The notes under the pieces: model-generated
What the model saw: the letters and a program-made list of their open reading frames with translations, nothing else
What the model was told of the DNA's origin: nothing
The model's database searches: none
Position numbers and translations under genes: made by a program
IMG/VR virus record: IMGVR_UViG_3300008110_000094
Coordinates: 1 to 62,620 of that record
Direction: 5' to 3' (one strand)
Length of the DNA stretch: 62,620 nucleotides
From: a virus
Shown: one piece after another, positions 1 to 62,620 of the stretch
Numbering within the stretch: the first letter of the stretch is position 1
How the letters are laid out: every line of letters starts with the position of its first letter

Positions 1-114
1 GCGACCATGAGGGAGCGGTTCGGCCCGAGCATGATGGCCTGACCTTCGCGCAGGCCCATCTTGGCCCGCTTCTCCGTGTCCTCGGCATCGGCGGCCACGC
101 GCGCCGCGCGCAGC
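1..114. repeat. Terminal direct repeat, left copy
   Basis: These 114 bases are identical to 62507-62620. A coding frame continues through the join without interruption, so the simplest reading is a circular molecule, or circularly permuted population, assembled with an overlap. A short true terminal repeat of a linear phage genome is the alternative. Nothing here resembles a cohesive-end site. Confidence 0.9.
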
Positions 115-188
115 GTCATGCCCCGGTTCAAATTCTGCTTCACCAGATAGTCCCGGTAATCGCAGCCCACGTTCCCAGCAATTCCCAT
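1..188 (-). CDS. Hypothetical 68-aa protein across the genome join (N-terminal part)
   Basis: The ATG is at 188, with a GGGAGA ribosome-binding site about 7 bases upstream. The frame runs off the left edge and, after circularisation, continues at 62506 to a TGA at 62488, giving 68 residues. It is basic and Arg-rich, with no recognised family or membrane segment. Its stop lies just before the next minus-strand gene start (62483), so it is probably the first gene of the accessory operon 188 to 59068. The intact frame across the join is the main support for a real gene. Confidence 0.7.
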   Translation of the reverse strand, partial: MGIAGNVGCDYRDYLVKQNLNRGMTLRAARVAADAEDTEKRAKMGLREGQAIMLGPNRSLMV

Positions 189-238
189 GATCGTCTCCCG
201 TTCAGAATCGGTTGCGCCCAACGCGCCACCTAAAACGT

Positions 239-267
239 AGCATAGCGTATCATTACGTTACGGTCAC
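239..267 (-). promoter_or_regulatory. Candidate minus-strand promoter with phage operator (accessory operon)
   Basis: On the minus strand a -35-like GTGACC (262-267) and a -10-like TATGCT (239-244) are 17 bases apart, upstream of the 188 gene. The operator 12-mer CATTACGTTACG (251-262) fills the spacer. The same 12-mer occurs beside the early promoters near 48.43 and 48.85 kb. Repressor binding would block polymerase here. Promoter match is 4/6 in each hexamer, so the operator is better supported than the promoter itself. Confidence 0.5.
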
Positions 268-362
268 TATTATTCTTGACTCCGACCGAAGAAAATCAAA
301 TCCCGGTCAAATCTCAAACCATAAGCAAATTCAACACCGTATCACCATGGCACGCAAGCCCA

Positions 363-392
363 TTGACAGCCTCAGTCCAGAAAGCATATCCA
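363..392 (+). promoter_or_regulatory. Candidate late-operon promoter
   Basis: TTGACA (363-368) and TATCCA (387-392) are separated by 18 bases and lie about 75 bases upstream of the small-terminase start. The -10 hexamer runs into a 16-mer (391-406) that recurs with one mismatch at 36856-36871. The -35 is perfect and the -10 weak, as expected for a promoter needing an activator. The rest of 189-467 holds no convincing gene. Confidence 0.45.
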
Positions 393-467
393 TTGTGGCA
401 CGGTCGAACTGTTGCCCCCACCCCTAGGTCAGCGACCAACCCCCACCCAAAACAGAGGCCAGCCCCG

Positions 468-1067
468 ATGTCCGCCAAGCGGATCACCGAGCCAGAAGCG
501 CGTGCTGCGTATTTGGCGATGGGTCCAGAGCGGTCATTGTCAGCCCTATACCGGCACTATTCATCGACTATGCCGAAGGGGTCTAAACCGCCTGCGCTCA
601 TCACGATCAAAGGCTGGTCTGCAAAGCAGGGATGGCAGGCCCTAGCCGCCGAGCACGATAAGCGCTCGACCGAACGGGCAGTCGCCAAGCTGGAAAGCAA
701 GCAGGCCGACCAGACGGCAGACGCCGCCCTCGAGCTTGGCCTGGATCGCCGCTACGTCCTCCAAACCCTCAAAACCGTCGTCGATCGGTCCCTGCAGGCC
801 GAGCCGGTGCGGGACGAGGACGGCAACCCGACCGGCGAGTGGCGCTTTGACGGCAAGGCCGCAACGACCGCCGCAGTCGCGATCGGCAAAGAGCTTGGCA
901 TGTTCCGCGAGGCGCCGGCCGCTGCAGCGCCGCCCACCAACGTCAACGTCACGATCAACAACGTCGATGTGCGCGTAACCCAGGTTCGCCAAGAGATAGA
1001 GGGATTGCTGGCCTATGAGCCGCCTCAAATTGCCGCCGACGCGCCTCGCCGCGATCGAGTGGTATAG
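468..1067 (+). CDS. terS: Terminase small subunit (probable)
   Basis: This 199-residue protein would recognise phage DNA for packaging. It is assigned mainly from position: its 3' end overlaps the large terminase start by 53 bases. The N-terminal 80 residues include a helix-turn-helix-like stretch (the part with ITIKGWSAKQGW), followed by an acidic helical middle and a Pro/Ala linker, as in many small terminases. The frame is open from 276, but the ATG at 468 has an AGAGG site upstream and begins a sensible protein. Sequence identity to a named TerS family is not obvious, so this is part inference. Confidence 0.7.
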   Translation: MSAKRITEPEARAAYLAMGPERSLSALYRHYSSTMPKGSKPPALITIKGWSAKQGWQALAAEHDKRSTERAVAKLESKQADQTADAALELGLDRRYVLQTLKTVVDRSLQAEPVRDEDGNPTGEWRFDGKAATTAAVAIGKELGMFREAPAAAAPPTNVNVTINNVDVRVTQVRQEIEGLLAYEPPQIAADAPRRDRVV

Positions 1068-2598
1068 GACCGTCCTCGAGGCCGCCGCCCAAAAGTCCGA
1101 CGAGCACCTTCACGAAGCCCGCCGCGAACTATGCCGCCGGGATCTGTTCTATCTGCTAGTCGGCCCCTTGAAGCGCAAGGACGTGAACCGGGATTGGCTC
1201 TTTGAGCGATGCCGCGAGGTCCAGGCCGAGCCCGACGACCACATCGACCTTTGGGCACGCGGCCACTACAAGAGCACCATCGTCACTTTCGCCCTGACGA
1301 TCCAAGAGATACTCGTCGATCCCGAAATCACCATCGGGATTTTCTCGGACACGAACAAGGTCGCGAAGGCGTTTCTTCGCCAGATCAAGACCGAGTTCGA
1401 GATAAATGCCGACCTGAAAGCCCTGTTCCCCGACATCCTTTGGGCCAAGCCCCAGCGCGACGCCCCAAAGTGGTCCGAGGACGAGGGAATCACCGTTCGG
1501 CGCATCGGCAACCCGAAAGAACAGACCGTCGAAGCCTACGGGCTTCTGGACGGCCAGCCGACCGGCCGACACTTCAAGCTCCGCGTTTACGACGACGTTG
1601 TGACGCCCGAGACAGTCACCAGCCCCGAGATGATCGCCAAGGTGACAGACCGCCTCGGGGTTTCCGACAACCTCGGGTCCGAGCATGGCCGGGTGCGCTA
1701 TATCGGCACGCGCTACCACGCCGCCGACACCTACGACACGCTGATCAAAAGCGGCGAGGTCAAGACGCGCATCTACCCGGCAACGGACGACGGGACCGAA
1801 ACCGGCAACCCGGTGTTCCTGACGCCCAAGGAGCTGGCGAAGAAGCGCCGCAAGCAAGGCCCGTTCACTTTCGCATGTCAGATGCTTCTGAATCCGACTG
1901 CGGACAAGATGCAGGGCTTCCAAGAAGGTTGGTTGCGCTACTGGTCGGGCAACAGCACCGCCGGGCTCAATCTCTACCTGATCTGCGACCCGGCTTCCGG
2001 CAGGCAAAAGACCAGCGGCAAGAAGAACACCAACGATTACACGTCAATGTGGGTGGTCGGGGTCGGATCGGACGGAAACCGCTATGTGGTCGATGGCGTG
2101 CGCGATCGGCTGAACCTCACGGCTCGCGCCAAGCACTTCATGCGCCTGCATCGCCAGTACCGCCCCGTCAAATGCGGCTACGAGAGCTACGGGCTGCAGG
2201 CCGACATCGAGCACATCAAGTACGTCCAGGACGAAGAAAACTACCGCTTCGACATCATCGAGCTTGGCGGTTCGATGCCCAAGATCGAACGCATCAAGCG
2301 CCTTGTCCCGATCTTCGAGCAGGGCCGGTTCTATCTGCCGCACACGCTGACCCGCTTCGACGAGCAGAAGAACGCCGTCGATCTGGTTCGCCGGTTCATT
2401 GAGGACGAATACCTCTCGTTCCCGGTCTGCGCGCACGACGACATGCTTGATTGCCTCGCTCGTATCACAGACGAAGCGCTCGGCGTGTTTGAGCCCGAGC
2501 CCACGTCCGACGCAGCCCGCTGGGCCCGCGAGGACGACGACAGCCGCGACTATTCCGCCGACGACACCGGATCGAGCCTCGATTGGCTCACCGCCTGA
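1015..2598 (+). CDS. terL: Terminase large subunit
   Basis: The 527-residue packaging motor couples ATP hydrolysis to DNA translocation into the prohead and cuts the concatemer. The N-terminal ATPase shows a Walker A variant ARGHYKST (81-88) and a Walker B LRVYDD (189-194). The C-terminal RNase-H-like nuclease shows acidic residues in ICDPASG (about 325), GYESYG (about 388-393) and HDDMLD (474-479). Length is normal for the family. The start overlaps terS. Walker A of this ARGHxKST form is common in podoviral terminases. Confidence 0.95.
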   Translation: MSRLKLPPTRLAAIEWYRTVLEAAAQKSDEHLHEARRELCRRDLFYLLVGPLKRKDVNRDWLFERCREVQAEPDDHIDLWARGHYKSTIVTFALTIQEILVDPEITIGIFSDTNKVAKAFLRQIKTEFEINADLKALFPDILWAKPQRDAPKWSEDEGITVRRIGNPKEQTVEAYGLLDGQPTGRHFKLRVYDDVVTPETVTSPEMIAKVTDRLGVSDNLGSEHGRVRYIGTRYHAADTYDTLIKSGEVKTRIYPATDDGTETGNPVFLTPKELAKKRRKQGPFTFACQMLLNPTADKMQGFQEGWLRYWSGNSTAGLNLYLICDPASGRQKTSGKKNTNDYTSMWVVGVGSDGNRYVVDGVRDRLNLTARAKHFMRLHRQYRPVKCGYESYGLQADIEHIKYVQDEENYRFDIIELGGSMPKIERIKRLVPIFEQGRFYLPHTLTRFDEQKNAVDLVRRFIEDEYLSFPVCAHDDMLDCLARITDEALGVFEPEPTSDAARWAREDDDSRDYSADDTGSSLDWLTA

Positions 2599-2620
2599 CC
2601 CAAAACCACAGGAGACACAG

Positions 2621-2836
2621 ATGCCCTGCACCCAAGCGTTCCTCGACGCCAACCTCGCCCCGGACGTGGACAAGGCCGCTCAGGCCAAGATCAACGTCCC
2701 GATCACCTACGCCGGGAACCCGACCAACAACGTGACGCCCGAGTTCCAGCACCAGTTCTGCCACGACACCAGCAACGGCGACCTGTACTGGGCCTCGACC
2801 GCCGCCGCCGCTGGCTGGAAGAAGCTCAACAACTAA
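2621..2836 (+). CDS. Small hypothetical virion-region protein (71 aa)
   Basis: The ATG at 2621 is preceded by an AGGAGA ribosome-binding site; upstream codons in this frame overlap terL and are ignored. The protein is soluble, starts with a Cys-containing helix and ends in an Ala-rich segment closing with WKKLNN. No family is recognised. It lies between terminase and portal with three other very small genes, which suggests a minor head or head-decoration role, unproven. Confidence 0.7.
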   Translation: MPCTQAFLDANLAPDVDKAAQAKINVPITYAGNPTNNVTPEFQHQFCHDTSNGDLYWASTAAAAGWKKLNN

Positions 2837-2857
2837 GGCTGAGGGGAGCAAGGCGCC

Positions 2858-3157
2858 ATGCCGCTCTACATCACCGAGTACCAAAGCCTCGCGAGGGCCA
2901 ACAACGGCCCGTTTGTCTCGGCAGGCCAAGAGCCCAACGTGGCCGAGCAGCAGGTGGCGATCAGCGGCTCGTCCACGCAGTCCGCAGCGTTCAACGCCAA
3001 GACGGGCTTCGTGATGATCCACACCGACGCGATCTGCGCCCTGGCGTTTGGCGACAACCCAACTGCCGCCAACAACCGGCACCGCATGGCCGCAGGCGAG
3101 GTCCGGTTCTACGGCGTTTCGCCCGGCCAAAAAGTCGCCGTCATCACGGCGACGTAA
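2858..3157 (+). CDS. Small virion-type protein, beta-rich (99 aa)
   Basis: A strong GAGGGGAG site precedes the ATG. The C-terminal half (about residues 50-99) has alternating hydrophobics and the pattern of a small beta-sandwich (VMIHTDAICALAFGDNP then VRFYGVSPGQKVAVI), which recurs in uncharacterised phage structural proteins between terminase and portal. No signal peptide or TM segment is seen. A structural role is inferred from context. Confidence 0.75.
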   Translation: MPLYITEYQSLARANNGPFVSAGQEPNVAEQQVAISGSSTQSAAFNAKTGFVMIHTDAICALAFGDNPTAANNRHRMAAGEVRFYGVSPGQKVAVITAT

Positions 3158-3171
3158 GAGAGGATCGAGCA

Positions 3172-3468
3172 ATGATTCGAGCCGGATCAGGCGGGGCCGC
3201 TCCTGCCGAAATCGGGCGCGTCACCATCGATGCCGGCGCCCGCCCTTCGGCGTTCGACATCGCGCAAGAGATCGTCGCCACGTCCGCAGACGGCGGCGTG
3301 ACCATCGGACAAGCGCTCAAACTCTTGTTGGCCGTCATGGTCGGCAAAGTCTCGGGCGCTGGCACGTCAACGATCACCTTCCGCGATGTCAACGACACCA
3401 AGGATCGCGTCGTGGCCGATGTGGACACGAACGGCAACCGAACCAACGTGACCAAAGATGTTTCCTAA
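3172..3468 (+). CDS. Conserved phage hypothetical protein (98 aa)
   Basis: An AGAGGA site lies upstream. The middle (residues 45-60) is a hydrophobic helix (LKLLLAVMVGK) and the C-terminal third has a TFRDVNDTKDR motif that I recognise from uncharacterised proteins in many podo- and siphovirus head or tail clusters. The next gene starts inside its last codons (11-base overlap), indicating translational coupling. Function unknown. Confidence 0.75.
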   Translation: MIRAGSGGAAPAEIGRVTIDAGARPSAFDIAQEIVATSADGGVTIGQALKLLLAVMVGKVSGAGTSTITFRDVNDTKDRVVADVDTNGNRTNVTKDVS

Positions 3469-3601
3469 GTCCTATTTCGGCGCCTCGTTCTTCGCGCCGC
3501 AGTTCTTCCCGCCCGTGACCGACGCGCCGCCGATCGTCACGCCGACCAGAATCCCCACCCTGTTCATGTCGAACATGGGCCGCCTGCTTGGAAGGAGATA
3601 G
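3458..3601 (+). CDS. Micro-protein, 47 aa, Phe/Pro-rich
   Basis: This gene overlaps the previous one by 11 bases, and its last codons contain the AAGGAG site of the portal gene. It begins MFPKSYFGASFFAPQFFPP and ends in a basic tail (GRLLGRR). Short proteins opening with FPxSYF...YFAP..F occur in the same place in related phages, which supports it as real. Role unknown; perhaps a minor virion peptide. Confidence 0.65.
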   Translation: MFPKSYFGASFFAPQFFPPVTDAPPIVTPTRIPTLFMSNMGRLLGRR

Positions 3602-3605
3602 CTGA

Positions 3606-5600
3606 TTGACCTACGGCCCGGTGCCATCCCGACAACTGCCCAAGCAGGACTCGCAAAAGTCCCGCCTCATGGTGGATCGGTGGTATCGCGGCTCGCAGGC
3701 CATGGAAGATTGGGCCAAGGGCGCCAAGCAATGCGTCGATTTCTTCGAGGGGCGCCAGTGGTCGGCTGACCAGCTTGCCAAACTCACCAAGGAAAACCGG
3801 CCCGCCCTAGTGTTCAACAAGATCGCCCCGCTGGTGCGCCTTGTCGTCGGCTACATGCGCAACAACCGCACGGACATCCGCTACCTTCCGGGTAACGAAG
3901 GCGGGGGAACCGAGAACGTCGCCGAGATCCTGTCGCGCGTCGCCAAGCAGATCGGGGAGCAGAACCAACTGCCGTGGATCGATGCCGAGGTTTTCATGGA
4001 CGGCATTCTCACCGGCCGGGGCTTCTACGATTGCCGCCTCGATTTCGAGCGCAACGATCTGGGCGAGGTCGCAATCTCGGCCGTCGATCCGTTCTCCGTC
4101 GTGCTCGACCCCGACGCCAGCAGCTACGACATCAACGACCACGCCTCGGTCACGACGACCAAATGGATCTCGATCGACGAGGTTGAAACCTGCTACGGCC
4201 CCGAAGCGGCCAAGCTCATTCGGCCCTTCATCGGGACCAGCGCCGGGGCAACGTGGGGCGGCTTCCCCTATCTCGACCTGTCTGGGCCGGAAATCACGCC
4301 CATTCGCACGTTCGGCCAGACCGACGATCCGACCCAAGACACGTTCCGCAATTTCTTCCACTCCGAACTGATCGACCTCTACCGCAAATCCGTGCGGGTG
4401 ATCGACCAACAGCATCGCGTGACGACGTGGGGACCGTGTTTCATCGACTTGGAGACGGGCGACAAGCACCCCGTTCCGGACGATTGGGATCAGATCAAGA
4501 TCGACAAGGTGCTCTACCACGCCCAGCGCATCAACAATCCGCTCGTTGTCCAAAACCGCCCCTACAAGCGGGTGCGCTGGACCGTGATGATTGGGGACGT
4601 GATGGTGCACGACGATTGGAGCCCTTACGAGAACTACACCATCGACGCCTATTTCCCGTATTTCCGTCGCGGAATCACGCGGGGCATGGTCGCGGACATG
4701 ATCGACCCGCAGCTTGAAATCAACAAGCGCCGGTCGGCTCAGATCGAAATCGTGTCGCGCTCGTCCAACACCGGCTGGCTTCTTAACCGGGACAGCTTGA
4801 CCAACGAGCAGGCCGACAATTTCAAGCGCCACTCGTCCAAGCCCGGTTTCATCGGGGAGTACCGCGGCGATCCGACCAAGAAGCCCGAGCGCATCCAACC
4901 CAATCCGCCCGCAATGGCGATGGAACGCCTCGAGCAAAAGTCCGAAGAAGATTTGCGCGTGATCACCGGCATCAACGAAAGCGCCCTCGGTGAACTGGAT
5001 CGGGTGCAGTCGGGCCGCGCGATCGAGGCCCGCCAGCGTCAGGCCGTCATCGCGATCCAAATCTACATGGACAATTTCGCGCGGTCGAAGGAGCTGCTTG
5101 GCCGCCGCAAACTCGAACTGATCCAGAAGCATTACACCGAAGAACGCATGTTCCGCATCATGGGCGAGGACGGCCGCCTTTCGACCATCATCATCAACCA
5201 GCGCATGATGGACCCGACCGGACAGACGTTGATCGACAAGATCAACGACATCACGGTTGGCAAATACACGGTATCAATCGACGAAACGCCGCTTTCGGCC
5301 TCGTTCGCATCGGCGCAGTTCGAGGAAATGCTGGCCCTACTCGAGAAAATGGGTCCGGTCGGTATGGCTGTTGCCCAATCTCGCCCGGATCTAATCGTCG
5401 AACTTTCGTCCCTTCCCCGCAAAGAGGAATGGGCCAACGCCATCAAGCAGGCCATGGGCATGCAGCCCGCAGGTGCGCCGGGTGCGCCCCCAGGTGCACC
5501 GCCGCCGGGCGGCGGCGGCCAACCCGTCGATCCGTCTGTCGTCGGCGGTCAGAACGTCATCCCGCTTCAACCCGGCGCCCCGCGCGCCGTCACGGCTTAA
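3606..5600 (+). CDS. Portal protein, P22-like
   Basis: This is the 664-residue portal subunit that forms the dodecameric DNA gate at one head vertex. The start is a TTG at 3606 with AAGGAG 8 bases upstream. The N-terminal half has the P22-type portal layout: a helical stem entry near VFNKIAPLVRLVVGYMRNNR (residues about 60-80) and then the wing with conserved DPFSVVLDPDA (about 160-170). The last 50 residues are Pro/Gly-rich and disordered. Size fits P22-like portals (about 700). Confidence 0.9.
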   Translation: MTYGPVPSRQLPKQDSQKSRLMVDRWYRGSQAMEDWAKGAKQCVDFFEGRQWSADQLAKLTKENRPALVFNKIAPLVRLVVGYMRNNRTDIRYLPGNEGGGTENVAEILSRVAKQIGEQNQLPWIDAEVFMDGILTGRGFYDCRLDFERNDLGEVAISAVDPFSVVLDPDASSYDINDHASVTTTKWISIDEVETCYGPEAAKLIRPFIGTSAGATWGGFPYLDLSGPEITPIRTFGQTDDPTQDTFRNFFHSELIDLYRKSVRVIDQQHRVTTWGPCFIDLETGDKHPVPDDWDQIKIDKVLYHAQRINNPLVVQNRPYKRVRWTVMIGDVMVHDDWSPYENYTIDAYFPYFRRGITRGMVADMIDPQLEINKRRSAQIEIVSRSSNTGWLLNRDSLTNEQADNFKRHSSKPGFIGEYRGDPTKKPERIQPNPPAMAMERLEQKSEEDLRVITGINESALGELDRVQSGRAIEARQRQAVIAIQIYMDNFARSKELLGRRKLELIQKHYTEERMFRIMGEDGRLSTIIINQRMMDPTGQTLIDKINDITVGKYTVSIDETPLSASFASAQFEEMLALLEKMGPVGMAVAQSRPDLIVELSSLPRKEEWANAIKQAMGMQPAGAPGAPPGAPPPGGGGQPVDPSVVGGQNVIPLQPGAPRAVTA

Positions 5601-5621
5601 CCACCAACCCAAGAGGCTAAA

Positions 5622-6056
5622 ATGTCCGACGAAACCAACACGACCGAACAGCAGCCCGCCGCCGCAACAGCCGACGCGGCGCTCACGCCCTTGGCAATCA
5701 CGGAAACAAGCGTCGCAAACGAAATCGCGCGCATCGAGCGCATCATGCGTATCGGGTTCCCGGTCCAAGTCGTGTTTCGCGACGGCCGCACCTTCAACGG
5801 CTCCTATGTGCAGGCGGGGATCATCGTCGGCGGGCCGTTCAAAGGCGGCAAGGCGCTCGCGAACATTCGCGTGCTCACCGATGCAGCCCCAGGCGAACAT
5901 CCCGATCTGCCGCGCTTCTGCAGCATCCCGCATGTTCTCGCCAGCTCCCCCGAAGATGCTGTCATTTGGCGCACGCCCGACGACGACAATCTGGGCGGCT
6001 GGCTGGGCAACGAACCAGCGACCAACGGCCCGCAAGCGCACCCGCAGGACGAGTGA
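5622..6056 (+). CDS. Hypothetical protein between portal and scaffold (144 aa)
   Basis: An AAGAGG site precedes the ATG. After a low-complexity Thr/Ala/Gln-rich N-terminus (about 30 residues) comes a compact domain (about 45-120) with repeated beta-strand patterns (FPVQVVFRDGRTFNGSYV). The C-terminus is polar. No family recognised. Next gene starts 7 bases after the stop, so they are co-transcribed. Confidence 0.7.
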   Translation: MSDETNTTEQQPAAATADAALTPLAITETSVANEIARIERIMRIGFPVQVVFRDGRTFNGSYVQAGIIVGGPFKGGKALANIRVLTDAAPGEHPDLPRFCSIPHVLASSPEDAVIWRTPDDDNLGGWLGNEPATNGPQAHPQDE

Positions 6057-6063
6057 CGCGACC

Positions 6064-6615
6064 ATGACCACGGTGCGCCACAACCCCGACCTTCTCTTGC
6101 TCCCCGCGATACGGCGCCGCCTTCAAGGCGAGGCGGATTTCGAGGACGGCCCCGGCATCTATTGGGCTGTCATGGTGCGCGCCGATGGCATGCCCCGCGT
6201 CGAAACCTCGATGGGCATCTCGATCACGCCCGTTCCCGAGCAGGTGATGTTCGCGCACGACATGGTTGAAGGGCTCAATCGCCATCTGCACCACGACGGC
6301 GCCTGGATCGTGGCCTACACCCACCCCAACCCGCGCCAGACCGTGCTCGACACGTTCACGCTCTTTGGCCGCTTCACCTTCATCTGGCTCGACGCCGACG
6401 CCGATCCGCAGTTCACCGTTGAGTGCTCTCAAAGCCTGTTCCACGAGGTTCTCGAAAAAGGCCCCGATTACTGGATGGCCGAGTGCGAGCGCCATTGGTC
6501 CACTTGGGACCGGCAGATGCGCCAAGTGCTCGACCGCAAAATCCGATCGATCGCAACCTTCAAACAAGCCCAGGGTCAAGGAGCGCCGAGCAATGGCCGA
6601 TATCCCGTCAACTGA
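6064..6615 (+). CDS. Hypothetical protein (183 aa)
   Basis: The ATG at 6064 lies 7 bases after the previous stop; the much longer open frame upstream is a shadow of the portal gene. The protein is mixed alpha/beta and aromatic-rich (FGRFTFIWLDADADPQF) with a basic C-terminal helix. It overlaps the start of the next gene by 23 bases. Its location in the head cluster suggests a virion or assembly function, but no homology is recognised. Confidence 0.65.
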   Translation: MTTVRHNPDLLLLPAIRRRLQGEADFEDGPGIYWAVMVRADGMPRVETSMGISITPVPEQVMFAHDMVEGLNRHLHHDGAWIVAYTHPNPRQTVLDTFTLFGRFTFIWLDADADPQFTVECSQSLFHEVLEKGPDYWMAECERHWSTWDRQMRQVLDRKIRSIATFKQAQGQGAPSNGRYPVN

Positions 6616-6889
6616 TCGCCGGGCGCCAAACGCTTGGCTCAGCCCTCAGTTCCTTCTCACGGTCGGCACGCTGGTATTCGGCGGCATCGTGGCTTGGGCC
6701 TCGCTCATGGCCGAGGTTCGCGGCCATGAAACCCGGCTGAGCAAGCTCGAGATCGAGAACCGCGACAGCAGTGCGACTGACCTACAGATTTTACAGCGCC
6801 TCGCCACGATCGAAACCCGCATCGGGTATCTCGTCGATGCCGAAGGACGCCGCCAGCAGCGCGAAGATCGCATGCCGCGCCAGCCGTAA
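6593..6889 (+). CDS. Small membrane-anchored coiled-coil protein (98 aa)
   Basis: Residues about 16-40 form one hydrophobic span (FLLTVGTLVFGGIVAWASLMA), followed by a charged heptad-like helix (HETRLSKLEIENR... to the C-terminus). This single-TM plus coiled-coil layout occurs in phage XhlA-type and other lysis-associated proteins, but it sits in the head cluster far from the lysis genes. AAGGAG lies 10 bases upstream of the ATG. Lysis function is a guess. Confidence 0.65.
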   Translation: MADIPSTDRRAPNAWLSPQFLLTVGTLVFGGIVAWASLMAEVRGHETRLSKLEIENRDSSATDLQILQRLATIETRIGYLVDAEGRRQQREDRMPRQP

Positions 6890-7031
6890 ACCCATCCGGG
6901 CCGCCGCCGGTTATCTCGGGCGCTGGGTTGCTGAACCCCTCAAAACCAGCACGACGACCAAACCAAAGGTGCCGCCGACCTATGACGGGCGCGACCGCCT
7001 CTTGAGCGAAATCCAAGGAGACTCGCTGTGA
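6837..7031 (+). CDS. Small basic hypothetical protein (64 aa)
   Basis: This frame overlaps the preceding gene by 53 bases and the following scaffold start by 4 (GTGA). It is rich in Lys, Arg and Ala, with a central YLGRWVAEP segment. The ATG at 6837 is the shortest sensible start; 6771 is also open. The tight packing and 3' overlap support expression. Function unknown. An embedded Rz1-like lipoprotein was considered but no lipobox is present. Confidence 0.5.
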   Translation: MPKDAASSAKIACRASRKPIRAAAGYLGRWVAEPLKTSTTTKPKVPPTYDGRDRLLSEIQGDSL

Positions 7032-8188
7032 CAACGCAAGACACTGGTGCCCAGATTCCGCCCGACGCAACCCAGACGACGACTGCGGGTAACGACCCCG
7101 CCGCAGCCGCACCGCCTGCCAGCGCCGAGCAAAGCCAGCCCGCCCTTCCAGCAACCATAGAAATCGACGGCCTCGTGGTCCCGACCGACCTTTCTTCGGT
7201 TGAAGATCTCGATCTGCGCGAACTCTATGAACTGAAACTGGACGCGCACAAGCAGGCCCAGGAAAAAGGGAACACGGCCACACCGCCCGCCCAACCCGAA
7301 GCGCCCGCCCCGACGACCGGCAAGGAAACACCGCCGGCCGCTCCGACCGCCCCCCAGCGGCCGAACGGCCAGCCGATGATTCCGAAACCCCGTCTCGACG
7401 AAGCGCTCAAGGCCAAAGCCGACGCCGAAGCAGCGGCGGCTTATTGGAAGGGTGTTGCAGACGGACGCCAACCGGCAGGCAAACCGCCCGCCGATGCCCC
7501 GTCATCGACGCAGACCCAAGCCCCAACGGATCTCGCCGCCATCAACGCCCAGCGGGTTCAACTCGCCAAGGACTTTGACGACGGCAAGCTCACCGCAGCG
7601 GATTGGGAGCAGAAGCGCCAAGCCCTCGACGACCAAGCGCAGGAATTGCGGGAAGCCGCACTACTCGCCAAACTCCCGAAGGCTTCCAGCGAAAACGACC
7701 TTGTGCTCGAGGAACGCACCGCCCAGATCGCGGCGCAGCATCCCTATTCGGAATTGGTGTTCCCGGTCCAACCGGACAACAACCCGATCATGGACGCCCG
7801 CCGCGCAACCCTGGCGGCCGAAGCCAACGCCAATGTCGTTGCGGCCAATCCCGGCATTCAGCCCGGAGCCCGCGCCGATCTTCTGTACCGCGCCGAACTG
7901 GCCCGACTCACCGATGTCTATGGCCCCATCTGGTTTCCGAACCAGCCCAAGCCCGCGCCAGCGACTCAAACCTCTGCTACGCCTCAGCCCGCCATCTCCA
8001 AGACGGCCCAAAACCGTCTCGAAAAGCTGGTGCTGGCAGGCCAGCAGCCGCCCAACCTCGCCGCAGCCGGGAAATCCGGGCAGGGCGAAGGTGGGCTCAG
8101 CGAAGCCGCGATCGCACGCATGAGCGACGACGAAATCGCCGCTCTGCCGCCGCAGCTTCGCGCCAAACTTACCGGGGTCGCACCCTAG
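7028..8188 (+). CDS. Scaffolding / head assembly protein (probable)
   Basis: A 386-residue Ala/Pro/Gln/Glu-rich protein directly before the major capsid gene. It shows the usual scaffold look: disordered N-terminus, long helices in the middle (residues about 150-215, VQLAKDFDDGKLTAADWEQKRQALDDQ), and a basic, helical C-terminus. The start is GTG at 7028, coupled to the previous stop. Function is inferred from position and composition, as scaffolds rarely keep sequence identity. Confidence 0.75.
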   Translation: MTTQDTGAQIPPDATQTTTAGNDPAAAAPPASAEQSQPALPATIEIDGLVVPTDLSSVEDLDLRELYELKLDAHKQAQEKGNTATPPAQPEAPAPTTGKETPPAAPTAPQRPNGQPMIPKPRLDEALKAKADAEAAAAYWKGVADGRQPAGKPPADAPSSTQTQAPTDLAAINAQRVQLAKDFDDGKLTAADWEQKRQALDDQAQELREAALLAKLPKASSENDLVLEERTAQIAAQHPYSELVFPVQPDNNPIMDARRATLAAEANANVVAANPGIQPGARADLLYRAELARLTDVYGPIWFPNQPKPAPATQTSATPQPAISKTAQNRLEKLVLAGQQPPNLAAAGKSGQGEGGLSEAAIARMSDDEIAALPPQLRAKLTGVAP

Positions 8189-8228
8189 CGACCGTCACCA
8201 CCCCCCTGCTTTGCAGGGCGACGGTCGC
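8188..8228 (+). promoter_or_regulatory. Strong stem-loop in the capsid gene leader
   Basis: GCGACCGTC (8188-8196) pairs with GACGGTCGC (8220-8228), and inside it CCCTGC (8204-8209) pairs with GCAGGG (8213-8218) around a TTT loop. The hairpin starts in the scaffold stop codon and ends 17 bases before the capsid ATG. There is no U-tract, so it is more likely an RNA-stability or processing element than a terminator. Confidence 0.6.
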
Positions 8229-8245
8229 CAGCATGGAGAAATCCA

Positions 8246-9361
8246 ATGGCAGCGACCGACTTTGGCGCCCTCACGGACGCCGTGAAACGTACCTGGGCCG
8301 TTGAAATCTGGATGGCCTACCGCGACAACTCGTTTTGGTTCTCGAACGGGTTTATCGGTGCCAGCCAGAAGGACACCAACAAGCCCGTCTATCGCGTCAC
8401 CGAACTCACCGAGACGGAACGCGGCCTCGAGTGCGTCATGCAGCTCGTCCTCGACCTCGAAGGCGACGGCGTGACCGGCGACAACTTGCTCGAAGGCAAC
8501 GAAGAAGCCCTCGTCAACGACTCGCAGATCATCAAGATCGACCAGCTTCGCGCAGGCGTGAAGAACAAGGGCGAGATGGCCGAACAGGCGACCGTCATCC
8601 GGTTCCGCTCGGAAGCCAAGGACAAGCTCGGCTTCTGGCTCCCGGACAAGCTCGACGAACTGATGTTCCTCACGGCATCGGGTCGCGCCTACTCGCTCAA
8701 GACCAACGGGGCCACGCGCACCAACTCGCAGCTCAACACGCTGCGCTTTGCGGGCGACGTGACCGCGCCTTCGACCAACCGCAGCCGCTTCGCCGGCTCG
8801 GCCACGTCGGAAGGCACGCTCACGGCGGCCGACAAGATGTCGTGGTCGCTCTTGGTCAACTGCCGCCAGTACGCGGTGTCCAACGGCGTGAAGCCGATCC
8901 GCGATCGCGGCAAGGATTACTACGCCGTCGTGATGTCGCCCGCCCAGCGTCGCGACCTCGTGCTCGATCCGGTCTATCAGACCATCGTTTCGCGCGCAGC
9001 GGAGAAGGGTTCCTCGAACCCGCTGTTCAACAACGCGATGGCGACGGTCGATGGCCTGATGATCTACGAACACCGCAAGGTGTTCAACACGACGGGCCTT
9101 GCCTCGGCTTCCAAGTGGGGCTCGGGCGGCACGGTCGAAGGCGGGCAGGCGATCATGATGGGTTCGCAGGGCCTCGGCTTTGCGACCATCGGCAACGCCT
9201 TCTGGCGTGAAGCCGACAACACGGACTACGGCAACCGTCCGGGCATCGGCTACGGCCGCAGGTTCGGCCTCTTGAAGCCCCGATTCAAGAGCCCGTCGAA
9301 CGGCGGCACGCGCGAGGACTTCGGCATCGTTTCGGTGCGCACCGCCGCGTCGACAACGTAA
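8246..9361 (+). CDS. Major capsid protein, N4-gp56 family (DUF4043-like)
   Basis: At 371 residues it matches the N4 gp56-type HK97-fold capsid family: the N-terminal WMAYRDNSFW...GFIG segment, the central LMFLTASGR, and the C-terminal NTDYGNRPGIGYGRRFGL motif are characteristic. A GGAG site lies close to the ATG. The gene is flanked on both sides by strong hairpins (8188-8228, 9373-9401), fitting the need for very high expression. The combination with P22-like portal and tail genes makes the head-tail set mosaic. Confidence 0.9.
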   Translation: MAATDFGALTDAVKRTWAVEIWMAYRDNSFWFSNGFIGASQKDTNKPVYRVTELTETERGLECVMQLVLDLEGDGVTGDNLLEGNEEALVNDSQIIKIDQLRAGVKNKGEMAEQATVIRFRSEAKDKLGFWLPDKLDELMFLTASGRAYSLKTNGATRTNSQLNTLRFAGDVTAPSTNRSRFAGSATSEGTLTAADKMSWSLLVNCRQYAVSNGVKPIRDRGKDYYAVVMSPAQRRDLVLDPVYQTIVSRAAEKGSSNPLFNNAMATVDGLMIYEHRKVFNTTGLASASKWGSGGTVEGGQAIMMGSQGLGFATIGNAFWREADNTDYGNRPGIGYGRRFGLLKPRFKSPSNGGTREDFGIVSVRTAASTT

Positions 9362-9372
9362 GGCCAACCCGC

Positions 9373-9401
9373 AGGGGAAGGGGCCGCAAGCCCTTTCCCC
9401 T
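9373..9401 (+). terminator. Stem-loop downstream of the capsid gene
   Basis: A 12-bp stem (9373-9384 with 9390-9401, one G-U pair) closes a CGCAA loop 11 bases after the capsid stop. No U-run follows, so it may be a weak or factor-dependent terminator or a 3' end protecting the abundant capsid mRNA. Confidence 0.5.
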
Positions 9402-9446
9402 ACGGACCCAGAACCAAACCCTCAAGAAGCAAAGGAGGCAGGCACA

Positions 9447-10175
9447 ATGGCCCGCCATTTCGATATCCAGCTCGCCGATTTGACCGGCGAAATCGTCGCC
9501 CTTGCGGGCGGATCGGTCACGATCTGCACCGTCAACACCGCGCGTCAGGCCCAGGTTTCGACCACGGCCACCGGCTCGCTTGCCATCACCAACAACCCGG
9601 TCGCACTCAATCGCGGTCGGATCGACTTCTACACGTCGGACGACGTGGATACGGTCGATCTCTACATCATGACGCCCACCGGACAGTTCGTTGTCCGCAA
9701 AGGCGTCAAGGCGTCGGGTCCGAACGAACTGATCTACAACACGTCCGACCGCTACACGGTCGCCGTCGTGCCGTTCGCGTTCACGGACTCCGCTGCAACG
9801 GTCGAACAGGACACCGGCATCGATCTGCCGACCGGCGCCATGGTCCTGCCGAATATCTCGATCGTCGTCACCGAGGTCGATGCGACCGAAACCATCGACA
9901 TTGGCATGCTGTCGTCGGAATCGGGCGGCGACGCGGACGGCTTCGCTGTCACCCTGTCGGTTGCCACGCTTGGCACCGTCAAGGCGACGCTGGCGAACGG
10001 TGCAACGACGCTCGGCGCTCTGTTGTGGGTGCAGGACAGCGCCAACGCAGGCGACGAAGCGCCCGAGGCCCGCGTCATCACGGCGGCCAACCGCTCGATT
10101 TCTTACACGTCGTCGGCGGGCTCGGACACGTTCGCGGGGTTCGCGCAGATCCCCTACATCGTGCCGCACGTCTAA
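9447..10175 (+). CDS. Virion structural protein (242 aa)
   Basis: A near-consensus AAAGGAGG site precedes the ATG, indicating strong translation. The protein is beta-rich, Thr/Val/Ala-rich and lacks Cys except one near the N-terminus. Its first 85 residues resemble the N-terminal module of the two fibre proteins at 11493 and 13450 (a V-T-I-x-T-V-N turn, then NNPVALNRGRIDFY). It directly follows the capsid gene and precedes a terminator, consistent with a head decoration or neck protein. Exact role unknown. Confidence 0.7.
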   Translation: MARHFDIQLADLTGEIVALAGGSVTICTVNTARQAQVSTTATGSLAITNNPVALNRGRIDFYTSDDVDTVDLYIMTPTGQFVVRKGVKASGPNELIYNTSDRYTVAVVPFAFTDSAATVEQDTGIDLPTGAMVLPNISIVVTEVDATETIDIGMLSSESGGDADGFAVTLSVATLGTVKATLANGATTLGALLWVQDSANAGDEAPEARVITAANRSISYTSSAGSDTFAGFAQIPYIVPHV

Positions 10176-10213
10176 ACCCTGGCGGCCGGCAGTCCCCCGC
10201 CAGCCGCAAAACT

Positions 10214-10248
10214 GGCCCCGCGTCCCTCAACAGGCGCGGGGCCTTTTT
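10214..10248 (+). terminator. Rho-independent terminator
   Basis: GGCCCCGCG (10214-10222) pairs perfectly with CGCGGGGCC (10235-10243), followed by TTTTT (10244-10248). It lies in the gap after the capsid-associated gene and would limit or attenuate transcription into the tail genes. Confidence 0.9.
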
Positions 10249-10272
10249 CTTTCCCGAAAGGACAAGGCTCAA

Positions 10273-10776
10273 ATGTCGTCGGAACCCGAAACCCTCTTGG
10301 TGCTCGACACCACCGCAACCGCCGCCTATCCCACGCGCACCCACGAGCACATCGTCGATGGTCTGCCGCAACAGGTGACGTTCAAGGTCGGGGAAAAGCT
10401 CGCCCTTCCCGTTGCGCTCGCGCTCAAGTTCCTCAAAGACCCGGCCTTCATCGTGACCGATCCCGCGACCGGGATGCGCTACGACCCGACGCCCAAAGAG
10501 CCCCAGGGCAATTCGCTCGAGCTTGCGCCGAACGAAATCATCGCGCGCATCGACGAGCTTTCGACCGACGCCCTCGTGATCCGCGCCAAGCAGATCGACG
10601 GCGGCGAAAACTTCAAGAAGCAGGACGGGCGCGAAAAGCTCATTGCCTTCCTCGCCGACAAGACCAAGGCCAACCGCGTGCGCGAGGCCGCGCGCTCTGT
10701 TCCCACGCCTGTTCCCGGTTCTGGCGTGATCGAGATGAGCGACGAAGAACTGGCGGGCATGTTCCAGGATGCCTAA
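10273..10776 (+). CDS. Hypothetical protein before the adaptor (167 aa)
   Basis: AAAGGA lies before the ATG at 10273. The N-terminal 60 residues include beta strands around VTFKVGEKLALPVALALKFLKDPAFIVTD, a layout common in small phage proteins that sit between capsid and adaptor genes; the C-terminal half is charged and helical and ends in an acidic SDEELAGMFQDA. Its stop overlaps the next start by 8 bases. Likely a head-completion protein by position only. Confidence 0.7.
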   Translation: MSSEPETLLVLDTTATAAYPTRTHEHIVDGLPQQVTFKVGEKLALPVALALKFLKDPAFIVTDPATGMRYDPTPKEPQGNSLELAPNEIIARIDELSTDALVIRAKQIDGGENFKKQDGREKLIAFLADKTKANRVREAARSVPTPVPGSGVIEMSDEELAGMFQDA

Positions 10777-11488
10777 ACGGCATTCGGTACACGGCATCTG
10801 CGAATTGGCGCTTCAGCAGATCGGGGCGATTCCGATCACCGAAAGCGCCGCGCAGGGGCCGGAACTCGACCAAGCAATCCAATGGCTCGATCTTCTCGTC
10901 GCCCACCATGTTGCCGTCAACCGCGTGCTGCATCTGGTGCCCTCGACCATCGAAATCCCGATCGCCGCCGACACCAAGGACTACGAAATCACGAACACGG
11001 CGGCAGCGGACGAGCCCAACAACGGCATTCAGTTTCCGATCCAGGCTTCGCTCCGTGATCCCTCTGGAAACGATACGCCGATCGACATCGTGAGCCGGTC
11101 GCAATACGAGGAAATCGCGGACAAGAACACTTCGGGCATTCCCGACCGCATCTACATCAACCGCCTCGATCAGCCGAAAATGTCGGTCTATCCGGTGCTC
11201 GGCACAGGGGCCACTGGCTATTCGATCCAGCTTGTCGTGCAGGCGTTCTCGAAGGACCTGACAATTTCGCGCGGCGCCCAAGTCGCCCACGAAATGCGGA
11301 CGGCTTGGCAATTGTGGATGGTCCTCGCCCTCGCGATCCGGCTTGGCTCCGGTCCCGTTCGCAAATTGCCCAAATCGGAAATCGACGACCTCAAAATCGA
11401 GGCAACCGAAATGCTCAAGGATCTTCTGTTGAACGAGAACCGCGAGCACACCGGCTATCCGAACACCGTCGATTTCAGGGAGTTCTAG
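10769..11488 (+). CDS. Head-to-tail adaptor, P22 gp4-like
   Basis: A 239-residue protein that would form the ring below the portal. The order of elements follows the P22 gp4 type: N-terminal helices (ELALQQIGAIPITES), a central helix bundle (LDQAIQWLDLLVAHHVAV), then a beta-rich segment with PIDIVSRSQYEEIADKN and SGIPDRIYINR...MSVYPVL. The call rests on this pattern and on gene order (portal, capsid, adaptor, gp10-like). Sequence identity to P22 gp4 is probably low. Confidence 0.7.
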   Translation: MPKRHSVHGICELALQQIGAIPITESAAQGPELDQAIQWLDLLVAHHVAVNRVLHLVPSTIEIPIAADTKDYEITNTAAADEPNNGIQFPIQASLRDPSGNDTPIDIVSRSQYEEIADKNTSGIPDRIYINRLDQPKMSVYPVLGTGATGYSIQLVVQAFSKDLTISRGAQVAHEMRTAWQLWMVLALAIRLGSGPVRKLPKSEIDDLKIEATEMLKDLLLNENREHTGYPNTVDFREF

Positions 11489-11492
11489 GCCC

Positions 11493-13007
11493 ATGGCGCG
11501 TTTCAACCCGACCTGCTTCGACACCGCCAACCCGCTCTACGCAGGTGCGACCGTCACGATCTACACGGTCAACGGATCGGGGCAGGCCACGACCACCCTC
11601 GCCACGATCTACGACGCCACGACGGGAACAGGAACGCTCGCCAACCCCCAAACGCTGAACAGCGAAGGCCGGTTCGCAGCGCCGATCTATCTGGCCGAGC
11701 CCGTCATCATGGCCGTGAGCGGCACTGTTGCCGCGCATTCGACGGGCATCCAAGCGCCGTCTTTCCGCAATCGCGGCACATGGGCAACGGCAACCATCTA
11801 TGCCGAGGGCGACATCGTTCGGGACGGGGCGGCCGGCGCAAATACCAACAACACCTACATCTGCGAGGTTCGCCATACGTCGGGGACTTGGTCAACGGAT
11901 CTGACGGCGGTGCGCTGGTCCCTGTTTGCTGATCTTTCGACCCAGACTGCAGCCGCCGCAGCATCGGCATCGGCCGCTGCAACCAGTGCATCTGACGCTG
12001 CAGATAGCGCGGCAATCGCTGTTGCCGCCGCTGGCTCCATTACGTTTCCGATTCCTGTTTCCAACGGCGGCACGGGCGCTACAGACGCGGCGGGTGCGCG
12101 CACAAACCTTGGCCTCGCTGCGCTCGCGACAAAAGCAATTGTCGGAGCACGAGATGAAAGCGACGACCCGTGGGCGAGCGTGGCATCGGCCGCGACCGTC
12201 GATCTCGGTGCGGTAAACTCGCGCAACGCGCTCATCACGGGAACGACGGGCATCACGTCGTTTGGCAATACCGGCGGCGAGGGCCGCACAATCCGCGTGC
12301 GTTTTGCTGCGGCGCTGATCATGACAAACAGCGCAACGCTTATCTGCCCAGGCGGTGCAAACATTACGACGGCGGCGGGCGATACGGCGATGCTGGTCAA
12401 AGAGGCCGCTGCTTCGACGTGGCGCATCGTCGAATACCAGCGGGCCAACGGGCAGGCGGTAGCAGCTTCGAGCGCGGGGCTCGATTTCATTTCCACTCAA
12501 TCGGCGTCGAACGTCGCAACAGTCGATTTTACAAGCGGGATCAGCAGCACTTACGACGAATACGAGATCCATTTTGACGCGGTCGTGCCCGCCACCAACA
12601 GCGTCGAGCTTTTCGCGCGCGTGACGACGAACGCCGGTTCTACCTGGGAAGCCACCACGTACAGGGGCACGCTCTCTCGCTCTGTCGGCACCGCCGCCAT
12701 GTCTATCGACACCACGTCGCGCACCGACGGCATCCCACTAAGCTCTGTCTCAAACACCCTGAAAAACACCGCGACCGACGGTGGGATTTCCGGTGTTCTG
12801 CGGTTTTGGCCGAACAACGCCGCAGGCAAAAAGAACTTTTTGATCGACGCCACATATTGGAACGCCAGCGACAACGGGATCACCCGCGTCTTCGGCGGCG
12901 CGCAGTGGAACGGAGCCAACACTGTGCTCAACGGCGTTCGTTTCCAGATGAACAGCGGCAATATTTCGACCGGAAACTTCCGGCTTTACGGCGTGCGGAG
13001 GATTTAA
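11493..13007 (+). CDS. Tail fibre protein with carbohydrate-binding-like module
   Basis: 504 residues. Residues 1-75 are a virion-attachment-like module (YAGATVTIYTVN...NPQTLNSEGRF). Residues about 90-150 resemble a small carbohydrate-binding fold (Y-AEGDIVRDG ... TYICEVRHTSGTWSTD). Next is an Ala/Ser-rich coiled stalk (about 152-178) and a SNGGTGATDAAGARTNLGL motif (about 190-210) typical of phage fibre shafts, then a beta-rich C-terminal head. It probably contributes to receptor binding together with the spike at 13450. Confidence 0.8.
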   Translation: MARFNPTCFDTANPLYAGATVTIYTVNGSGQATTTLATIYDATTGTGTLANPQTLNSEGRFAAPIYLAEPVIMAVSGTVAAHSTGIQAPSFRNRGTWATATIYAEGDIVRDGAAGANTNNTYICEVRHTSGTWSTDLTAVRWSLFADLSTQTAAAAASASAAATSASDAADSAAIAVAAAGSITFPIPVSNGGTGATDAAGARTNLGLAALATKAIVGARDESDDPWASVASAATVDLGAVNSRNALITGTTGITSFGNTGGEGRTIRVRFAAALIMTNSATLICPGGANITTAAGDTAMLVKEAAASTWRIVEYQRANGQAVAASSAGLDFISTQSASNVATVDFTSGISSTYDEYEIHFDAVVPATNSVELFARVTTNAGSTWEATTYRGTLSRSVGTAAMSIDTTSRTDGIPLSSVSNTLKNTATDGGISGVLRFWPNNAAGKKNFLIDATYWNASDNGITRVFGGAQWNGANTVLNGVRFQMNSGNISTGNFRLYGVRRI

Positions 13008-13010
13008 GAA

Positions 13011-13190
13011 ATGGAGAAGCTTTACAAAATGGTCGATGGCGCGCTGGTCGAAATGTCGGAAGCGGAGGCGGTCGCGATCCGCGCCGAATGGGAGGCCAAC
13101 GCCAATACGCCTGCACCGCCCGCGCCGACAAAGGAGCAACTGCTTGCCGAGATTGCGGCGCTTGCCGCGAAGATCGAGGCCATGCCATGA
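13011..13190 (+). CDS. Small tail-fibre-associated protein (59 aa)
   Basis: The sequence opens with YKMVDGALVEMSEAEAVAIRAEWEAN, the form seen in small proteins and assembly factors encoded next to phage tail fibres, followed by a Pro-rich linker and a short C-terminal helix. The start is 4 bases after the fibre gene, and its TGA overlaps the next ATG (ATGA). A tail-fibre assembly chaperone is the likely role. Confidence 0.65.
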   Translation: MEKLYKMVDGALVEMSEAEAVAIRAEWEANANTPAPPAPTKEQLLAEIAALAAKIEAMP

Positions 13191-13450
13191 TCGAGCGGAG
13201 CTTCAACGCTCTTGGGTGCGATTTTGTGCGCTACGAGTTTGCCGCCGGCGAAGGGTTGCCGCGCCACAACCACGACCAAGACCATCTGATGATCGTGCTG
13301 GCGGGTCGCGTGCGTGTGACGACCCATGACGGCGACGATCTCGAGTATGGCCCCGGCGACAATGCCGTGATTTTTCGCGCGCCGAGGTTCCACGCCATCG
13401 AAGCTCTTGAACCCTCGTCAATCCTCAACGTGTTTGAAAAGGCAGTCTAA
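13187..13450 (+). CDS. Cupin-fold small protein (87 aa)
   Basis: The start overlaps the previous stop (ATGA at 13187-13190). Residues about 24-80 form a single-domain cupin: HNHDQDHLMIVLAGRVRV gives the first motif with metal-binding-type His, then GPGDNAVIFRAPRFHAIEAL gives the second with the last His. Cupins bind metals or sugars. Its place between fibre and tailspike genes is unusual, and its role (glycan binding, enzyme or assembly) is not known. Confidence 0.8.
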   Translation: MIERSFNALGCDFVRYEFAAGEGLPRHNHDQDHLMIVLAGRVRVTTHDGDDLEYGPGDNAVIFRAPRFHAIEALEPSSILNVFEKAV

Positions 13451-15270
13451 TGCCCACTCATAACGTCTCCGAGTTTGAGCTTTGGCAACCCGGCTATGCC
13501 GGCGCCGTCGTTACGGTCTATATCGCCGGAACCTCGACGCCTGCCTCGCTGTTCACCGACGAAGCGCTTTCGGTTTCGGCGGCCAACCCGCAGACCTTGG
13601 CGAGCCTCACCGATGGCGACGGGCGCACCTACGGCAAGTTCACGGCCCCGCTCTACACGTCGTCGCCCTACTATCTGAACATCAACACCGCCGAGCAGAC
13701 CGGGATTCAGCGGCCAGCGCTCACCACGTTGACCGGCGAGAACGCTTCTGGCGCCCTCGTCACGCCGACCGGGGGGAGTGTGGCGTCCTCGCTGGCGACG
13801 ATCCTCTCGCGCGTCGTGTACGCTGCGGACTACGGCGCCTTGGGCTCGACGGCATCGACCAACACCACGACCATTGCCGCCGCGATCGGCGCCGCCGCCG
13901 CCCGAAACGGCGTCGAAGTGATTCTCCCCAATGGCACGTTCCCCATCACGACGCTCAGCCTGTCGTCGGGTGTCGTGCTGCGCGGGCAGGGCCGGGGCTC
14001 GACCATCCTGCAATCCTCGACCGGCGCCGAGGTTGTGACCGTGACCGGGGACAGGGCGGGCCTGCGCGACCTGACCTTGGACGGCGTTTCCAAGGTCGCA
14101 AGCTCGGTCGGGCTGTTCGGCAAGAACCGCGCTGAAATCGTCCTCGAGCGCGTCGAAATCAAACGCTTTGCGACGGGCATCCATTTCAAGGGGCTCACCC
14201 GCGCCGAGTGGATCGACCTCTATGTTTCGGACTGCGACACCGGCCTCAAGGCGCACGGCGACTTGAACACGGGCGGCGGATCGGACGGCGGCGACTATCG
14301 CCACAATGCCTGGCTGGGCGGCCGGGTCCAGCAATGCTCGACCACTGGCATCGAGTTCTCCTACGAGGACCGGATCTGCATTGCCAACCGGATCGAGGAT
14401 GTCGGGTTCACCGACAACACCGGGACCGCAATCATCGTCAACGGGGCTCGGTTTACCAGCCTCACCGGCTGCTGGTGGTCTGGCAACACCGGCAACCTTC
14501 TGGTCCGCGACGACACCGACGCGACGGACATTGCCCGGCTTTCCAACACCGTCATTGGCCTCGTGATCGACCAGGGCCAGATGTCCGGGGGAACGGCCAT
14601 CTTCCGCGACACCGCCCAGGACGTGTTGCTCCAACAAATCGACATTCGGGACGTGGATTTCACGCTCCAAACCCCGATCACGAACCGCATTGCCTTCTAC
14701 GACTGCACCGAGGACAGCCTTGTCACGGTCGCGGGCGAGGGCATCAAACTGGTGCGCTGGAACCGCATCAACACCGGGGCTTCGACCGGCGTGACCAGCG
14801 ACGCCACGGCCACGAAGGCTTGGGCGATGGCCCTGCAGCCCGGCCAGATCGTGTGCTTATGGGTTTCCGCGATCGGCCGCCGGATCAACGCGGCGCAGTT
14901 CTTCACCCAGCAGGCCGTGATCCAGGCCCAGCGTCCCGGCGCTTCCCTGGCCTACGATACGCAGACCGCCAATTTCACGGCAGGGCGCACCATCACCGGG
15001 GCCACGTCCGGGGCGACGGCTGTTATCCAAGCCGACAGCGACAGCGGTGCGACGGGCACGCTCACCCTTATCGATATCGTCGGCACCTTCCTCGACAACG
15101 AAATCATCACCGATGGGGCCGGGGGCTCGGCCACGGTCAACGGCACGATCACGCTCAACAATGTCGGCTCGCCCACCTTGACCAACGTGGCAACGCTCAA
15201 CGCCAGCAGCTTTGGCGGGCTCACCGCAGCAGCAAACGGCGGCGAAATCGAGATCCGCGTCACCGGCTGA
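13450..15270 (+). CDS. Tailspike, pectate-lyase-like beta-helix
   Basis: 606 residues. Residues 1-80 repeat the attachment-like module found at 11493 (YAGAVVTVYIAG...NPQTLASL). Residues about 125-420 form a right-handed beta-helix of pectate-lyase type, starting DYGALGSTASTNTTTIAAAI and continuing with short parallel-strand repeats (GVVLRGQGRGSTILQSS). The C-terminal part has a TGATSGATAVIQADSDSG segment seen in other virion proteins. Such spikes bind or cleave surface polysaccharide. Catalytic residues cannot be assigned by eye. Confidence 0.8.
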   Translation: MPTHNVSEFELWQPGYAGAVVTVYIAGTSTPASLFTDEALSVSAANPQTLASLTDGDGRTYGKFTAPLYTSSPYYLNINTAEQTGIQRPALTTLTGENASGALVTPTGGSVASSLATILSRVVYAADYGALGSTASTNTTTIAAAIGAAAARNGVEVILPNGTFPITTLSLSSGVVLRGQGRGSTILQSSTGAEVVTVTGDRAGLRDLTLDGVSKVASSVGLFGKNRAEIVLERVEIKRFATGIHFKGLTRAEWIDLYVSDCDTGLKAHGDLNTGGGSDGGDYRHNAWLGGRVQQCSTTGIEFSYEDRICIANRIEDVGFTDNTGTAIIVNGARFTSLTGCWWSGNTGNLLVRDDTDATDIARLSNTVIGLVIDQGQMSGGTAIFRDTAQDVLLQQIDIRDVDFTLQTPITNRIAFYDCTEDSLVTVAGEGIKLVRWNRINTGASTGVTSDATATKAWAMALQPGQIVCLWVSAIGRRINAAQFFTQQAVIQAQRPGASLAYDTQTANFTAGRTITGATSGATAVIQADSDSGATGTLTLIDIVGTFLDNEIITDGAGGSATVNGTITLNNVGSPTLTNVATLNASSFGGLTAAANGGEIEIRVTG

Positions 15271-16676
15271 TGTCGGATTGGATCGACGTTCCACTCGATG
15301 CCAAGATGTTTCAGAACGTGGACGAGACGGCGCTTACCCGCGCCCACGCCACGCTCGAGAACGGGTTTGTCACGGAAGCAGCGGGCTTCTCGCGCTGGCC
15401 CGGCCTCGTCGATTTCTGCGCCCTGCCTTCGCAGGGCCGCATCTACCTGACCTTCTGGGGCGACGACATGATCGCCCAGACCCAAGCGGGGCGGCTCTAC
15501 CGGATCAACCGGGCCGGAACCGCGCAGGACATGACGGACGTGGTTCTTGGTGGTGGTTTGCGGCCGACCTTCGCGCAGACCGACGACTATCTCGCCATGG
15601 CGGCCGGCAGTCAGATTTTGGGCTTCGACGGCAAAAAGACGTTCGTGCTTTCCAACGATGCGCCCGAGGCAACCCATGTTGGGTTCCTCGACGGGTTTCT
15701 TCTGGCGAACGAAAAGGACAGCGGGCGGTTCAGCTATTCGACGGCGGGCGACGTGCGGATCTGGGATGCGCTCGACACGATCGCGGCGGCGGGTTCGTCC
15801 GACCCCGTGACCGCGCTCTTTGTTACGCCGTTCCGCGAAATTCTGGTCTGCGGTCCTCAGTCGGTCGAACAGTACGAGCGGCTTTCCTCGGGCGATGTCC
15901 CGTTCTTCCGGCGCTGGTCCGTGGCCGAGGGCATCGCGCACCCCTACACGCTGGCCTTTGGCGACAACGCGGCGTGGGGCGTGAACCAGAACGCGGAGTT
16001 TGTGCGCTTCTCGGGCCAGATCAGCCAATCGGTTTCCGACGATCTGGGGCGCACCCTGTCGGGCATCGACAATTGGGACGAAGCCTGGGCCCAAGAGATC
16101 CAAATCAAGGGCCAAAAGTTCATCCTGTTGGCCGCACCCAACGCGACCAACGTGTACGGCTCGACGGGAATCACCCTCCTGTTCGACTATCGGCAACAGC
16201 GCTGGACCTCGCTTTGGTCCTGGGACACCGACGAGGGCAAGCCCAAGCGCTACCCGGTCTGGTCCTTCACGCGCATGTGGAACCAGAACTTTGTCGGGGC
16301 CGAGAACGCAATCTATCGCGTCGATACCGGCACGCACTACATCGCAGGCGGAACTGCCCGGATGCTGCTTCGCACGGCTCACCTCGCCGAGCTGGGCGAA
16401 ACCCGGATCGACAATCTGCGGCTTCGCGTGAAGCGCGGGGTCGGATCGTACACCGCAAGCCAGATGATCGGAGTCCGGGCAAACCGCGACAATCGCGGCT
16501 TCGGAAACTTTGTGCGCAAGTCCCTCGGGCTCGCCGGCCAGCGCGAAATGTTCATCGAGTTCGGCGGGTTCGGCTGCGCCTCGACATGGCAATTCGAGGT
16601 CGAAGTGACCGACAATTGCGAAGTCGAAATCGTCAAGATGCAGACCCAGCTTACCCCGCTCGGGCGCCGGGGCTGA
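15270..16676 (+). CDS. Tail closure / DNA stabilisation protein, P22 gp10-like
   Basis: 468 residues, close to P22 gp10 (472). The start overlaps the tailspike stop (TGATG). The N-terminal LPSQGRIYLTFWGDDMIAQTQAGRLYRI and central TALFVTPFREILVCG...EQYE segments fit the gp10 beta-propeller-like hexamer subunit. It would sit below the gp4-like adaptor and plug the tail after packaging. Confidence 0.75.
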   Translation: MSDWIDVPLDAKMFQNVDETALTRAHATLENGFVTEAAGFSRWPGLVDFCALPSQGRIYLTFWGDDMIAQTQAGRLYRINRAGTAQDMTDVVLGGGLRPTFAQTDDYLAMAAGSQILGFDGKKTFVLSNDAPEATHVGFLDGFLLANEKDSGRFSYSTAGDVRIWDALDTIAAAGSSDPVTALFVTPFREILVCGPQSVEQYERLSSGDVPFFRRWSVAEGIAHPYTLAFGDNAAWGVNQNAEFVRFSGQISQSVSDDLGRTLSGIDNWDEAWAQEIQIKGQKFILLAAPNATNVYGSTGITLLFDYRQQRWTSLWSWDTDEGKPKRYPVWSFTRMWNQNFVGAENAIYRVDTGTHYIAGGTARMLLRTAHLAELGETRIDNLRLRVKRGVGSYTASQMIGVRANRDNRGFGNFVRKSLGLAGQREMFIEFGGFGCASTWQFEVEVTDNCEVEIVKMQTQLTPLGRRG

Positions 16677-16677
16677 T

Positions 16678-17214
16678 ATGGCAGGAACAGCGAACGTCCC
16701 GCCGCCGCCGCCGCGATCGACGGGGAACGCGCAGACGGATGCCGCCGCACTGGCTCAGTGGGCCAACGATTTCTACACGGCCGCCGTGCGCGGCGGCTAC
16801 TTTCTGAACGTCCAAGAGCAGAGCCAAGGTGGTTCATTCGATCCGGGCTCGCTCCCCGATCCCGCAAGCACCACGATCGCCCAGGCACAGACGACGGCAA
16901 ACGAAGCCTATGCCAAAGCTGTGGCAGCGGGCGACGACGCCAACCGCATCGACAATTGGTACAGCGGCACGGCGACCGTCAGCGGCGCCTCGGCCTCGGT
17001 CGCCGTCACGTTCCCCGCCGACAAGCAGCAGCCCGACACGACCTACAAAGTGTTCTTGAGCGCGGTGTCGTCCACAGGAACACCGGGCATCGGTGCCTTC
17101 GTGCCCGTCTCCATTACTTTGCTCGCAACAACCGGCTTCACGCTCACCGTCCAGGCCGCTCCCGGCTTGGGCAACAGCGTCACCTTCAACGTGCTCATTA
17201 TGAGGACAATCTGA
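16678..17214 (+). CDS. Tail protein, possible needle or tip component (178 aa)
   Basis: It follows the gp10-like gene by one base, where P22 encodes its tail needle. The first 90 residues are helical (ALAQWANDFYTAAVRGG and an Ala-rich helix), the rest is a beta-sandwich-like tip (SGTATVSGASASVAVTFP ... TFNVLIMRTI). Helix-then-knob architecture fits a needle, but it is much shorter and has no recognisable gp26 identity. The function is inferred from position. Confidence 0.6.
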   Translation: MAGTANVPPPPPRSTGNAQTDAAALAQWANDFYTAAVRGGYFLNVQEQSQGGSFDPGSLPDPASTTIAQAQTTANEAYAKAVAAGDDANRIDNWYSGTATVSGASASVAVTFPADKQQPDTTYKVFLSAVSSTGTPGIGAFVPVSITLLATTGFTLTVQAAPGLGNSVTFNVLIMRTI

Positions 17215-18305
17215 TGGCCGAATCCGTATTCCAGTCGATCCGAGGCGCACAGTTCCGGGGCTCGCGTTTCCCCGGCTTCCGCTCGACCGGCCAGCAGGCC
17301 GATAGCGGCGTCGATCCCGCGACCGCAGCGCTGGCATCCGAGAACGCGCAGTCTTGGACCGGCCCGCGTCCCGGCACCGCGCTCAACGCGCAGAGCTTTG
17401 GTGGGTCGGATTTTTCGGCATCGACCGCACCGGCAGGGGCGCCCGCACCCAATGGCGGGGGGCAATTGGCTGATGCCGTAAGCCGTGGCATCGATGCGAT
17501 CACGCCAAACGTTTCCACGACAGGCGGAATCATCTCCACTGTCGGTCGTGGTGTTGGCGCTTTGGTCGGCGGGCTTCCCGGCCTTGCGCTTGGCGGCGCA
17601 GCGCGGGCAGGCGGCGCATTGATCGACGCCAATGAATACGATCGACAGCTTTCGGAGCGCGGCTTGCCTGGGATTGACCGGAGCGCTGCTGTTTTGGATT
17701 CAGTCAACATTTTCACCGGCAGGAACAGCCCGAACAGCGGCGCCAATCAGTTTGCCGACCGTATCGCTGCGGAAAGCCGCACGCTCGCAAACAGCCCTGT
17801 CGAAGCGGAAAACATGGCCGCTTACCAAGACAGCACCAATGCCAATCCGTCTGACGGGCCGCAGTCTTGGACGGGCGACAACGTATCGCCGGGGCAGGCG
17901 GTGCAGTCGCAATCGACAACGGGTGTCGGCAATCCCGAGGACACCGGCACAGCATTTGGTGGAACTGCAGCGCCGTCCGAAGATGGCGGCTACGGCAACG
18001 ACTACAGTGGCCCGAGCGAAGGTGGGGGCGCAAGCACAGGCGGCGGAACGGATGGCGGCGCTACCGGCGGCGCGACAGACGGAAGCAATGACAGCGGCGG
18101 CTCGGGCTTTGCCAAAGGCGGCCACGTCACGGCAGATCGCCTAAAGGGTCCAAATCCGCCCGGTCCCGATGATGGCTATGCGGCGCTCGACGTGGGCGAA
18201 ACCGTCATTACCGCAGAAGCAACCCGTCGCTACGGCAAGGACGTGATGATGGCGCTCAATAAAGGCTTGGTCAGCCCCGAGGCCGTGCGCCGCTTGCTCG
18301 GGTAA
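17214..18305 (+). CDS. Low-complexity virion protein with C-terminal GGxV...GE motif (363 aa)
   Basis: The ATG overlaps the previous stop. Most of the protein is Gly/Ser/Asn/Asp-rich and disordered; AQSWTG occurs near residue 45 and PQSWTG near residue 222. One hydrophobic Gly-rich segment (about 100-130) could contact membrane. The C-terminal 65 residues carry FAKGGHV...DDGYAALDVGETVITAEATRRYG, a motif seen at the ends of many phage tail and ejection proteins. It meets the minus-strand lipoprotein gene end-to-end at 18305/18306. Confidence 0.65.
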   Translation: MAESVFQSIRGAQFRGSRFPGFRSTGQQADSGVDPATAALASENAQSWTGPRPGTALNAQSFGGSDFSASTAPAGAPAPNGGGQLADAVSRGIDAITPNVSTTGGIISTVGRGVGALVGGLPGLALGGAARAGGALIDANEYDRQLSERGLPGIDRSAAVLDSVNIFTGRNSPNSGANQFADRIAAESRTLANSPVEAENMAAYQDSTNANPSDGPQSWTGDNVSPGQAVQSQSTTGVGNPEDTGTAFGGTAAPSEDGGYGNDYSGPSEGGGASTGGGTDGGATGGATDGSNDSGGSGFAKGGHVTADRLKGPNPPGPDDGYAALDVGETVITAEATRRYGKDVMMALNKGLVSPEAVRRLLG

Positions 18306-19070
18306 TCACGGGGGGCAAACTGATCCGTCTGGATCGTCGGCGGCAAGGAACGCCGCGAGGCACGCGCCGTAGGTTTTGACGAAAGCGGCATCGTCCATAG
18401 CGTAGTGCCCGGTCACACCGGGCGGAACTCTCACCATGGCGTTGCGGCGGCCATCCAATCTAGCGCGAGAAATTGCGACAGCTTCGTTGTGCCAGCGTCC
18501 AAGCAATTCGTCGTCGCGAAAATGGAACACGGCAGCGCGTCTGTCAGTCCGAATGCCATCTACGATTTCTCGGTGTGCCCAGAGATTAAGCTGGGGAGAC
18601 TCAACGGCGTTGATGCCGCCAACAGCAATTGCAATCGCGCCGTCTGATTGGATCGACCTCTCGCGCGAGACAGAAATGAGCGCTGCGACGCCGCCGGCCG
18701 ATTGCCCAACGACATAGACGCGCTTGTAGTTCTGGCGCCGCATGTCGGAGATTGCCCGTTCTGTCGCCGCAAATAGGCGCCCAGCCGGAGATTGGTCACT
18801 AGGCGCAAGGTCAAGACGGTAAACGTCGAAGCCGCCGCGCACAAACCATTGCAGGATGTCTGGCGTCGGATCGTCGTACTGATGGGTCCGATTGCGAAAG
18901 TCGATCCCGTTGATGAAGATCACCGCCCCCTTGGCGACCTGCGGCCCTTTTGGTCTGGCGACGTAATTGACCGACGTAGGCCGAGGATCGTCGGTTCTCG
19001 TGGTCACGAGATTGTCGGTCTGGCACGCGCCCAGCAGCAGGGCGGCGACGAGGACGAAAGCGATTTTCAT
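18306..19070 (-). CDS. Lipoprotein with alpha/beta-hydrolase fold
   Basis: The ATG at 19070 starts a lipoprotein signal (lipobox LLGAC, Cys16). The mature part shows the alpha/beta-hydrolase layout: VIFINGIDFR strand, then GQSAGG (about 122-127) as nucleophile elbow with Ser124, an acidic FRDDELLG region (about 183-190), and GHYAMDD near the C-terminus providing a candidate His. It would be lipid-anchored in the host envelope with esterase or amidase activity. It is the last gene of a three-gene minus-strand cassette inside the late region and overlaps the upstream gene by 4 bases. Surface modification or superinfection exclusion is a guess. Confidence 0.8.
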   Translation of the reverse strand: MKIAFVLVAALLLGACQTDNLVTTRTDDPRPTSVNYVARPKGPQVAKGAVIFINGIDFRNRTHQYDDPTPDILQWFVRGGFDVYRLDLAPSDQSPAGRLFAATERAISDMRRQNYKRVYVVGQSAGGVAALISVSRERSIQSDGAIAIAVGGINAVESPQLNLWAHREIVDGIRTDRRAAVFHFRDDELLGRWHNEAVAISRARLDGRRNAMVRVPPGVTGHYAMDDAAFVKTYGACLAAFLAADDPDGSVCPP

Positions 19071-19351
19071 CGGTCTGTCTCCGAAAGGGGCTTGATGGTC
19101 TGGCCGTCGAACATGGCGACCTTGAGGAACGGGCCGGACTGCATCACAAGAGCGTCGGCAAGCTGTTTGGCTTCTGCGGCTTTTAAGCGCAGGGCTTCGA
19201 TCAGTTGGAACAGGCGCTTGGGCGGCAGTTCGCGGGTGCCCGCATAGTAGTGCCGCGACAGACGATCGTTGAGGCTCCACACGCGGGCCATTTCAGATGG
19301 CCCGCCTAAGAGTTCCATCGCGGCGCGAATGTCGGCGTGTCGGACTGTCAT
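19067..19351 (-). CDS. Small helical, HTH-like protein (94 aa)
   Basis: The ATG at 19351 overlaps the upstream stop (ATGA), and the end overlaps the lipoprotein start by 4 bases. Residues about 8-50 (ADIRAAMELLGGPSEMARVWSLNDRLSRHYYAGTRELP) resemble a Cro/XRE-type helix-turn-helix, followed by a long helix. It could be the local regulator of the cassette. The HTH call is by pattern only. Confidence 0.55.
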   Translation of the reverse strand: MTVRHADIRAAMELLGGPSEMARVWSLNDRLSRHYYAGTRELPPKRLFQLIEALRLKAAEAKQLADALVMQSGPFLKVAMFDGQTIKPLSETDR

Positions 19352-19527
19352 TCGAGTTGCTTCCAAACCGTGTCGATCCCGTCGTCGATGGTATCCAGTG
19401 TGATGTGGCGCCCGGCCGCGTGCGCCTTGCGGGCCAGCGTGTCGCGCGCGGCGAGCAACGCCAGCATGGCATTGCCGAGTTCTTGGGTGGTCTGCTGCCG
19501 AACGGCAAGCATCATGTCGTGGGGCAT
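19348..19527 (-). CDS. Small helical protein, first gene of minus cassette (59 aa)
   Basis: A perfect AAGGAG lies 9 bases upstream of the ATG at 19527. The protein is all-helical (LGNAMLALLAARDTLARKAHAAGR) and ends in DTVWKQLE. The promoter at 19588-19616 stands just upstream. Function unknown. Confidence 0.65.
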   Translation of the reverse strand: MPHDMMLAVRQQTTQELGNAMLALLAARDTLARKAHAAGRHITLDTIDDGIDTVWKQLE

Positions 19528-19558
19528 GGGCAATGGCTCCTTGGAACCAAGTTCAGCC

Positions 19559-19587
19559 GGGTCGCAATTGACCCTGCTATGACCCTG
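19559..19587. promoter_or_regulatory. Operator-like repeats in the cassette leader
   Basis: GGGTC-(6)-GACCC forms an inverted repeat (19559-19574), and TGACCCTG occurs twice, 11 bases apart (19569-19576 and 19580-19587), over the predicted start of transcription. One helical turn spacing suggests side-by-side binding of a regulator, perhaps the product of 19067-19351. Confidence 0.5.
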
Positions 19588-19616
19588 ATAATAGGGACAT
19601 GGCGCGCGAGTGTCAA
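19588..19616 (-). promoter_or_regulatory. Sigma70-type promoter for the lipoprotein cassette
   Basis: On the minus strand TTGACA (19611-19616) and TATTAT (19588-19593) are separated by exactly 17 bases. This is the best sigma70 match I found in the window and would let the three-gene cassette be transcribed independently of phage late transcription, e.g. from a prophage. Confidence 0.8.
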
Positions 19617-19679
19617 TGCTCACGCGCATTTCGATTTTCGTACCACGATGTTACGCTACCCCAACCCCGGAGCACCGCC

Positions 19680-20042
19680 ATGTATGCCGAACCAGCCGAA
19701 CCCATGGAAGGCAACCTCACAGCCGACGAAGTGCAGGAGCTGCAAAGCCTTCTGACGCCCCGGCTGATGGACCTTCTGACCAAGGTGCTTCCCGAATCGG
19801 CTGGCGTGCTGGCCGAGTACGGCGGGGCCGGGGAAGATCCGTTCGACGATCCGGGGCAAGCCGCGATGAACGGCGAGCAGGCGCCCATGGACCCCGCCGC
19901 CAAACTCGAAGCGATGCGCGCCGCCGCCGCACCGCCGATGCCCATGCCCGGCGCACCCATGCCGCCCGCACCCATGGGCCCGCCCGGCGCCGTCCCGATG
20001 GCCCAGACGGGCTTGAGCCGCATGAAGATGGGGGCGCGATAA
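19680..20042 (+). CDS. Pro/Met/Ala-rich hypothetical virion protein (120 aa)
   Basis: The ATG at 19680 has a GGAG site upstream. A short helical domain (LTADEVQELQSLLTPRLMDLLTKVLPESA, residues about 12-40) is followed by an acidic linker and a Pro/Met/Gly-rich tail with a basic end. The stop overlaps the next ATG (TAATG). By position it is a partner or chaperone of the ejection-type proteins downstream. Confidence 0.65.
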   Translation: MYAEPAEPMEGNLTADEVQELQSLLTPRLMDLLTKVLPESAGVLAEYGGAGEDPFDDPGQAAMNGEQAPMDPAAKLEAMRAAAAPPMPMPGAPMPPAPMGPPGAVPMAQTGLSRMKMGAR

Positions 20043-20746
20043 TGGGCTGGTTTTCCGACTTTTTCGACACCGGGGATTGGGTCGGGGCGGCAATCGGCGG
20101 CGTGGCGTCGGTTGCTGGCGCCGTCATTTCCTCGAACGCCAACCAGCAGGCGGCCGAAAAAGCCTCGGCCGGTGCGCAGGCCCAGGCCGATGCGATCAAG
20201 CAGGGGAACGCGCTTGCGCAGCAGCGGTTCGAGACGGTGCAATCCCAGACCGCCCCGGCGCTTCAATACCAGCAAGAAGTCATTGCCGGTGCCAACGGGC
20301 TGACGCCGCAGCAACAGGCGGCCTTGGAAGATACGCGCCGCCAGACCAACAACGCGCTCGCCGTCTCAGGATTGCGGGGATCGGGCCGGGCCGCCGTCGC
20401 CGCCGTGCGCAAGACCGAGGCGGATTTCACCAACAACGCGCTCGACCAGAACAAGCGCCGCGCCGATCAAGCGGCTTCGAGCCTGTCGGGCCAGTATTTC
20501 AACGCCGGGAACCAAGCCGCCAACACCGACATTCGCTCGGGGCAGGCGCAGGGGCAGGCCAATTTCCAGACCGGCATGATCGGCGCCGACTACAGCATTG
20601 CCGATGGCACCCAGCGCGGCCGGGCGATCGGCGACATCGCCTCGATCATCAACGACACGGCCAAGGAAGGGCGGCGCTCGAACTACGGCGCCAGCGCCCG
20701 TCCTTCGGAATCCGTGAACCGCGAACCCGAAACAATGGCGGGCTGA
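20042..20746 (+). CDS. Internal virion / DNA-ejection protein (probable, 234 aa)
   Basis: N-terminal WFSDFF is followed by an amphipathic Gly/Ala segment (residues 12-33, VGAAIGGVASVAGAVISSNA) and long Gln/Ala-rich helices (about 35-110), ending in a disordered tail. This hydrophobic-then-coiled layout is typical of podoviral internal proteins that are ejected and line the channel across the envelope. The role is inferred from composition and from position after the tail genes. Confidence 0.65.
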   Translation: MGWFSDFFDTGDWVGAAIGGVASVAGAVISSNANQQAAEKASAGAQAQADAIKQGNALAQQRFETVQSQTAPALQYQQEVIAGANGLTPQQQAALEDTRRQTNNALAVSGLRGSGRAAVAAVRKTEADFTNNALDQNKRRADQAASSLSGQYFNAGNQAANTDIRSGQAQGQANFQTGMIGADYSIADGTQRGRAIGDIASIINDTAKEGRRSNYGASARPSESVNREPETMAG

Positions 20747-20749
20747 ACC

Positions 20750-22150
20750 ATGGCAAGCGGACTGCAATTCATCACCTTCAATCCCGCGTCGGCCGCCTAC
20801 AACGAGGGGCAGGACCGCACCGAACGCCGCCGCGCGCAGGATCTGCAGATGCGCCGGGGCGAGTTCGATCTGTCGGAAGCCCAGCGCCAATCCGCCGAAA
20901 ACCAGGGCGTCGATGCGGCGATCCGCGAAGGTCTGACGCCGCCCGCCGCACCCCGTCCGCAAGCCCCAGCACCGGGCCCGGTCGATCAGGTCCGGGGCCA
21001 GGGGGAAGGCCGGATCGAAAGCGCACCCCTGCCGCCGACGCAAGGCCAGCCCGCCGCAGCCCCGCAGGCCGCCGCCGCGCCCCAACAGCGTGTAGGGACT
21101 CAGGTCGCCAACCGCCTTGCCCAGACGCCGGGCGGCGGGCGCGCAGCCCTCGCTTTGCGCCAGGGCGACGAGCGCCAGCGCGACGAGGCCGAAACCCGCG
21201 CTTTCCACTATTTGTCGAACCCCGCGACCGCCCATCTGGGGCTCGAGCTTGCCAACAAGATCGGCATGCCCGTTCCCCCGCAGTTGGCAAATAACACGGC
21301 GTTCTGGCAGGGCACGGCCATCGCCAAGCAGCTCTATCCCGACGATCCGGCGGCGGGCCAAAAGTTCGTGTCGGCCTTCGTCCAGGGCGGGGGCGGCGAC
21401 GTTCAAGCCTCGACACAAGCCGGTGTGCAGGCGGCCGGCGTGCCGCCCAAGCGTCGGCGCTACGGCACGGTGCAGGGCGACGACGGGATCGTGTTCTACG
21501 ACCTCGAAAACCCCCAGCACCAGATTGCGGGCCCGCAGCGCACGCAGGGCCAGTATGTGACCGGCAACGACGGCAATATGCTGTTTTTGCGGCAGGGCCG
21601 CACGCAGGCCGAACCCGTCACGGGCGTCGATGGTCAGCCGCTTGCCGCCCAGCGCTTTGGCGCCGCGCGCGGCGCGCAGGCGAGCGTGTTCCAGCAGAAG
21701 CAGCAGGCGTGGCTCGCCGCCAACCCGGGCGACGTGCAGGGTGCTTTGGCCTACGCCTCGGGCACCAAGCAAGTCGATCCGGCCACGGAACTGCGCATCG
21801 CCTCGGGCATTGCCAAGGTGGAATTGGGGAACGCGCCCGATCCGCTTCTTTCAACCCCGGCGCAGCGCGAAGCCTACCAGCGCTCCTTGCAGGCCCGCGC
21901 GCAAGAAATCGTCCAGGGCTGGCGCCAGCAGCAGCCGGGCGGGCAGGCGCCGCAACCCGGCGCCGCTCGACCGCCGCAGGCCGCACCGCAGCCCGGCGCA
22001 CCGCCGCCGATGGCGGCCCCGGCCATGCCCGCCGTGGGCGGCACGCGCGAAAGCCCCGCCATGCCGCAGACCGAGGACGAGTTCAACGCGCTCCCCTCGG
22101 GCTCCGTCTATGTCGATCCCGACGACGGCATCCTCTACGTCAAACCGTAA
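20750..22150 (+). CDS. Internal virion / ejection protein (probable, 466 aa)
   Basis: It starts 3 bases after the previous stop. Gln/Arg-rich helices (residues 20-60) lead into Pro/Ala/Gln linkers. A central folded part includes YGTVQGDDGIVFYDLENPQ (about 235-255) and WLAANPGDVQGALAYASGTKQVDPATE (about 325-350). A Pro-rich tail ends in a small domain closing with SVYVDPDDGILYVKP. The Gln/Ala richness and location beside the polyvalent gene fit an ejected protein. Confidence 0.65.
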   Translation: MASGLQFITFNPASAAYNEGQDRTERRRAQDLQMRRGEFDLSEAQRQSAENQGVDAAIREGLTPPAAPRPQAPAPGPVDQVRGQGEGRIESAPLPPTQGQPAAAPQAAAAPQQRVGTQVANRLAQTPGGGRAALALRQGDERQRDEAETRAFHYLSNPATAHLGLELANKIGMPVPPQLANNTAFWQGTAIAKQLYPDDPAAGQKFVSAFVQGGGGDVQASTQAGVQAAGVPPKRRRYGTVQGDDGIVFYDLENPQHQIAGPQRTQGQYVTGNDGNMLFLRQGRTQAEPVTGVDGQPLAAQRFGAARGAQASVFQQKQQAWLAANPGDVQGALAYASGTKQVDPATELRIASGIAKVELGNAPDPLLSTPAQREAYQRSLQARAQEIVQGWRQQQPGGQAPQPGAARPPQAAPQPGAPPPMAAPAMPAVGGTRESPAMPQTEDEFNALPSGSVYVDPDDGILYVKP

Positions 22151-22162
22151 GGCTCAGACCGT

Positions 22163-25100
22163 ATGGCTCGTTTCCAAGGTATCCCTCTCGACCAAGCCCC
22201 GATCGAGCAGGCCCCGTCGATGGCCGCCCCGCGCGCACCGCGATTCCGGGGGACGCCCCTTGAAGGGCCCAAGCCTGTCGCCGCTCCCGCGCCCGTGGCA
22301 GCACTTGCCCCGCCGCCGATCGCCGAGGCGCCCGCACCCTCCGAAATGCCCGACATCAACCCGCCCACCATGCCGCAGGCTGCACCCCAGCCCGCAGCGG
22401 GCGGCCTTGGCGCGCAGATTATGCGGTTCGGCAAGGATGCCGGCGCCTCTGTCGTGGCTGGCACGGGATCCATCATGCAGTTCCCCGGTCAGGTCTATGG
22501 GCTGGCAACCGGCGATTTCGATACGATGTCCACCCGGGGCGGCGAGGCCGTTCGGCAATTCGGCCAATCCCTCAAATCGCCCGAGCTGCAAGAGAAGGAA
22601 CGCCAAGCCCAGGCCGTCATTGCCGAGGCCGAGAAAGACGGCTTCGGGGCCGAGGTCGGCGCGGTCCTCAAAACCTACCTCAGCGATCCGGTCCTGCTTG
22701 CCAATTTCACGGTCGAACAATTGCCGTCGCTTCTGGCGACGATGGGCTTCGGCAAACTCGCGCAATGGGGCACCCAGGTTGCGGCCAAGGTCGCGCAGCG
22801 CGGTGCTGTATCGGCGGCCACACTGTCCCGCGCCGGGCAGGCCGGGGCCATCACGGGCGGTGCCGCGATGCAGGGCGCATCCGTGGGCGACGAAACCCGC
22901 GATGCAATTCTGCGGCTTCCCGACGCCACTTTTGCGGCCTCGCCCGCGTTCCAGGCCCTTGTCGCGTCCGGTATCGACCCGCAGGCGGCCAAGGAACAGC
23001 TTGCGCTCGAGGGTGCTCGCCTTGCCGGTGCGGCAGGGGCCGGTATCTCCGGGGCCACGGCGACGTTATTGCCGGGCGTGGAGCGCATGGGGTTCGGCCA
23101 AGCGAGCACGCAAGGCATCATCCGGCGCGTCCTGACGGGCGGTGCGGCCGAAGGCTTCCAAGAAGGTCTGGAAGAAGGCGGCGGCCGGTTTGCCCAGAAC
23201 GTCGCTGTCCAACAGATCGATCCCGACCAATCGCTCTTGCAGGGTGTGGGTGCACAGGGCACCATGGGCGCCTTGCCGGGTGCCGTCACGGGCGCTGGCG
23301 TCGCGGCCCTTTCCGGCCGTGAGGATGCGCCTATTACCCCCTCAATCGCGGTCAATGGCGGCCCGCCGGTGCGGGTTGAGCCCACGTTCGACGCTCCCAC
23401 CCAGCCCCCGCCCCCGCCCAACCCGCGCGCAGGTGCCCGCTTCGGGACCGGCGATACCGTCCTGCAGCCCGCCCCCCTCTCGACGCCGCGCTCGCGCAGC
23501 GACCTTGCCGCCGACTTGGCCGACCCGCGCCCGATCGCGGAAATCGACGCCGAGCGCCAGCAGCGGGCCCGTGAGCAGCAAGTTCAACTCGCCAGCCAGT
23601 ACGGCTATCCCGCGATCGGGAGTGCCTTCACGTTCACCTTGCCCGATGGCGAAACCGTCCAGGGCGTCATGGAAGGCGTGCAGCAGACCAGCACCGAAGG
23701 GCTGGCGCGCATCCGGGGCGCCGATGGTCAGATGTACGTCCTCGGGGCCGACGAGTTTACAGTCACCGAAGGAACCGGCGACAAAGCGGACCCCGTGGTT
23801 GTCAAAACCGCCGAGGACGTTGACATCGCGGCCCAGCAGGTTGAGGCCCCGACCCCTGCCCAGGCCAAGGCCGGAAACTACAAGCACGCCCATCTTGAAT
23901 GGGAAGGCTTCGACATCGCCATCGAAACCCCGCAGGGCGGAACGCGCAGCGGCGTGGGCAAGGACGGCAAGCCGTGGTCCGTCACCATGCCCCACCATTA
24001 CGGACGCCTCAAAGGCACGATCGGCGCAGACGGGGATCAGCTCGACATCACGATCGGCCCCAACCCCGAGCAAAACGGCGTTGTGTGGGTGATCGACCAG
24101 ATCGACCCCGATACCGGCAAGTTCGACGAACACAAAATCATGGCCGGGTTCGAGATGGGCGAGGAAGCCGAGCAGGCCTACATCGACGGCTTCTCGGACG
24201 GGCGCGGCATCGACCGGATCGGCGCCGTGGAGCGCATGGATCTTGCCCAATTGCGCCAGTGGATCGCCAACGGCAACACCAAGAAGGCGCTCGCCTACAA
24301 CGGCACGCCCAAGTATCGCGAGTACCGCATCCCGGCGCCAGCGCAGGCCCCCGGCGACAATTACCGTGGCGGCCAGCGCGGGCCCGCCTTCGACCTTCCG
24401 GCCTCGCAGCCGGCGCCTGCGGCTGAGCCTCCGCAAGCGCCCGCCGAGGGTGCGCCGTCCCGTGAAAACGGGGCGGCTGCGTCCCCCGAGCCTGCCCCGG
24501 CGCCCGTCGTGCGCCCCGTGCAGCCGAAACCGCAAACCCTCGCAGAGCCGGAACAGGCCCCCGATTGGTACAAGGAACTGACGGAGACGGGCCGCCGCTT
24601 GCTTTATGTGCGCGCTGGGTTCACGGCAGGCGAGGTCAATCGCCGCGCCAAAGTGACGTGGAACAATATCAGCCCCGAGGTTCGCAAACGGCTGGAAACG
24701 GCAGCCAAAGCGCCGCAGCCGGAAGCCGCACCCCGACCGGCCTACATAGGGAAGGGGCCGGATTTCGCCAGCGGGCGCAATGATGCCCTCGCTGGCAAGC
24801 CGCGCGTCATGCCCACCTACTTCACTAAGCCCTACGGGAAAAACGCAAGGAACTGGTTGCTTGGATGGGATGCCGGTAAGGCCGAGGCCGATCAAACTAA
24901 GGCGTCGGAGGCGCCCCCCGCCGCCCCTCAGAAGGCGCCGCGCCCGAACGACATCTTCTTCAACAACAAGCAAGAACTGGTCGAATACCTGACCGACCGC
25001 TTGCCGAAGGGGTACGAGGTTGACCGTGGCGGTGATGGCCCTGGAAGCCCCGTTCGGCTGTTCGGTCCCGGCGACAAGCTGATCGACGAGTGGGTTGGCA

Positions 25101-28100
25101 GACCCGAACGCGCGCGGATCGACAAGGTGATCGAGCGTGCCAAGAAGGCCGCCGCCGACGCGGCCAAGCCCGCCCCCTCGCCAAAACCCGCCGAACCCGA
25201 TATGCTCCCGGCACAAGCGGAGAATGAAGATGTCGTTCAGCCGAGCGCAGTACCTTCAAGCCCTGCAGGATCAGAACCCGGAGCAAGCGCGGGAACTGCG
25301 CCGCAGCGGGCAGATGTCGAAGCACCTCGCGGACAAGGCGAAGGAGTACGAGGCGACGGAGCGCGCGGCGATGGCGAACGCCGACCCGAGCGACGAGAAC
25401 CTCGCACGGATGATCCGCGAGCAGGTGCAAGCGGAGACGTTCGACCTGCCGATGCAGCGGTAGCCGACAAGCGCCCTGACGCGGAGGTCAAGGGCGAGAA
25501 CCACGTCATTGAAGCCGGTGCGCTGGGCGAAAGCCGCCCGTGGCGCCAGAAGGCACTCGACAATATCCGCGCCATCGAATTGATGCGCCAGATCGAGGCA
25601 GAAGGCCGCCCGGCGACCAAAGCCGAGCAGGCCGAGCTTGCGCTCTATGTCGGCTGGGGCGGTATTCGCAACGCCTTCCCCGATGCCCAAGGGGCTTACG
25701 GCAAGGGCTTCGAGACGATCGGCAAGAAGCTGCGCGAGCTGCTTTCGGACACCGAATACAAGACGGCTCAGCGCTCGATCCAGTACGCGCACTACACCAG
25801 CGAAACGATCGTCCGCGAAATGTGGCGCGCGGCCCAGCAGCTTGGGTTCAAGGGCGGCAAGGTGTTCGAGCCCGGCATGGGGGTGGGCAATTTCGCGGGC
25901 ATGATGCCGACCGACGTTTCGGCGGCCAGCACCTATCACGGGCTCGAGCTTGACCACACGACGGCCCGCATCGCGCGCTTGCTCTATCCGCGCTTCGGCA
26001 TCCGGCAGGACGATTTCACGAAGGCCCCGATCCCCGCCGACACCTACGATCTGGCGATCGGCAACCCGCCCTTTGCCGACGTGGCGATCAAGTCCGATCC
26101 CGCCTACGCCAAGCATGCGTTCCTCCTGCATGACTATTTCTTCGCCAAGTCTCTCGACGCGGTGCGCCCCGGTGGGCTCCTGATGTTCGTCACGTCGGCG
26201 GGCACCCTCAACAAGATCGACACCGCCGCGCGCGAATACATGGCCGACCGGGCGGATTTCGTCGGCGCCATTCGCCTTCCTGGCGATGCCTTCGAGAAGA
26301 ACGCCGGAACCAGCGTCACGACCGACATCATCATTCTGCGCAAGCGGCTCCCCGGCGAGACAGCCGGCAGCAAGGCTTGGACCGAAACCGTCGAACGCAC
26401 CCTGCCCAACAAGGACGGGGCCAAGCAGTCCGGTGCGGTCAATCGCTGGATCTCCGAAAACCCGGAAATGGTGCTCGGCGACGAAGGCTTTTTCGACAAG
26501 CTCTATCCGGGCCGGTACGGCGTGCGATCGAGCGAAGGCGACTTTGCGCCCAAGCTCAAGAAGGCCGTCGATGCGCTCCCCGCCGACGTGATGACGCCGT
26601 GGCAGGAAACCCAGGCCGAACGCGCCGAGGTCGATTTCGGGACCAAAGAGCGCAAGGACGGCTCGTTCTATCTCGACGCCAGCGGTCGCTTGATGCAGAT
26701 GCGCGACCGCGTAGGCCAACCCGTTCCGCAGCGCGGGAAGGGTGCCACGGGCGGCAAGACGGGCGCGGAAATGGCCCGCATCAAGAAGCTGGTCCCGATC
26801 CGCGATGCGCTTCGCGCCGTTCTGGACGCGGACCTGTCCGAAGATTCCGCCAATGCGGCCAAGGCCCGCAAGCGGCTCAATGCCGCCTACGACGAGTTTG
26901 TTGCGGAGTTCGGCCCCATCAACAAGGCCGAACTGTCCGAGCGCCGCCCCAGCGTCGTGCAGCAGGAAAGTGCGCGCTCGGACGCGCGCGAAGAAGCCCG
27001 GTTCAACGGTCTGCCGTTCGACGAAGGGACGTTCGATCCGCGCCAGATGATAGTGCAAGGCAAGTCGCTGGCCGAAATTGCGCGTGCCCGGAACGCGATG
27101 CGCGAGGAATACGCCAAGGCCGGAAAGACGTTCGACGAGGGCACGTTCGATCCCGACGACATGCCCGACATCATCATCGACAAGCGCCCCAACGTCGATG
27201 CGTTCATGGACGACCCAGAGTCCTATCGCTTGCGCGCGATCGAGGACTACAACGACAACACCGGAGAGGCCAAGAAGCGGCCGATCTTCGAGCGCAACAT
27301 CATCACGCGCGAAAAAGAGCCCGAAATCAAATCGGTCAACGACGCCTTGCTCTACGTCCTCAATCGGCGTGGGCGCGTGGCGATCGACGAAATCGCGGCA
27401 GCGGTCAACATCACCGTCCCGCAGGCCATCGAACAGCTTGGCGACCGCATCTTCAAACTGCCCGGCACCCAGGACGCCTACGAAACGCGCGACGCCTATC
27501 TGTCGGGCAACGTCCGCAAGAAGCTGCTTGAGGCCCAGGCGGCGGCCGAGCGCAATCCCGAGTTCAAGCCGAACGTCGAAGCGCTCGAGGCTGTCCAGCC
27601 GACACCGCTTACCCCGTCTGAAATCTCGGCCAATCTCGGCATGCCGTGGTTGCCGACTGACGTGATCGAATCCTTCGGCACGGAAATCGGTCTGACCAAA
27701 CTGAAAGTCGGCTATCTGCCCGCCTTGGCGTCGTGGAACGTCTCGGGCGACGATAGCTCGTCGGCCGCGCGCACCGAATGGGGCACCGCCGAACGCTCGG
27801 CGCCGGAACTGATTTCCGACGCGCTCAATCGGCAAGATCCGAAAATCTACGACGAGGTTCGCCAGCCTGACGGCACGAAAACCCGCGTTCTGAACACCGT
27901 CGCGACCCAGGCCGCCCAAGACAAACTGCAAGCCATCAAGGCCAAGTTCTCGGAATGGGTCTGGTCGGATGCCGCCCGTGCGGATCGTCTGGCGACCCTC
28001 TACAATGACAACTACAACAACCTCGTTGTGCGCCAGTACGACGGCGACTATCTCACCACCCCCGGCATTGCGGCCGGCTGGTCCTGGCGCCCGCACCAGA

Positions 28101-31100
28101 AGCGCGCGATTGCCCGCATCATCCAATCCGGCAACACCTACCTCGCGCACGCGGTCGGGGCGGGCAAAACGTCCGAAATGATCGGCGCCATCATGGAACA
28201 GCGCCGGTTGGGGCTCGTGCGCAAGGCCATGGTCGCGGTCCCGAACCACATGCTCGGCCAGTTCACCAAGGAGTTCTACGAGCAGTATCCCACGGCAAAA
28301 ATCGCGGTTGCCGACGAGCGACAATTCCACACCGACCGCCGCAAGCAGTTCGTGGCAAACGTGGCGAATGACGATCTGGACGCGATCGTCATCACGCACT
28401 CGGCCATGGGGCTTATCCCCGTATCCCCGGAGTTCCAAGACGCGCTGATCCAAGAGCAGATCGACAATTTCCGCGACCTTCTCTCGGAGTTGGACAAAAC
28501 CGACCGCATCACGCGCCGCCGCATCGAGAACGCTATCGAACGGCTCGAGCAGCGCTTGTTGGGCAAGGCCAAGAAGCAGGATCAGGTTTACACGTTCGAG
28601 CAAATGGGCGTCGATCAGCTATTCGTGGACGAGGCCCACCTGTTCCGCAAACTCGACTTTGCCACGAAGATGTCGGGCGTGAAGGGAATCAGCCCCGAGG
28701 GGAGCAAGGCGGCCTTCGATCTGTATGTGAAGGCCCGCTACCTCGAAACCATCAATCCCGGTCGAAGCCTCGTCTTGGCATCGGGTACGCCGGTCACGAA
28801 CACGATGGCCGAGCTTTACACCGTCAGCCGGTACATGCAGCCGCAGGAACTTGCGGAGCGCGGCTTGGCGCATTTCGACGCCTGGGCGGCGGCGTTCGGA
28901 GACATGGCGACGGAGTTGGAGCAGGACGCAGCCGGGGGCTACAAGCCGGTCACGCGCTTTGCGCAGTTCGTCAACATCCCCGAACTGTCGGCCATGGTGC
29001 GGCAGCAGATGGACGTGGTTACGTCCAACCAGCTCGAGCAATACGTCGTGCGCCCGAAGATCAAGGGCGGCCGGCGCGAGCTGCATATGTCCGAAAAGTC
29101 GCCGGAATTGGCCGACTATCAGGAACAGCTTGCCGGTCGCATGAAGGCGATCGCCAACCGGAAAGGGCCGCCGAAGCCGGGCGACGACATCATTCTGTCC
29201 GTCATCAACGACGGGCGCCATGCCGCCATCGACATGCGCTTGGTCAATCCCGACCTTCCGGCCGATCCCACGTCGAAGCTCAGCCGCATGATCGACCGGG
29301 TGTTCGACATCTGGCAGAAAACCAAGCGCCAGCCGTTTCACAAGGCCGAAGGCGGCAAGTACACCGAGAAGCCCGTCGATTACGGCCCGGCCACGCAGAT
29401 GATTTTTTCCAATCTCGGCATCGGCGGATCGCGGCCCTTCAACGTGCACACCTACATCGTCAACGAACTGGCCCGGCGCGGCGTGCCGCGCGCCGAGATT
29501 GCGCAGATCGCGGATTTCAAAACCCACGTCGCCAAGCAACGCCTGTTCAACGACATGAACGAAGGCAAGGTGCGCGTGCTGATCGGCTCGACGGCCAAGA
29601 TGGCAACCGGCGTCAACGCCCAGCGCCGCCTCTACGCGCTGCACAACCTCGACCCCCTCTGGTATCCGGCCGACGACGAGCAGCGCAACGGTCGCGCCTT
29701 GCGTCAGGGCAACATGAACCCGGAAATCGAAATCAACGACTACTCGACCAAGGGCACCTACGACTCAACCATGTGGGGCATGATGGCCCGCAAAGCCGGG
29801 TTCATTCAGGGCTTCTTCGAGGGCGACAAGTCGATCCGGTCGATCGAGGATTTGGGCGAGGCGAGCTTGTACGAGCAGGCGAAGGCGCTCACCACGAACG
29901 ATCCCCGCCTGATCCAGTTGACGGAAACCAAGCAGGAATTGGAGAAGGCGCGGCGCCGCCGTTCCGCGTTCGAGTCCGAGGTCTGGTCGGTCAAAGAGAA
30001 GATCGCGGGCGCCAACCGCTCGATTGCCTACGCCAAGCGCCGTATCCCCGATGTCGAAAAGGACATCGCCCAGCGGATCGAAACCAAGGGCGATGCGTTC
30101 AAGGGAGCCGTCAACAGCAAGAAATTCGACGAGCGCCCCGAGTTCGGCAACGCCTTGCTCGCCCAGATGAACGACATCGCGGAACTGGAAAGTCCGACCA
30201 AGGCCAAGAAAATTGCCGAGGTCGGCGGCTTCCCGGTCATGGCGTCATCGCAAAAGGCTTGGTATGCGAAGCCCGGCGACCCGTTGAAGGTGTCGGTCTA
30301 CCTCGACCGCAACGGCGATTTCCAGACCGACATTGCAGAGTCGGAATCTGCCCTTGGTCTGGTTCGCAGCATCGAATATGCGCTCGGAAAGTTCGAGTCC
30401 GAGCGGGACGGCTATCAGAACAACATCGCGGCGGCCGAGCGCACGATTAAGGACTACACGCCGAAGCTCGAAAAGAAATTCGACGGCGACGAAAAGATCA
30501 AGGAACTGGCGGAAAAGCTCGCCCGTCTCGAAGCCGACATCAATGCGGACGCCAAAGCGCGCGATGCGGCGGCGGCGGCACAGCAAGCGGCGACCAAGGC
30601 CGAGGATGAATCCGGCGAAGAAATGCAGTCGCTGCGCAACACGGGCCGGGCGCGCAACGGCGAGAAGGTCAAACTCGGGGCGCCCATCGTCGATCGCAGC
30701 CTTGATACCCTGCGGGCCGAACTCTACGCGGATCTTCGCGAAGAACTGGACCGGATCGGGCTCACCGACGTTGCCCTGAACCTTCCCGACTATATCGCGC
30801 GCGGGGACGGGGAAGGCGGGGTCCAGTATTCGGCCGGCCGCCAGCGGTTCTGGGGCGACGCGCAAGTGCTGATCGAGATTGCCTTGACCGAAGCGAACGG
30901 CGCCGAGGTTCAAGTCGATCCAAACTCGACTCTGCACCACGAAGCCGTCCATGCCATGAAGCGGCTCAACCTGTTCAGCCCGGCCGAGTGGAAGGTGCTG
31001 GCTGCGCGGTCGGAAGCCGTGTGGGTCAAGGAATACGGCCTGACCGACAAGGACTCCGGCTACAATAACCTGCCCAAAAACCTGATCCTCGAGGAAGGCA

Positions 31101-34100
31101 TCGCCCGAGCCTACGAGGCTTGGAAAGAGGGCCAAGAGGGGGCGATGAAGGGCGGCCTGATCGCGCGGGCCTTTGCCAAGATCAAGCGCTTCATCGAGGC
31201 GATCGGCAACGTGTTCCGGGGCCGGGGCTTCAACACGGTCGAAGGGCTGTTCGAGAAGATCGACGAGGGCAAGATCGGCCGCCGTGGGCGCGAGGCGCGG
31301 CACGCAGATCCCGATGGGCCGCGCAAGAATTTCAAGCCCATGTATGCCGATGTGCCGGGCGAACCGGCGCCGAAGACAATGGCCGAAAATCTCGCACGCG
31401 GACGGGCGGCGATTGCGAAGGTGCTGGCCGAGCAGACCGATGTGCGCCACGCCGCTTGGCGTCCCGAACTCGGCTGGATCGATTTCATCTGGGGCGACGA
31501 CGCCAAAGGCATCGCGCACGCCATCAAGGGGCGGATCGAAAAAGACGGCATGTCCCGTGCCGACGCCGAAACATTGGTGCGCCGCATCCCCGATGTCATC
31601 GCGCGCGGTCGTCTAAACCCATACTTCGTCACGCCAGAGCAGCGCGTTGGACGCACGATTGTCTGGAACAACCAGACGGTTGTGCTGCGATTTGAAATCG
31701 ATGGCGTTGATCGCCGCTGGGTCATCACTTCGCACGAAGGCATGAGCAAAATGCCGAGCGGCGCCAAACAGATTTCGGAACAGCGGGCGGAGGAATTGAT
31801 CGCCGATGCGACGGTGAGGGGTTCGGGCGCCTCGTCCGTTGCTACGCAGGGTGAGCTTCGCGCGAACCTACGTGACCAAGCCAAAGCGGCTGCCAGTGGC
31901 GACACTGGACCCGGTATTTCGACCGGGCTAGGTACGGCTAGCGGTTCCCGCCGAAGCGGCATCTCGCCCACCCAGGGAGCGGCGACGGGCAAAGATATAC
32001 CCGAAACCGACTCCGATGGCAACCCGGACGGCAGCAACGACGACGCCATGTACTCCCTTCTGCCGAAGGACCAAGCCTCGCCGGCAGAGTCCGAGCGCAT
32101 GGCGGAACTGGCCGGGGAAGAAATCGTCTCGGGCACCGAGCGCGATTTCGTCAACGACGCTGGGCTCGTCAAGCGCTGGGTTGTGCATCCCCGCACCATC
32201 GCGGCCTACGACAAGGATTTCGTGCCGGTCTATCGCGCCGCCGTTCGCCAGTTCGAGACGCGCGACGAGTTTGCGGCCGAAATCGCCCGCAAGGCCCAAG
32301 CCTATACGGACCTGACGCCCGAGGACCGCGCCCAGGTCGATAAGCTGCTTGAGCTTGGTCGCCTGGAAGGGACGGTCTATGGCGACGCCGCGCTGAAAGA
32401 CGGCGTGACCAACGATCCCAGCGCCAACGAGGGCCGCACCGAAAACGCCGTCCTCACCAAGCCCGGCGAAACCGTCACGCTCACCGACCGGCAGATCGAG
32501 GGCTACAAGGCTGCACGGGCTTCGATGAACACGGCCTTGGACCTGTTCAAAGCCCAGATCATCGAAGAATGGGGCTACGATCCGACCGAGATCCGCTCGA
32601 GCGCCGACATCCTCGCCCTCATCACCGACGAAACCGGCGACCGGGAAGCCGAGCAGCACAAGGATGCTGCGAAGATCGTGCGCGAAATCGAGCAGGCGCA
32701 GCGCACCGGCTACGTCCCGTTCACGCGCTGGGGCCAGATCGGCATTGCGGTTCGCAGGGCCGATAGCCGCCAGATGGCGCTCGGCATCGACGGCGAAGCC
32801 TCGCGCCCCTACACCACGATCCACTACGAAATGATCGAGGTCGATGGGGCCGTCTCGCGCCTCATGCGCGCCGCCCGGAAGCTGAAAGGCCGCAAGACGG
32901 CCGAACAGCTCGGGCAGTTCCCCGAGGTCAAGGCCCGGTTGGACGCGCTCAAGGCCAAGTACGAGGGCGACCCCGACGTGCGGTTCAGCGTGTTCCAAGT
33001 CGGGGAGGGTGGGCCGCTCGAGCAGGGCGTGAAGCTGTCCGATCTGGACATGCTGGCCGAGGTCGGGCGGATCGACGACAAGGCCTGGGAGCAGGTGCGC
33101 GAGCAGCTTGAAAAAGCGATCAAGATGCGCGGCTTCCGCAAGCATTTCTTTGGCTCGAAGAACCTGCCGGGCTACTCGGTCGATTTCGAGCGCGCGATCG
33201 CCGACTACACGATCGGCATTGCCGGGTATCTGGCCCGTCGAAAGTACGGCTCGATCTGGGATGGTGCAGTGGGCAAGATTCCGACCACCAAGCCCAAGCT
33301 TCGCGAATACGCCCAGAAATACCGGGACTACACGCAATCGCCCCAAGAAGAATTGCAGATGCTGCGGCAGTTGGGGTTCGTGTTCTACCTTACCTCACCC
33401 GCTTCTGCCTTGGTCAACACGACCCAGGTTCCGCTTGTGACGGTGCCCTGGCTATCGCAGTTCGCGCCTGGGCCCAAGGTGATGTACCACGTCACGAAGG
33501 CCTACAAGGACGCCTTCGCGATGACGACGGCAAGCCGTGGCATGGACGTGTTCGACCCCGCCAAAGCGCCGGAGGACGTTCGCGAAGCCTTCCAGAAAGC
33601 GTGGGACGAGGGCTTCTTTGTCCCGTTGAACACCTGGGAAATGATGGGCACCGCGCAGGCCCGCAGCCAAGTGGTTCGGCGTCTGTCGAAAGTCAGCCGC
33701 ACGGCGGTCGATGCCATCGCGCTTGGGTTCACCGTAGCCGAGCGCTTGAACCGGATTGTGACGTGGATGGCGGCCTATCGTTTGGGCAAGCAGGAAACCG
33801 TGCGGCAGTCGGCCCGCACCATCCTTGCGAAGAACGCACTCGCCCGGTCGGACGAGCTGTTGCGCGGCTACACCCCGGAAAAGTTCGCAGGCTTCGCGAT
33901 CGACGAAACCCAATTGCGCATGGGCAAGGTCAACCGTCCCGCGATGATGCGCGGCGCCGGGGCGGCGATCTTCCAGTTCAAGGGTTTCACCATGCAGATG
34001 ATCGAATTGCAGTTCCGCATGGTTCAACAATATGCAGGCCGCCGCCCGAAAGTCGCAGTCGGCGCCATGTGGTTGCTGTTGATGCTGACGGCTGGCATCT

Positions 34101-34933
34101 GGGGCGCCCCGTTCGGAGACGATCTGAAAAACATCTTGGAGTGGATGAAACGCAAGTTTGGCGGGACCGATCTCGACCTTGATACCGAACTGCGCGAGTT
34201 GGTCGTCGAATTGACCGGCTCGCCGGGGCTTGCAGAAGCGTTCTCGCGCGGTACGTCGCGCGCGGCCGGCGTCGATCTGCAGCGCATTGGCATGGGCAAC
34301 GTCCTACCGGATGATGCGCAAGAACTTGGCGGTATTCCGCTTGATCTAGCCTGGGGGCGTCTCTCGCAGGCAATCGAACACGGCAAGCGTGGCAACTGGA
34401 TGCTGGCTTTGAGCGAAATGATGCCCGCGTTCCTCAAGAATCCGATCGTCGCCATGTCGTGGGGCACGGAAGGCGTCAGATCCCAGACATCGGGGCGCGT
34501 TGTTATTCCGCCCGAGAAAGTCACGGCGGGCGATATCGCACAGAAGGCGATTGGCTTCACCCCGGCCGCCATCGCCAACCAACGGGAGTCCGAACGCGCC
34601 CAGACACGGGCGAACACCGCGACCAAAGAGGTCAAGGACCGCTACATCGGGGAACTGGCACGCCTTCGTGCGGACATCCTGCGTGCCGACACCGCCAACG
34701 ACGCGGCCAAGTCTCGGGTGCTCGAGGAACGGTTCGCGCGCACCCTCGACGAGATCCGCGCCTTCAACGAGGGCCGCCCGCTGCACGAAATGGTCATCGT
34801 CAATCCGAAAACCCTCAAGGATCGGATCAAGGAAGAACTGTCCGGGGCGGCGGTGCGCGACAAGAACGCCCCCAAACAGGCCCGCCCGCGCCGCGAGGAA
34901 ATCGAGCGAATCTACGGCGAGCAGCCCCGATAG
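22163..34933 (+). CDS. Giant polyvalent protein (4256 aa), DarB-like
   Basis: A single open frame encodes a chain of counter-defence domains. Residues about 570-725: phage InPase-like domain (GNYKHAHLEWEGFDIAIE ... DEHKIMAGF). About 870-910: segment resembling ribosome modulation factor. About 1150-1440: N6-adenine methyltransferase with motif I FEPGMGVGNF (about 1235) and NPPF (1301-1304). About 1970-2560: SNF2-type helicase, Walker A AVGAGKT (1997-2003), DEAH (2156-2159), motif VI QRNGRALRQG (2507-2516). About 2926-2980: metallopeptidase-like HEAVH plus downstream EE. About 3080-3195: PBECR-type (barnase/EndoU/colicin-like) domain. About 3735-4010: LPD38-like helical domain. Such proteins are packaged with phage DNA and act early. 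All motif residues needed for activity are present. See also the nested gene at 25230. Confidence 0.9.
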   Translation: MARFQGIPLDQAPIEQAPSMAAPRAPRFRGTPLEGPKPVAAPAPVAALAPPPIAEAPAPSEMPDINPPTMPQAAPQPAAGGLGAQIMRFGKDAGASVVAGTGSIMQFPGQVYGLATGDFDTMSTRGGEAVRQFGQSLKSPELQEKERQAQAVIAEAEKDGFGAEVGAVLKTYLSDPVLLANFTVEQLPSLLATMGFGKLAQWGTQVAAKVAQRGAVSAATLSRAGQAGAITGGAAMQGASVGDETRDAILRLPDATFAASPAFQALVASGIDPQAAKEQLALEGARLAGAAGAGISGATATLLPGVERMGFGQASTQGIIRRVLTGGAAEGFQEGLEEGGGRFAQNVAVQQIDPDQSLLQGVGAQGTMGALPGAVTGAGVAALSGREDAPITPSIAVNGGPPVRVEPTFDAPTQPPPPPNPRAGARFGTGDTVLQPAPLSTPRSRSDLAADLADPRPIAEIDAERQQRAREQQVQLASQYGYPAIGSAFTFTLPDGETVQGVMEGVQQTSTEGLARIRGADGQMYVLGADEFTVTEGTGDKADPVVVKTAEDVDIAAQQVEAPTPAQAKAGNYKHAHLEWEGFDIAIETPQGGTRSGVGKDGKPWSVTMPHHYGRLKGTIGADGDQLDITIGPNPEQNGVVWVIDQIDPDTGKFDEHKIMAGFEMGEEAEQAYIDGFSDGRGIDRIGAVERMDLAQLRQWIANGNTKKALAYNGTPKYREYRIPAPAQAPGDNYRGGQRGPAFDLPASQPAPAAEPPQAPAEGAPSRENGAAASPEPAPAPVVRPVQPKPQTLAEPEQAPDWYKELTETGRRLLYVRAGFTAGEVNRRAKVTWNNISPEVRKRLETAAKAPQPEAAPRPAYIGKGPDFASGRNDALAGKPRVMPTYFTKPYGKNARNWLLGWDAGKAEADQTKASEAPPAAPQKAPRPNDIFFNNKQELVEYLTDRLPKGYEVDRGGDGPGSPVRLFGPGDKLIDEWVGRPERARIDKVIERAKKAAADAAKPAPSPKPAEPDMLPAQAENEDVVQPSAVPSSPAGSEPGASAGTAPQRADVEAPRGQGEGVRGDGARGDGERRPERREPRTDDPRAGASGDVRPADAAVADKRPDAEVKGENHVIEAGALGESRPWRQKALDNIRAIELMRQIEAEGRPATKAEQAELALYVGWGGIRNAFPDAQGAYGKGFETIGKKLRELLSDTEYKTAQRSIQYAHYTSETIVREMWRAAQQLGFKGGKVFEPGMGVGNFAGMMPTDVSAASTYHGLELDHTTARIARLLYPRFGIRQDDFTKAPIPADTYDLAIGNPPFADVAIKSDPAYAKHAFLLHDYFFAKSLDAVRPGGLLMFVTSAGTLNKIDTAAREYMADRADFVGAIRLPGDAFEKNAGTSVTTDIIILRKRLPGETAGSKAWTETVERTLPNKDGAKQSGAVNRWISENPEMVLGDEGFFDKLYPGRYGVRSSEGDFAPKLKKAVDALPADVMTPWQETQAERAEVDFGTKERKDGSFYLDASGRLMQMRDRVGQPVPQRGKGATGGKTGAEMARIKKLVPIRDALRAVLDADLSEDSANAAKARKRLNAAYDEFVAEFGPINKAELSERRPSVVQQESARSDAREEARFNGLPFDEGTFDPRQMIVQGKSLAEIARARNAMREEYAKAGKTFDEGTFDPDDMPDIIIDKRPNVDAFMDDPESYRLRAIEDYNDNTGEAKKRPIFERNIITREKEPEIKSVNDALLYVLNRRGRVAIDEIAAAVNITVPQAIEQLGDRIFKLPGTQDAYETRDAYLSGNVRKKLLEAQAAAERNPEFKPNVEALEAVQPTPLTPSEISANLGMPWLPTDVIESFGTEIGLTKLKVGYLPALASWNVSGDDSSSAARTEWGTAERSAPELISDALNRQDPKIYDEVRQPDGTKTRVLNTVATQAAQDKLQAIKAKFSEWVWSDAARADRLATLYNDNYNNLVVRQYDGDYLTTPGIAAGWSWRPHQKRAIARIIQSGNTYLAHAVGAGKTSEMIGAIMEQRRLGLVRKAMVAVPNHMLGQFTKEFYEQYPTAKIAVADERQFHTDRRKQFVANVANDDLDAIVITHSAMGLIPVSPEFQDALIQEQIDNFRDLLSELDKTDRITRRRIENAIERLEQRLLGKAKKQDQVYTFEQMGVDQLFVDEAHLFRKLDFATKMSGVKGISPEGSKAAFDLYVKARYLETINPGRSLVLASGTPVTNTMAELYTVSRYMQPQELAERGLAHFDAWAAAFGDMATELEQDAAGGYKPVTRFAQFVNIPELSAMVRQQMDVVTSNQLEQYVVRPKIKGGRRELHMSEKSPELADYQEQLAGRMKAIANRKGPPKPGDDIILSVINDGRHAAIDMRLVNPDLPADPTSKLSRMIDRVFDIWQKTKRQPFHKAEGGKYTEKPVDYGPATQMIFSNLGIGGSRPFNVHTYIVNELARRGVPRAEIAQIADFKTHVAKQRLFNDMNEGKVRVLIGSTAKMATGVNAQRRLYALHNLDPLWYPADDEQRNGRALRQGNMNPEIEINDYSTKGTYDSTMWGMMARKAGFIQGFFEGDKSIRSIEDLGEASLYEQAKALTTNDPRLIQLTETKQELEKARRRRSAFESEVWSVKEKIAGANRSIAYAKRRIPDVEKDIAQRIETKGDAFKGAVNSKKFDERPEFGNALLAQMNDIAELESPTKAKKIAEVGGFPVMASSQKAWYAKPGDPLKVSVYLDRNGDFQTDIAESESALGLVRSIEYALGKFESERDGYQNNIAAAERTIKDYTPKLEKKFDGDEKIKELAEKLARLEADINADAKARDAAAAAQQAATKAEDESGEEMQSLRNTGRARNGEKVKLGAPIVDRSLDTLRAELYADLREELDRIGLTDVALNLPDYIARGDGEGGVQYSAGRQRFWGDAQVLIEIALTEANGAEVQVDPNSTLHHEAVHAMKRLNLFSPAEWKVLAARSEAVWVKEYGLTDKDSGYNNLPKNLILEEGIARAYEAWKEGQEGAMKGGLIARAFAKIKRFIEAIGNVFRGRGFNTVEGLFEKIDEGKIGRRGREARHADPDGPRKNFKPMYADVPGEPAPKTMAENLARGRAAIAKVLAEQTDVRHAAWRPELGWIDFIWGDDAKGIAHAIKGRIEKDGMSRADAETLVRRIPDVIARGRLNPYFVTPEQRVGRTIVWNNQTVVLRFEIDGVDRRWVITSHEGMSKMPSGAKQISEQRAEELIADATVRGSGASSVATQGELRANLRDQAKAAASGDTGPGISTGLGTASGSRRSGISPTQGAATGKDIPETDSDGNPDGSNDDAMYSLLPKDQASPAESERMAELAGEEIVSGTERDFVNDAGLVKRWVVHPRTIAAYDKDFVPVYRAAVRQFETRDEFAAEIARKAQAYTDLTPEDRAQVDKLLELGRLEGTVYGDAALKDGVTNDPSANEGRTENAVLTKPGETVTLTDRQIEGYKAARASMNTALDLFKAQIIEEWGYDPTEIRSSADILALITDETGDREAEQHKDAAKIVREIEQAQRTGYVPFTRWGQIGIAVRRADSRQMALGIDGEASRPYTTIHYEMIEVDGAVSRLMRAARKLKGRKTAEQLGQFPEVKARLDALKAKYEGDPDVRFSVFQVGEGGPLEQGVKLSDLDMLAEVGRIDDKAWEQVREQLEKAIKMRGFRKHFFGSKNLPGYSVDFERAIADYTIGIAGYLARRKYGSIWDGAVGKIPTTKPKLREYAQKYRDYTQSPQEELQMLRQLGFVFYLTSPASALVNTTQVPLVTVPWLSQFAPGPKVMYHVTKAYKDAFAMTTASRGMDVFDPAKAPEDVREAFQKAWDEGFFVPLNTWEMMGTAQARSQVVRRLSKVSRTAVDAIALGFTVAERLNRIVTWMAAYRLGKQETVRQSARTILAKNALARSDELLRGYTPEKFAGFAIDETQLRMGKVNRPAMMRGAGAAIFQFKGFTMQMIELQFRMVQQYAGRRPKVAVGAMWLLLMLTAGIWGAPFGDDLKNILEWMKRKFGGTDLDLDTELRELVVELTGSPGLAEAFSRGTSRAAGVDLQRIGMGNVLPDDAQELGGIPLDLAWGRLSQAIEHGKRGNWMLALSEMMPAFLKNPIVAMSWGTEGVRSQTSGRVVIPPEKVTAGDIAQKAIGFTPAAIANQRESERAQTRANTATKEVKDRYIGELARLRADILRADTANDAAKSRVLEERFARTLDEIRAFNEGRPLHEMVIVNPKTLKDRIKEELSGAAVRDKNAPKQARPRREEIERIYGEQPR
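25230..25463 (+). CDS. Small gene overprinted inside the polyvalent gene (77 aa)
   Basis: The ATG at 25230 has GGAG 7 bases upstream; a second ATG at 25224 is too close to it. The product is a well-behaved helical protein (MSFSRAQYLQALQDQNPE ... QAETFDLPMQR). By hand count about 69 of 77 codons end in G or C in this frame, against about 31 of 78 in the giant frame over the same bases, where the product is a low-complexity Gly/Ala/Arg/Glu linker. The third-position bias of this genome therefore supports the small frame as the constrained one. Function unknown. Either a true nested gene or a relic captured when two genes fused. Confidence 0.65.
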   Translation: MSFSRAQYLQALQDQNPEQARELRRSGQMSKHLADKAKEYEATERAAMANADPSDENLARMIREQVQAETFDLPMQR

Positions 34934-35011
34934 TGCGATCCAAACAGAGGAAGCCGAAATTCCGGCCGGTCGCCAATCGATCGGCGGTTTTCCGGTTCTG
35001 GCCCATCCACA

Positions 35012-35038
35012 AACCCATCCCAAAAGGATGGGTTTTTT
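35012..35038 (+). terminator. Rho-independent terminator after the polyvalent gene
   Basis: AACCCATCC (35012-35020) pairs perfectly with GGATGGGTT (35026-35034) around a CAAAA loop, with a T-run at 35033-35038. It separates virion genes from the lysis genes. Confidence 0.95.
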
Positions 35039-35117
35039 CTTGCCCGCTGACCGACGTGCGCGGACGGCCGACTCATCACGCGCGACACTCGATCCTCATC
35101 AAAAAGGACAAATCGAC

Positions 35118-35510
35118 ATGAGCGACTGGCCCTACCGCTATTTCTCTCGCGCTGAAATGGCGTGCAAGCACACTGGTAAGTGCGAAATGAAGAACGAGTT
35201 TATGGTGATGGCCGACGCGCTGCGCGAAGCCTTCGGCAAGTCGATGATCGTCACGTCCGGCTATCGCGACCCGTCGCACCCCGAAGAAGTGAGAAAGCGC
35301 GAGGACCGCGCTCGGCGTGGCCTCCCGCCGCCGCTTTCAACGCACTCGGAAGGCATCGCCATGGATGTTGCTGTGCGCGGTGCCGACGCCGTTCGGTTGC
35401 TCGAGCTTGCGCTGAGCATGGGCTTCCGGGGCATCGGCGTGCAGCAAAAGGGCGACACCCGATTCCTTCACCTGGATACCCGCAAAGAACCGGCAATTTG
35501 GAGTTACTGA
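35118..35510 (+). CDS. Endolysin, M15-family peptidase
   Basis: This 130-residue D-Ala-D-Ala carboxypeptidase-type enzyme would cut peptidoglycan cross-links. The zinc site is visible: SGYR (47-50), HSEGIAMD with His76 and Asp83, and FLHLD with His118. The length fits the single-domain M15A type; no signal peptide is seen, so release depends on the holin encoded 3 bases downstream. An AAGGA site precedes the ATG. Confidence 0.9.
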   Translation: MSDWPYRYFSRAEMACKHTGKCEMKNEFMVMADALREAFGKSMIVTSGYRDPSHPEEVRKREDRARRGLPPPLSTHSEGIAMDVAVRGADAVRLLELALSMGFRGIGVQQKGDTRFLHLDTRKEPAIWSY

Positions 35511-35513
35511 ATC

Positions 35514-36176
35514 ATGCTTGGAGCAATCATCGGGGCCATCACCGGAATCCCGGCGCTGATCGACGCTGGCAAGGCCATCTTCCAGACAGTCAGCGGAAAG
35601 CCGTCCACGGCCACGTCGGCGCCCGAGCTGAATGACGAGGTCCAAGCCCTTCCTGCCGACCAACAGAAGGCATGGGCAGAAGCCATGCAGGCCAAGATCG
35701 ACTTCTACAAAGCCGAGAGCGCGCGTATCCAGAACGAGCAGGGCGACGTGACGGCCGAAATCCTCGCCGTGCTCGACAAGCCTGCGGCGGCCAAGGTCGC
35801 TATCGAGCGCATGACAACCCGGCCTTGGGTGGTCAAGCGCATGACGCATGTGATCCTTCTGCCGGTCTATGTGATGGTTCTCGACAGCCTGTTGATGGTG
35901 TTCAACGGGCTCTACCGCATGGCGACCGCCCAACGGGATCTGGCCCCCTTCGACCTTTTTGCGGAAAAGCTGTTCGGGGAAGGGTCGCTCTACGCCTCGA
36001 TGTATAACCTCGCCGCCCCCACGGCTGCGGTCGTGGTGGTGTCCTACATCACGGCCAAGACGGTTGAGACGGTGCGAAATGGTGCATCGGCTGGGGACGG
36101 GCTGGCCGGCACGATCGGGCGAGCTGTGCAGGCCGTGGGCGGTATTGTCGGGGCGGTCAAAGGTGCGCGCAAATGA
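35514..36176 (+). CDS. Holin, three-TM type
   Basis: 220 residues. An N-terminal hydrophobic segment (1-22) is followed by an acidic helical stretch (40-90) with PELNDEVQAL, then a TTRPWVVKRM motif (about 100-109) and two strong membrane spans (about 112-135 and 165-185). This order matches the 3TM holin family of gene-transfer agents and phages of Alphaproteobacteria. It would permeabilise the inner membrane for the M15 enzyme. Confidence 0.8.
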   Translation: MLGAIIGAITGIPALIDAGKAIFQTVSGKPSTATSAPELNDEVQALPADQQKAWAEAMQAKIDFYKAESARIQNEQGDVTAEILAVLDKPAAAKVAIERMTTRPWVVKRMTHVILLPVYVMVLDSLLMVFNGLYRMATAQRDLAPFDLFAEKLFGEGSLYASMYNLAAPTAAVVVVSYITAKTVETVRNGASAGDGLAGTIGRAVQAVGGIVGAVKGARK

Positions 36177-36247
36177 GGCCGCTCACCTTCGTCACGCTGT
36201 TCTTGGCGGCGTGGGTCGCGCTGACCTATCTCGGGGCGCCAAAATAA
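36173..36247 (+). CDS. Single-TM micro-protein (24 aa)
   Basis: The ATG overlaps the holin stop (ATGA). The product is one hydrophobic helix (residues 3-21) with a short basic end. Size is minimal, but the coupling and position at the end of the lysis genes suggest a holin partner or antiholin-like peptide. Confidence 0.45.
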   Translation: MRPLTFVTLFLAAWVALTYLGAPK

Positions 36248-36257
36248 GGGAAGGGGG

Positions 36258-36328
36258 TTGTGCGAGGGGACTCGAACCCCCAACCACCGGAGCCACATCC
36301 CGGTGCTCTACCGTTGAGCTACGCACAA
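36258..36328 (-). tRNA. tRNA-His (GTG anticodon)
   Basis: A full cloverleaf can be drawn on the minus strand: 7-bp acceptor TTGTGCG/CGCACAA, D-arm GCTC-AACGGTA-GAGC, anticodon arm CCGGG-ATGTGGC-TCCGG with U33 and anticodon GTG, a 5-base variable loop and T-arm GGGGG-TTCGAGT-CCCCT. No CCA is encoded (next bases are CCCCC), and the base at -1 is T rather than the usual G. It lies between the lysis genes and the integrase and could be a working gene or mark the attachment site. Confidence 0.9.
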
Positions 36329-36528
36329 ACCAGTGACGCGGCGACGGGCGGGGCGTCATCCCCGCATTGTGTGATCCGGCTGTCCGTCGCCAAAGCATCC
36401 GTCCGATAACGGGCTACGGTGTGCCTACGCGCGGTCCGGCTGAGAAGTTGCTTTCCCCTTCATTCGGAAGCCGTTTCCGTCGTCACCGGCTGTTCGCCGG
36501 GCGGTACGGGGCACGCCGCCGCGTCGGA

Positions 36529-36599
36529 GAGCACAGGGTCTTTGGCGTAAACGCCGGGCTTGCCGATAATCTCGATGCCCTGAGTCCGGCCCTGTGCTC
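36529..36599. ncRNA. Three-arm folded element, possible structured RNA or DNA site
   Basis: GAGCACAGGG (36529-36538) and CCCTGTGCTC (36590-36599) form a perfect 10-bp outer stem. Inside lie hairpin GGCGT-AA-ACGCC (36544-36555) and a second arm GGGC (36556-36559) with GCCC (36577-36580) containing CGA/TCG. No known RNA family fits. Could be a small RNA, integrase arm/core structure, or a chance fold in GC-rich DNA. Confidence 0.4.
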
Positions 36600-36772
36600 G
36601 CCGCCGAAGCGGGAGTAGATGACGCGGGCCACGCCCGAAGGCAGGCGTATCCCAAAAGGGGCCGGGTCGAAGGTTTTTCGTCCACCCCTAGTCTCCGCAA
36701 GATGCGGCGCTTTATGGCTTTAAGCTACGACCGTATCCCTGCCAACCGCCGCCCGCGTCACGGATTGTGTAT

Positions 36773-36871
36773 CATAATGGCACGCTCAATCCAAGAGCCC
36801 CCGTGACGGTTTTCTTCGCGGGGAAATGGTGGGAAGAAACAGGAATATTTCGTAACATTATGGCACGGTCG
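36773..36871. promoter_or_regulatory. Repeated CATWATGGCACG elements and operator copy
   Basis: CATAATGGCACGCTCA (36773-36788) and CATTATGGCACGGTCG (36856-36871) share 12 of their 16 bases. The second is 15/16 identical to 391-406 at the late promoter. The operator 12-mer (minus strand CATAATGTTACG, 36851-36862) overlaps the second. Likely protein-binding sites near attP. Confidence 0.45.
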
Positions 36872-36912
36872 CCAGCAAAGACATTGATTTTGAACGCAAA
36901 AATATTCAAAGA

Positions 36913-36940
36913 CGGCAAGTACGCCGAGATGTAAATCAAT
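36913..36940 (-). terminator. Weak candidate terminator after the integrase
   Basis: On the minus strand CGGC(G)-(T)GCCG forms a short stem (36913-36926), followed by a T-rich run toward 36896. Only 4-5 pairs, so it is marginal; it would end the left operon before attP. Confidence 0.25.
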
Positions 36941-36943
36941 GAG

Positions 36944-38008
36944 TTAGTCATTCTGGCGGCGCGGTTTGTTTCCAACCGGAAACGCGAGGATCGCAGGCCG
37001 CGCAGCCAGATGCGCTTTCAATTTACGGTACGCGGCGATCGAGAGCCCGTCCGTGCGCGCCGCGTACGCTCGCAACATGGACCGGCCGCCGATGCTGTGC
37101 CCGGTGATGGCCGCCGTCTCGGCGTCCGTGCACCCAGCCTCGAGCAATTGGGTTGTGACCGTTCCCCGGATGTCGTGAAAGTGCCGGTCGGCGTCCAAGA
37201 GCCCGGCTTTGGCAAGGGCCTCTTTCCAGCGCGCATTGAAATTCGGGGTGCCCCAGGGGATTCCTCGCGCCTCGGTCGCAAGGATCGTCTCGGCGCCACT
37301 CTTGCGGCATTCCTCGAGCAGCTCGCCCAATTGCGGAAGCTCCATCACGGGCAGGCGCACGATCGGCGGCGGAACCATTTTGGCGGTTTTCGACGGCGTG
37401 TAGGTGATCCAGCCGTCCCAATAGTCCGACCAGCGCAAGCGGCGCAGATCCCCGAGCCTTGCGGCGGTCAACAGGGCAAGCCTCACCATGCGCGACAGAT
37501 CGGGGCTGGCATGTGCCAGCAATTGCGCCAGCATCGCCTCGTCCCAAATCTTGTCGGCCCGCCGGCCGCCCCTGCCCAGCCGATCGATCCCCTTGGCGTG
37601 GTTGACGGTCACGATCCGGCGTTCATAGGCCCAAGAAAGGACCGTCCCCAAGACGCCTGTGATTTTGTCGGCCTTGGCCGGGTGCGCGGCGTGCTCGTCG
37701 CGCAGGGCGTAGAACTCGGTCCTTATGCGGTGGTCGCAAAGGTTCTCGATCGTCGCCCAACCAAGCCGATCCTCGATGATTCCCAAATAGTAGAAGGTCG
37801 CGGCCTGCCAAGATTGCGAGAGCGCCTTGAACTCGGGCGACTTGGTGTAGGCGGCGTTGATCGACCGAAACCCGTGCCCGGTCGATTGCAGGAAGCGCGA
37901 TGGCTCCTTCGCCTTGCGTTGGTAGATGTATTCTTTGATCGTGCCGTCAGCGAGCTTCTTGCGGACGACGTTTCGACCAGCGGGTTTTTCGGGCTTCAAA
38001 GTCGTCAT
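36944..38008 (-). CDS. int: Tyrosine-recombinase integrase
   Basis: About 354 residues from the ATG at 38008 (in-frame ATGs at 38017 and further up are also possible). The catalytic set is present, numbered from 38008: Arg184 (TAARLGDL), Lys207/210 (SKTAK), His278-x-x-Arg281 (HDIRG), His304 (TGHS) and Tyr315 (LRAY). The N-terminal part (1-150) is a SAM-like/arm-binding region. It catalyses insertion at the host attB. It is the last gene of the long left operon and overlaps the AlpA-like gene. Confidence 0.93.
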   Translation of the reverse strand: MTTLKPEKPAGRNVVRKKLADGTIKEYIYQRKAKEPSRFLQSTGHGFRSINAAYTKSPEFKALSQSWQAATFYYLGIIEDRLGWATIENLCDHRIRTEFYALRDEHAAHPAKADKITGVLGTVLSWAYERRIVTVNHAKGIDRLGRGGRRADKIWDEAMLAQLLAHASPDLSRMVRLALLTAARLGDLRRLRWSDYWDGWITYTPSKTAKMVPPPIVRLPVMELPQLGELLEECRKSGAETILATEARGIPWGTPNFNARWKEALAKAGLLDADRHFHDIRGTVTTQLLEAGCTDAETAAITGHSIGGRSMLRAYAARTDGLSIAAYRKLKAHLAARPAILAFPVGNKPRRQND

Positions 38009-38204
38009 GGGCGACACCATTCTTGATCCCGGCAATACGGTCAAGGGCTTGGTCTATCTGGCGGCTGTCCCAGCGCGACGTTCCGGGGAGCGGGGCGGGG
38101 ACAATGCCGAGGTCTATCCAACGATAAAGCGTTGAACTCCCGACCTTTAGATACGCCATCACTTCAAGGCGGCGCATCAGGCGCGAGGGCTCACTTTCCG
38201 CCAC
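37947..38204 (-). CDS. AlpA/excisionase-like HTH protein (85 aa)
   Basis: GTG start at 38204, overlapping the preceding small membrane gene. Residues 7-60 (RLMRRLEVMAYLKVGSSTLY then RWIDLGIVPAPLPGTSRWD) fit the winged-HTH of AlpA/Xis-type regulators. Its end overlaps the integrase start by about 60 bases. It is the best candidate for the recombination directionality factor. Confidence 0.8.
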   Translation of the reverse strand: MAESEPSRLMRRLEVMAYLKVGSSTLYRWIDLGIVPAPLPGTSRWDSRQIDQALDRIAGIKNGVAHDDFEARKTRWSKRRPQEAR

Positions 38205-38301
38205 GGCGCTTCCTCGCTGCGGTTCGCCACGCCAGAAACGCGACCGCCAGTATTGGCAGGACGATTGGTGCCAGAGCGATCGCGATCAGCCAGCCGTTCA
38301 T
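38191..38301 (-). CDS. Small membrane protein (36 aa)
   Basis: ATGA coupling with the upstream HNH gene at 38298-38301, and overlap with the AlpA-like start. One hydrophobic span (residues 4-24, LIAIALAPIVLPILAVAFLA) ends in a positively charged tail (RRGGK). Function unknown. Confidence 0.6.
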   Translation of the reverse strand: MNGWLIAIALAPIVLPILAVAFLAWRTAARKRRGGK

Positions 38302-38657
38302 GCCGTCACCAGTTTCCGGCGATGGGGCGACAGGCGTGCGAACTCGCGCGCGAGATCCTTCATGTCGATGCCGTGCTTGGCCTCGAACGACGATTCTCCA
38401 ATGGCATGCTGTTGGGCGTGGCAAGTGAAACAAAGACTCAAGGTCCATTGATCGCCCGGCTTGACCGATAGAGCGCCGTCCGTGCCGGTCCTGACGTGAG
38501 CCGCAACGATGTCCCTGTTCTCGCACCCCGGAACGCAGCACCGATGGGTGCGGACCCATTTCAAATGGGGAGCACAGCGGATCGGGCCTGCGCGCCGGCC
38601 GATGTCGATCCGGGGGCGGGCGGGGCGCTTTTCCTTGGGGAGTTTGCGGGGAAGCAT
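38298..38657 (-). CDS. HNH-type nuclease, Ref/DUF968-like (119 aa)
   Basis: A basic N-terminus (MLPRKLPKEKRPARPR) precedes a zinc-HNH core: CCVPGCENRDIVAAHVR, KPGDQWTLSLCFTCHAQQH and HGIDM. This arrangement matches the phage Ref (RecA-dependent nuclease) and DUF968 type, thought to act in recombination or repair. It belongs to a run of overlapping small genes on the minus strand. Confidence 0.75.
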   Translation of the reverse strand: MLPRKLPKEKRPARPRIDIGRRAGPIRCAPHLKWVRTHRCCVPGCENRDIVAAHVRTGTDGALSVKPGDQWTLSLCFTCHAQQHAIGESSFEAKHGIDMKDLAREFARLSPHRRKLVTA

Positions 38658-38659
38658 GG

Positions 38660-38884
38660 TCAACCTTTCGGCCCGTTCAGAACGCAAGTACGGAGCTTGT
38701 TGTGCGCTGCTGCTGCGAATCCGTATGACGCATCGCGGATCATTCCATCGTCCGGCAGCGCATCCGGCACGCGCCGCGCCAAGAATGCGGAGAGGGCTTG
38801 GCGCAGCCCCGTTCTGGAGTTGATTGCAGCGCGCGCGGCATCAAGCTCCGCATCGCTGATATTGACTTCGCTCGGGTCGGTCAT
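38660..38884 (-). CDS. Hypothetical protein (74 aa)
   Basis: ATGA-coupled to the gene upstream (38881-38884). Acidic N-terminus (MTDPSEVNISDAELDAARAAI) then a helical, Ala-rich body. No family recognised; the DAELDAARAAI style occurs in many small phage early proteins. Confidence 0.55.
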   Translation of the reverse strand: MTDPSEVNISDAELDAARAAINSRTGLRQALSAFLARRVPDALPDDGMIRDASYGFAAAAHNKLRTCVLNGPKG

Positions 38885-39141
38885 TTTGGCTCCTTGTCCA
38901 AAGCGGCAACGCGCATACCGGCAGCAAAACCAGCCATCCACGTTGCCTCTGCAAAGTTGGCGATGCCGTGCGCGCGGCCCCATTCAATCAAGTCATTCGG
39001 ACATTCGCGCTCGGCAAGCAACCGGGCGGCGAAGGCGTCGGCGCGTTTTTTTGCTTGCGATATCTTGGCTACAGCGTCGCTTGTTCCTTTGGCCTCGGCA
39101 TCGTCCCAATAGAACGGGCGCGCAAATTCTGCTTTGCTCAC
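38881..39141 (-). CDS. Hypothetical protein (86 aa)
   Basis: Overlaps both neighbours by 4 bases, so is part of a tightly coupled operon. An Ala/Lys-rich helix (about 20-45) leads to an aromatic WMAGFAAGMR segment. No recognised domain. Confidence 0.6.
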   Translation of the reverse strand: MSKAEFARPFYWDDAEAKGTSDAVAKISQAKKRADAFAARLLAERECPNDLIEWGRAHGIANFAEATWMAGFAAGMRVAALDKEPK

Positions 39142-39467
39142 GTCGCACCGCCTTGCCCGCGCGCTCGGATGGCGTAAATCGTTTCGGCCTTAAACATTTC
39201 CAGAAGTCCGCCACCTTCGCTTTGTCCACCTTGGACGACGCGCATTGAATTTATGATCTTGATGCAGCGTTCACGTTCCGCCGCAACGGCATCTGCTGTC
39301 GACACGGCCGGCCTTGCGGTCAGCGCGGCGATGAGGGCGGCTTCTGCCGCGTTCATTGCCTCGCGCGCCGGTGGAAATTCGGCGGTGTATTCCTGCCCCC
39401 TGAACTCCAGTGCCGCCATATTCAGCAGCGCGTCTTTGTAGCGTCGAACCAAATCGTAGGGCGTCAT
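39138..39467 (-). CDS. Hypothetical helical protein (109 aa)
   Basis: Starts at the ATG at 39467 with a GAGCAACCCC leader and 4-base overlap to the gene upstream. N-terminal MTPYDLVRRYKDALLNMAA, then a long Ala/Glu-rich helix that includes AAERERCIKII, a segment frequent in phage proteins with an 'ERERC' helix. No enzymatic motif. Confidence 0.6.
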   Translation of the reverse strand: MTPYDLVRRYKDALLNMAALEFRGQEYTAEFPPAREAMNAAEAALIAALTARPAVSTADAVAAERERCIKIINSMRVVQGGQSEGGGLLEMFKAETIYAIRARGQGGAT

Positions 39468-40114
39468 CGGGGTTGCTCCTTTGCGAGTGCTTTGGCCGCG
39501 AGTTCGGACATGCGTGCAAAGGCGCGGGCAACGCGCTCGCTGCCTTCCCATGCGCCTGTGCGGCGGTCGTCGCGCATCATTGCCGCCGACATTTCGCCCG
39601 CGCGTTTTAGCCGATGCAGCAAGGCCCGCGCCTCGGCAAGCTCACGCTCTGCGTTTTGCTGGGCACGCCATGCCGCGTTTGATCGGTCGCGGGAAGCTTC
39701 AAGGCCCTTGAGCAACTCGGCAATCTTGGCCTCTGCGCGTTCGGCGCGGGCGCGCATATCGGCCAGCGTCTTTAGTCGTTCGGATAGCGCAAGGTTCGTG
39801 TCGGCAAGCTCGGCCCGCAGCGTGTCGCACTCGGCGCGCATGGCAACCACATCATCTGCAATCTTGGAATTAAGCTTGATTTGCGCGTTAAGCTGATGTT
39901 CGGCTTGAGTGGTATTTAGGACACGCATATTCCACGCGATAGCGGCGCAATCTTCTGCGGACGCCATGCCAGGCGGCCCGTGAAATCTCGGCGGCCCGCT
40001 TCCCATGCAATCTCGGTTGGAACAACAAATCTTTCTGCCGTCTCGAATATAAGCAGATTGTGCTTTGCCCCCACAAAACGGACACGGCAGCAGTTGCGTC
40101 GGCGTCTTGCTCAT
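39464..40114 (-). CDS. Lar-like zinc-ribbon fused to a coiled coil (216 aa)
   Basis: Residues 8-55 match the restriction-alleviation Lar domain: LLPCPFCGGKA, then CCSNRDCMG and the closing AIAWNMR. Residues about 60-190 are a long charged coiled coil. Lar of the Rac prophage modulates type I restriction-modification. Most Lar-like proteins stop after about 70 residues, so the coiled-coil extension is unusual. Anti-restriction activity is inferred only from family membership. Confidence 0.7.
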   Translation of the reverse strand: MSKTPTQLLPCPFCGGKAQSAYIRDGRKICCSNRDCMGSGPPRFHGPPGMASAEDCAAIAWNMRVLNTTQAEHQLNAQIKLNSKIADDVVAMRAECDTLRAELADTNLALSERLKTLADMRARAERAEAKIAELLKGLEASRDRSNAAWRAQQNAERELAEARALLHRLKRAGEMSAAMMRDDRRTGAWEGSERVARAFARMSELAAKALAKEQPR

Positions 40115-40725
40115 TTCGCGCTCCGTTTCAAAGCTTGCTTGGCCGCGTCCTGTTGCCACTTGCTATCGTTGCTCCATTCGATAGCGCGCAGCGCCGCTTC
40201 CAGTTCCGCCACGCGGTCAACAAGCCGCGCCTGACTTTCGGACAGCGCGAGATACTGGCTCGTTATTTCGCACGCTTCGGCCTCCAGTTCCGCCGCGCGC
40301 TTTTCAAGGGCGTCTGCGCGTGCCGTTTCAGCGTTGGCAAACTTGCGTTGGAACTCCGCTTCTGCCGACATCAACTTCAACTGCACTTCAACGGCAGCGT
40401 TTGTCGCGTCGGCTGCGGGCGGCGTGGCGGCGCTGGCTGGGCGCCACAGAACGTCGAACTTTCCGTCGTCATCAAACGACGTGTATTCGTAGCGCCAGCG
40501 ATGGCCGTCGAACATGAATGCGTCATCGTGGGGCGCGTCTTGCGGAAAGCGCGCTTTCAAAAGAAGGCCGTATTCTGGCGTGCCGTGACGCACTGTGCGC
40601 GATACACCCTGCTTCTGCCCCGCCTTCGCCTCACCCTCCCGGCGCGCGGCTTCTTGCTCAAGAATCTCGGTCATCGTGTACGGGTTGACCTTCCAATCGT
40701 TGAAAAGCGCCGCCAAATCCCGCAA
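40111..40725 (-). CDS. Hypothetical coiled-coil protein (about 204 aa)
   Basis: Tentative start TTG at 40725 with a poor ribosome-binding site. The frame is open to 40755 with protein-like codons (DIDKLTPGQ), and a GAGGG site stands before an ATC, so a non-standard start is possible. The middle has GTPEYGLLLKARFP and DGHRWRYEYTSFDDDG; the C-terminal 90 residues are a coiled coil. 4-base overlap with the next gene. Function unknown. Confidence 0.55.
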   Translation of the reverse strand: MRDLAALFNDWKVNPYTMTEILEQEAARREGEAKAGQKQGVSRTVRHGTPEYGLLLKARFPQDAPHDDAFMFDGHRWRYEYTSFDDDGKFDVLWRPASAATPPAADATNAAVEVQLKLMSAEAEFQRKFANAETARADALEKRAAELEAEACEITSQYLALSESQARLVDRVAELEAALRAIEWSNDSKWQQDAAKQALKRSAK

Positions 40726-40750
40726 CTGCCCCGGCGTCAGTTTGTCGATG

Positions 40751-40960
40751 TCACTTGACCCTCTTTTGTGTTTTGCGAAGCATCTGAGAACTGGACTCGT
40801 ACCCCTCGATCACGCCGAGGGGATACCGGACGTGGCCGCTGTCGCCGTTGGTGCGGAACCACGACGGACCCTTGTTCTGCATGCGCCAGCGCCGCAGGGT
40901 TTCCGGTCGGATGCCCCAGCGCTCGGCAAGCTGGGCGGTGGTGAGGGCGGATTCAGTCAT
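40751..40960 (-). CDS. Small HTH protein, MerR/excisionase-like (69 aa)
   Basis: ATGA coupling at 40957-40960. Residues 5-55 (ALTTAQLAERWGIRPETLRRWR ... GHVRYPLGVIEGYE) form a typical HTH_17-type winged helix with RYP wing. Such proteins act as excisionases or small transcription regulators. A second candidate Xis lies beside the integrase. Confidence 0.75.
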   Translation of the reverse strand: MTESALTTAQLAERWGIRPETLRRWRMQNKGPSWFRTNGDSGHVRYPLGVIEGYESSSQMLRKTQKRVK

Positions 40961-41241
40961 GCCGCCTCGATTTTCTTCGGCTTGAGCGCGTCCATGCTGG
41001 CATCGGTGCGCCACGTCTCCCGCACCCACAGCCGATCGTCGGGGGCGAAGCGCAGCAGGTTCGGGTACTTTGGGGCGTCTATGACGTGTGTCGTCAGCCC
41101 CATGCGCGTCTTTGTCGCCTCGCGCAGCACCATGTTGCTGTCGCGCCGGACGCCTTTGATGATGCGCCGCGTCTGGGTCTTGCGGCCGTCGAGCAGGGCG
41201 CGCACCATCGGCGCCGCGAAGATGATCGGGCGATCAGTCAT
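40957..41241 (-). CDS. Short form of the phage 'GRKTQTRR' protein (94 aa)
   Basis: It starts MTDRPIIFAAPMVRALLDGRKTQTRRIIKG and later has the DRLWVRETW motif, both hallmarks of a common phage family related to ASCH/PUA-like folds. Family members are usually about twice as long; this copy ends shortly after the RETW motif. It may be a truncated yet folded domain. RNA or modified-base binding is possible. Confidence 0.7.
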   Translation of the reverse strand: MTDRPIIFAAPMVRALLDGRKTQTRRIIKGVRRDSNMVLREATKTRMGLTTHVIDAPKYPNLLRFAPDDRLWVRETWRTDASMDALKPKKIEAA

Positions 41242-41530
41242 AGTTTTTGTCCTCGGCTTGTTTTGCGCGCCACGCATCGAGTTCCGCGTCGGTGATGCCG
41301 AGCGCCTTCTGCAGCGTTTCGCAATAGCGGTTCCGGTCGGTGAGCTTTATCCCGGCCGATCGGTTCGTCCGTGCGATGGCGATGCTTGACAGCACCTCGT
41401 GGCACAGCTTCGGCGCGCCGTCCTTGCCGTGGATACAAGCGCCGTTGGGCGGCTCGTCGCCGATCCAGGACGTGTAGACGTAAAGCCCGCACGTCTTGCA
41501 CGATCCTTCGGCTTCGGTGAGGGCGGTCAT
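41234..41530 (-). CDS. Cys-containing hypothetical protein (98 aa)
   Basis: CKTCG near residue 11 with further Cys at about 32 and 43 could bind zinc. The C-terminal half is helical (YCETLQKALGITDAELDAWRAK). It overlaps the DUF5131 stop upstream by 4 bases and the next start by 8. No family recognised. Confidence 0.6.
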   Translation of the reverse strand: MTALTEAEGSCKTCGLYVYTSWIGDEPPNGACIHGKDGAPKLCHEVLSSIAIARTNRSAGIKLTDRNRYCETLQKALGITDAELDAWRAKQAEDKNYD

Positions 41531-42558
41531 GCGCGCACCTGCGGGTAATCGTCGTGGGTGCGACCGTCAAGCGTGCGGCCGGTGGCCTTCTTGCTGGCTT
41601 TTCGGAAATACTGATTTTCCATGAAGACGCCGACGCCCCGAATCTCTTCGTCTTCTTGGATCTCACTCGCCGGCGTCTCGACAGGAGCCCACGAACCCCA
41701 CTGTTTGAACAGGAAGGCGACGCCCGCGTGCGCGCACTGGTCGCGCAACGACTGCGCCCAGGCAGGGTGCATCGGGCGCGCATCGGGGCCGGACTCGCCG
41801 CCGGCCACGACCCAATCGAGGCGAGGTACGCGGCCCGTCGGCTCGCCCATCCAGTCGCGGGCGTAACCTTCGAGCGCGTGCAGATTTTCGGCGCCGCGAA
41901 AGTTCATCGTGTCGATGCCGTTCAGATCGACCGGGCCCAGCAACGGCTCGGCGCTGATCCACCGCACGGCGGCGGGCGTGTCCAACAGGATCGGGATGCG
42001 CTCGTCGGCGCGGCGCTGGTCTTCGACCGACACGCCAAGCCAGACGTTCGGCAGGGGCATCACGTCGTCATGGCCAGCGTGATACGCAGAAGCTAGCTCT
42101 GCACCATCGACAATATCCACATGGCGACACGCCGCTTCGAGTATTCGATTCACCGCACCTGTCGCCCGCACATAATCCCGCATCCGCTCGGGCCGCTTGG
42201 TCAGCACTTGGAACGTGTGCTGCGGCGCCAGCGCCATCACGGCGAACACGCGGTCGATCGTCTCGTCGGTCACGCCGTAGGCGAATAGGTCTGACATGCT
42301 GTTGACGAAGACGCGCTTCGGCTTGCGCCATTTCAGCGGATCGAGCAGCGCCTTTTCCCAGACGCGCACCTCGCCGGTCCAGACCGGCTTTCCGTTCACA
42401 ACGCGCGTGAGGCCTTTGTATTTGGCCTGGTCGAGCCGCTCGCCGAGCCGGTGCGCCTCGCCCATCGCGTAGCAATTCGTGCAGCCCGGCGACACGAGGC
42501 TGCAGCCCGCGATCGGGTTCCAAACTTGATCCGTCCATTCTATACTTGTCTTACCCAT
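41527..42558 (-). CDS. DUF5131 / phage Gp37-Gp68 family protein
   Basis: 343 residues, opening with the family hallmark TSIEWTDQVWNPIAGC and the Cys cluster GCSLVSPGCTNCYA (about 17-30), which resembles a radical-SAM-type cluster. Further family motifs are VFVNSMSDLF, FQVLTKRPERM, NVWLGVSVED and GGESGPDARPMHP. The biochemical role is unknown. Its ATG (42558) overlaps the divergent HNH gene start at 42557, and its AAAGAGGT ribosome-binding site lies within the HNH gene. See the remnant at 43178. Confidence 0.88.
   Translation of the reverse strand: MGKTSIEWTDQVWNPIAGCSLVSPGCTNCYAMGEAHRLGERLDQAKYKGLTRVVNGKPVWTGEVRVWEKALLDPLKWRKPKRVFVNSMSDLFAYGVTDETIDRVFAVMALAPQHTFQVLTKRPERMRDYVRATGAVNRILEAACRHVDIVDGAELASAYHAGHDDVMPLPNVWLGVSVEDQRRADERIPILLDTPAAVRWISAEPLLGPVDLNGIDTMNFRGAENLHALEGYARDWMGEPTGRVPRLDWVVAGGESGPDARPMHPAWAQSLRDQCAHAGVAFLFKQWGSWAPVETPASEIQEDEEIRGVGVFMENQYFRKASKKATGRTLDGRTHDDYPQVRA
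42529..42540. repeat. 12-bp direct repeat flanking the HNH insertion
   Basis: ATCCGTCCATTC occurs here and at 43184-43195. Both copies encode the IEWTD residues of the DUF5131 N-terminus on the minus strand and bracket the HNH gene. Confidence 0.8.
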
Positions 42559-43177
42559 GATCGACCTCTTTGAATCCGCAGAACGCCGTTGTGGCAAATG
42601 CCGACTGCTCAAGCAGCCGACTGCGTTCACTCGAGACGCTTCTCGAAAGAGCGGCCTTAACTACGTTTGCGCGGATTGCAAAAGCAGCCGAGTGATGGCG
42701 GGGCCAACGATTAGAGAGAGACGGTCGCGCCGTGCTGCAGGGCTGGCGTGGTGCAGAACGTGCAGCGATTGGCTTCCGGCTCTCGACGTGAACAAGGGCG
42801 TGTGTCGATCTCACGCAAATGCCGAAGCGCGGGCGCTTTATCGTTGTTCCGCCACGTTTAGGGATGCGCGCCGTGCACATGCGGTACGGCGAAAGCGCGG
42901 TGTGGAGCGCGTTCCGGAAATCGGCAGGGTGTGTTTGCTGGAGTATTTCGAGGGCAGGTGCGCTTATTGCGCCGCTGCAGCCGAAACCTGGGATCACGTT
43001 GTTCCAGTCGCGCGAGGCGGCGAGACTACGCCCGAAAACATCGTCCCTGCGTGTGTGCGCTGCAATAGCTCCAAACGCGACAGTGACGTTTGGGAGTGGA
43101 TGGCGCGAAAAGGGATCGAACCGACAGAGCTTTTGGTTGAGCGCCTTTCCGAAGGTGGCGCAGGCGTTTGCAGCTAG
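42557..43177 (+). CDS. HNH endonuclease, free-standing (homing-type candidate)
   Basis: The only plus-strand gene within the left operon. Residues about 125-185 hold the HNH core: CAYCAAAAETWDHVVPVARGG, TTPENIVPACVRCNSSKRD. The N-terminal half has two Cys pairs (CGKCR, CADC) and a further CRTC, like zinc fingers. It sits exactly at the start of the DUF5131 gene, whose first codons are duplicated on the other side. This is how homing nucleases often occupy the gene they target. Confidence 0.88.
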   Translation: MIDLFESAERRCGKCRLLKQPTAFTRDASRKSGLNYVCADCKSSRVMAGPTIRERRSRRAAGLAWCRTCSDWLPALDVNKGVCRSHANAEARALYRCSATFRDARRAHAVRRKRGVERVPEIGRVCLLEYFEGRCAYCAAAAETWDHVVPVARGGETTPENIVPACVRCNSSKRDSDVWEWMARKGIEPTELLVERLSEGGAGVCS

Positions 43178-43216
43178 CTTCGCATCCGTCCATTCGATGC
43201 CGGTTTTCGTGCTCAT
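43178..43216 (-). pseudogene. Remnant 5' end of a DUF5131 gene
   Basis: An ATG at 43216, ATGA-coupled to the Rad50-like stop, opens MSTKTGIEWTDA, the hallmark start of DUF5131 proteins, then the sequence turns into nonsense antisense to the HNH gene. The intact gene restarts at 42558 with TSIEWTD. The remnant therefore marks the original start, displaced by the HNH insertion. Confidence 0.75.
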
Positions 43217-44907
43217 GCCGCAGCCCTCTCGCGCTCGACGGGACGCAGGAAGCCGTCGTCGATCCAGAACGCTTGGCCGCCCAGGCGATCAATCGGGGGC
43301 AGGGAGTTGCGATCCGAGTAGGTCATGGCGACCAGTGCGGGTTTGCCCCACGCCTTGTTCAAAAGGTTGACGAGCCCGCCGCGACCGCCCTTGTCCAGAA
43401 GGTCGGCGCGGTCCATGACGAGAATTTCGGAGCCGTCCAGTTGGGCGCACGCAACCTGCATGACGAAGCGGACGCGCATCTGTTCGCCTTCGGAACAGGC
43501 TTCGTAGGGTCGCACGCCGTAGAGGCAATCGAGCGTTTCGCTAACCGTCACGGGCTTCCACTTGGCGGCTTCCCAGATGGGCCGAAGGATGCTCTCGTTG
43601 AACGCCTCGACCGCCTTTGCGGTACGGCGCTTGCGAAGGCCATCGGGCGCAAGCTGGTCGATCATGGCTTGGTTCTTGACGATCCGATTGTGCAGCGCGT
43701 CGGCGGCCTGCTTGTCCTCGGCCGCTTTCACTATCCTGGCTGCGTCTGCATGGATCGTGCGAAGAACGGCAATATCGGCCGGCGCTTCGTCGGACTGCTT
43801 GGCGTCGGCGCGGGCCTCGGCCAGCTTTTGCCCGGCGTTCTTGGCGACGGCGAGTTTGCCTTCGATGTCGGCAAGGGTTGCGCGCAGGCCGGGAAGCACC
43901 AGCGAGGATCGGTTGGTGATCGTGCCTTCCAGCTCGGCGCGGCGCTCGCGGGCTGCTTTGATCTGAGCCGATGTCATGGGCTTGGCCGGGGGCGGGGCGT
44001 GCAGCGTCGTCACCCCACCAGCCGACTTGACGAGGATCGGCTGTTCGCAATGCGGGCACTTGACCCCGCCATCTTCCCCGTTGACCGGGGGAAGGGCGGC
44101 AAGATCCGCACGGGCCTTGGACAGTTCGGCCTCGGCTTCGTCGATCTTGGCTTGGACCGCCGCGCGTTCTTCGGTGAGCGGCGCCAATTGATCGGCTTCC
44201 GCCTTCCAGGCTTCGATCTTCGCTTGGTCCACGGCGGTTGCGGCAATCCCGGCCTCGAGCGCCTTCTGGGCATCGTCCAGTTCGGCCTTCAATTGGTCGA
44301 TGGGATCGCTCGTGTACCCGTCAGGCGTCCACGACCCGCCCTTGGCGCTGCCGTATTGCTCGTTGGTGACTTGCTTCCACTGGCCCTTGAGCGTGGTGCC
44401 GTGGTCGGCGGCCTTCTTGTGCGTGGCGTCCCAGCCGTTATCCTGCAGGGCCTTCCAGATGGCGTCGATGCCCTTCTGGTCGAAGCCCAAGTCGCCCATG
44501 GCGGCGGCAACATCATCCTTGTCGGGATTGGTTTTGAGCAGGGCGGCGAGGGCAAGCCCGCGCTTCTTGCTGTCCATGTCGGGGATCGACACCAACCCCG
44601 CAGCAAACGGCGACACGTTCGGCTGGGTGCCGTTCGCCGTTGCCGAAGCCTTGGGATAGGCGACCGTCAATTCGCCTTGGGGCGACTTGATCTTGATGCC
44701 CCCGGCGCTTTGGCCGGTGCGGACCAGAGCCCCGGCCTCGCCCTTCGTAAGCCAGGGCGGCACTATCTGCCCGGTGACGGCAAGCGCCAGGGCGCTGCAG
44801 ATCGAGGACTTGCCAGATCCGTTCGGACCGGCAATGAGGGTAAGGCGATCAAGTGCAAAGTCGGCACGCTCGATCGCGCGGAAATCACGAATAGCGACGG
44901 TCAACAT
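43213..44907 (-). CDS. Rad50/SbcC-like ATPase (564 aa)
   Basis: Walker A GPNGSGKSS (27-35), a central coiled-coil pair around a zinc-hook CPHC (284-287), ABC signature-like CSEGEQMRVRF (about 478-488) and Walker B ILVMDRADLLD (about 505-515). This is the layout of Rad50/SbcC, shorter than bacterial SbcC. These ATPases work with an SbcD/Mre11 nuclease on DNA ends; no SbcD is encoded here, so it may pair with the nearby Cas4-like or DnaQ-like nuclease. Confidence 0.88.
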   Translation of the reverse strand: MLTVAIRDFRAIERADFALDRLTLIAGPNGSGKSSICSALALAVTGQIVPPWLTKGEAGALVRTGQSAGGIKIKSPQGELTVAYPKASATANGTQPNVSPFAAGLVSIPDMDSKKRGLALAALLKTNPDKDDVAAAMGDLGFDQKGIDAIWKALQDNGWDATHKKAADHGTTLKGQWKQVTNEQYGSAKGGSWTPDGYTSDPIDQLKAELDDAQKALEAGIAATAVDQAKIEAWKAEADQLAPLTEERAAVQAKIDEAEAELSKARADLAALPPVNGEDGGVKCPHCEQPILVKSAGGVTTLHAPPPAKPMTSAQIKAARERRAELEGTITNRSSLVLPGLRATLADIEGKLAVAKNAGQKLAEARADAKQSDEAPADIAVLRTIHADAARIVKAAEDKQAADALHNRIVKNQAMIDQLAPDGLRKRRTAKAVEAFNESILRPIWEAAKWKPVTVSETLDCLYGVRPYEACSEGEQMRVRFVMQVACAQLDGSEILVMDRADLLDKGGRGGLVNLLNKAWGKPALVAMTYSDRNSLPPIDRLGGQAFWIDDGFLRPVERERAAA

Positions 44908-44910
44908 AGA

Positions 44911-45963
44911 TCAGCCCTCCGATCCAAACAGAGATTCCGCGTCGTCTTGGGCGGGCGGTGTCGGTGCCGCCGCCTTCGGCTTGCGGTTCTCGACCTTCAA
45001 GTTCTCGGGGATCGGCGGCATGTCGTCGCCGGCCGGTGCGCTGGCCGCTGCCGGTTTTTGTTCGGCGGCCGGTTTCACCTCAGTCGCAGCGGGCTTCTGT
45101 TCGGCCGACGAGGACTTGCCGGAGTCCTTTTTCTCGGACTTCTCGCGCTCGACGATTCGGGCGTCTTCGAGCGTCGGATAGATTTCATCGACGACCGTAA
45201 GGCCTTCGTGAATGCCTTTCATTTCCATGTAGACGCGCGCGAGGTCGCGGATCGTCCATTTGTCGCGCGCACGACCGAGAACCGCCGTCACGCGCAGTTC
45301 CGCGATGTTGTGCCGCTCCATGACGCGATCAATAAAGCCATGGGCCTTCTGCTTGGCGTCGTCGGACTCGAATTTCTTCAGGAGTCCGGTTTTGGCCTCG
45401 TCGATCATGTAGTCGGCGAAGCCGCGCAAAGCGTTGACGATGACGTTTCGTGTCGCCTTCGACACGCCGATCTGGAACACGATGTCGGCTTGGCGATCGG
45501 CATCCTTCATGCCGGTGCCCTGCGACTTGCGCTGCTGGAACGGGCGCTCAAGCCCGAAGCCGGTTTCGAGATCGAGGAACTGCGCGTAGATGATCCAGTG
45601 CGAGCCGACATCTTCGACGCGCTGCCCGATTCGGCAGTTTCCGTACTCGCGCACGAGATCCATCGCGAGTTTGATGGTCGGACCTTCGATGATTTCGGTG
45701 CGCTTGTTCTTGCGGTCGTGCACTGGCCACGAATAAACGTAGTCGTCGCCGAACGTGTTGGCGTGGACCTGCAAGCGCTTCATTACGGACGAAACGTCGC
45801 GCGGCTGCACGATTTTGTGCGAAGTCAAAATGCCGCCATAGGTGTTGACCGTAAGTCCGCCAGTGCGATCCGGCAGGGCTGCAGGCAGACCGCCCATTCC
45901 AGCCATCCGTTCTGCGGGATCGGAGCGCAGAGGTTCGAGCAATTCCGGTGTTGCGGCGTTCAT
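44911..45963 (-). CDS. Putative ssDNA-annealing / recombination protein (350 aa)
   Basis: The folded part (about 40-250) contains YVYSWPVHDRKNKRTEIIEG, KLAMDLVREYGNCRIGQRVED, HWIIYAQFLDLETG and a basic RQADIVFQIGVSKATRNVIV helix. This pattern occurs in a phage family encoded beside exonucleases. A Lys/Glu/Ala/Pro linker leads to an acidic tip (DDAESLFGSEG) like that of ssDNA-binding proteins. The annealing role is inferred from neighbours (Rad50-like, exonucleases). Confidence 0.6.
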   Translation of the reverse strand: MNAATPELLEPLRSDPAERMAGMGGLPAALPDRTGGLTVNTYGGILTSHKIVQPRDVSSVMKRLQVHANTFGDDYVYSWPVHDRKNKRTEIIEGPTIKLAMDLVREYGNCRIGQRVEDVGSHWIIYAQFLDLETGFGLERPFQQRKSQGTGMKDADRQADIVFQIGVSKATRNVIVNALRGFADYMIDEAKTGLLKKFESDDAKQKAHGFIDRVMERHNIAELRVTAVLGRARDKWTIRDLARVYMEMKGIHEGLTVVDEIYPTLEDARIVEREKSEKKDSGKSSSAEQKPAATEVKPAAEQKPAAASAPAGDDMPPIPENLKVENRKPKAAAPTPPAQDDAESLFGSEG

Positions 45964-45984
45964 CTGTTTGAGCCTTCCTTTGGG

Positions 45985-46434
45985 TTAAGCGACGATCTGC
46001 CAGTCGTCAGCCAGCACGTCGGTCTGGCTGGCGAGCCACGGGACGAGCGCGCCCTGCACTGTCATCATGTCGATGTGCGGCAAGTAGTCGAACTTGGTGC
46101 CGACAGGCACGCCTGCGAGTGCAAGCGGACGACCTTCTTCGACAGTGAGTTGAATGCTGCCCGGCACGAGGACCAGCCACATGCCTTTGCCGTTCCAGCC
46201 GGCACGCGCAACACGATGGCCTGCCTTGAGGGCGGCGATCGCATGGCCGAAGCTCATAGCATCGATCGGCTGATAAGCAGCCTCGAACACGTCTTTGGGC
46301 GACCAAGAAACGTATCCGTCTGCGTATTGCACATGGTAGCCGGGCCGACCGTCCATCGCTTCCCACGGGTAAGCGGTGATGCGCTTCGTGCCGTAGTAGT
46401 CCTTGGTGGTTTCGGAAATAGTTTCGGCGTGCAT
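45985..46434 (-). CDS. Tad2-like (DUF2829) protein with N-terminal extension
   Basis: 149 residues. Residues 60-149 fit DUF2829: MSFGHAIAALKAGHRVARAGWNGKGMWLVLVPGS, then a closing ADDWQIV. This family includes Tad2, which sequesters the Thoeris signalling nucleotide. Residues 17-57 (RITAYPWEAMDGRPGYHVQY then ADGYVSWSPKDVFEAAY) are a separate phage module. It sits among recombination genes in the early left operon, where anti-defence genes are common. Anti-Thoeris activity is family-based inference. Confidence 0.75.
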   Translation of the reverse strand: MHAETISETTKDYYGTKRITAYPWEAMDGRPGYHVQYADGYVSWSPKDVFEAAYQPIDAMSFGHAIAALKAGHRVARAGWNGKGMWLVLVPGSIQLTVEEGRPLALAGVPVGTKFDYLPHIDMMTVQGALVPWLASQTDVLADDWQIVA

Positions 46435-46458
46435 TGTTCTGAGCCTTCCTGGGTTGGT

Positions 46459-47115
46459 TTAAGCAAGAAATTCGGGCACGCCTTCGCTGGCCTGCGGCTT
46501 CGGCGCTTTGGTGGGCCGAACGGATGCAGGGTCAAAAACGATGCGGAACAGGCGGTAGGTCGCGAGAAGGTCCGTCATGGCGTCGTGGGCGCCGACGTGC
46601 TTTTCCTTCAAGATGATTTCGACGGCCTCGGAGAGTTTCGGCGTCTTGAAATGCCGACGACCGGCGGCCTTCATTGCTTCGGTCGGGTCGATCTTGCACA
46701 GGCCCGTGCAGGGCGGCAGAACGTCGAATGTTTTGCGCGCCCCGTACCGATCATCCATGTTGGCGCGACGCAGCTCGCCGCGCATCATCTTGAGGTCGAA
46801 GGTGATGTTGTAGCCGACGATCAGATCGGCGGCGTCGTGCAGATCGGCCCAGGCCTGCAATACCTCGGCGGCCGGTTTGCCTTCGGCCTCGAGGCTGGCA
46901 TGGGTAAGACCGTTGCCGAGCTTTTCCGCGAGTGCGTCGTCCATGCGCCAGCCATCGGGCTTGATCTTCTCGCAGAACGACTTGCTCGGCTTGTCGGCCT
47001 CGCCGTCGAACAGGGCGCCGGCCAACTGGACGATGCGCGGCTGAGTCGGATCGTCAGCGGGCAGGTTGAACTTGGGCAAGCCGCTCGTCTCGCAGTCGAA
47101 CACAAAGATTTTCAC
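46459..47115 (-). CDS. DnaQ-like 3'-5' exonuclease (DEDDh)
   Basis: 218 residues. Exo I FDCETSG (Asp7, Glu9), Exo II GYNITFDLKMM (about 101-111) and Exo III HDAMTDLLATY (His...Asp, about 176-186) form the complete DEDDh set. A proofreading or end-processing exonuclease, ATGA-coupled to the Cas4-like gene upstream. Confidence 0.9.
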   Translation of the reverse strand: MKIFVFDCETSGLPKFNLPADDPTQPRIVQLAGALFDGEADKPSKSFCEKIKPDGWRMDDALAEKLGNGLTHASLEAEGKPAAEVLQAWADLHDAADLIVGYNITFDLKMMRGELRRANMDDRYGARKTFDVLPPCTGLCKIDPTEAMKAAGRRHFKTPKLSEAVEIILKEKHVGAHDAMTDLLATYRLFRIVFDPASVRPTKAPKPQASEGVPEFLA

Positions 47116-48134
47116 TTGAGGAACTCCGCTATCTCTTGGGTTGGTTGGGGTCTGGTATCGAAACGCTCGACCTTGGTTGCGCTGTCCAGAACCAGCACCG
47201 ATCCTGGCGTGTTGAGCTTTGCGATTTCGTCGTAAGAGAGCTTTCCCTTGACCAGAAACGGGGCCGCCTGTTCCTCTTGGCCGCCGTCGTGCTCACGGCA
47301 AAACGGCGTTCCCCACGCAGGGCACCAGCGCTCGCTGCACAGCTTCGACGAGGGGTTGGCCGGGAATGAAGCGGGGTCGCCGGGCTCGATGTTGCGGGCC
47401 GGATCGCCGTTGAGGAACGTATGAAGGGACAGATCCATGTGGCGGATCACGGACACCGCCGCTTGTTCGCACCCTTGCACGTCATAGGCGAAGGTCCGTG
47501 GGGCAGGCTGGGGCTTGTCGATCGCGCAGCGCTGCACGAAATCTTCGGCAATCTCCTTGATCGGAAAGCCGTGGGTGCGCCCAAGCAAGCTGTATCCACC
47601 GAACTGCGGCTTGTGAGAGCCGAAGCGCTGCTTGCCGGTCTTGAGGTCGCGCAAGCGCTCGGGCTCGCGCGCCAGCACATCCGATTGACCGGATAGGGCG
47701 AGGTTGTTTGCCGACCACGGGATGCGAGCCACCAAGCGCTGTTCGACCGTCAGGGGTTCGATTTCGGGAACGATGTGCGCGGCATAGGCTTGCGTCATGC
47801 GAATCACTTGGCGCTCGGCCACGGACTGCGACGGCGTTTCTTTGTCCATGCGCGCGTCGTCCTCGCGCATCTTCTCGTGCAGCGTGGCAACGGCGGCATC
47901 TTGGGCGGCCGAAAGGTTTGGGCTATCTGCCCCGCCAGCTTTTTCGCTGAGCAGCGTTTCCGCGCCCCGGTGGACGGCAGATCCGACCGACGCGCCGATC
48001 GATCCGGCCGGTTGACGGAGTTTGAAGCCTGCAGCCTCGATCAGACGCTTGAAGCTCCGCGCAGCACCCCGACGCGGGCAATCCGGCCAGGACGACAGGG
48101 ACGAGCAGCGCACGGTAATGGTGTCGTCGATCAT
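47112..48134 (-). CDS. RecB/Cas4-like PD-(D/E)XK nuclease with Fe-S cysteines
   Basis: 340 residues. Nuclease residues: GSAVHRGAE (51-59), SGQSD (Asp152), RDLKTGK (Asp163, Lys165) and QFGGYSL (Gln177, Tyr181). Cysteines Cys19 and the C-terminal set Cys266, Cys271, Cys279 fit the Cas4/AddB iron-sulphur pattern. Probably a DNA end-resecting exonuclease for phage recombination, acting with the annealing protein downstream. Confidence 0.88.
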   Translation of the reverse strand: MIDDTITVRCSSLSSWPDCPRRGAARSFKRLIEAAGFKLRQPAGSIGASVGSAVHRGAETLLSEKAGGADSPNLSAAQDAAVATLHEKMREDDARMDKETPSQSVAERQVIRMTQAYAAHIVPEIEPLTVEQRLVARIPWSANNLALSGQSDVLAREPERLRDLKTGKQRFGSHKPQFGGYSLLGRTHGFPIKEIAEDFVQRCAIDKPQPAPRTFAYDVQGCEQAAVSVIRHMDLSLHTFLNGDPARNIEPGDPASFPANPSSKLCSERWCPAWGTPFCREHDGGQEEQAAPFLVKGKLSYDEIAKLNTPGSVLVLDSATKVERFDTRPQPTQEIAEFLK

Positions 48135-48415
48135 TCGCGCTCCTTGGCCGCCGACTGAGCGGGCGTGCGGGACGGGTGTTTGACGAAAAGATCGACGCGC
48201 CGGTAATTGATCGGCGGCGACAGATCGTTTGCCAGCCGAACGCAGGCGCGATGTTCGATGCTTGTAAAGCCAGGCCCCAGATCGGCGGTCTGCGCAAAAT
48301 CCAAAGGCTTCTCAACCTTCACCAAGGCATCTTCCTCATGCGCAGGCGCGCATTGGCGCGTGTGGCCTTCTGCAATGAGGCAATAGGCGAGGACGCAGAT
48401 TGCAATCGGGTTCAT
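48131..48415 (-). CDS. Small exported or membrane-anchored protein (94 aa)
   Basis: A short N-terminal hydrophobic segment (IAICVLAYCLIAEG) with Cys8 and Cys12 resembles a signal peptide; the remainder is polar. First gene of the left operon, 4-base overlap with the nuclease gene. Function unknown. Confidence 0.6.
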   Translation of the reverse strand: MNPIAICVLAYCLIAEGHTRQCAPAHEEDALVKVEKPLDFAQTADLGPGFTSIEHRACVRLANDLSPPINYRRVDLFVKHPSRTPAQSAAKERE

Positions 48416-48422
48416 TCCGATT

Positions 48423-48464
48423 GCGTATCATAACGTAACGCATGTGGTCAACGTTATGTTACGG
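48423..48464 (-). promoter_or_regulatory. Left early promoter/operator region (pL-like)
   Basis: Two operator 12-mers, 48429-48440 and 48452-48463, lie just upstream of the first left-operon gene. On the minus strand a -35-like TTGACC (48446-48451) directly precedes the first operator; the -10 (around 48423-48429, GATACG) is weak. The segment GCGTATCATWACGTWACG is shared with 245-262. Confidence 0.6.
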
Positions 48465-48539
48465 CAATTGTCTGCAAAGAAGGTCAATTGGCTGATTTGA
48501 AACGGAAGTTTTGCGCGCAACCGGAGTCGCGCGGCGAGC

Positions 48540-48776
48540 CTATTCGTGCTGGCCGAGAATCAGAAAATCGATGCTCTTACTCACGGCTCGGGCCATTTCG
48601 ACAAGGATTTCAAAGGGCGGCTCGCGACTGCCGCGTTCATAGCTGCGATATCGATGGGGGTCGATTTTAAGCAGTTTTGCGAATTGCTCAGCCGAATCGT
48701 GGCCCGCTGCGAGGCGACATGCTTGGAGTCGTCGGGCAAAGGCCTTGGTGTACTGGCTGGGCGGTGGTGCTGCCAT
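48540..48776 (-). CDS. CI-like repressor, XRE-family HTH (78 aa)
   Basis: The start at ATG 48776 has no clear ribosome-binding site; the frame is open to a GTG at 48848, and leaderless translation as in CI is possible. Residues about 10-70 are a full XRE HTH (FARRLQACRLAAGHDSAEQF then AKLLKIDPHRYRSYERGSREP). There is no C-terminal cleavage domain, so induction would not follow the LexA/CI autocleavage route. It lies between the two operator clusters. Confidence 0.75.
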   Translation of the reverse strand: MAAPPPSQYTKAFARRLQACRLAAGHDSAEQFAKLLKIDPHRYRSYERGSREPPFEILVEMARAVSKSIDFLILGQHE

Positions 48777-48840
48777 ACGCGGTGTTTTACGCCGACTCCG
48801 GGGAGATAGCAAAGAGTTTTCCACATTCTGCGTTTTTGTC

Positions 48841-48872
48841 TTGACCACCGTAACGTAATGTCACACTAAATT
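48841..48872 (+). promoter_or_regulatory. Right early promoter/operator (pR-like)
   Basis: -35-like TTGACC (48841-48846), operator 12-mer on the minus strand (CATTACGTTACG, 48849-48860), and a weak -10 (CACTAA 48864-48869 or TAAATT 48867-48872). The transcript would begin within a few bases of the ATG at 48878, in keeping with a leaderless mRNA. Confidence 0.6.
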
Positions 48873-48877
48873 ATTTC

Positions 48878-49120
48878 ATGATGTCTCCGAGTCTGCACTC
48901 CCACGCTCTACTGATTGACGCCCTCGGCGGGGCGACCGCAACGGCTAGGGCTTTGCGCGCCCTTGGCGCCGATCGCGTCAATCGGTCGGTTGTCCAGAAT
49001 TGGCGCACGCGCGGCATCGCTTGGCGCTACCGCCCAGCCGTTGCCGACCTTCTGCGCAAGGCCCGCCATGCGGTGCCGGCCGATTTCCTCGCCCCCCACG
49101 AAAACAAGGATGCTGCCTGA
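48878..49120 (+). CDS. Cro/YdaS-like HTH protein (80 aa)
   Basis: Residues 10-60 (LIDALGGATATARALRALGA then SVVQNWRTRGIAWRYRPAVADLLRKA) show the YdaS/Cro pattern, with a recognition helix around VVQNWR. Divergent from the XRE repressor with operators between, it is the likely lytic-side regulator. No ribosome-binding site precedes ATGATG. Stop overlaps the next start. Confidence 0.8.
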   Translation: MMSPSLHSHALLIDALGGATATARALRALGADRVNRSVVQNWRTRGIAWRYRPAVADLLRKARHAVPADFLAPHENKDAA

Positions 49121-49488
49121 TGGCGAAGCCCAAAAAGTCCAACCCTGCCCCAGCGATCGGCCACAATTCCGGCGTCGATCCGACCACGGCAATGCGCCTC
49201 AAGTCGTTCGTCGAGCGCATCGAGCGCTTGGACGCCGAAATTAAGGACATGAACGCCGACAAGGCCCAGGTCTATGCCGAGGCCAAGGGCACGGGGTTCG
49301 ATCCGAAGATCATTCGCGAGGTCGTCAAACTGCGGAAGAAGCCGAGCGACGAACTGCAGGAGTTCGACTCGCTGGTTGAGCTTTATCGGTCGGCCCTGGA
49401 CATCGCCAACAGCGCCAAGCCGCCGATCACGGTCGCCGTGAAACCGACCGCGAACCCCGACACCGCTTTCCTCGAAGGTGCAGCATGA
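49120..49488 (+). CDS. GapR-like nucleoid protein (DUF2312)
   Basis: 122 residues. Residues about 26-95 match GapR: LKSFVERIERLDAEIKDMN, AEAKGTGFDPKIIREVVKLRK and LVELYRSAL. GapR binds overtwisted AT-rich DNA ahead of replication forks in Alphaproteobacteria. A phage copy could organise replicating phage DNA or interfere with the host protein. The C-terminal 25 residues are an extra tail. Confidence 0.88.
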   Translation: MAKPKKSNPAPAIGHNSGVDPTTAMRLKSFVERIERLDAEIKDMNADKAQVYAEAKGTGFDPKIIREVVKLRKKPSDELQEFDSLVELYRSALDIANSAKPPITVAVKPTANPDTAFLEGAA

Positions 49489-49727
49489 AGCCCGGCTTCA
49501 TTGGCGCCGTTGCCGCAGCAGCGGCGGCAGCAGTCGCTTCCATGACGGCGGCAATGCCCCGTTCGCTGTCCCCGAACACCATTGCCCGCCGCCGCGAACT
49601 CACCGCCGCTTGGCGCTGGTACGAGCCGCGCAAGCTGATCCTGCCGAAGACCGGCCCGCGCCCGGCAAGCACCTATCGCGCCGCGCGCCGGAACGCGCAC
49701 CGCAAGCTTGCTCGGGGTGCACGATGA
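49485..49727 (+). CDS. Small basic protein with hydrophobic N-terminus (80 aa)
   Basis: ATGA-coupled at both ends. An Ala-rich segment (residues 6-24) may be a signal or membrane anchor, followed by a strongly basic body (RRRELTAAWRWYEPRKLILPK). Unknown role. Confidence 0.65.
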   Translation: MKPGFIGAVAAAAAAAVASMTAAMPRSLSPNTIARRRELTAAWRWYEPRKLILPKTGPRPASTYRAARRNAHRKLARGAR

Positions 49728-50002
49728 AGCCCCTCAGCGCAAACGAGCAGGTTGTGCTGCAACTGCTGACGCGCGCCGCCGCTACCGGCGCCGTCGCCCC
49801 GAAGAACGTGGAGCTTGCGGCATCGCTGGGCTGTTCGACCCATTCGACGGGTGCGGCAATCGTGCGCCGCCTCGAAAGCTACGGACTGATCCGCGTCGAG
49901 CGATTCACGGATAGCCGCGTGATCGAGATCGTGGGCACCAAGAAGAAAACCGCCCGGCCTGTCGGTGCGAGCCTCTCGAAGCACTATCGGTATCGCGCAT
50001 GA
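49724..50002 (+). CDS. Winged-helix DNA-binding protein (92 aa)
   Basis: Residues 8-65 (ANEQVVLQLLTRAAATGAVA, ELAASLGCSTHSTGAAIVRRL, YGLIRVERF) form a MarR-like winged helix. Basic C-terminal tail. The lytic operon also has a second winged helix at 50859. Likely a regulator. Confidence 0.75.
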   Translation: MKPLSANEQVVLQLLTRAAATGAVAPKNVELAASLGCSTHSTGAAIVRRLESYGLIRVERFTDSRVIEIVGTKKKTARPVGASLSKHYRYRA

Positions 50003-50862
50003 GCGACCCGTTCAAAATAGACGGGCCTGCGCTTGTGTCGTTCAGCGGCGGCAGGACCAGCGCATACATGCTTTGGCGCATCCTACAGGCCCACGGCGGC
50101 ACGCTGCCCGCCGATGTGCGCGTTACCTTCGCCAACACCGGCAAGGAAACGCCGCAGACGTTGGACTTCGTGCGCGACTGCGGAGATCGGTGGGGCGTCG
50201 ATATCGTTTGGCTGCAATACAAGGAAGCCGACGAAACGAAAGACCGTTGGGAGATTGTCACGCACGAAACAGCGGCACGCAAGGGTGAGCCATTCAAAGC
50301 GCTGATTGACCGCAAGGGGTATCTGCCGAACCCCGTCACGCGCTTTTGCACAAGCGAACTAAAAATCCGCGTGATGCGCGATTTCTGCCGCTCGTTGGGT
50401 TGGGATAACTGGACGAATGTGATCGGCTTGCGCGCAGACGAACCGGCGCGAGTAGCGCGGGCGCGAGTAGCGCGGGCGCGAGTAAATCGCGACGCTTGGG
50501 AAAACGCAATGCCGCTGGCGACGGCGGGCATCACAAAGAGCGACGTTCAGGAGTTTTGGGCGCGGCAGAATTTCGATCTGAGCTTGCTCAACATTGGCGG
50601 CACGACGCCAGCCGGTAACTGCGACCTTTGCTTTTTGAAAGGCGCGGCGACCATTGCGGGCTTGATCCGCGCCAATCCCGATCTAGCCGATTGGTGGGCC
50701 GAGGCCGAGGCCGCGACGCGCGCAAGCAAGCCAGACGGCGCGCGGTTTCGCAAAGACCGCATGGGCTATGAGGCAATGAAGCTGGCGGTTTTGCAGCAGC
50801 AGAATTTCGACTTTCCCGACGAAAACCGGATCGACTGCTTTTGCATGGATGACGCAGCATGA
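49999..50862 (+). CDS. PAPS-reductase-like PP-loop protein (287 aa)
   Basis: PP-loop SFSGGRTSAYM (14-24) near the N-terminus, RFCTSELK (about 114-121) and CDLCF plus a C-terminal CFC motif fit the phosphoadenosine-phosphosulfate reductase/DndC-like superfamily common in phages. The conserved GLRADEP is followed by a 15-bp in-frame tandem repeat (VARAR repeats, 50446-50484). Such proteins adenylate or reduce sulphur-type substrates; a nucleic-acid modification role is possible. Confidence 0.82.
   Translation: MSDPFKIDGPALVSFSGGRTSAYMLWRILQAHGGTLPADVRVTFANTGKETPQTLDFVRDCGDRWGVDIVWLQYKEADETKDRWEIVTHETAARKGEPFKALIDRKGYLPNPVTRFCTSELKIRVMRDFCRSLGWDNWTNVIGLRADEPARVARARVARARVNRDAWENAMPLATAGITKSDVQEFWARQNFDLSLLNIGGTTPAGNCDLCFLKGAATIAGLIRANPDLADWWAEAEAATRASKPDGARFRKDRMGYEAMKLAVLQQQNFDFPDENRIDCFCMDDAA
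50446..50484 (+). repeat. 15-bp in-frame tandem repeat (2.6 copies)
   Basis: Unit GCGCGAGTAGCGCGG at 50446-50460 and 50461-50475, with a partial third. It keeps frame and encodes repeated VARAR within the PP-loop protein, just after GLRADEPA. Confidence 0.9.
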
Positions 50863-51176
50863 GCCGTACCTTGGACGACATGCCGCTCTTTGCCTATCGC
50901 GGGGCTCCCGGCGTCAAGTCGGACGACGCGACGACGCTGCGTGCCGCCCTCGATATGGCGGGACGGGCGCACTACCTGCGCGCCGCCGTCCTCAGCGACA
51001 TGAAGGCCAACGGGCCGGGAACTGCCGACCAGATCGCGCGCCGCATTGGCGAAAGCATCCTCGCCATTCGGCCCCGGTGCTCTGAACTCCGTGCGGCGGG
51101 CTTCATTCGCGATAGCGGCGTTCGCTCGAGGAACGACAGCGGCAAGTCCGCGATCGTCTGGTGCTTGGCGCCATGA
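50859..51176 (+). CDS. Winged-helix protein (105 aa)
   Basis: ATGA coupling upstream and downstream. Residues 40-105 (AAVLSDMKANGPGTADQIARRI, IRPRCSELRAAGFIRDSG) have a winged-HTH pattern used in phage regulators and replication-gene partners. No other domain. Confidence 0.72.
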   Translation: MSRTLDDMPLFAYRGAPGVKSDDATTLRAALDMAGRAHYLRAAVLSDMKANGPGTADQIARRIGESILAIRPRCSELRAAGFIRDSGVRSRNDSGKSAIVWCLAP

Positions 51177-51511
51177 GCAGCCCCCACTATTCGCGCACCA
51201 AGGCCATCGTGCGGCACGCCGAGAAGCGTGCTGCGCAGCGCTACGGCGTCGATCCCTCTGTCGTGAAGGACTGCGAACGCCTGATTAAGAAGGAACGCAA
51301 GTTCCTCGCACGCTGGAAAGCCGACAAGTTCCACTCGAATGAAATTGACACGCGGAAGATCCAAGCGGTTCGCATCATCCATTGGCACGCCAGCTCGCGC
51401 GAACAGTGGCGCGTGGAAACCGAAAACAAGACCCGCTACCGCGTGGTGTTCGACACCGCGATCGAGCGCGTCGTCACCTTCCTGCCCCTGCGACCGGAGG
51501 ACATGCCGTGA
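51173..51511 (+). CDS. Hypothetical protein (112 aa)
   Basis: Basic N-terminus with HAEKRAAQRYGVDPSVVKDCERLI, then strands RVETENKTRYRVVFDTAIERVVTFLP that resemble the core of small RelE-like folds, though no toxin signature is present. ATGA overlap to the gene upstream; overlaps the next GTG start. Confidence 0.65.
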   Translation: MSSPHYSRTKAIVRHAEKRAAQRYGVDPSVVKDCERLIKKERKFLARWKADKFHSNEIDTRKIQAVRIIHWHASSREQWRVETENKTRYRVVFDTAIERVVTFLPLRPEDMP

Positions 51512-51771
51512 GCATTTTTTCGGATATGGATTTTCTCGGCGTGACGCCCGGCTCTGCACAGCAATGGTCCGTGCAAGAGCGGGCGGCCATTCAGAATCTG
51601 AGTCAGCAAGAGGTGCAAACTGCCATCAATAGGATTTGGTCGGAGCGATTCAACAATGCTCCCGAGCCGGTTTCATGGGGCGAGCGCAAGCGCCCTGGCG
51701 ACCTGACCGCCAACCAGAAGGCTTGGTGCGACGAGAACCTGCGCTCCTTCATGCCGAAGGTGCTGCCGTGA
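51508..51771 (+). CDS. Hypothetical protein (87 aa)
   Basis: GTG start overlapping the preceding stop (GTGA). Helical with WSVQERAAIQNLSQQEVQTAI and WGERKRPGDLTANQKAW. No domain recognised. Confidence 0.6.
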   Translation: MSIFSDMDFLGVTPGSAQQWSVQERAAIQNLSQQEVQTAINRIWSERFNNAPEPVSWGERKRPGDLTANQKAWCDENLRSFMPKVLP

Positions 51772-52073
51772 GCGATGCAGAGCAGACGCACTTGATGGCC
51801 GTGGTCGGGACGCTGCGCGGCGATCCCGCGCTAATCGTTCGGCAGTCGTCGGATTTTGTGTCCGTGTGGCCGGTCGAAAACAGCAAGCGGTCAATCGAGG
51901 TACTTGAAGTGGTTTGCGACCGGATCAACGGCGTCGGCACGCCGGCCGCCGCACTCCTAGACCTGACACCGAAGCCGTCCGAGCCGACATGGGGCAAAAT
52001 CGCAGGCTGGGTTTTGCTTGGATTCTGGTTTGGCGTTTTGGCGGTCTATGTCGCCCAAAAGGTGGTGACATGA
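51768..52073 (+). CDS. Membrane protein with C-terminal TM (101 aa)
   Basis: GTG start overlapping the previous stop. A soluble N-terminal part is followed by a single TM helix near the C-terminus (WVLLGFWFGVLAVYVAQ, about 82-98). Unknown function. Confidence 0.65.
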   Translation: MSDAEQTHLMAVVGTLRGDPALIVRQSSDFVSVWPVENSKRSIEVLEVVCDRINGVGTPAAALLDLTPKPSEPTWGKIAGWVLLGFWFGVLAVYVAQKVVT

Positions 52074-52399
52074 GATTGGTCATCCTTGAAAGTCCGTATG
52101 CTGGCGACATAGAGCGCAACGTCGAATATGCGCGGGCGTGCGTCCGCGACTCCCTAAGCCGTGGCGAGGCCCCCATTGCATCGCACTTGCTTTACACGCA
52201 GCCGGGGATTTTGCGCGACGAAATAGACGAAGAACGCCAATGGGGAATTGACGCGGGGCTCGCGTGGCGCCGCGTTGCCGAGGCGTCCGTCGTTTACGAA
52301 GACTACGGAATATCTCGGGGCATGGAATACGGAATCGCTGCTGCCCTCGCTGCGGGGGTGCCGATTGAGTATCGCAATCTGCCAGGGTTTGCGCGATGA
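52070..52399 (+). CDS. Nucleoside 2-deoxyribosyltransferase-like protein (109 aa)
   Basis: Residues 5-100 fit the DUF4406-type phage NDT-like family: ESPYAGDIERNVEYARACVRDSL, GEAPIASHLLYTQPG, DAGLAWRRVAEASVVYEDYGISRGMEYGI. These fold like nucleotide-processing enzymes, and the GISRGME loop resembles the ligand-binding region. Sits directly before the DNA methyltransferase gene (ATGA). Confidence 0.78.
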   Translation: MRLVILESPYAGDIERNVEYARACVRDSLSRGEAPIASHLLYTQPGILRDEIDEERQWGIDAGLAWRRVAEASVVYEDYGISRGMEYGIAAALAAGVPIEYRNLPGFAR

Positions 52400-53688
52400 G
52401 CGTTCGCATCCTCCTTGGCGACGTGCGCGCCCGGCTGCGCGACTTGGAAGCGGACAGCGTGAATTGCGTTGTAACGAGCCCCCCTTACTGGGGATTGCGT
52501 TCATACGGCGTTGACGGCCAGCTCGGGCTCGAACCAACGGCGCAAGAGCACGTCGATACGATGGTCGATGTGTTCCGCGAGGTCCGCCGCGTCCTTCGCC
52601 CGGACGGCGTGTGCTGGGTGAACTACGGCGACAGCTACGCGACCGGCGTGAACGGTCGGAGCGCTGCAGATACCAAGGCGGCCGGGAACGACGATCGGAC
52701 GTTCCGCGACAAGCCGTTTTCGACGGCGGTGGGCGGGCTCAAGTCCAAAGATTTGTGCATGGTCCCGTTCCGGTTCGCCATTGCGATGCAGGCCGATGGC
52801 TGGTGGCTGCGGTCGGTCCTTCCTTGGGTGAAGCGCAACGGGATGCCCGAGAGCATTTCGGATCGGCCGGCAACGGCGGTCGAGTATGTGTTCATGTTCA
52901 CGAAATCCGCGCGCTACTGGTACGACGCGGAAGCCGTGCGCAAAGCTGCATCGGTCAACACGCATGCGCGCATTGCTCAGCCTGCTGGTTGGAACACCGC
53001 GCCTGGGTCGCATGGAAACATCCACCCGGACGGGCGACGCAAGAAGCCCGTCGTCCGCACCCCGAAATCCGTCGAGCCGGGGCAGGGCATCAAGGCCAAC
53101 CACAGTTTCGAAGCCGCGAGCAGTTCCGAGGTTTTGCTGGACCGGAACTTCCGCAACACGGACCTGTTCTTCGACAGTCTGGACGACGAGCAACCGCCTG
53201 CACCCGTTGCCAGTGCCCCGGCAAAGCCCGACAAGCAGCGCGGCCACGGTCGCCGCCACCAAGGCTTCAACGAGCGCTGGGACCAGATGGAGCGGGCCGA
53301 GCAGCAGGCAAACGGCCGCAATTTCAGAAACACCGATCTGATGCTTGAGAGCATCGACGGCGCCCACGGCCTGATATCGGACGCCGAGGGCAATCCCCTG
53401 GCCCTCGATGTTGCCCCCCATCCGTTTTCGGGCGCCCACTTCGCGACCTTCCCGCCCAAGCTGATCGAGCCGCTTATCAAGGCCGGTTGCCCGGAAGGGG
53501 GAACGGTGCTCGATCCATTCGGGGGAGCCGGGACTACAGGGCTGGTTGCCGACCGCCTCAAGCGCAATGCCGTGCTGATCGAACTCAACGAAGAATACGC
53601 AAAAATTGCGGAAAATCGCTTGCACAGCGACGGCGGGATGTTTCTGGATTTCGCAATCGAGAGTAACAAGACCACAAAATATGGATAA
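52396..53688 (+). CDS. DNA methyltransferase, N4/N6 beta-class
   Basis: 430 residues. Catalytic motif TSPPYWG (27-33) comes first and the SAM-binding DPFGGAGTTG (about 373-382) last, as in beta-class enzymes. Between them, residues about 150-340 include an inserted, partly disordered recognition region. The sequence has full motifs. It probably protects phage DNA from host restriction or regulates replication, as no partner endonuclease is present. Confidence 0.9.
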   Translation: MSVRILLGDVRARLRDLEADSVNCVVTSPPYWGLRSYGVDGQLGLEPTAQEHVDTMVDVFREVRRVLRPDGVCWVNYGDSYATGVNGRSAADTKAAGNDDRTFRDKPFSTAVGGLKSKDLCMVPFRFAIAMQADGWWLRSVLPWVKRNGMPESISDRPATAVEYVFMFTKSARYWYDAEAVRKAASVNTHARIAQPAGWNTAPGSHGNIHPDGRRKKPVVRTPKSVEPGQGIKANHSFEAASSSEVLLDRNFRNTDLFFDSLDDEQPPAPVASAPAKPDKQRGHGRRHQGFNERWDQMERAEQQANGRNFRNTDLMLESIDGAHGLISDAEGNPLALDVAPHPFSGAHFATFPPKLIEPLIKAGCPEGGTVLDPFGGAGTTGLVADRLKRNAVLIELNEEYAKIAENRLHSDGGMFLDFAIESNKTTKYG

Positions 53689-53797
53689 CGGCGCGACCTA
53701 CCATTCAAGATTTAGGAATTTCGCGTAACACCTTGAAATTGCTACCCCCCCCCTCAAATTTCATGCAGTAAGTAAAAAACAACCACCGGAGCCGGGC

Positions 53798-54001
53798 ATG
53801 AACAACACCTGCGGAAAGCAAATCGGCGCTGCGATGCTCAAGTTCATCGACGCGATTGAGCAGTTTGGTCGAGATCTGGCTTCGGCCGGCGCCCAAGTGG
53901 ACCTTGACCCCGTGCGCCGGGGTTACGACCGGGTTCGGGTCGAGATTGATTCGGTTATTGCCAAGCACCCCGAAACCCCAAGGAAGGACGAGGCCGCATG
54001 A
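53798..54001 (+). CDS. Hypothetical protein (67 aa)
   Basis: The ATG follows a GGAG site, after a 110-bp gap that holds a poly-C run. The product is helical with an acidic end and no family match. ATGA-coupled to the DnaA-like gene. Confidence 0.6.
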   Translation: MNNTCGKQIGAAMLKFIDAIEQFGRDLASAGAQVDLDPVRRGYDRVRVEIDSVIAKHPETPRKDEAA

Positions 54002-54471
54002 GCCGTATCAGCATCATCAAGGATGTCGTGGCCGGGTACTTCTCGATCACCCGGAACGATTTGATATCGGATCGGCGGGCCGAGAAGGTCGCGCGCCCCC
54101 GGATGACGGCAATGTGGATCTGCCGCCACGAGACGCCGCTGAGTCTGCCCTTCATCGGGCGGGCCTTCAACCGGGACCACACGACCGTCATGCACGCCTG
54201 CGAGCGCATCGAAGAACTTCGGGCGGCCGATCCCCTGTTCCGCGAGGCGACCGACAATCTCCGCGTCCGAGCCCGGTCCAAGCTCCTGTCGGCGGGCGAC
54301 CTGACCCCGGACCAGAAATCCATGATCGAGCGCGAGCTGACGCGCCAGCGCGCGGCCCTGGTCCGCATGGCAATCGCCAACCCGGCCAAGTTCGAGCGCC
54401 AGTACGGCGAGCTTGAGCCCTCGCCCGAGCAAGTCGAGCGGCAGGCGGAAGGGGTGGGGGCGGCGGTATGA
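53998..54471 (+). CDS. DnaA domain IV-like DNA-binding protein (157 aa)
   Basis: Residues 5-85 match DnaA domain IV: IIKDVVAGYFSITRNDLISD, ARPRMTAMWICRHETPLSL and the signature FIGRAFNRDHTTVMHACERI (residues about 52-71) with the RDHTTV recognition motif. The ATPase and other DnaA domains are absent; the C-terminal 70 residues are a helical linker with an acidic tail. It may bind DnaA-box-like sites to steer phage or host replication. It lies four bases before an HNH gene, and the iteron origin is 1.1 kb downstream. Confidence 0.88.
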   Translation: MSRISIIKDVVAGYFSITRNDLISDRRAEKVARPRMTAMWICRHETPLSLPFIGRAFNRDHTTVMHACERIEELRAADPLFREATDNLRVRARSKLLSAGDLTPDQKSMIERELTRQRAALVRMAIANPAKFERQYGELEPSPEQVERQAEGVGAAV

Positions 54472-55208
54472 GCAACCGGAAACCGATTCCGAAGGGAACC
54501 AGATTTGAGGTTTTCAAACGGGACAAGTTCACCTGCCAGTATTGCGGCTCGAAAGCGCCGGATGTGGTCTTGCATGTCGATCACATCGACCCGGTAGCCA
54601 ACGGTGGCGGCAACGAAATCATGAACCTCGTCACGTCCTGCGTGGCGTGCAACGTCGGCAAGTCTGACAAGAAATTGTCGAATCAATCTGCGCTGTCGAA
54701 ACAGCGTGCCGAGATTGAGGCTTTGGAGGAGCGACGCCAGCAGCTTGAAATGATGATGGAGTGGCGCCGCGCCGCGACCGATTACGAAGTGGATGAACTA
54801 GCTATCCTGGCAAAAGAAATCGAATCTATCACGCATCGATCGCTGTCCAAATTCGGCATGCAGCAGCTTAGCTCGTTTCGCAAAAAGTACGAGGTAAGTG
54901 AAATTCTGATGGCGATTGATGATCTGTTTCCTGGGCCAGTGGAATCGAGCGCCGAGTTCAACGAAGCCTTTAAGCGGATTCCTATCAAATGCAAATGGCG
55001 CCGCATGTATGGCGATCATGGTGCCCGTTACGCTTACATCCAAGCCATTTTGCGCAACAGATTTCAGAACCAATACGCTCGGTTGGTGCCCGTGATTTAT
55101 CACGCTCACATCGAGCAAGGTCATCCCCTCGAGGAAATCGAAGCGAGGGCGCGCACCACTGGTTCAATTTCCGATTTTTGCGATGCCTTTGGCTTTGACT
55201 GGAGATAA
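54468..55208 (+). CDS. HNH endonuclease (246 aa)
   Basis: The N-terminal HNH core is complete: FKRDKFTCQYCGSKAPDVVL, HVDHIDPVANGG, NLVTSCVACNVGKSDK. Residues about 75-150 are a helical coil, the rest a DUF-like helical region. Less GC-rich in wobble positions than neighbours, which hints at separate origin. Might be a homing-type enzyme or host-directed nuclease. Confidence 0.85.
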   Translation: MSNRKPIPKGTRFEVFKRDKFTCQYCGSKAPDVVLHVDHIDPVANGGGNEIMNLVTSCVACNVGKSDKKLSNQSALSKQRAEIEALEERRQQLEMMMEWRRAATDYEVDELAILAKEIESITHRSLSKFGMQQLSSFRKKYEVSEILMAIDDLFPGPVESSAEFNEAFKRIPIKCKWRRMYGDHGARYAYIQAILRNRFQNQYARLVPVIYHAHIEQGHPLEEIEARARTTGSISDFCDAFGFDWR

Positions 55209-55211
55209 CAA

Positions 55212-56147
55212 ATGAGCCTTGAACGTCGTCGCAAACCCTGGATGAAATTCTACCCGTCTGATTGGCGGGCCGATCCCGCCTTGCGCATGTGCAGCTTCGC
55301 AGCGCGCGGCCTGTGGGTCGATCTGATGACGCTGATGCACGAGGCTGATCCATACGGTCATTTGCTCATTCGCGGCAAGACGCCAACCGTGCGTCAAATC
55401 GCCGGAATCCTCGGCGGAACACAAAAAGATGTAGAATTATTGCTTGAGGAACTTGCCGCCGCAGATGTGTTTTCAAAAACAGAAAGCGGCGTAATCTTTA
55501 GCCGTCGAATGACGCGAGATTTTAAGAAACATCAAGCAGATCAAGCAAATGGGAGTTTGGGTGGGAACCCAGACCTTAACCTTGGTGTTAACCAGGGGGT
55601 TAACCCCCCTGATAACCAGCAGGTTAACCCACCGGATAACGGGGGGGATAAAGCCCAGAGGCTAGAGGCTAGATGCCAGAAGGAAGAATCTCAGAAAGAA
55701 AAATCAGAGATTCATCCTGAAGCAGCCAGCCCTACGATACCGGCGCCGCGACAAAATCGCGGCCCCGGCGCCGAAGCTGCGGCGGTCCTGCCGATGAATT
55801 GGACGCCAAACCAAGAAAACCTCGATGTCGCGTTGTCGATGGGCCTGACGTTGCCCGAGGCCGAACGGGCGGCCATCAAGTTCAAAGCCTACTGGACCAC
55901 GGGCAAGGGGGCTGGAACCCGACGAAAGCCGAGAAGCTGGAACACCACCTGGGTCAACTGGATTTCCAAGGAAGCAAACGATGTCGGACACCGCCAAACT
56001 CAACCTTCCCCAACCCGGCCGGCCCGGAACGTCAGCCATGCCGATCCAGAAATCCGCGACGCCGACATGCTCGGCATCCTTGAGGGACTTGGCCTTGACC
56101 GGGTATCAAGGGCTGGGCCAATTGATCCCGGCGAAATTGGTGCCTGA
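55212..56147 (+). CDS. Replication initiator-like protein with embedded iterons (311 aa)
   Basis: Residues 8-100 have the N-terminal pattern typical of phage DnaD/O-like replication proteins: WMKFYPSDWRADPALRMCSF, ARGLWVDLMTLMH, YGHLLIRGKTPTVRQIAGIL. Residues about 122-145 are a low-complexity VNPPDN-rich linker encoded by six 12-bp iterons (55576-55647). A charged linker and a C-terminal domain (about 200-260) follow. By analogy with lambda O, the origin lies in the gene of its initiator. No AAA+ domain. Confidence 0.75.
   Translation: MSLERRRKPWMKFYPSDWRADPALRMCSFAARGLWVDLMTLMHEADPYGHLLIRGKTPTVRQIAGILGGTQKDVELLLEELAAADVFSKTESGVIFSRRMTRDFKKHQADQANGSLGGNPDLNLGVNQGVNPPDNQQVNPPDNGGDKAQRLEARCQKEESQKEKSEIHPEAASPTIPAPRQNRGPGAEAAAVLPMNWTPNQENLDVALSMGLTLPEAERAAIKFKAYWTTGKGAGTRRKPRSWNTTWVNWISKEANDVGHRQTQPSPTRPARNVSHADPEIRDADMLGILEGLGLDRVSRAGPIDPGEIGA
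55576..55647. other. Candidate replication origin: six 12-bp iterons
   Basis: WTAAC starts at 55576, 55588, 55600, 55612, 55624 and 55636, exactly every 12 bases: TTAACC three times, ATAACC, TTAACC, ATAACG. An A-rich segment follows at about 55678-55715. The iterons give the VN(P)/DN pattern in the protein. Helically phased iterons next to an A-rich stretch are the classic form of a theta origin. Confidence 0.7.
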
Positions 56148-56820
56148 GATTGGCCCAGCGCTGGCGGCGGCCAAGCGGACGGTCGCCCCGGCTGGGCCCG
56201 AACGGCTGGCGGTCGAACTGCCGGGGCTGTTCGCCTGGGCGCGCACCTTCGGCATCCCGTTTCAGCCCAGCATTGCCTCGGCGGCCTACCGGACGCTGGC
56301 CGACCTTCCCCCGGATCTGCTGGCGCTGGCCCTCGAGCGCATCACGACCAAGCACACGCTGGGCATGCGCCTGCCGTTCGTTGCCGAGATCCGGGCGACG
56401 GTCCAAGACGAGCTGGACGAGCGGCACCGGCTGGTGCACGCGATCGGCCGGTTGGCGTTCGCGGTGAAGCGGGGCGACGTTGACCGGGGGCCGGGTCGGA
56501 AAAAGCCGATGACGGCCGAGCAGAAGGCCGAGTTCGACGCGCAGATGGCCCGCCTCAAGGCCGGTCTGGCGTCGGGCGAGCCCAAACCCGCCCCGGCCAA
56601 GCCTCAAAAATCCGTCCGCTTGCCCTACGCCGACGACAACCGGCCGAGCGAGGACGATCAGGTCCCGTCAAAACCGCCGGAAATTTCATCACCTGATCGC
56701 GAGAGCGGGTCGGGTGAGCCACGGGTAGCCGCCCCGATGCAGTCGCCGCTGTACAGCCAAAAAAACCAACCCCCCGCGACTGACGACGACCTCAGCTTTT
56801 TGACCGGAACCGTAACATGA
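55981..56820 (+). CDS. Hypothetical replication-region protein (279 aa)
   Basis: An AAGGAAG site precedes the ATG at 55981, so this gene overlaps the previous one by 167 bases. Residues 60-150 are helical (ALAAAKRTVAP, LFAWARTFGIPF, LPPDLLALALERITTKHTLGMRLPFVAEIRATV), followed by a basic/Pro linker and an acidic tip (DDDLSFLTGTVT). The size and place suggest a helicase-loader or partner protein, but no motif proves it. Confidence 0.65.
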   Translation: MSDTAKLNLPQPGRPGTSAMPIQKSATPTCSASLRDLALTGYQGLGQLIPAKLVPEIGPALAAAKRTVAPAGPERLAVELPGLFAWARTFGIPFQPSIASAAYRTLADLPPDLLALALERITTKHTLGMRLPFVAEIRATVQDELDERHRLVHAIGRLAFAVKRGDVDRGPGRKKPMTAEQKAEFDAQMARLKAGLASGEPKPAPAKPQKSVRLPYADDNRPSEDDQVPSKPPEISSPDRESGSGEPRVAAPMQSPLYSQKNQPPATDDDLSFLTGTVT

Positions 56821-57569
56821 CGGCACGAAAGCAGATTGACACCGCACGGGGAATCGGGCACGCGCGTGCACGCGCACGAGGGGCATCAATCGACCGCGAC
56901 GCCCGAGCCTGGGCAATCGTCCTTCGCACCCTCGAGCACGGGTTCACCCTGCACAAGCCCGATGCGATGGCGAAGGCCCTGGCCGCCTTGAAGCAGGCAA
57001 CGGAAGCCGCAGCCAAAGATCATGAACCGGAATGGGCGCAGGAGTACGAACGCCGCGCACAGATCCTGCACGACATGGTGAAATCGAACCAAAAGACGTG
57101 GCTCCATGTGGTCGATATCGACGGCGGCACCCCGGAAACCGTGGGCCGACCGTCCCGTTACGATCCGGTCCAAAAGCTCTACCAGATCGGCCATCTGGAC
57201 GACGCGCAGCGCCGAGCTGCACTCCGCATGGCACAGGTCGTGGAATCCGTTGTGCGCGCGGTCGCCGCCAAGGGGCAGAACTTCCAGCGCTCGAGCATCA
57301 CGCGGGGCCAGATCAGCGACCGGACAGCGTTCGAGCACCACGATGTCTATCTGCCCTGGGCCCTGTTGCAGCGCGAGTACCAGGGCAGGGGAGAGCGGCA
57401 CTTGGACATCGTGCTCGACGTGGTTGTGTGGCGTCGATCGATCGGCAAAGCCCGCGCGCGGTGGTCGATGTCCTATCCGCGAGCCCTGCAGTTCGTCGCG
57501 GACGGGCTCAGCGACTACGCCAAGCTGCTGATGGCCTACGACAGATCCAACCGAGACGAGGAAAAGTGA
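56817..57569 (+). CDS. Hypothetical protein (250 aa)
   Basis: ATGA-coupled to the previous gene. An Arg/Ala-rich N-terminus (HARARARGAS), helices (MAKALAALKQATEAAAKDHEP), then a mixed C-terminal part with YDPVQKLYQIGHLDDAQRRAAL and YPRALQFVADGLSDYA. No family recognised; likely part of the replication module. Confidence 0.65.
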   Translation: MTARKQIDTARGIGHARARARGASIDRDARAWAIVLRTLEHGFTLHKPDAMAKALAALKQATEAAAKDHEPEWAQEYERRAQILHDMVKSNQKTWLHVVDIDGGTPETVGRPSRYDPVQKLYQIGHLDDAQRRAALRMAQVVESVVRAVAAKGQNFQRSSITRGQISDRTAFEHHDVYLPWALLQREYQGRGERHLDIVLDVVVWRRSIGKARARWSMSYPRALQFVADGLSDYAKLLMAYDRSNRDEEK

Positions 57570-57570
57570 A

Positions 57571-57723
57571 ATGGAGAAGGAAGAAACAATCAAACTGAAG
57601 CATTTGGCCACTTGTTTGGTCGTCGGCTTTCTGATCGGCGGCGGCATGGTCATCGGCCAACACGCAAGCGCGTTCGTCTTTGGCGAGCCGGTCAAGAAAC
57701 TCGAAATCACGGTGACGCCATGA
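57571..57723 (+). CDS. Small membrane protein (50 aa)
   Basis: One TM span (residues about 12-33, ATCLVVGFLIGGGMVIG). It starts 1 base after the previous stop, and its TGA overlaps the next ATG. A GAGGAAAAG leader serves as ribosome-binding site. Confidence 0.6.
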   Translation: MEKEETIKLKHLATCLVVGFLIGGGMVIGQHASAFVFGEPVKKLEITVTP

Positions 57724-58031
57724 GCGACGACACCACCAATGCAGCGGCAACGGACAACGTGTTCACGCTGGCAAAACTGGAAGAAGCCATGGCGAAAATC
57801 AGGGCGCTTGGCCCGCTGCCGCCAGTTATCCGTGAGAGCGCGTTCCTGACGGAGCGCCACGAAGATTGGTCGCGCGTTCGGTCCCCCGGCCGAGCTGCGC
57901 GCCGCTTACAGCAAGGCCATCGCCAAAACATCGATCTTCACCAAGCGCCGATGTCTGGCGGGTTGCTGCTTGACGGCGTGCTCTACGTTCACCCGCTTAC
58001 GATGCTGAAAATCAAAGGGAGCGCAGTATGA
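57720..58031 (+). CDS. Hypothetical protein with suspected double frameshift (103 aa)
   Basis: N-terminal 50 residues and C-terminal 25 (GGLLLDGVLYVHPLTMLKIKG) look normal, but the middle (about 57872-57950) reads better in another frame, where it gives FGPPAELRAAYSKAIAKTS with G/C-ending codons. Two compensating shifts, natural or technical, would explain this. Function unknown. Confidence 0.5.
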   Translation: MSDDTTNAAATDNVFTLAKLEEAMAKIRALGPLPPVIRESAFLTERHEDWSRVRSPGRAARRLQQGHRQNIDLHQAPMSGGLLLDGVLYVHPLTMLKIKGSAV

Positions 58032-58309
58032 GCGAAGCAAAATGGTTAGCGGTTGGTTTGTTCGCAGCAACGACAATGGCGACGCTTTTTGCCTTAGCGT
58101 GGCCGTTTTTCCAAGGTGAGGCGTATCGAAGGCTTGATCGTGTTGCCTACCGAATGTGTGTGCCGCTTTTCGCGTGCGCGATTGTTGCGGGTTGCGTCGC
58201 CGCGTATTTCTCGTACCAAGAGCGCGCCGAGCGGTTCGATGAATGCAGGGCGCATCGCCACGCATACGAGTGCCACGCGATTGTTTACAGCGGAAGGATT
58301 GTGAAATGA
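58028..58309 (+). CDS. Membrane protein, two TM segments (93 aa)
   Basis: TM helices at about 5-28 and 43-62. The following soluble tail has two Cys (ECRAHRHAYECHAIVY). ATGA-coupled on both sides. Lower GC than neighbours. Unknown function. Confidence 0.65.
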   Translation: MSEAKWLAVGLFAATTMATLFALAWPFFQGEAYRRLDRVAYRMCVPLFACAIVAGCVAAYFSYQERAERFDECRAHRHAYECHAIVYSGRIVK

Positions 58310-58755
58310 CAGACGACCAAATCGAGAAAGTGGCGCGGGCTATTGTGCCGTTGCTAAAACTGCACGCTCCGTGCGGGCAAGACAAAGACGCAGCGCTAAA
58401 TCATCCGTGCAAAACGTGGGAGCCTTACGAGAAGCGCTGCCCAGAATGTGCGCTACACGTCACAGACCGCAAATATGTCGCGGGTGAGCTTGCCCGCGCC
58501 GCAATCGCCGCCGCGTCGGAGTGGCAAACGATAGAGAGCGCGCCGAAGGATGGCGAGGCGATTTTAATTTGGAAGCCAGATGAACGGCGCGTCGGCGAAT
58601 ACATGATGGCCGCTTATTGGGATGATACGCAGGGCGGCTTTGTTCCGGTCGGCGGCGTTCACAAGCAGGGGTATTTTTCGCAATCCATGGGCTGCGATCA
58701 AGGCTACCCAACCCACTGGCAACCCCTGCCGCAGCCGCCGAAGGTGACGCCGTGA
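58306..58755 (+). CDS. DUF551-type phage protein (149 aa)
   Basis: C-terminal half has the DUF551 hallmark: EWQTIESAPKDGEAILIWKP ... and the closing PTHWQPLPQPP. N-terminal half carries a Cys-containing CPECALHV segment. The family is common in phage accessory regions; function unknown. Confidence 0.75.
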   Translation: MTDDQIEKVARAIVPLLKLHAPCGQDKDAALNHPCKTWEPYEKRCPECALHVTDRKYVAGELARAAIAAASEWQTIESAPKDGEAILIWKPDERRVGEYMMAAYWDDTQGGFVPVGGVHKQGYFSQSMGCDQGYPTHWQPLPQPPKVTP

Positions 58756-59030
58756 CCGCTACCGACCTGTTCGGCCCCCTGCCAATCGGGGCCAAGCCGC
58801 AAGGCGCCAAAGCAGCCAAGCAGCGCGGGTATGCCGCCCCGCCCGGAACGGGACCGGCAGGCGAGACGTGCAAATCGTGTCGGCACTACGTCCTGCGGCA
58901 GTTCGCGGGCACCTATCGCAAGTGCGGACTCATGCGCCGGTTCTGGACGGGTGGGCCGGGAAGCGACGTGCGCGCCTCGGCGCCAGCGTGCTCGCGGTGG
59001 GAGAAGCCCAACGAAAAAGCCCCGGACTGA
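58752..59030 (+). CDS. Four-Cys zinc-finger-like phage protein (92 aa)
   Basis: GTG start overlapping the previous stop. Residues 39-84 have the pattern CKSCRHYV...RKCGLMRR...CSRWE, a compact Cys4 motif seen in small proteins of many phages of Alphaproteobacteria. Last gene of the right operon; its 3' end forms part of the terminator stem. Confidence 0.7.
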   Translation: MTATDLFGPLPIGAKPQGAKAAKQRGYAAPPGTGPAGETCKSCRHYVLRQFAGTYRKCGLMRRFWTGGPGSDVRASAPACSRWEKPNEKAPD

Positions 59031-59040
59031 GCCGGGGCTT
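59017..59040. terminator. Bidirectional terminator between convergent operons
   Basis: AAGCCCCGG (59017-59025) pairs with CCGGGGCTT (59032-59040). Reading on the minus strand the stem is followed by TTTTT. It separates the right early operon from the accessory operon. Confidence 0.85.
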
Positions 59041-59067
59041 CTCTCGTAGTGGTCCAGGGACCGGGGA

Positions 59068-59406
59068 TCAGTCTTCGACGCGGCGGAACCCCTCGGGCGT
59101 GTACTCGCGCTGGCGCCGAACTTTGTAGACACCGGGCGCAAGGCCGATCGTCTCGTGGGTGTCGTGGGGGCGCAGATGTTCCAGCGCCGCTGGTTTTTCG
59201 ACCACGAGAAAGCAATCCATGATCGAGTTCGGCAGGCGGTGCATCGTCACGGCATCGGCGTTCATGACGTGGTGGTGCCCGGTTTCCGAATGGGTGACGA
59301 TGAGTTTGCCGTTTTCCGGCGCCACGGCGACGGTGCCGGCCGGCAGGGTGTCGATGCGTTCGATGTAGACATCGCCTTGCGCGCAGGTTTTTTCGAAGGT
59401 CTTCAT
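59068..59406 (-). CDS. Conserved phage protein with HHH motif (112 aa)
   Basis: AAAGGAG precedes the ATG at 59406. The protein has YIERIDTLPAGTVAVAPENG, then THSETGHHHVM and a C-terminal PHDTHETIGLAPGVYKVRRQREYTPEGFRRVED. The His-rich motif is conserved in a small family of phage proteins; metal binding is possible. Last gene of the accessory operon. Confidence 0.72.
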   Translation of the reverse strand: MKTFEKTCAQGDVYIERIDTLPAGTVAVAPENGKLIVTHSETGHHHVMNADAVTMHRLPNSIMDCFLVVEKPAALEHLRPHDTHETIGLAPGVYKVRRQREYTPEGFRRVED

Positions 59407-59425
59407 AGTCTTTCTCTCCTTTGGG

Positions 59426-60370
59426 TTAAGTGCGGATTTCGGGTTTAAGAAACTGGCGGAAGTCGTCGAAGCCGAACGTCCAGGCATTTGCCTGCAGCGC
59501 GGTCTTCATGTCGGGCGGGACGGGAAGCGCAAACTCCCGCCCCGTACCGCAACGGACGCGCAGAAACCTTTCGCGGCCGATATCGGGGATACTGACCTCG
59601 ACCAGTTCGCCGATTTGCGGGTCGCCATCGCGGTCGATGGTCTTTGCGTCGAGAGCGGACAAGATGGCGTTCCATCCCAAAATCTCGCACGCGGCTCGGC
59701 GCTGTTCGATGTTCTGCCACGTCAACGCGGCCTGCGGCGTCAAAGACGCGCGGTTTTCGATCCACTCTTTTGGAACTGCGGTTCCGTGCCAATGATACAA
59801 CGCCCAGCCATCTGGATACGCTATCGACGGCCCTGTTTCGCAATGCAGACGCCCCTCGGCATCGCGATTGAGTGCGCGCGGACGATCGGAAATCGCAAGG
59901 ACGTTCTCGTGCCACCACACCCAGCCGCACGACCGCGCGAGGTCTTCGTCGATTTTGAACGCAGATAGGGTTTCGTTTTGCCAACCCAAGACATCGCGAA
60001 AAAACGAAACATAAGCGGCCCAAGAAGCCCAGAATTGAGCGCCGCGATCGTTGTTTACGCCTTCGCTGATGAAATTCAGATTGAGCGACCCCACCTGCGA
60101 CCACACCTGCGACCACACCTGCGACCCAAAAAACTCGCGCAGCATCGCCCAAGCCATTGCGCCACCCACCGTTGCGGCAAAAGGCGATCCCATGCGGAGA
60201 ACGACTATCGGCTTCTTGAGATTGCAGATACGATAGGCTTCAAGTGCGGCAGCCGTCGCGCGGTCGAAGTCGGCAGGCTCTGTCGATAGACCGATTTCGA
60301 TCCATTGCTTTGACCATTCTGCAAAGCGAGCCGACTGTTCTGGCGTGATTGCGGTGATTTTCTTCGGCAT
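59426..60370 (-). CDS. DUF6745-like protein with short tandem repeat (314 aa)
   Basis: ATG at 60370 after a GGAG site. The C-terminal half has the family hallmark HCETGPSIAYPDGWALYHWHGTAVPKEWI. The N-terminal part includes GSQVWSQVWSQVGS, encoded by a 12-bp repeat (60093-60126). Similar proteins occur in genomes across bacteria and phages, without known function. Confidence 0.75.
   Translation of the reverse strand: MPKKITAITPEQSARFAEWSKQWIEIGLSTEPADFDRATAAALEAYRICNLKKPIVVLRMGSPFAATVGGAMAWAMLREFFGSQVWSQVWSQVGSLNLNFISEGVNNDRGAQFWASWAAYVSFFRDVLGWQNETLSAFKIDEDLARSCGWVWWHENVLAISDRPRALNRDAEGRLHCETGPSIAYPDGWALYHWHGTAVPKEWIENRASLTPQAALTWQNIEQRRAACEILGWNAILSALDAKTIDRDGDPQIGELVEVSIPDIGRERFLRVRCGTGREFALPVPPDMKTALQANAWTFGFDDFRQFLKPEIRT
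60093..60126 (+). repeat. 12-bp tandem repeat (2.8 copies) in the DUF6745-like gene
   Basis: Unit ACCTGCGACCAC at 60093-60104 and 60105-60116, with most of a third copy. In frame, it encodes repeated WSQV on the minus strand. Confidence 0.9.
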
Positions 60371-60411
60371 TTGTTTCTCCAACGACGGTTCGACTGTAAA
60401 AAGACGAGCGG

Positions 60412-60672
60412 CTACCAGGGCACGCATTGAAAGACCCATCGACAGTTTCCATTCTGGTCGCACACGCAGATGGGCACGACCTCCCGGCATCCGATCGGTG
60501 GAATGGGGGGCAGGGGCGGAATCCCGCACTCGAACCCGCCGCCGACCGGAGCCCCGCCCCAGCGCTGGGCATGGGCGGCCCCGGCAAAGAGGACGAGCAG
60601 CAGGCAGATGGCGAGTATCCCCAGCCAGCCAATCAAAGCCTCGAGGGCTTGGCGCCATGTCATGCGGATCAT
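60412..60672 (-). CDS. Secreted Cys-rich small protein (86 aa)
   Basis: A signal peptide (residues about 12-35, LIGWLGILAICLLLVLFAGAAHAQ, with AHA cleavage site) precedes a Pro-rich mature domain with six Cys (CGIPPLPPIPPIGC...CVCDQNGNC...C). It would be exported and perhaps disulphide-bonded. ATGA coupling with the upstream gene. Role unknown. Confidence 0.7.
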   Translation of the reverse strand: MIRMTWRQALEALIGWLGILAICLLLVLFAGAAHAQRWGGAPVGGGFECGIPPLPPIPPIGCREVVPICVCDQNGNCRWVFQCVPW

Positions 60673-60854
60673 TCGCCCCTCGCTTCTGACAGTTGAAAGT
60701 GAAAGTCCATGATGGCCTCGGCCCGCGTGCGCCCGTAGCCGACGATTGGGGGGCGGGCATCTGGCGCCAAGTCGAAATTGTCGGCGTCATACGCCATGAA
60801 ATCGAACGCCTGCGAAGGCACGGGCGGGTCGATCTGATCGACGACGATCCTCAT
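60669..60854 (-). CDS. Hypothetical protein (61 aa)
   Basis: The ATG at 60854 overlaps the upstream stop (ATGA). The VGYGRTRAEAIMDFHFQL segment resembles small phage proteins with an 'GxTxxEAI' helix related to HicB-like folds. No antitoxin partner is seen. Confidence 0.6.
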   Translation of the reverse strand: MRIVVDQIDPPVPSQAFDFMAYDADNFDLAPDARPPIVGYGRTRAEAIMDFHFQLSEARGE

Positions 60855-61240
60855 TCCGCGTCCTCCTGCACCCAATCGCGCAATTGCTCGCGCCGGTTTT
60901 CCGCCCGTATCTCGGCGGCCTCGATGGCTTCCTCGGCCATTTCCTCGAGCGCATAGTCGAGGATGTGGGAAGCGATGGCGGCGCTGTCCACGATCGCGGA
61001 CAGGTCCACGACGGGCCCGACCTCGCGCGGCACCTTGGCGCCGGCCGGGTACTCGAGCAGCCGCCCCCGCACGGAATGGACATCGACCGAGCCGCCCTCG
61101 TCGGGCTTAAGCTGCAGGCCCATGCGGTCCCTTGCTCCCCGACAAGGGGGGTGGAACTCGTATTCCACCCGGATTGCGAACTCGCGCTCGTTCCCCACGT
61201 TGGAGAGGGAGACGAGCAGCACGTCGTCGAAGGTGTCCAT
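60851..61240 (-). CDS. Hypothetical protein (129 aa)
   Basis: Start ATG 61240, with a GAGGGTCGC leader. N-terminal beta strands (DDVLLVSLSNVGNEREFAIRVEYEFHP) and a C-terminal Glu/Ala helix. No domain recognised. Confidence 0.6.
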   Translation of the reverse strand: MDTFDDVLLVSLSNVGNEREFAIRVEYEFHPPCRGARDRMGLQLKPDEGGSVDVHSVRGRLLEYPAGAKVPREVGPVVDLSAIVDSAAIASHILDYALEEMAEEAIEAAEIRAENRREQLRDWVQEDAE

Positions 61241-61241
61241 G

Positions 61242-61760
61242 TCAGCGACCCTCCGTTTTGGCCGGTGACATGTATTCGTCGTCGTACACACTCCAACAGG
61301 TTGACCAGTCGGGAGCGTCGTAGTCTTCTTTTTCTTCGTTGTATGGACCTTGAAACGGATCTTCGCCGACGCTCGTGCAGTACAGACCGATAGCCGGAAT
61401 GTCGGGGTTGCTCTCAAACAATTCCGCCAAGCGGGGCCAGTGGTTTGCGTAGCCCGGTTTCGGGGGCGCCATGCGCAGAAATTCGCGAATGTCGGCGGCG
61501 GCGCGGGCGTAATCCTTTTTTTCGACATATGCGCGGTCGAACGTCATCATCAGGCAAGCGCGCATGCAGGTCGGCACGTCTTCCCTCTTGTAGAGCGGCC
61601 AAAGCTTTTTGGGGTCGTGCAGCCAAGTGTATTCGTTGCCAAGAAACCGGCGGCTTAGCTCGCCCCAAATTACGGGCGCGCTTCCATGGCTGTTGCGCAG
61701 TTCTTCCAGATCTTCGTGCTTCTCGCCCGGCCAGATAGCCTTGATGGTGGTGTAGCTCAT
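61242..61760 (-). CDS. Hypothetical protein (172 aa)
   Basis: Start ATG 61760, 4-base overlap with the upstream gene. It contains GSAPVIWGELSRRFLG then TCMRACLMMTFDRAYVEKKDYARAAADIREFL, resembling uncharacterised phage proteins. Function unknown. Confidence 0.68.
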   Translation of the reverse strand: MSYTTIKAIWPGEKHEDLEELRNSHGSAPVIWGELSRRFLGNEYTWLHDPKKLWPLYKREDVPTCMRACLMMTFDRAYVEKKDYARAAADIREFLRMAPPKPGYANHWPRLAELFESNPDIPAIGLYCTSVGEDPFQGPYNEEKEDYDAPDWSTCWSVYDDEYMSPAKTEGR

Positions 61761-62107
61761 TTTCCGGCCTCCGCTTTGGCGATTGCGGCGGCGATCGCGC
61801 GCAGCTCGCCCATCGTGATGGTAAACTCGACCTCACTGCGGTCGGGCACGTTCCGATTGGTGAGACAGACGTTTTTTGGAAGAACCGATTTGAGCGCAGC
61901 CAGCAATTCCGGCGCCGCCGCGATAAGGCGGATGTTGGCGTTGACATTGGCGCTAGTGAATAGGTGGTCGTCCTCGTCAGGCATGTTGCAGACGGCGATT
62001 GGAAACCACTCGTGCGTCGGCTTGCTGGCCTGCACGATCCAGAGGCTATCCGGCCCCATCGGGTCTTCGATGGCCCAAGGCCCCGGCGTGTGTGCTGCTT
62101 GCGTCAT
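61757..62107 (-). CDS. Conserved phage accessory protein (116 aa)
   Basis: It starts HTPGPWAIEDP and carries NANIRLIAAAPELLAALKSVL, the hallmark of a very widespread phage family. Function unknown despite its abundance. Confidence 0.8.
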   Translation of the reverse strand: MTQAAHTPGPWAIEDPMGPDSLWIVQASKPTHEWFPIAVCNMPDEDDHLFTSANVNANIRLIAAAPELLAALKSVLPKNVCLTNRNVPDRSEVEFTITMGELRAIAAAIAKAEAGK

Positions 62108-62108
62108 G

Positions 62109-62483
62109 TCACTTGCCCTCCGTGTTGTGGCGCAGCAGCACCTTGACCAGCGGCGCGGCCCCGCCGCCCACCATCAATCCGCCGTGTTTTGCTGCATTGG
62201 TGCAGATGTCGGCCCACTTGGGGCCGAACTCGCTGATGAAGTGCTCGGCGTTGTCGATCAGGAACTGCGGCCACTGGTCGAAGGACAGAACCTTGACCTC
62301 ATCGCTGTCCTTGGGGGCGTTCAGCCGTTCGCACAGGGCGTCGATTTCTTCGAGGCTGAGTTCGACCAGTGTGTGCTCGTTCGTCGCGATGGCGTTGAAG
62401 CGGTCGGCCTGCATCCCGTTGTTCTCCTGCCACCAGCGCAGGGCGGCGAGGACCGTCGCGGTTTCGCGGGGGCTCAGTTCCAT
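62109..62483 (-). CDS. Hypothetical protein (124 aa)
   Basis: Start ATG 62483, preceded by the stop of the join gene. N-terminal MELSPRETATVLAALRWWQE is a common opening in phage accessory proteins; the C-terminal half is of unknown type. Confidence 0.72.
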   Translation of the reverse strand: MELSPRETATVLAALRWWQENNGMQADRFNAIATNEHTLVELSLEEIDALCERLNAPKDSDEVKVLSFDQWPQFLIDNAEHFISEFGPKWADICTNAAKHGGLMVGGGAAPLVKVLLRHNTEGK

Positions 62484-62487
62484 GGGC

Positions 62488-62620
62488 TCAGCCCTCCCCA
62501 CGTTCGGCGACCATGAGGGAGCGGTTCGGCCCGAGCATGATGGCCTGACCTTCGCGCAGGCCCATCTTGGCCCGCTTCTCCGTGTCCTCGGCATCGGCGG
62601 CCACGCGCGCCGCGCGCAGC
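62488..62620 (-). CDS. Join-spanning hypothetical gene, C-terminal part
   Basis: Same gene as 1-188 (minus). Because 62507-62620 duplicates 1-114, this piece gives the end of the 68-residue protein, closing with MVAERGEG before a TGA at 62488. Confidence 0.7.
   Translation of the reverse strand, partial: LRAARVAADAEDTEKRAKMGLREGQAIMLGPNRSLMVAERGEG
62507..62620. repeat. Terminal direct repeat, right copy
   Basis: Identical to bases 1-114; see the left copy. Confidence 0.9.

Follow-up and report, generated by a model that had tools for sequence, protein, structure and literature searches.

Evidence for a TnpV-like gene overprinted in the linker of a giant DarB-like antirestriction gene of phages

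The window analysed here, a phage record of 62,620 bases that includes a terminase gene, contains a small open reading frame (ORF) lying entirely within a giant DarB-like gene and shifted by +1 with respect to it (Table 1). We conclude, with a probability of about 0.92, that this nested ORF is a true gene, overprinted and belonging to the TnpV family; the figure refers to the identity of the gene and not to its function. Selection was found on both frames of the overlap: the small frame is constrained according to its substitution rate pattern and the giant frame according to its avoidance of stop codons.

Table 1. Positions in the window of the nested ORF, its ribosome-binding site and the parts of the giant gene.
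Feature	Position	Strand	Evidence
Nested TnpV-like gene, 77 aa	25230..25463	+	ATG 25230, stop 25461-25463; +1 relative to giant frame; helical AlphaFold model, pLDDT 88
GGAG Shine-Dalgarno site, 7 nt from nested ATG	25219..25222	+	Sequence; anti-SD duplex -6.6 kcal/mol vs. control median of -2.2
Giant DarB-like/polyvalent gene, 4,256 aa, 12.8 kb	22163..34933	+	ORF and translation; phrog_10089; Pfam InPase, PBECR1, ResIII
InPase domain, residues 566-701 of the giant protein, upstream of nested gene	23858..24265	+	PF18823, 2.8e-45
DNA methyltransferase part, about residues 1128-1440, just downstream of nested gene	25544..26482	+	phrog_1685, phrog_37568, PF07669; conserved in 78 viral contigs
SNF2/ResIII-type helicase part, residues 1974-2135	28082..28567	+	PF04851, 1.5e-5; PF00176

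Residues 1049-2824 of the giant protein match the DarB-like antirestriction family phrog_10089 with E=0, and the match includes both the methyltransferase and the helicase. The protein also contains a PBECR1 domain, with a barnase/EndoU/colicin-like nuclease fold (window 31457-31741; E 2e-6), and a second DNA methyltransferase gene is found outside the giant gene (window 52396-53688; phrog_67, 2.7e-64). The original prediction had described a 77-codon frame with its own GGAG site in another frame of the 12.8-kb gene, and its coordinates (25230-25463) were confirmed. The product of the giant frame across the overlap is indeed a low-complexity linker (residues 1023-1101), as it had stated. Its hand count of wobble GC, about 90% in the small frame vs. 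about 40% in the giant one, agrees with the computed values: GC content at codon positions 1, 2 and 3 is 0.69, 0.40 and 0.90 in the nested ORF, and 0.90, 0.70 and 0.40 when the same bases are read in the giant frame, which over its whole length has a position-3 GC of 0.80. An alternative in-frame ATG is present at 25224, but the start at 25230 is preferred because it is favoured by both the family alignment and the Shine-Dalgarno spacing.

When the 77-aa product was searched alone, no match was obtained in Pfam, PHROGs, the phage collection or the viral contigs. Relatives were found using the adjacent methyltransferase as an anchor, which yielded 78 viral contigs. An ORF in the +1 frame is present at a corresponding place in 77 of these, ending about 370-630 nt before the methyltransferase anchor, and the giant frame is open across each. 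A profile built from 35 members matched the nested site in 74 of the 78 loci, among them 40 of the 44 held-out loci (E<=0.001), the loci with no match to it being L055, L056, L059 and L075; at the same threshold it matched no other ORF among the 9,441 scanned in six frames of the 78 loci. The nested products form one family with several subfamilies, which begin with MEFKxPYLxAMRxQAP..., MTETQLLELLTKAL..., MQTxxLVKxALKEKAP... and MNLNNW.... The conservation tests described below drew on these other phages of the family, and not on close relatives of the window itself; when 289 genomes from the class to which Sphingopyxis belongs were scanned, the only clear match was the one already known, and a second match was marginal.

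The nested gene is present in Burkholderia phages BcepIL02, DC1 and JC1, Erwinia phages PEp14 and Pavtok, Klebsiella phage LASTA, Vibrio phage VvAW1, Agrobacterium phage Atu_ph08 and Sinorhizobium phage PBC5, and in none of these nine named phages is it annotated separately. In PBC5 (L085:840-1416), the annotated orf33 begins with the N-terminal part and continues without a break in the nested frame, and the methyltransferase frame is open from position 840; the two halves thus seem to be split in this phage by a frameshift, either real or due to a sequencing error. We also looked for relatives in which the giant protein is conserved over this stretch while the small frame is missing. The outcome was the opposite: it is small-frame coding that is conserved across related phages at the corresponding place, in agreement with the reading of 25230-25463 as a nested gene.

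The geometry of the overlap is such that position 3 of the small frame coincides with position 1 of the giant frame, and position 3 of the giant frame with position 2 of the small one. If the giant protein were the constrained product, its third codon position should vary most; the reverse was observed. At 70-80% nucleotide identity, the differences at positions 1, 2 and 3 of the small frame were 0.22, 0.21 and 0.32, as compared to 0.21, 0.16 and 0.40 for the giant frame in the methyltransferase, taken as control. In the overlap, the wobble position of the small frame changes fastest and that of the giant frame slowest; small-frame position 3 exceeded position 2 in 23 of 28 independent pairs and was below it in 2 (p=2e-5). 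Changes that are silent in the small frame and replacing in the giant one occurred at 0.097 per opportunity, and the converse changes at 0.052 (chi-square p=2e-16). When about 11 kb of the giant genes was scanned in sliding windows, the inverted pattern appeared over the nested gene in all three clades analysed, and the other windows with such a pattern were mostly gap-rich or very divergent. Over 71 distinct loci, GC content at positions 1, 2 and 3 of the small frame was 0.638, 0.414 and 0.813, almost equal to that of the giant frame in the methyltransferase (0.625, 0.432 and 0.810), and position-3 GC was higher in the small than in the giant frame at every one of the 71. Both the substitution and the GC patterns therefore bear out the earlier claim that the small frame is the constrained one, the giant frame being looser here.

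An open +1 frame is common in GC-rich genes, and the small frame could be a by-product of high GC content and of the conservation of the giant protein. In fact, in codon resamplings that keep the giant protein the small frame stays open in about 72% of cases (94% for the locus of the window), and for this reason its openness was rejected as evidence of coding. What lies above chance is the conservation of the small protein at the corresponding position, the codon-position pattern in all 71 loci and the strong Shine-Dalgarno sites. The by-product explanation is refuted by the rate pattern, which is the reverse of that expected, and we give it practically no credence; over the same bases, moreover, the giant-protein identity is lower than the small-protein identity, and Bacillota relatives have a classical TnpV nested as well.

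The giant frame is also maintained. With the small protein kept, it would be expected to remain open in about 14% of redraws (median), and it was open in every one of the 71 distinct loci; codon junctions giving rise to a stop in it (T before AA, AG or GA) were found in 0 of 2,082 cases, as compared to the 6.5% of other codons that end in T. The giant protein is therefore read through the region, which serves as a loose linker, and the view in the original prediction that the giant frame is no more than read-through is contradicted. The same two observations make it very improbable that the small frame is the only real gene and that the giant ORF joins the upstream and methyltransferase genes by accident, without being translated through. 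Such an accident would agree with the faster evolution of the giant frame over the overlap, with its non-coding-like codon pattern and with the annotation of the two halves as separate genes in PBC5. However, DarB-like proteins of the same type are annotated as one CDS, and the giant protein of JC1 is reported among the virion proteins (PMC9144972).

The median anti-SD energy is -7.7 kcal/mol at the starts of the nested genes vs. -2.2 kcal/mol at the other ATGs in the +1 frame, a comparison that is inflated, since the starts at several loci were chosen partly by Shine-Dalgarno strength; in the MEFK subfamily, where the start is fixed by the alignment, the sites are equally strong. All of the nested cases examined have an offset of +1, which is what would be seen if a +1 ribosomal frameshift led from the giant frame into the small one, so that TnpV was made as a fusion to an N-terminal domain. 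We consider this even less probable than an accidental giant ORF, given that strong Shine-Dalgarno sites precede the family start and that conservation of the protein begins at the start codon. Internal initiation is favoured over frameshifting because in several members the small frame is closed by a stop about 3 codons before the start. As judged from these sequence signals, some ribosomes would start internally on the giant DarB-like mRNA, at the nested gene's own Shine-Dalgarno site, and produce a separate small, mostly acidic protein with four predicted helices, and other ribosomes would read the same bases in the 0 frame, giving the disordered linker between the InPase and methyltransferase parts.

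The assignment to TnpV comes from the aligned family. Pfam TnpV (PF14198) is matched individually by 21 of the 35 members at E<=0.1 (best 2.5e-7), mostly below the 27-bit cut-off. The window's own 77-aa protein has no match by itself to PF14198 or to anything else in Pfam and PHROGs, and its membership rests on the aligned family. Profile-profile comparison with classical TnpV gave an hhalign probability of 96.9% over 86 columns (E 1.4e-10 for one comparison). Two nested +1 ORFs from plasmids of Bacillota, one of Enterococcus faecalis and the other the Listeria plasmid pLIS10, are located in SNF2/methyltransferase genes; their scores, 32.6 and 27.4 bits, are above the PF14198 cut-off. Classical TnpV genes nested +1 in long ORFs were also found in three gut phage contigs, in further virus contigs and in a Cohnella plasmid. 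Only scattered single weak matches were obtained with NCBIfam.

According to the AlphaFold models, the window protein has helices at residues 5-15, 17-26, 29-48 and 56-71 (pLDDT 88) and a classical TnpV at 29-41, 43-51, 55-80 and 92-115 (pLDDT 90), so that the four main helices appear in the same order in the two proteins, as compared by order of elements only. The model of this classical TnpV has in addition an N-terminal hairpin and a short helix. Besides helix order, the phage form shares with the family (named from Tn4451) an alignable helical core, a length of about 80-120 aa, a conserved SG-L motif and a C-terminal AEE/ARE motif. The N-terminal beta-hairpin motif of classical TnpV (GDYLIPDL) is absent from the window protein and from the aligned phage members, and for this reason we use the name TnpV-like, for a homologous variant. 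Unlike the classical form, moreover, the phage form lies out of frame inside another gene. The family is helical and mostly acidic, with a median pI of 5.1. Searches of PDB and of viral folds with the models matched nothing, and no function is therefore assigned from the fold.

In the literature searched, TnpV is described as free-standing, and free-standing TnpV genes were found in streptococcal elements with tet(O), all of a single closely related group, and also beside a recombinase-like ORF. In one virus record (G006; L138, L152) TnpV is present three times: nested in a long ORF, free-standing, and beside a recombinase-like ORF. In the Cohnella herbarum plasmid (NZ_CP051681; L133:7103-13363), TnpV is annotated at 7989-8327 and the 2,086-codon ORF containing it has no gene assigned, which may be a gap in an incomplete PLSDB table. 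In Streptococcus phage phi-SsuZKB4_rum (L098:6919-7294), the 3' end of an SNF2 gene is overlapped by a broken copy of TnpV, which adjoins tet(O). Mobile elements carrying TnpV are reported to insert into snf2 genes in Streptococcus suis (PMC9815147); this overlap is probably the junction of such an element, and it was dropped as evidence for an operon.

With regard to origin, a TnpV gene was probably there first, and the linker was overprinted on it as the flanking genes fused, considering that the small frame is the more constrained of the two and that free-standing relatives exist. The idea in the original prediction of a fusion that swallowed a separate gene may thus explain how the arrangement arose, and it is still a good hypothesis because TnpV also exists free-standing.

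With regard to function, nesting of TnpV in the +1 frame of methyltransferase-helicase genes may be an ancient pairing shared across phyla, by plasmids of Bacillota, gut phages and phages of Pseudomonadota, with the small protein dedicated to acting as partner of the giant antirestriction protein, and with the free-standing TnpV of transposons as a form of it that is separated from this partner; we put this forward tentatively, at somewhat less than even odds. It is possible, to a similar degree, that the small protein acts together with the giant methyltransferase-helicase, as an accessory subunit, a chaperone or a regulator of the antirestriction protein. This partner role is suggested by the persistence of the nesting in one gene type across phyla; an acidic, helical family would suit a chaperone or a regulatory subunit, and proves neither. 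For TnpV of Tn4451, a role in excision has been postulated on the grounds of its homology with lambda Xis (PMC3158075), and free-standing TnpV is found near recombinases, which raises the alternative that TnpV-like proteins are recombination or excision factors, the nested copy being a hitch-hiking relic or a regulator unrelated to the giant protein. We regard this as rather unlikely, since purifying selection would not be maintained on a relic within this one gene, and the AlphaFold models are helical bundles with no fold match in PDB, which lends no support to an Xis fold.

The giant gene resembles those of DarB-like and polyvalent proteins, such as P1 DarB and Bcep22 gp75 (PMC5512222), in combining a methyltransferase with an SNF2-type helicase and further domains. 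Unlike the giant gene of the window, P1 darB has no nested TnpV, and the same holds for three shorter plasmid methyltransferase-helicase genes, from Agrobacterium, Pseudomonas and Campylobacter; the nested gene is therefore not obligatory for every such protein. In P1 ddrB (L155:26577-26975), an annotated small gene, iddB, lies inside on the opposite strand, a further overlap in a gene of the Dar region. The literature searched on polyvalent proteins, JC1 and CSP3 describes no overlapping gene, the original description of Bcep22 and most subscription papers being outside this coverage. Rz1, embedded in Rz among the phage lysis genes, is likewise a small gene that a larger gene of the same strand contains completely, as stated for JC1 (PMC9144972), although the genes and their function are different and the protein family is unrelated. 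Similarly, ardD, which has antirestriction activity, is hidden inside the mobile-element gene tniA of Tn5053 (PMC3533173), although on the antisense strand and with an unrelated product.

In the isolated phages checked, a same-strand overlap that is conserved across phyla had gone unannotated. To our knowledge, long overlaps of this kind are rare. The finding places the uncharacterised TnpV family in a genomic context, namely the linker region of a giant antirestriction protein, and thereby offers a function that can be tested. It also means that knock-outs, deletions and domain analyses of such DarB-like genes affect two proteins at once. Finally, the nested genes form a natural series with a fixed frame relation, which offers material on how two frames share one stretch of DNA.
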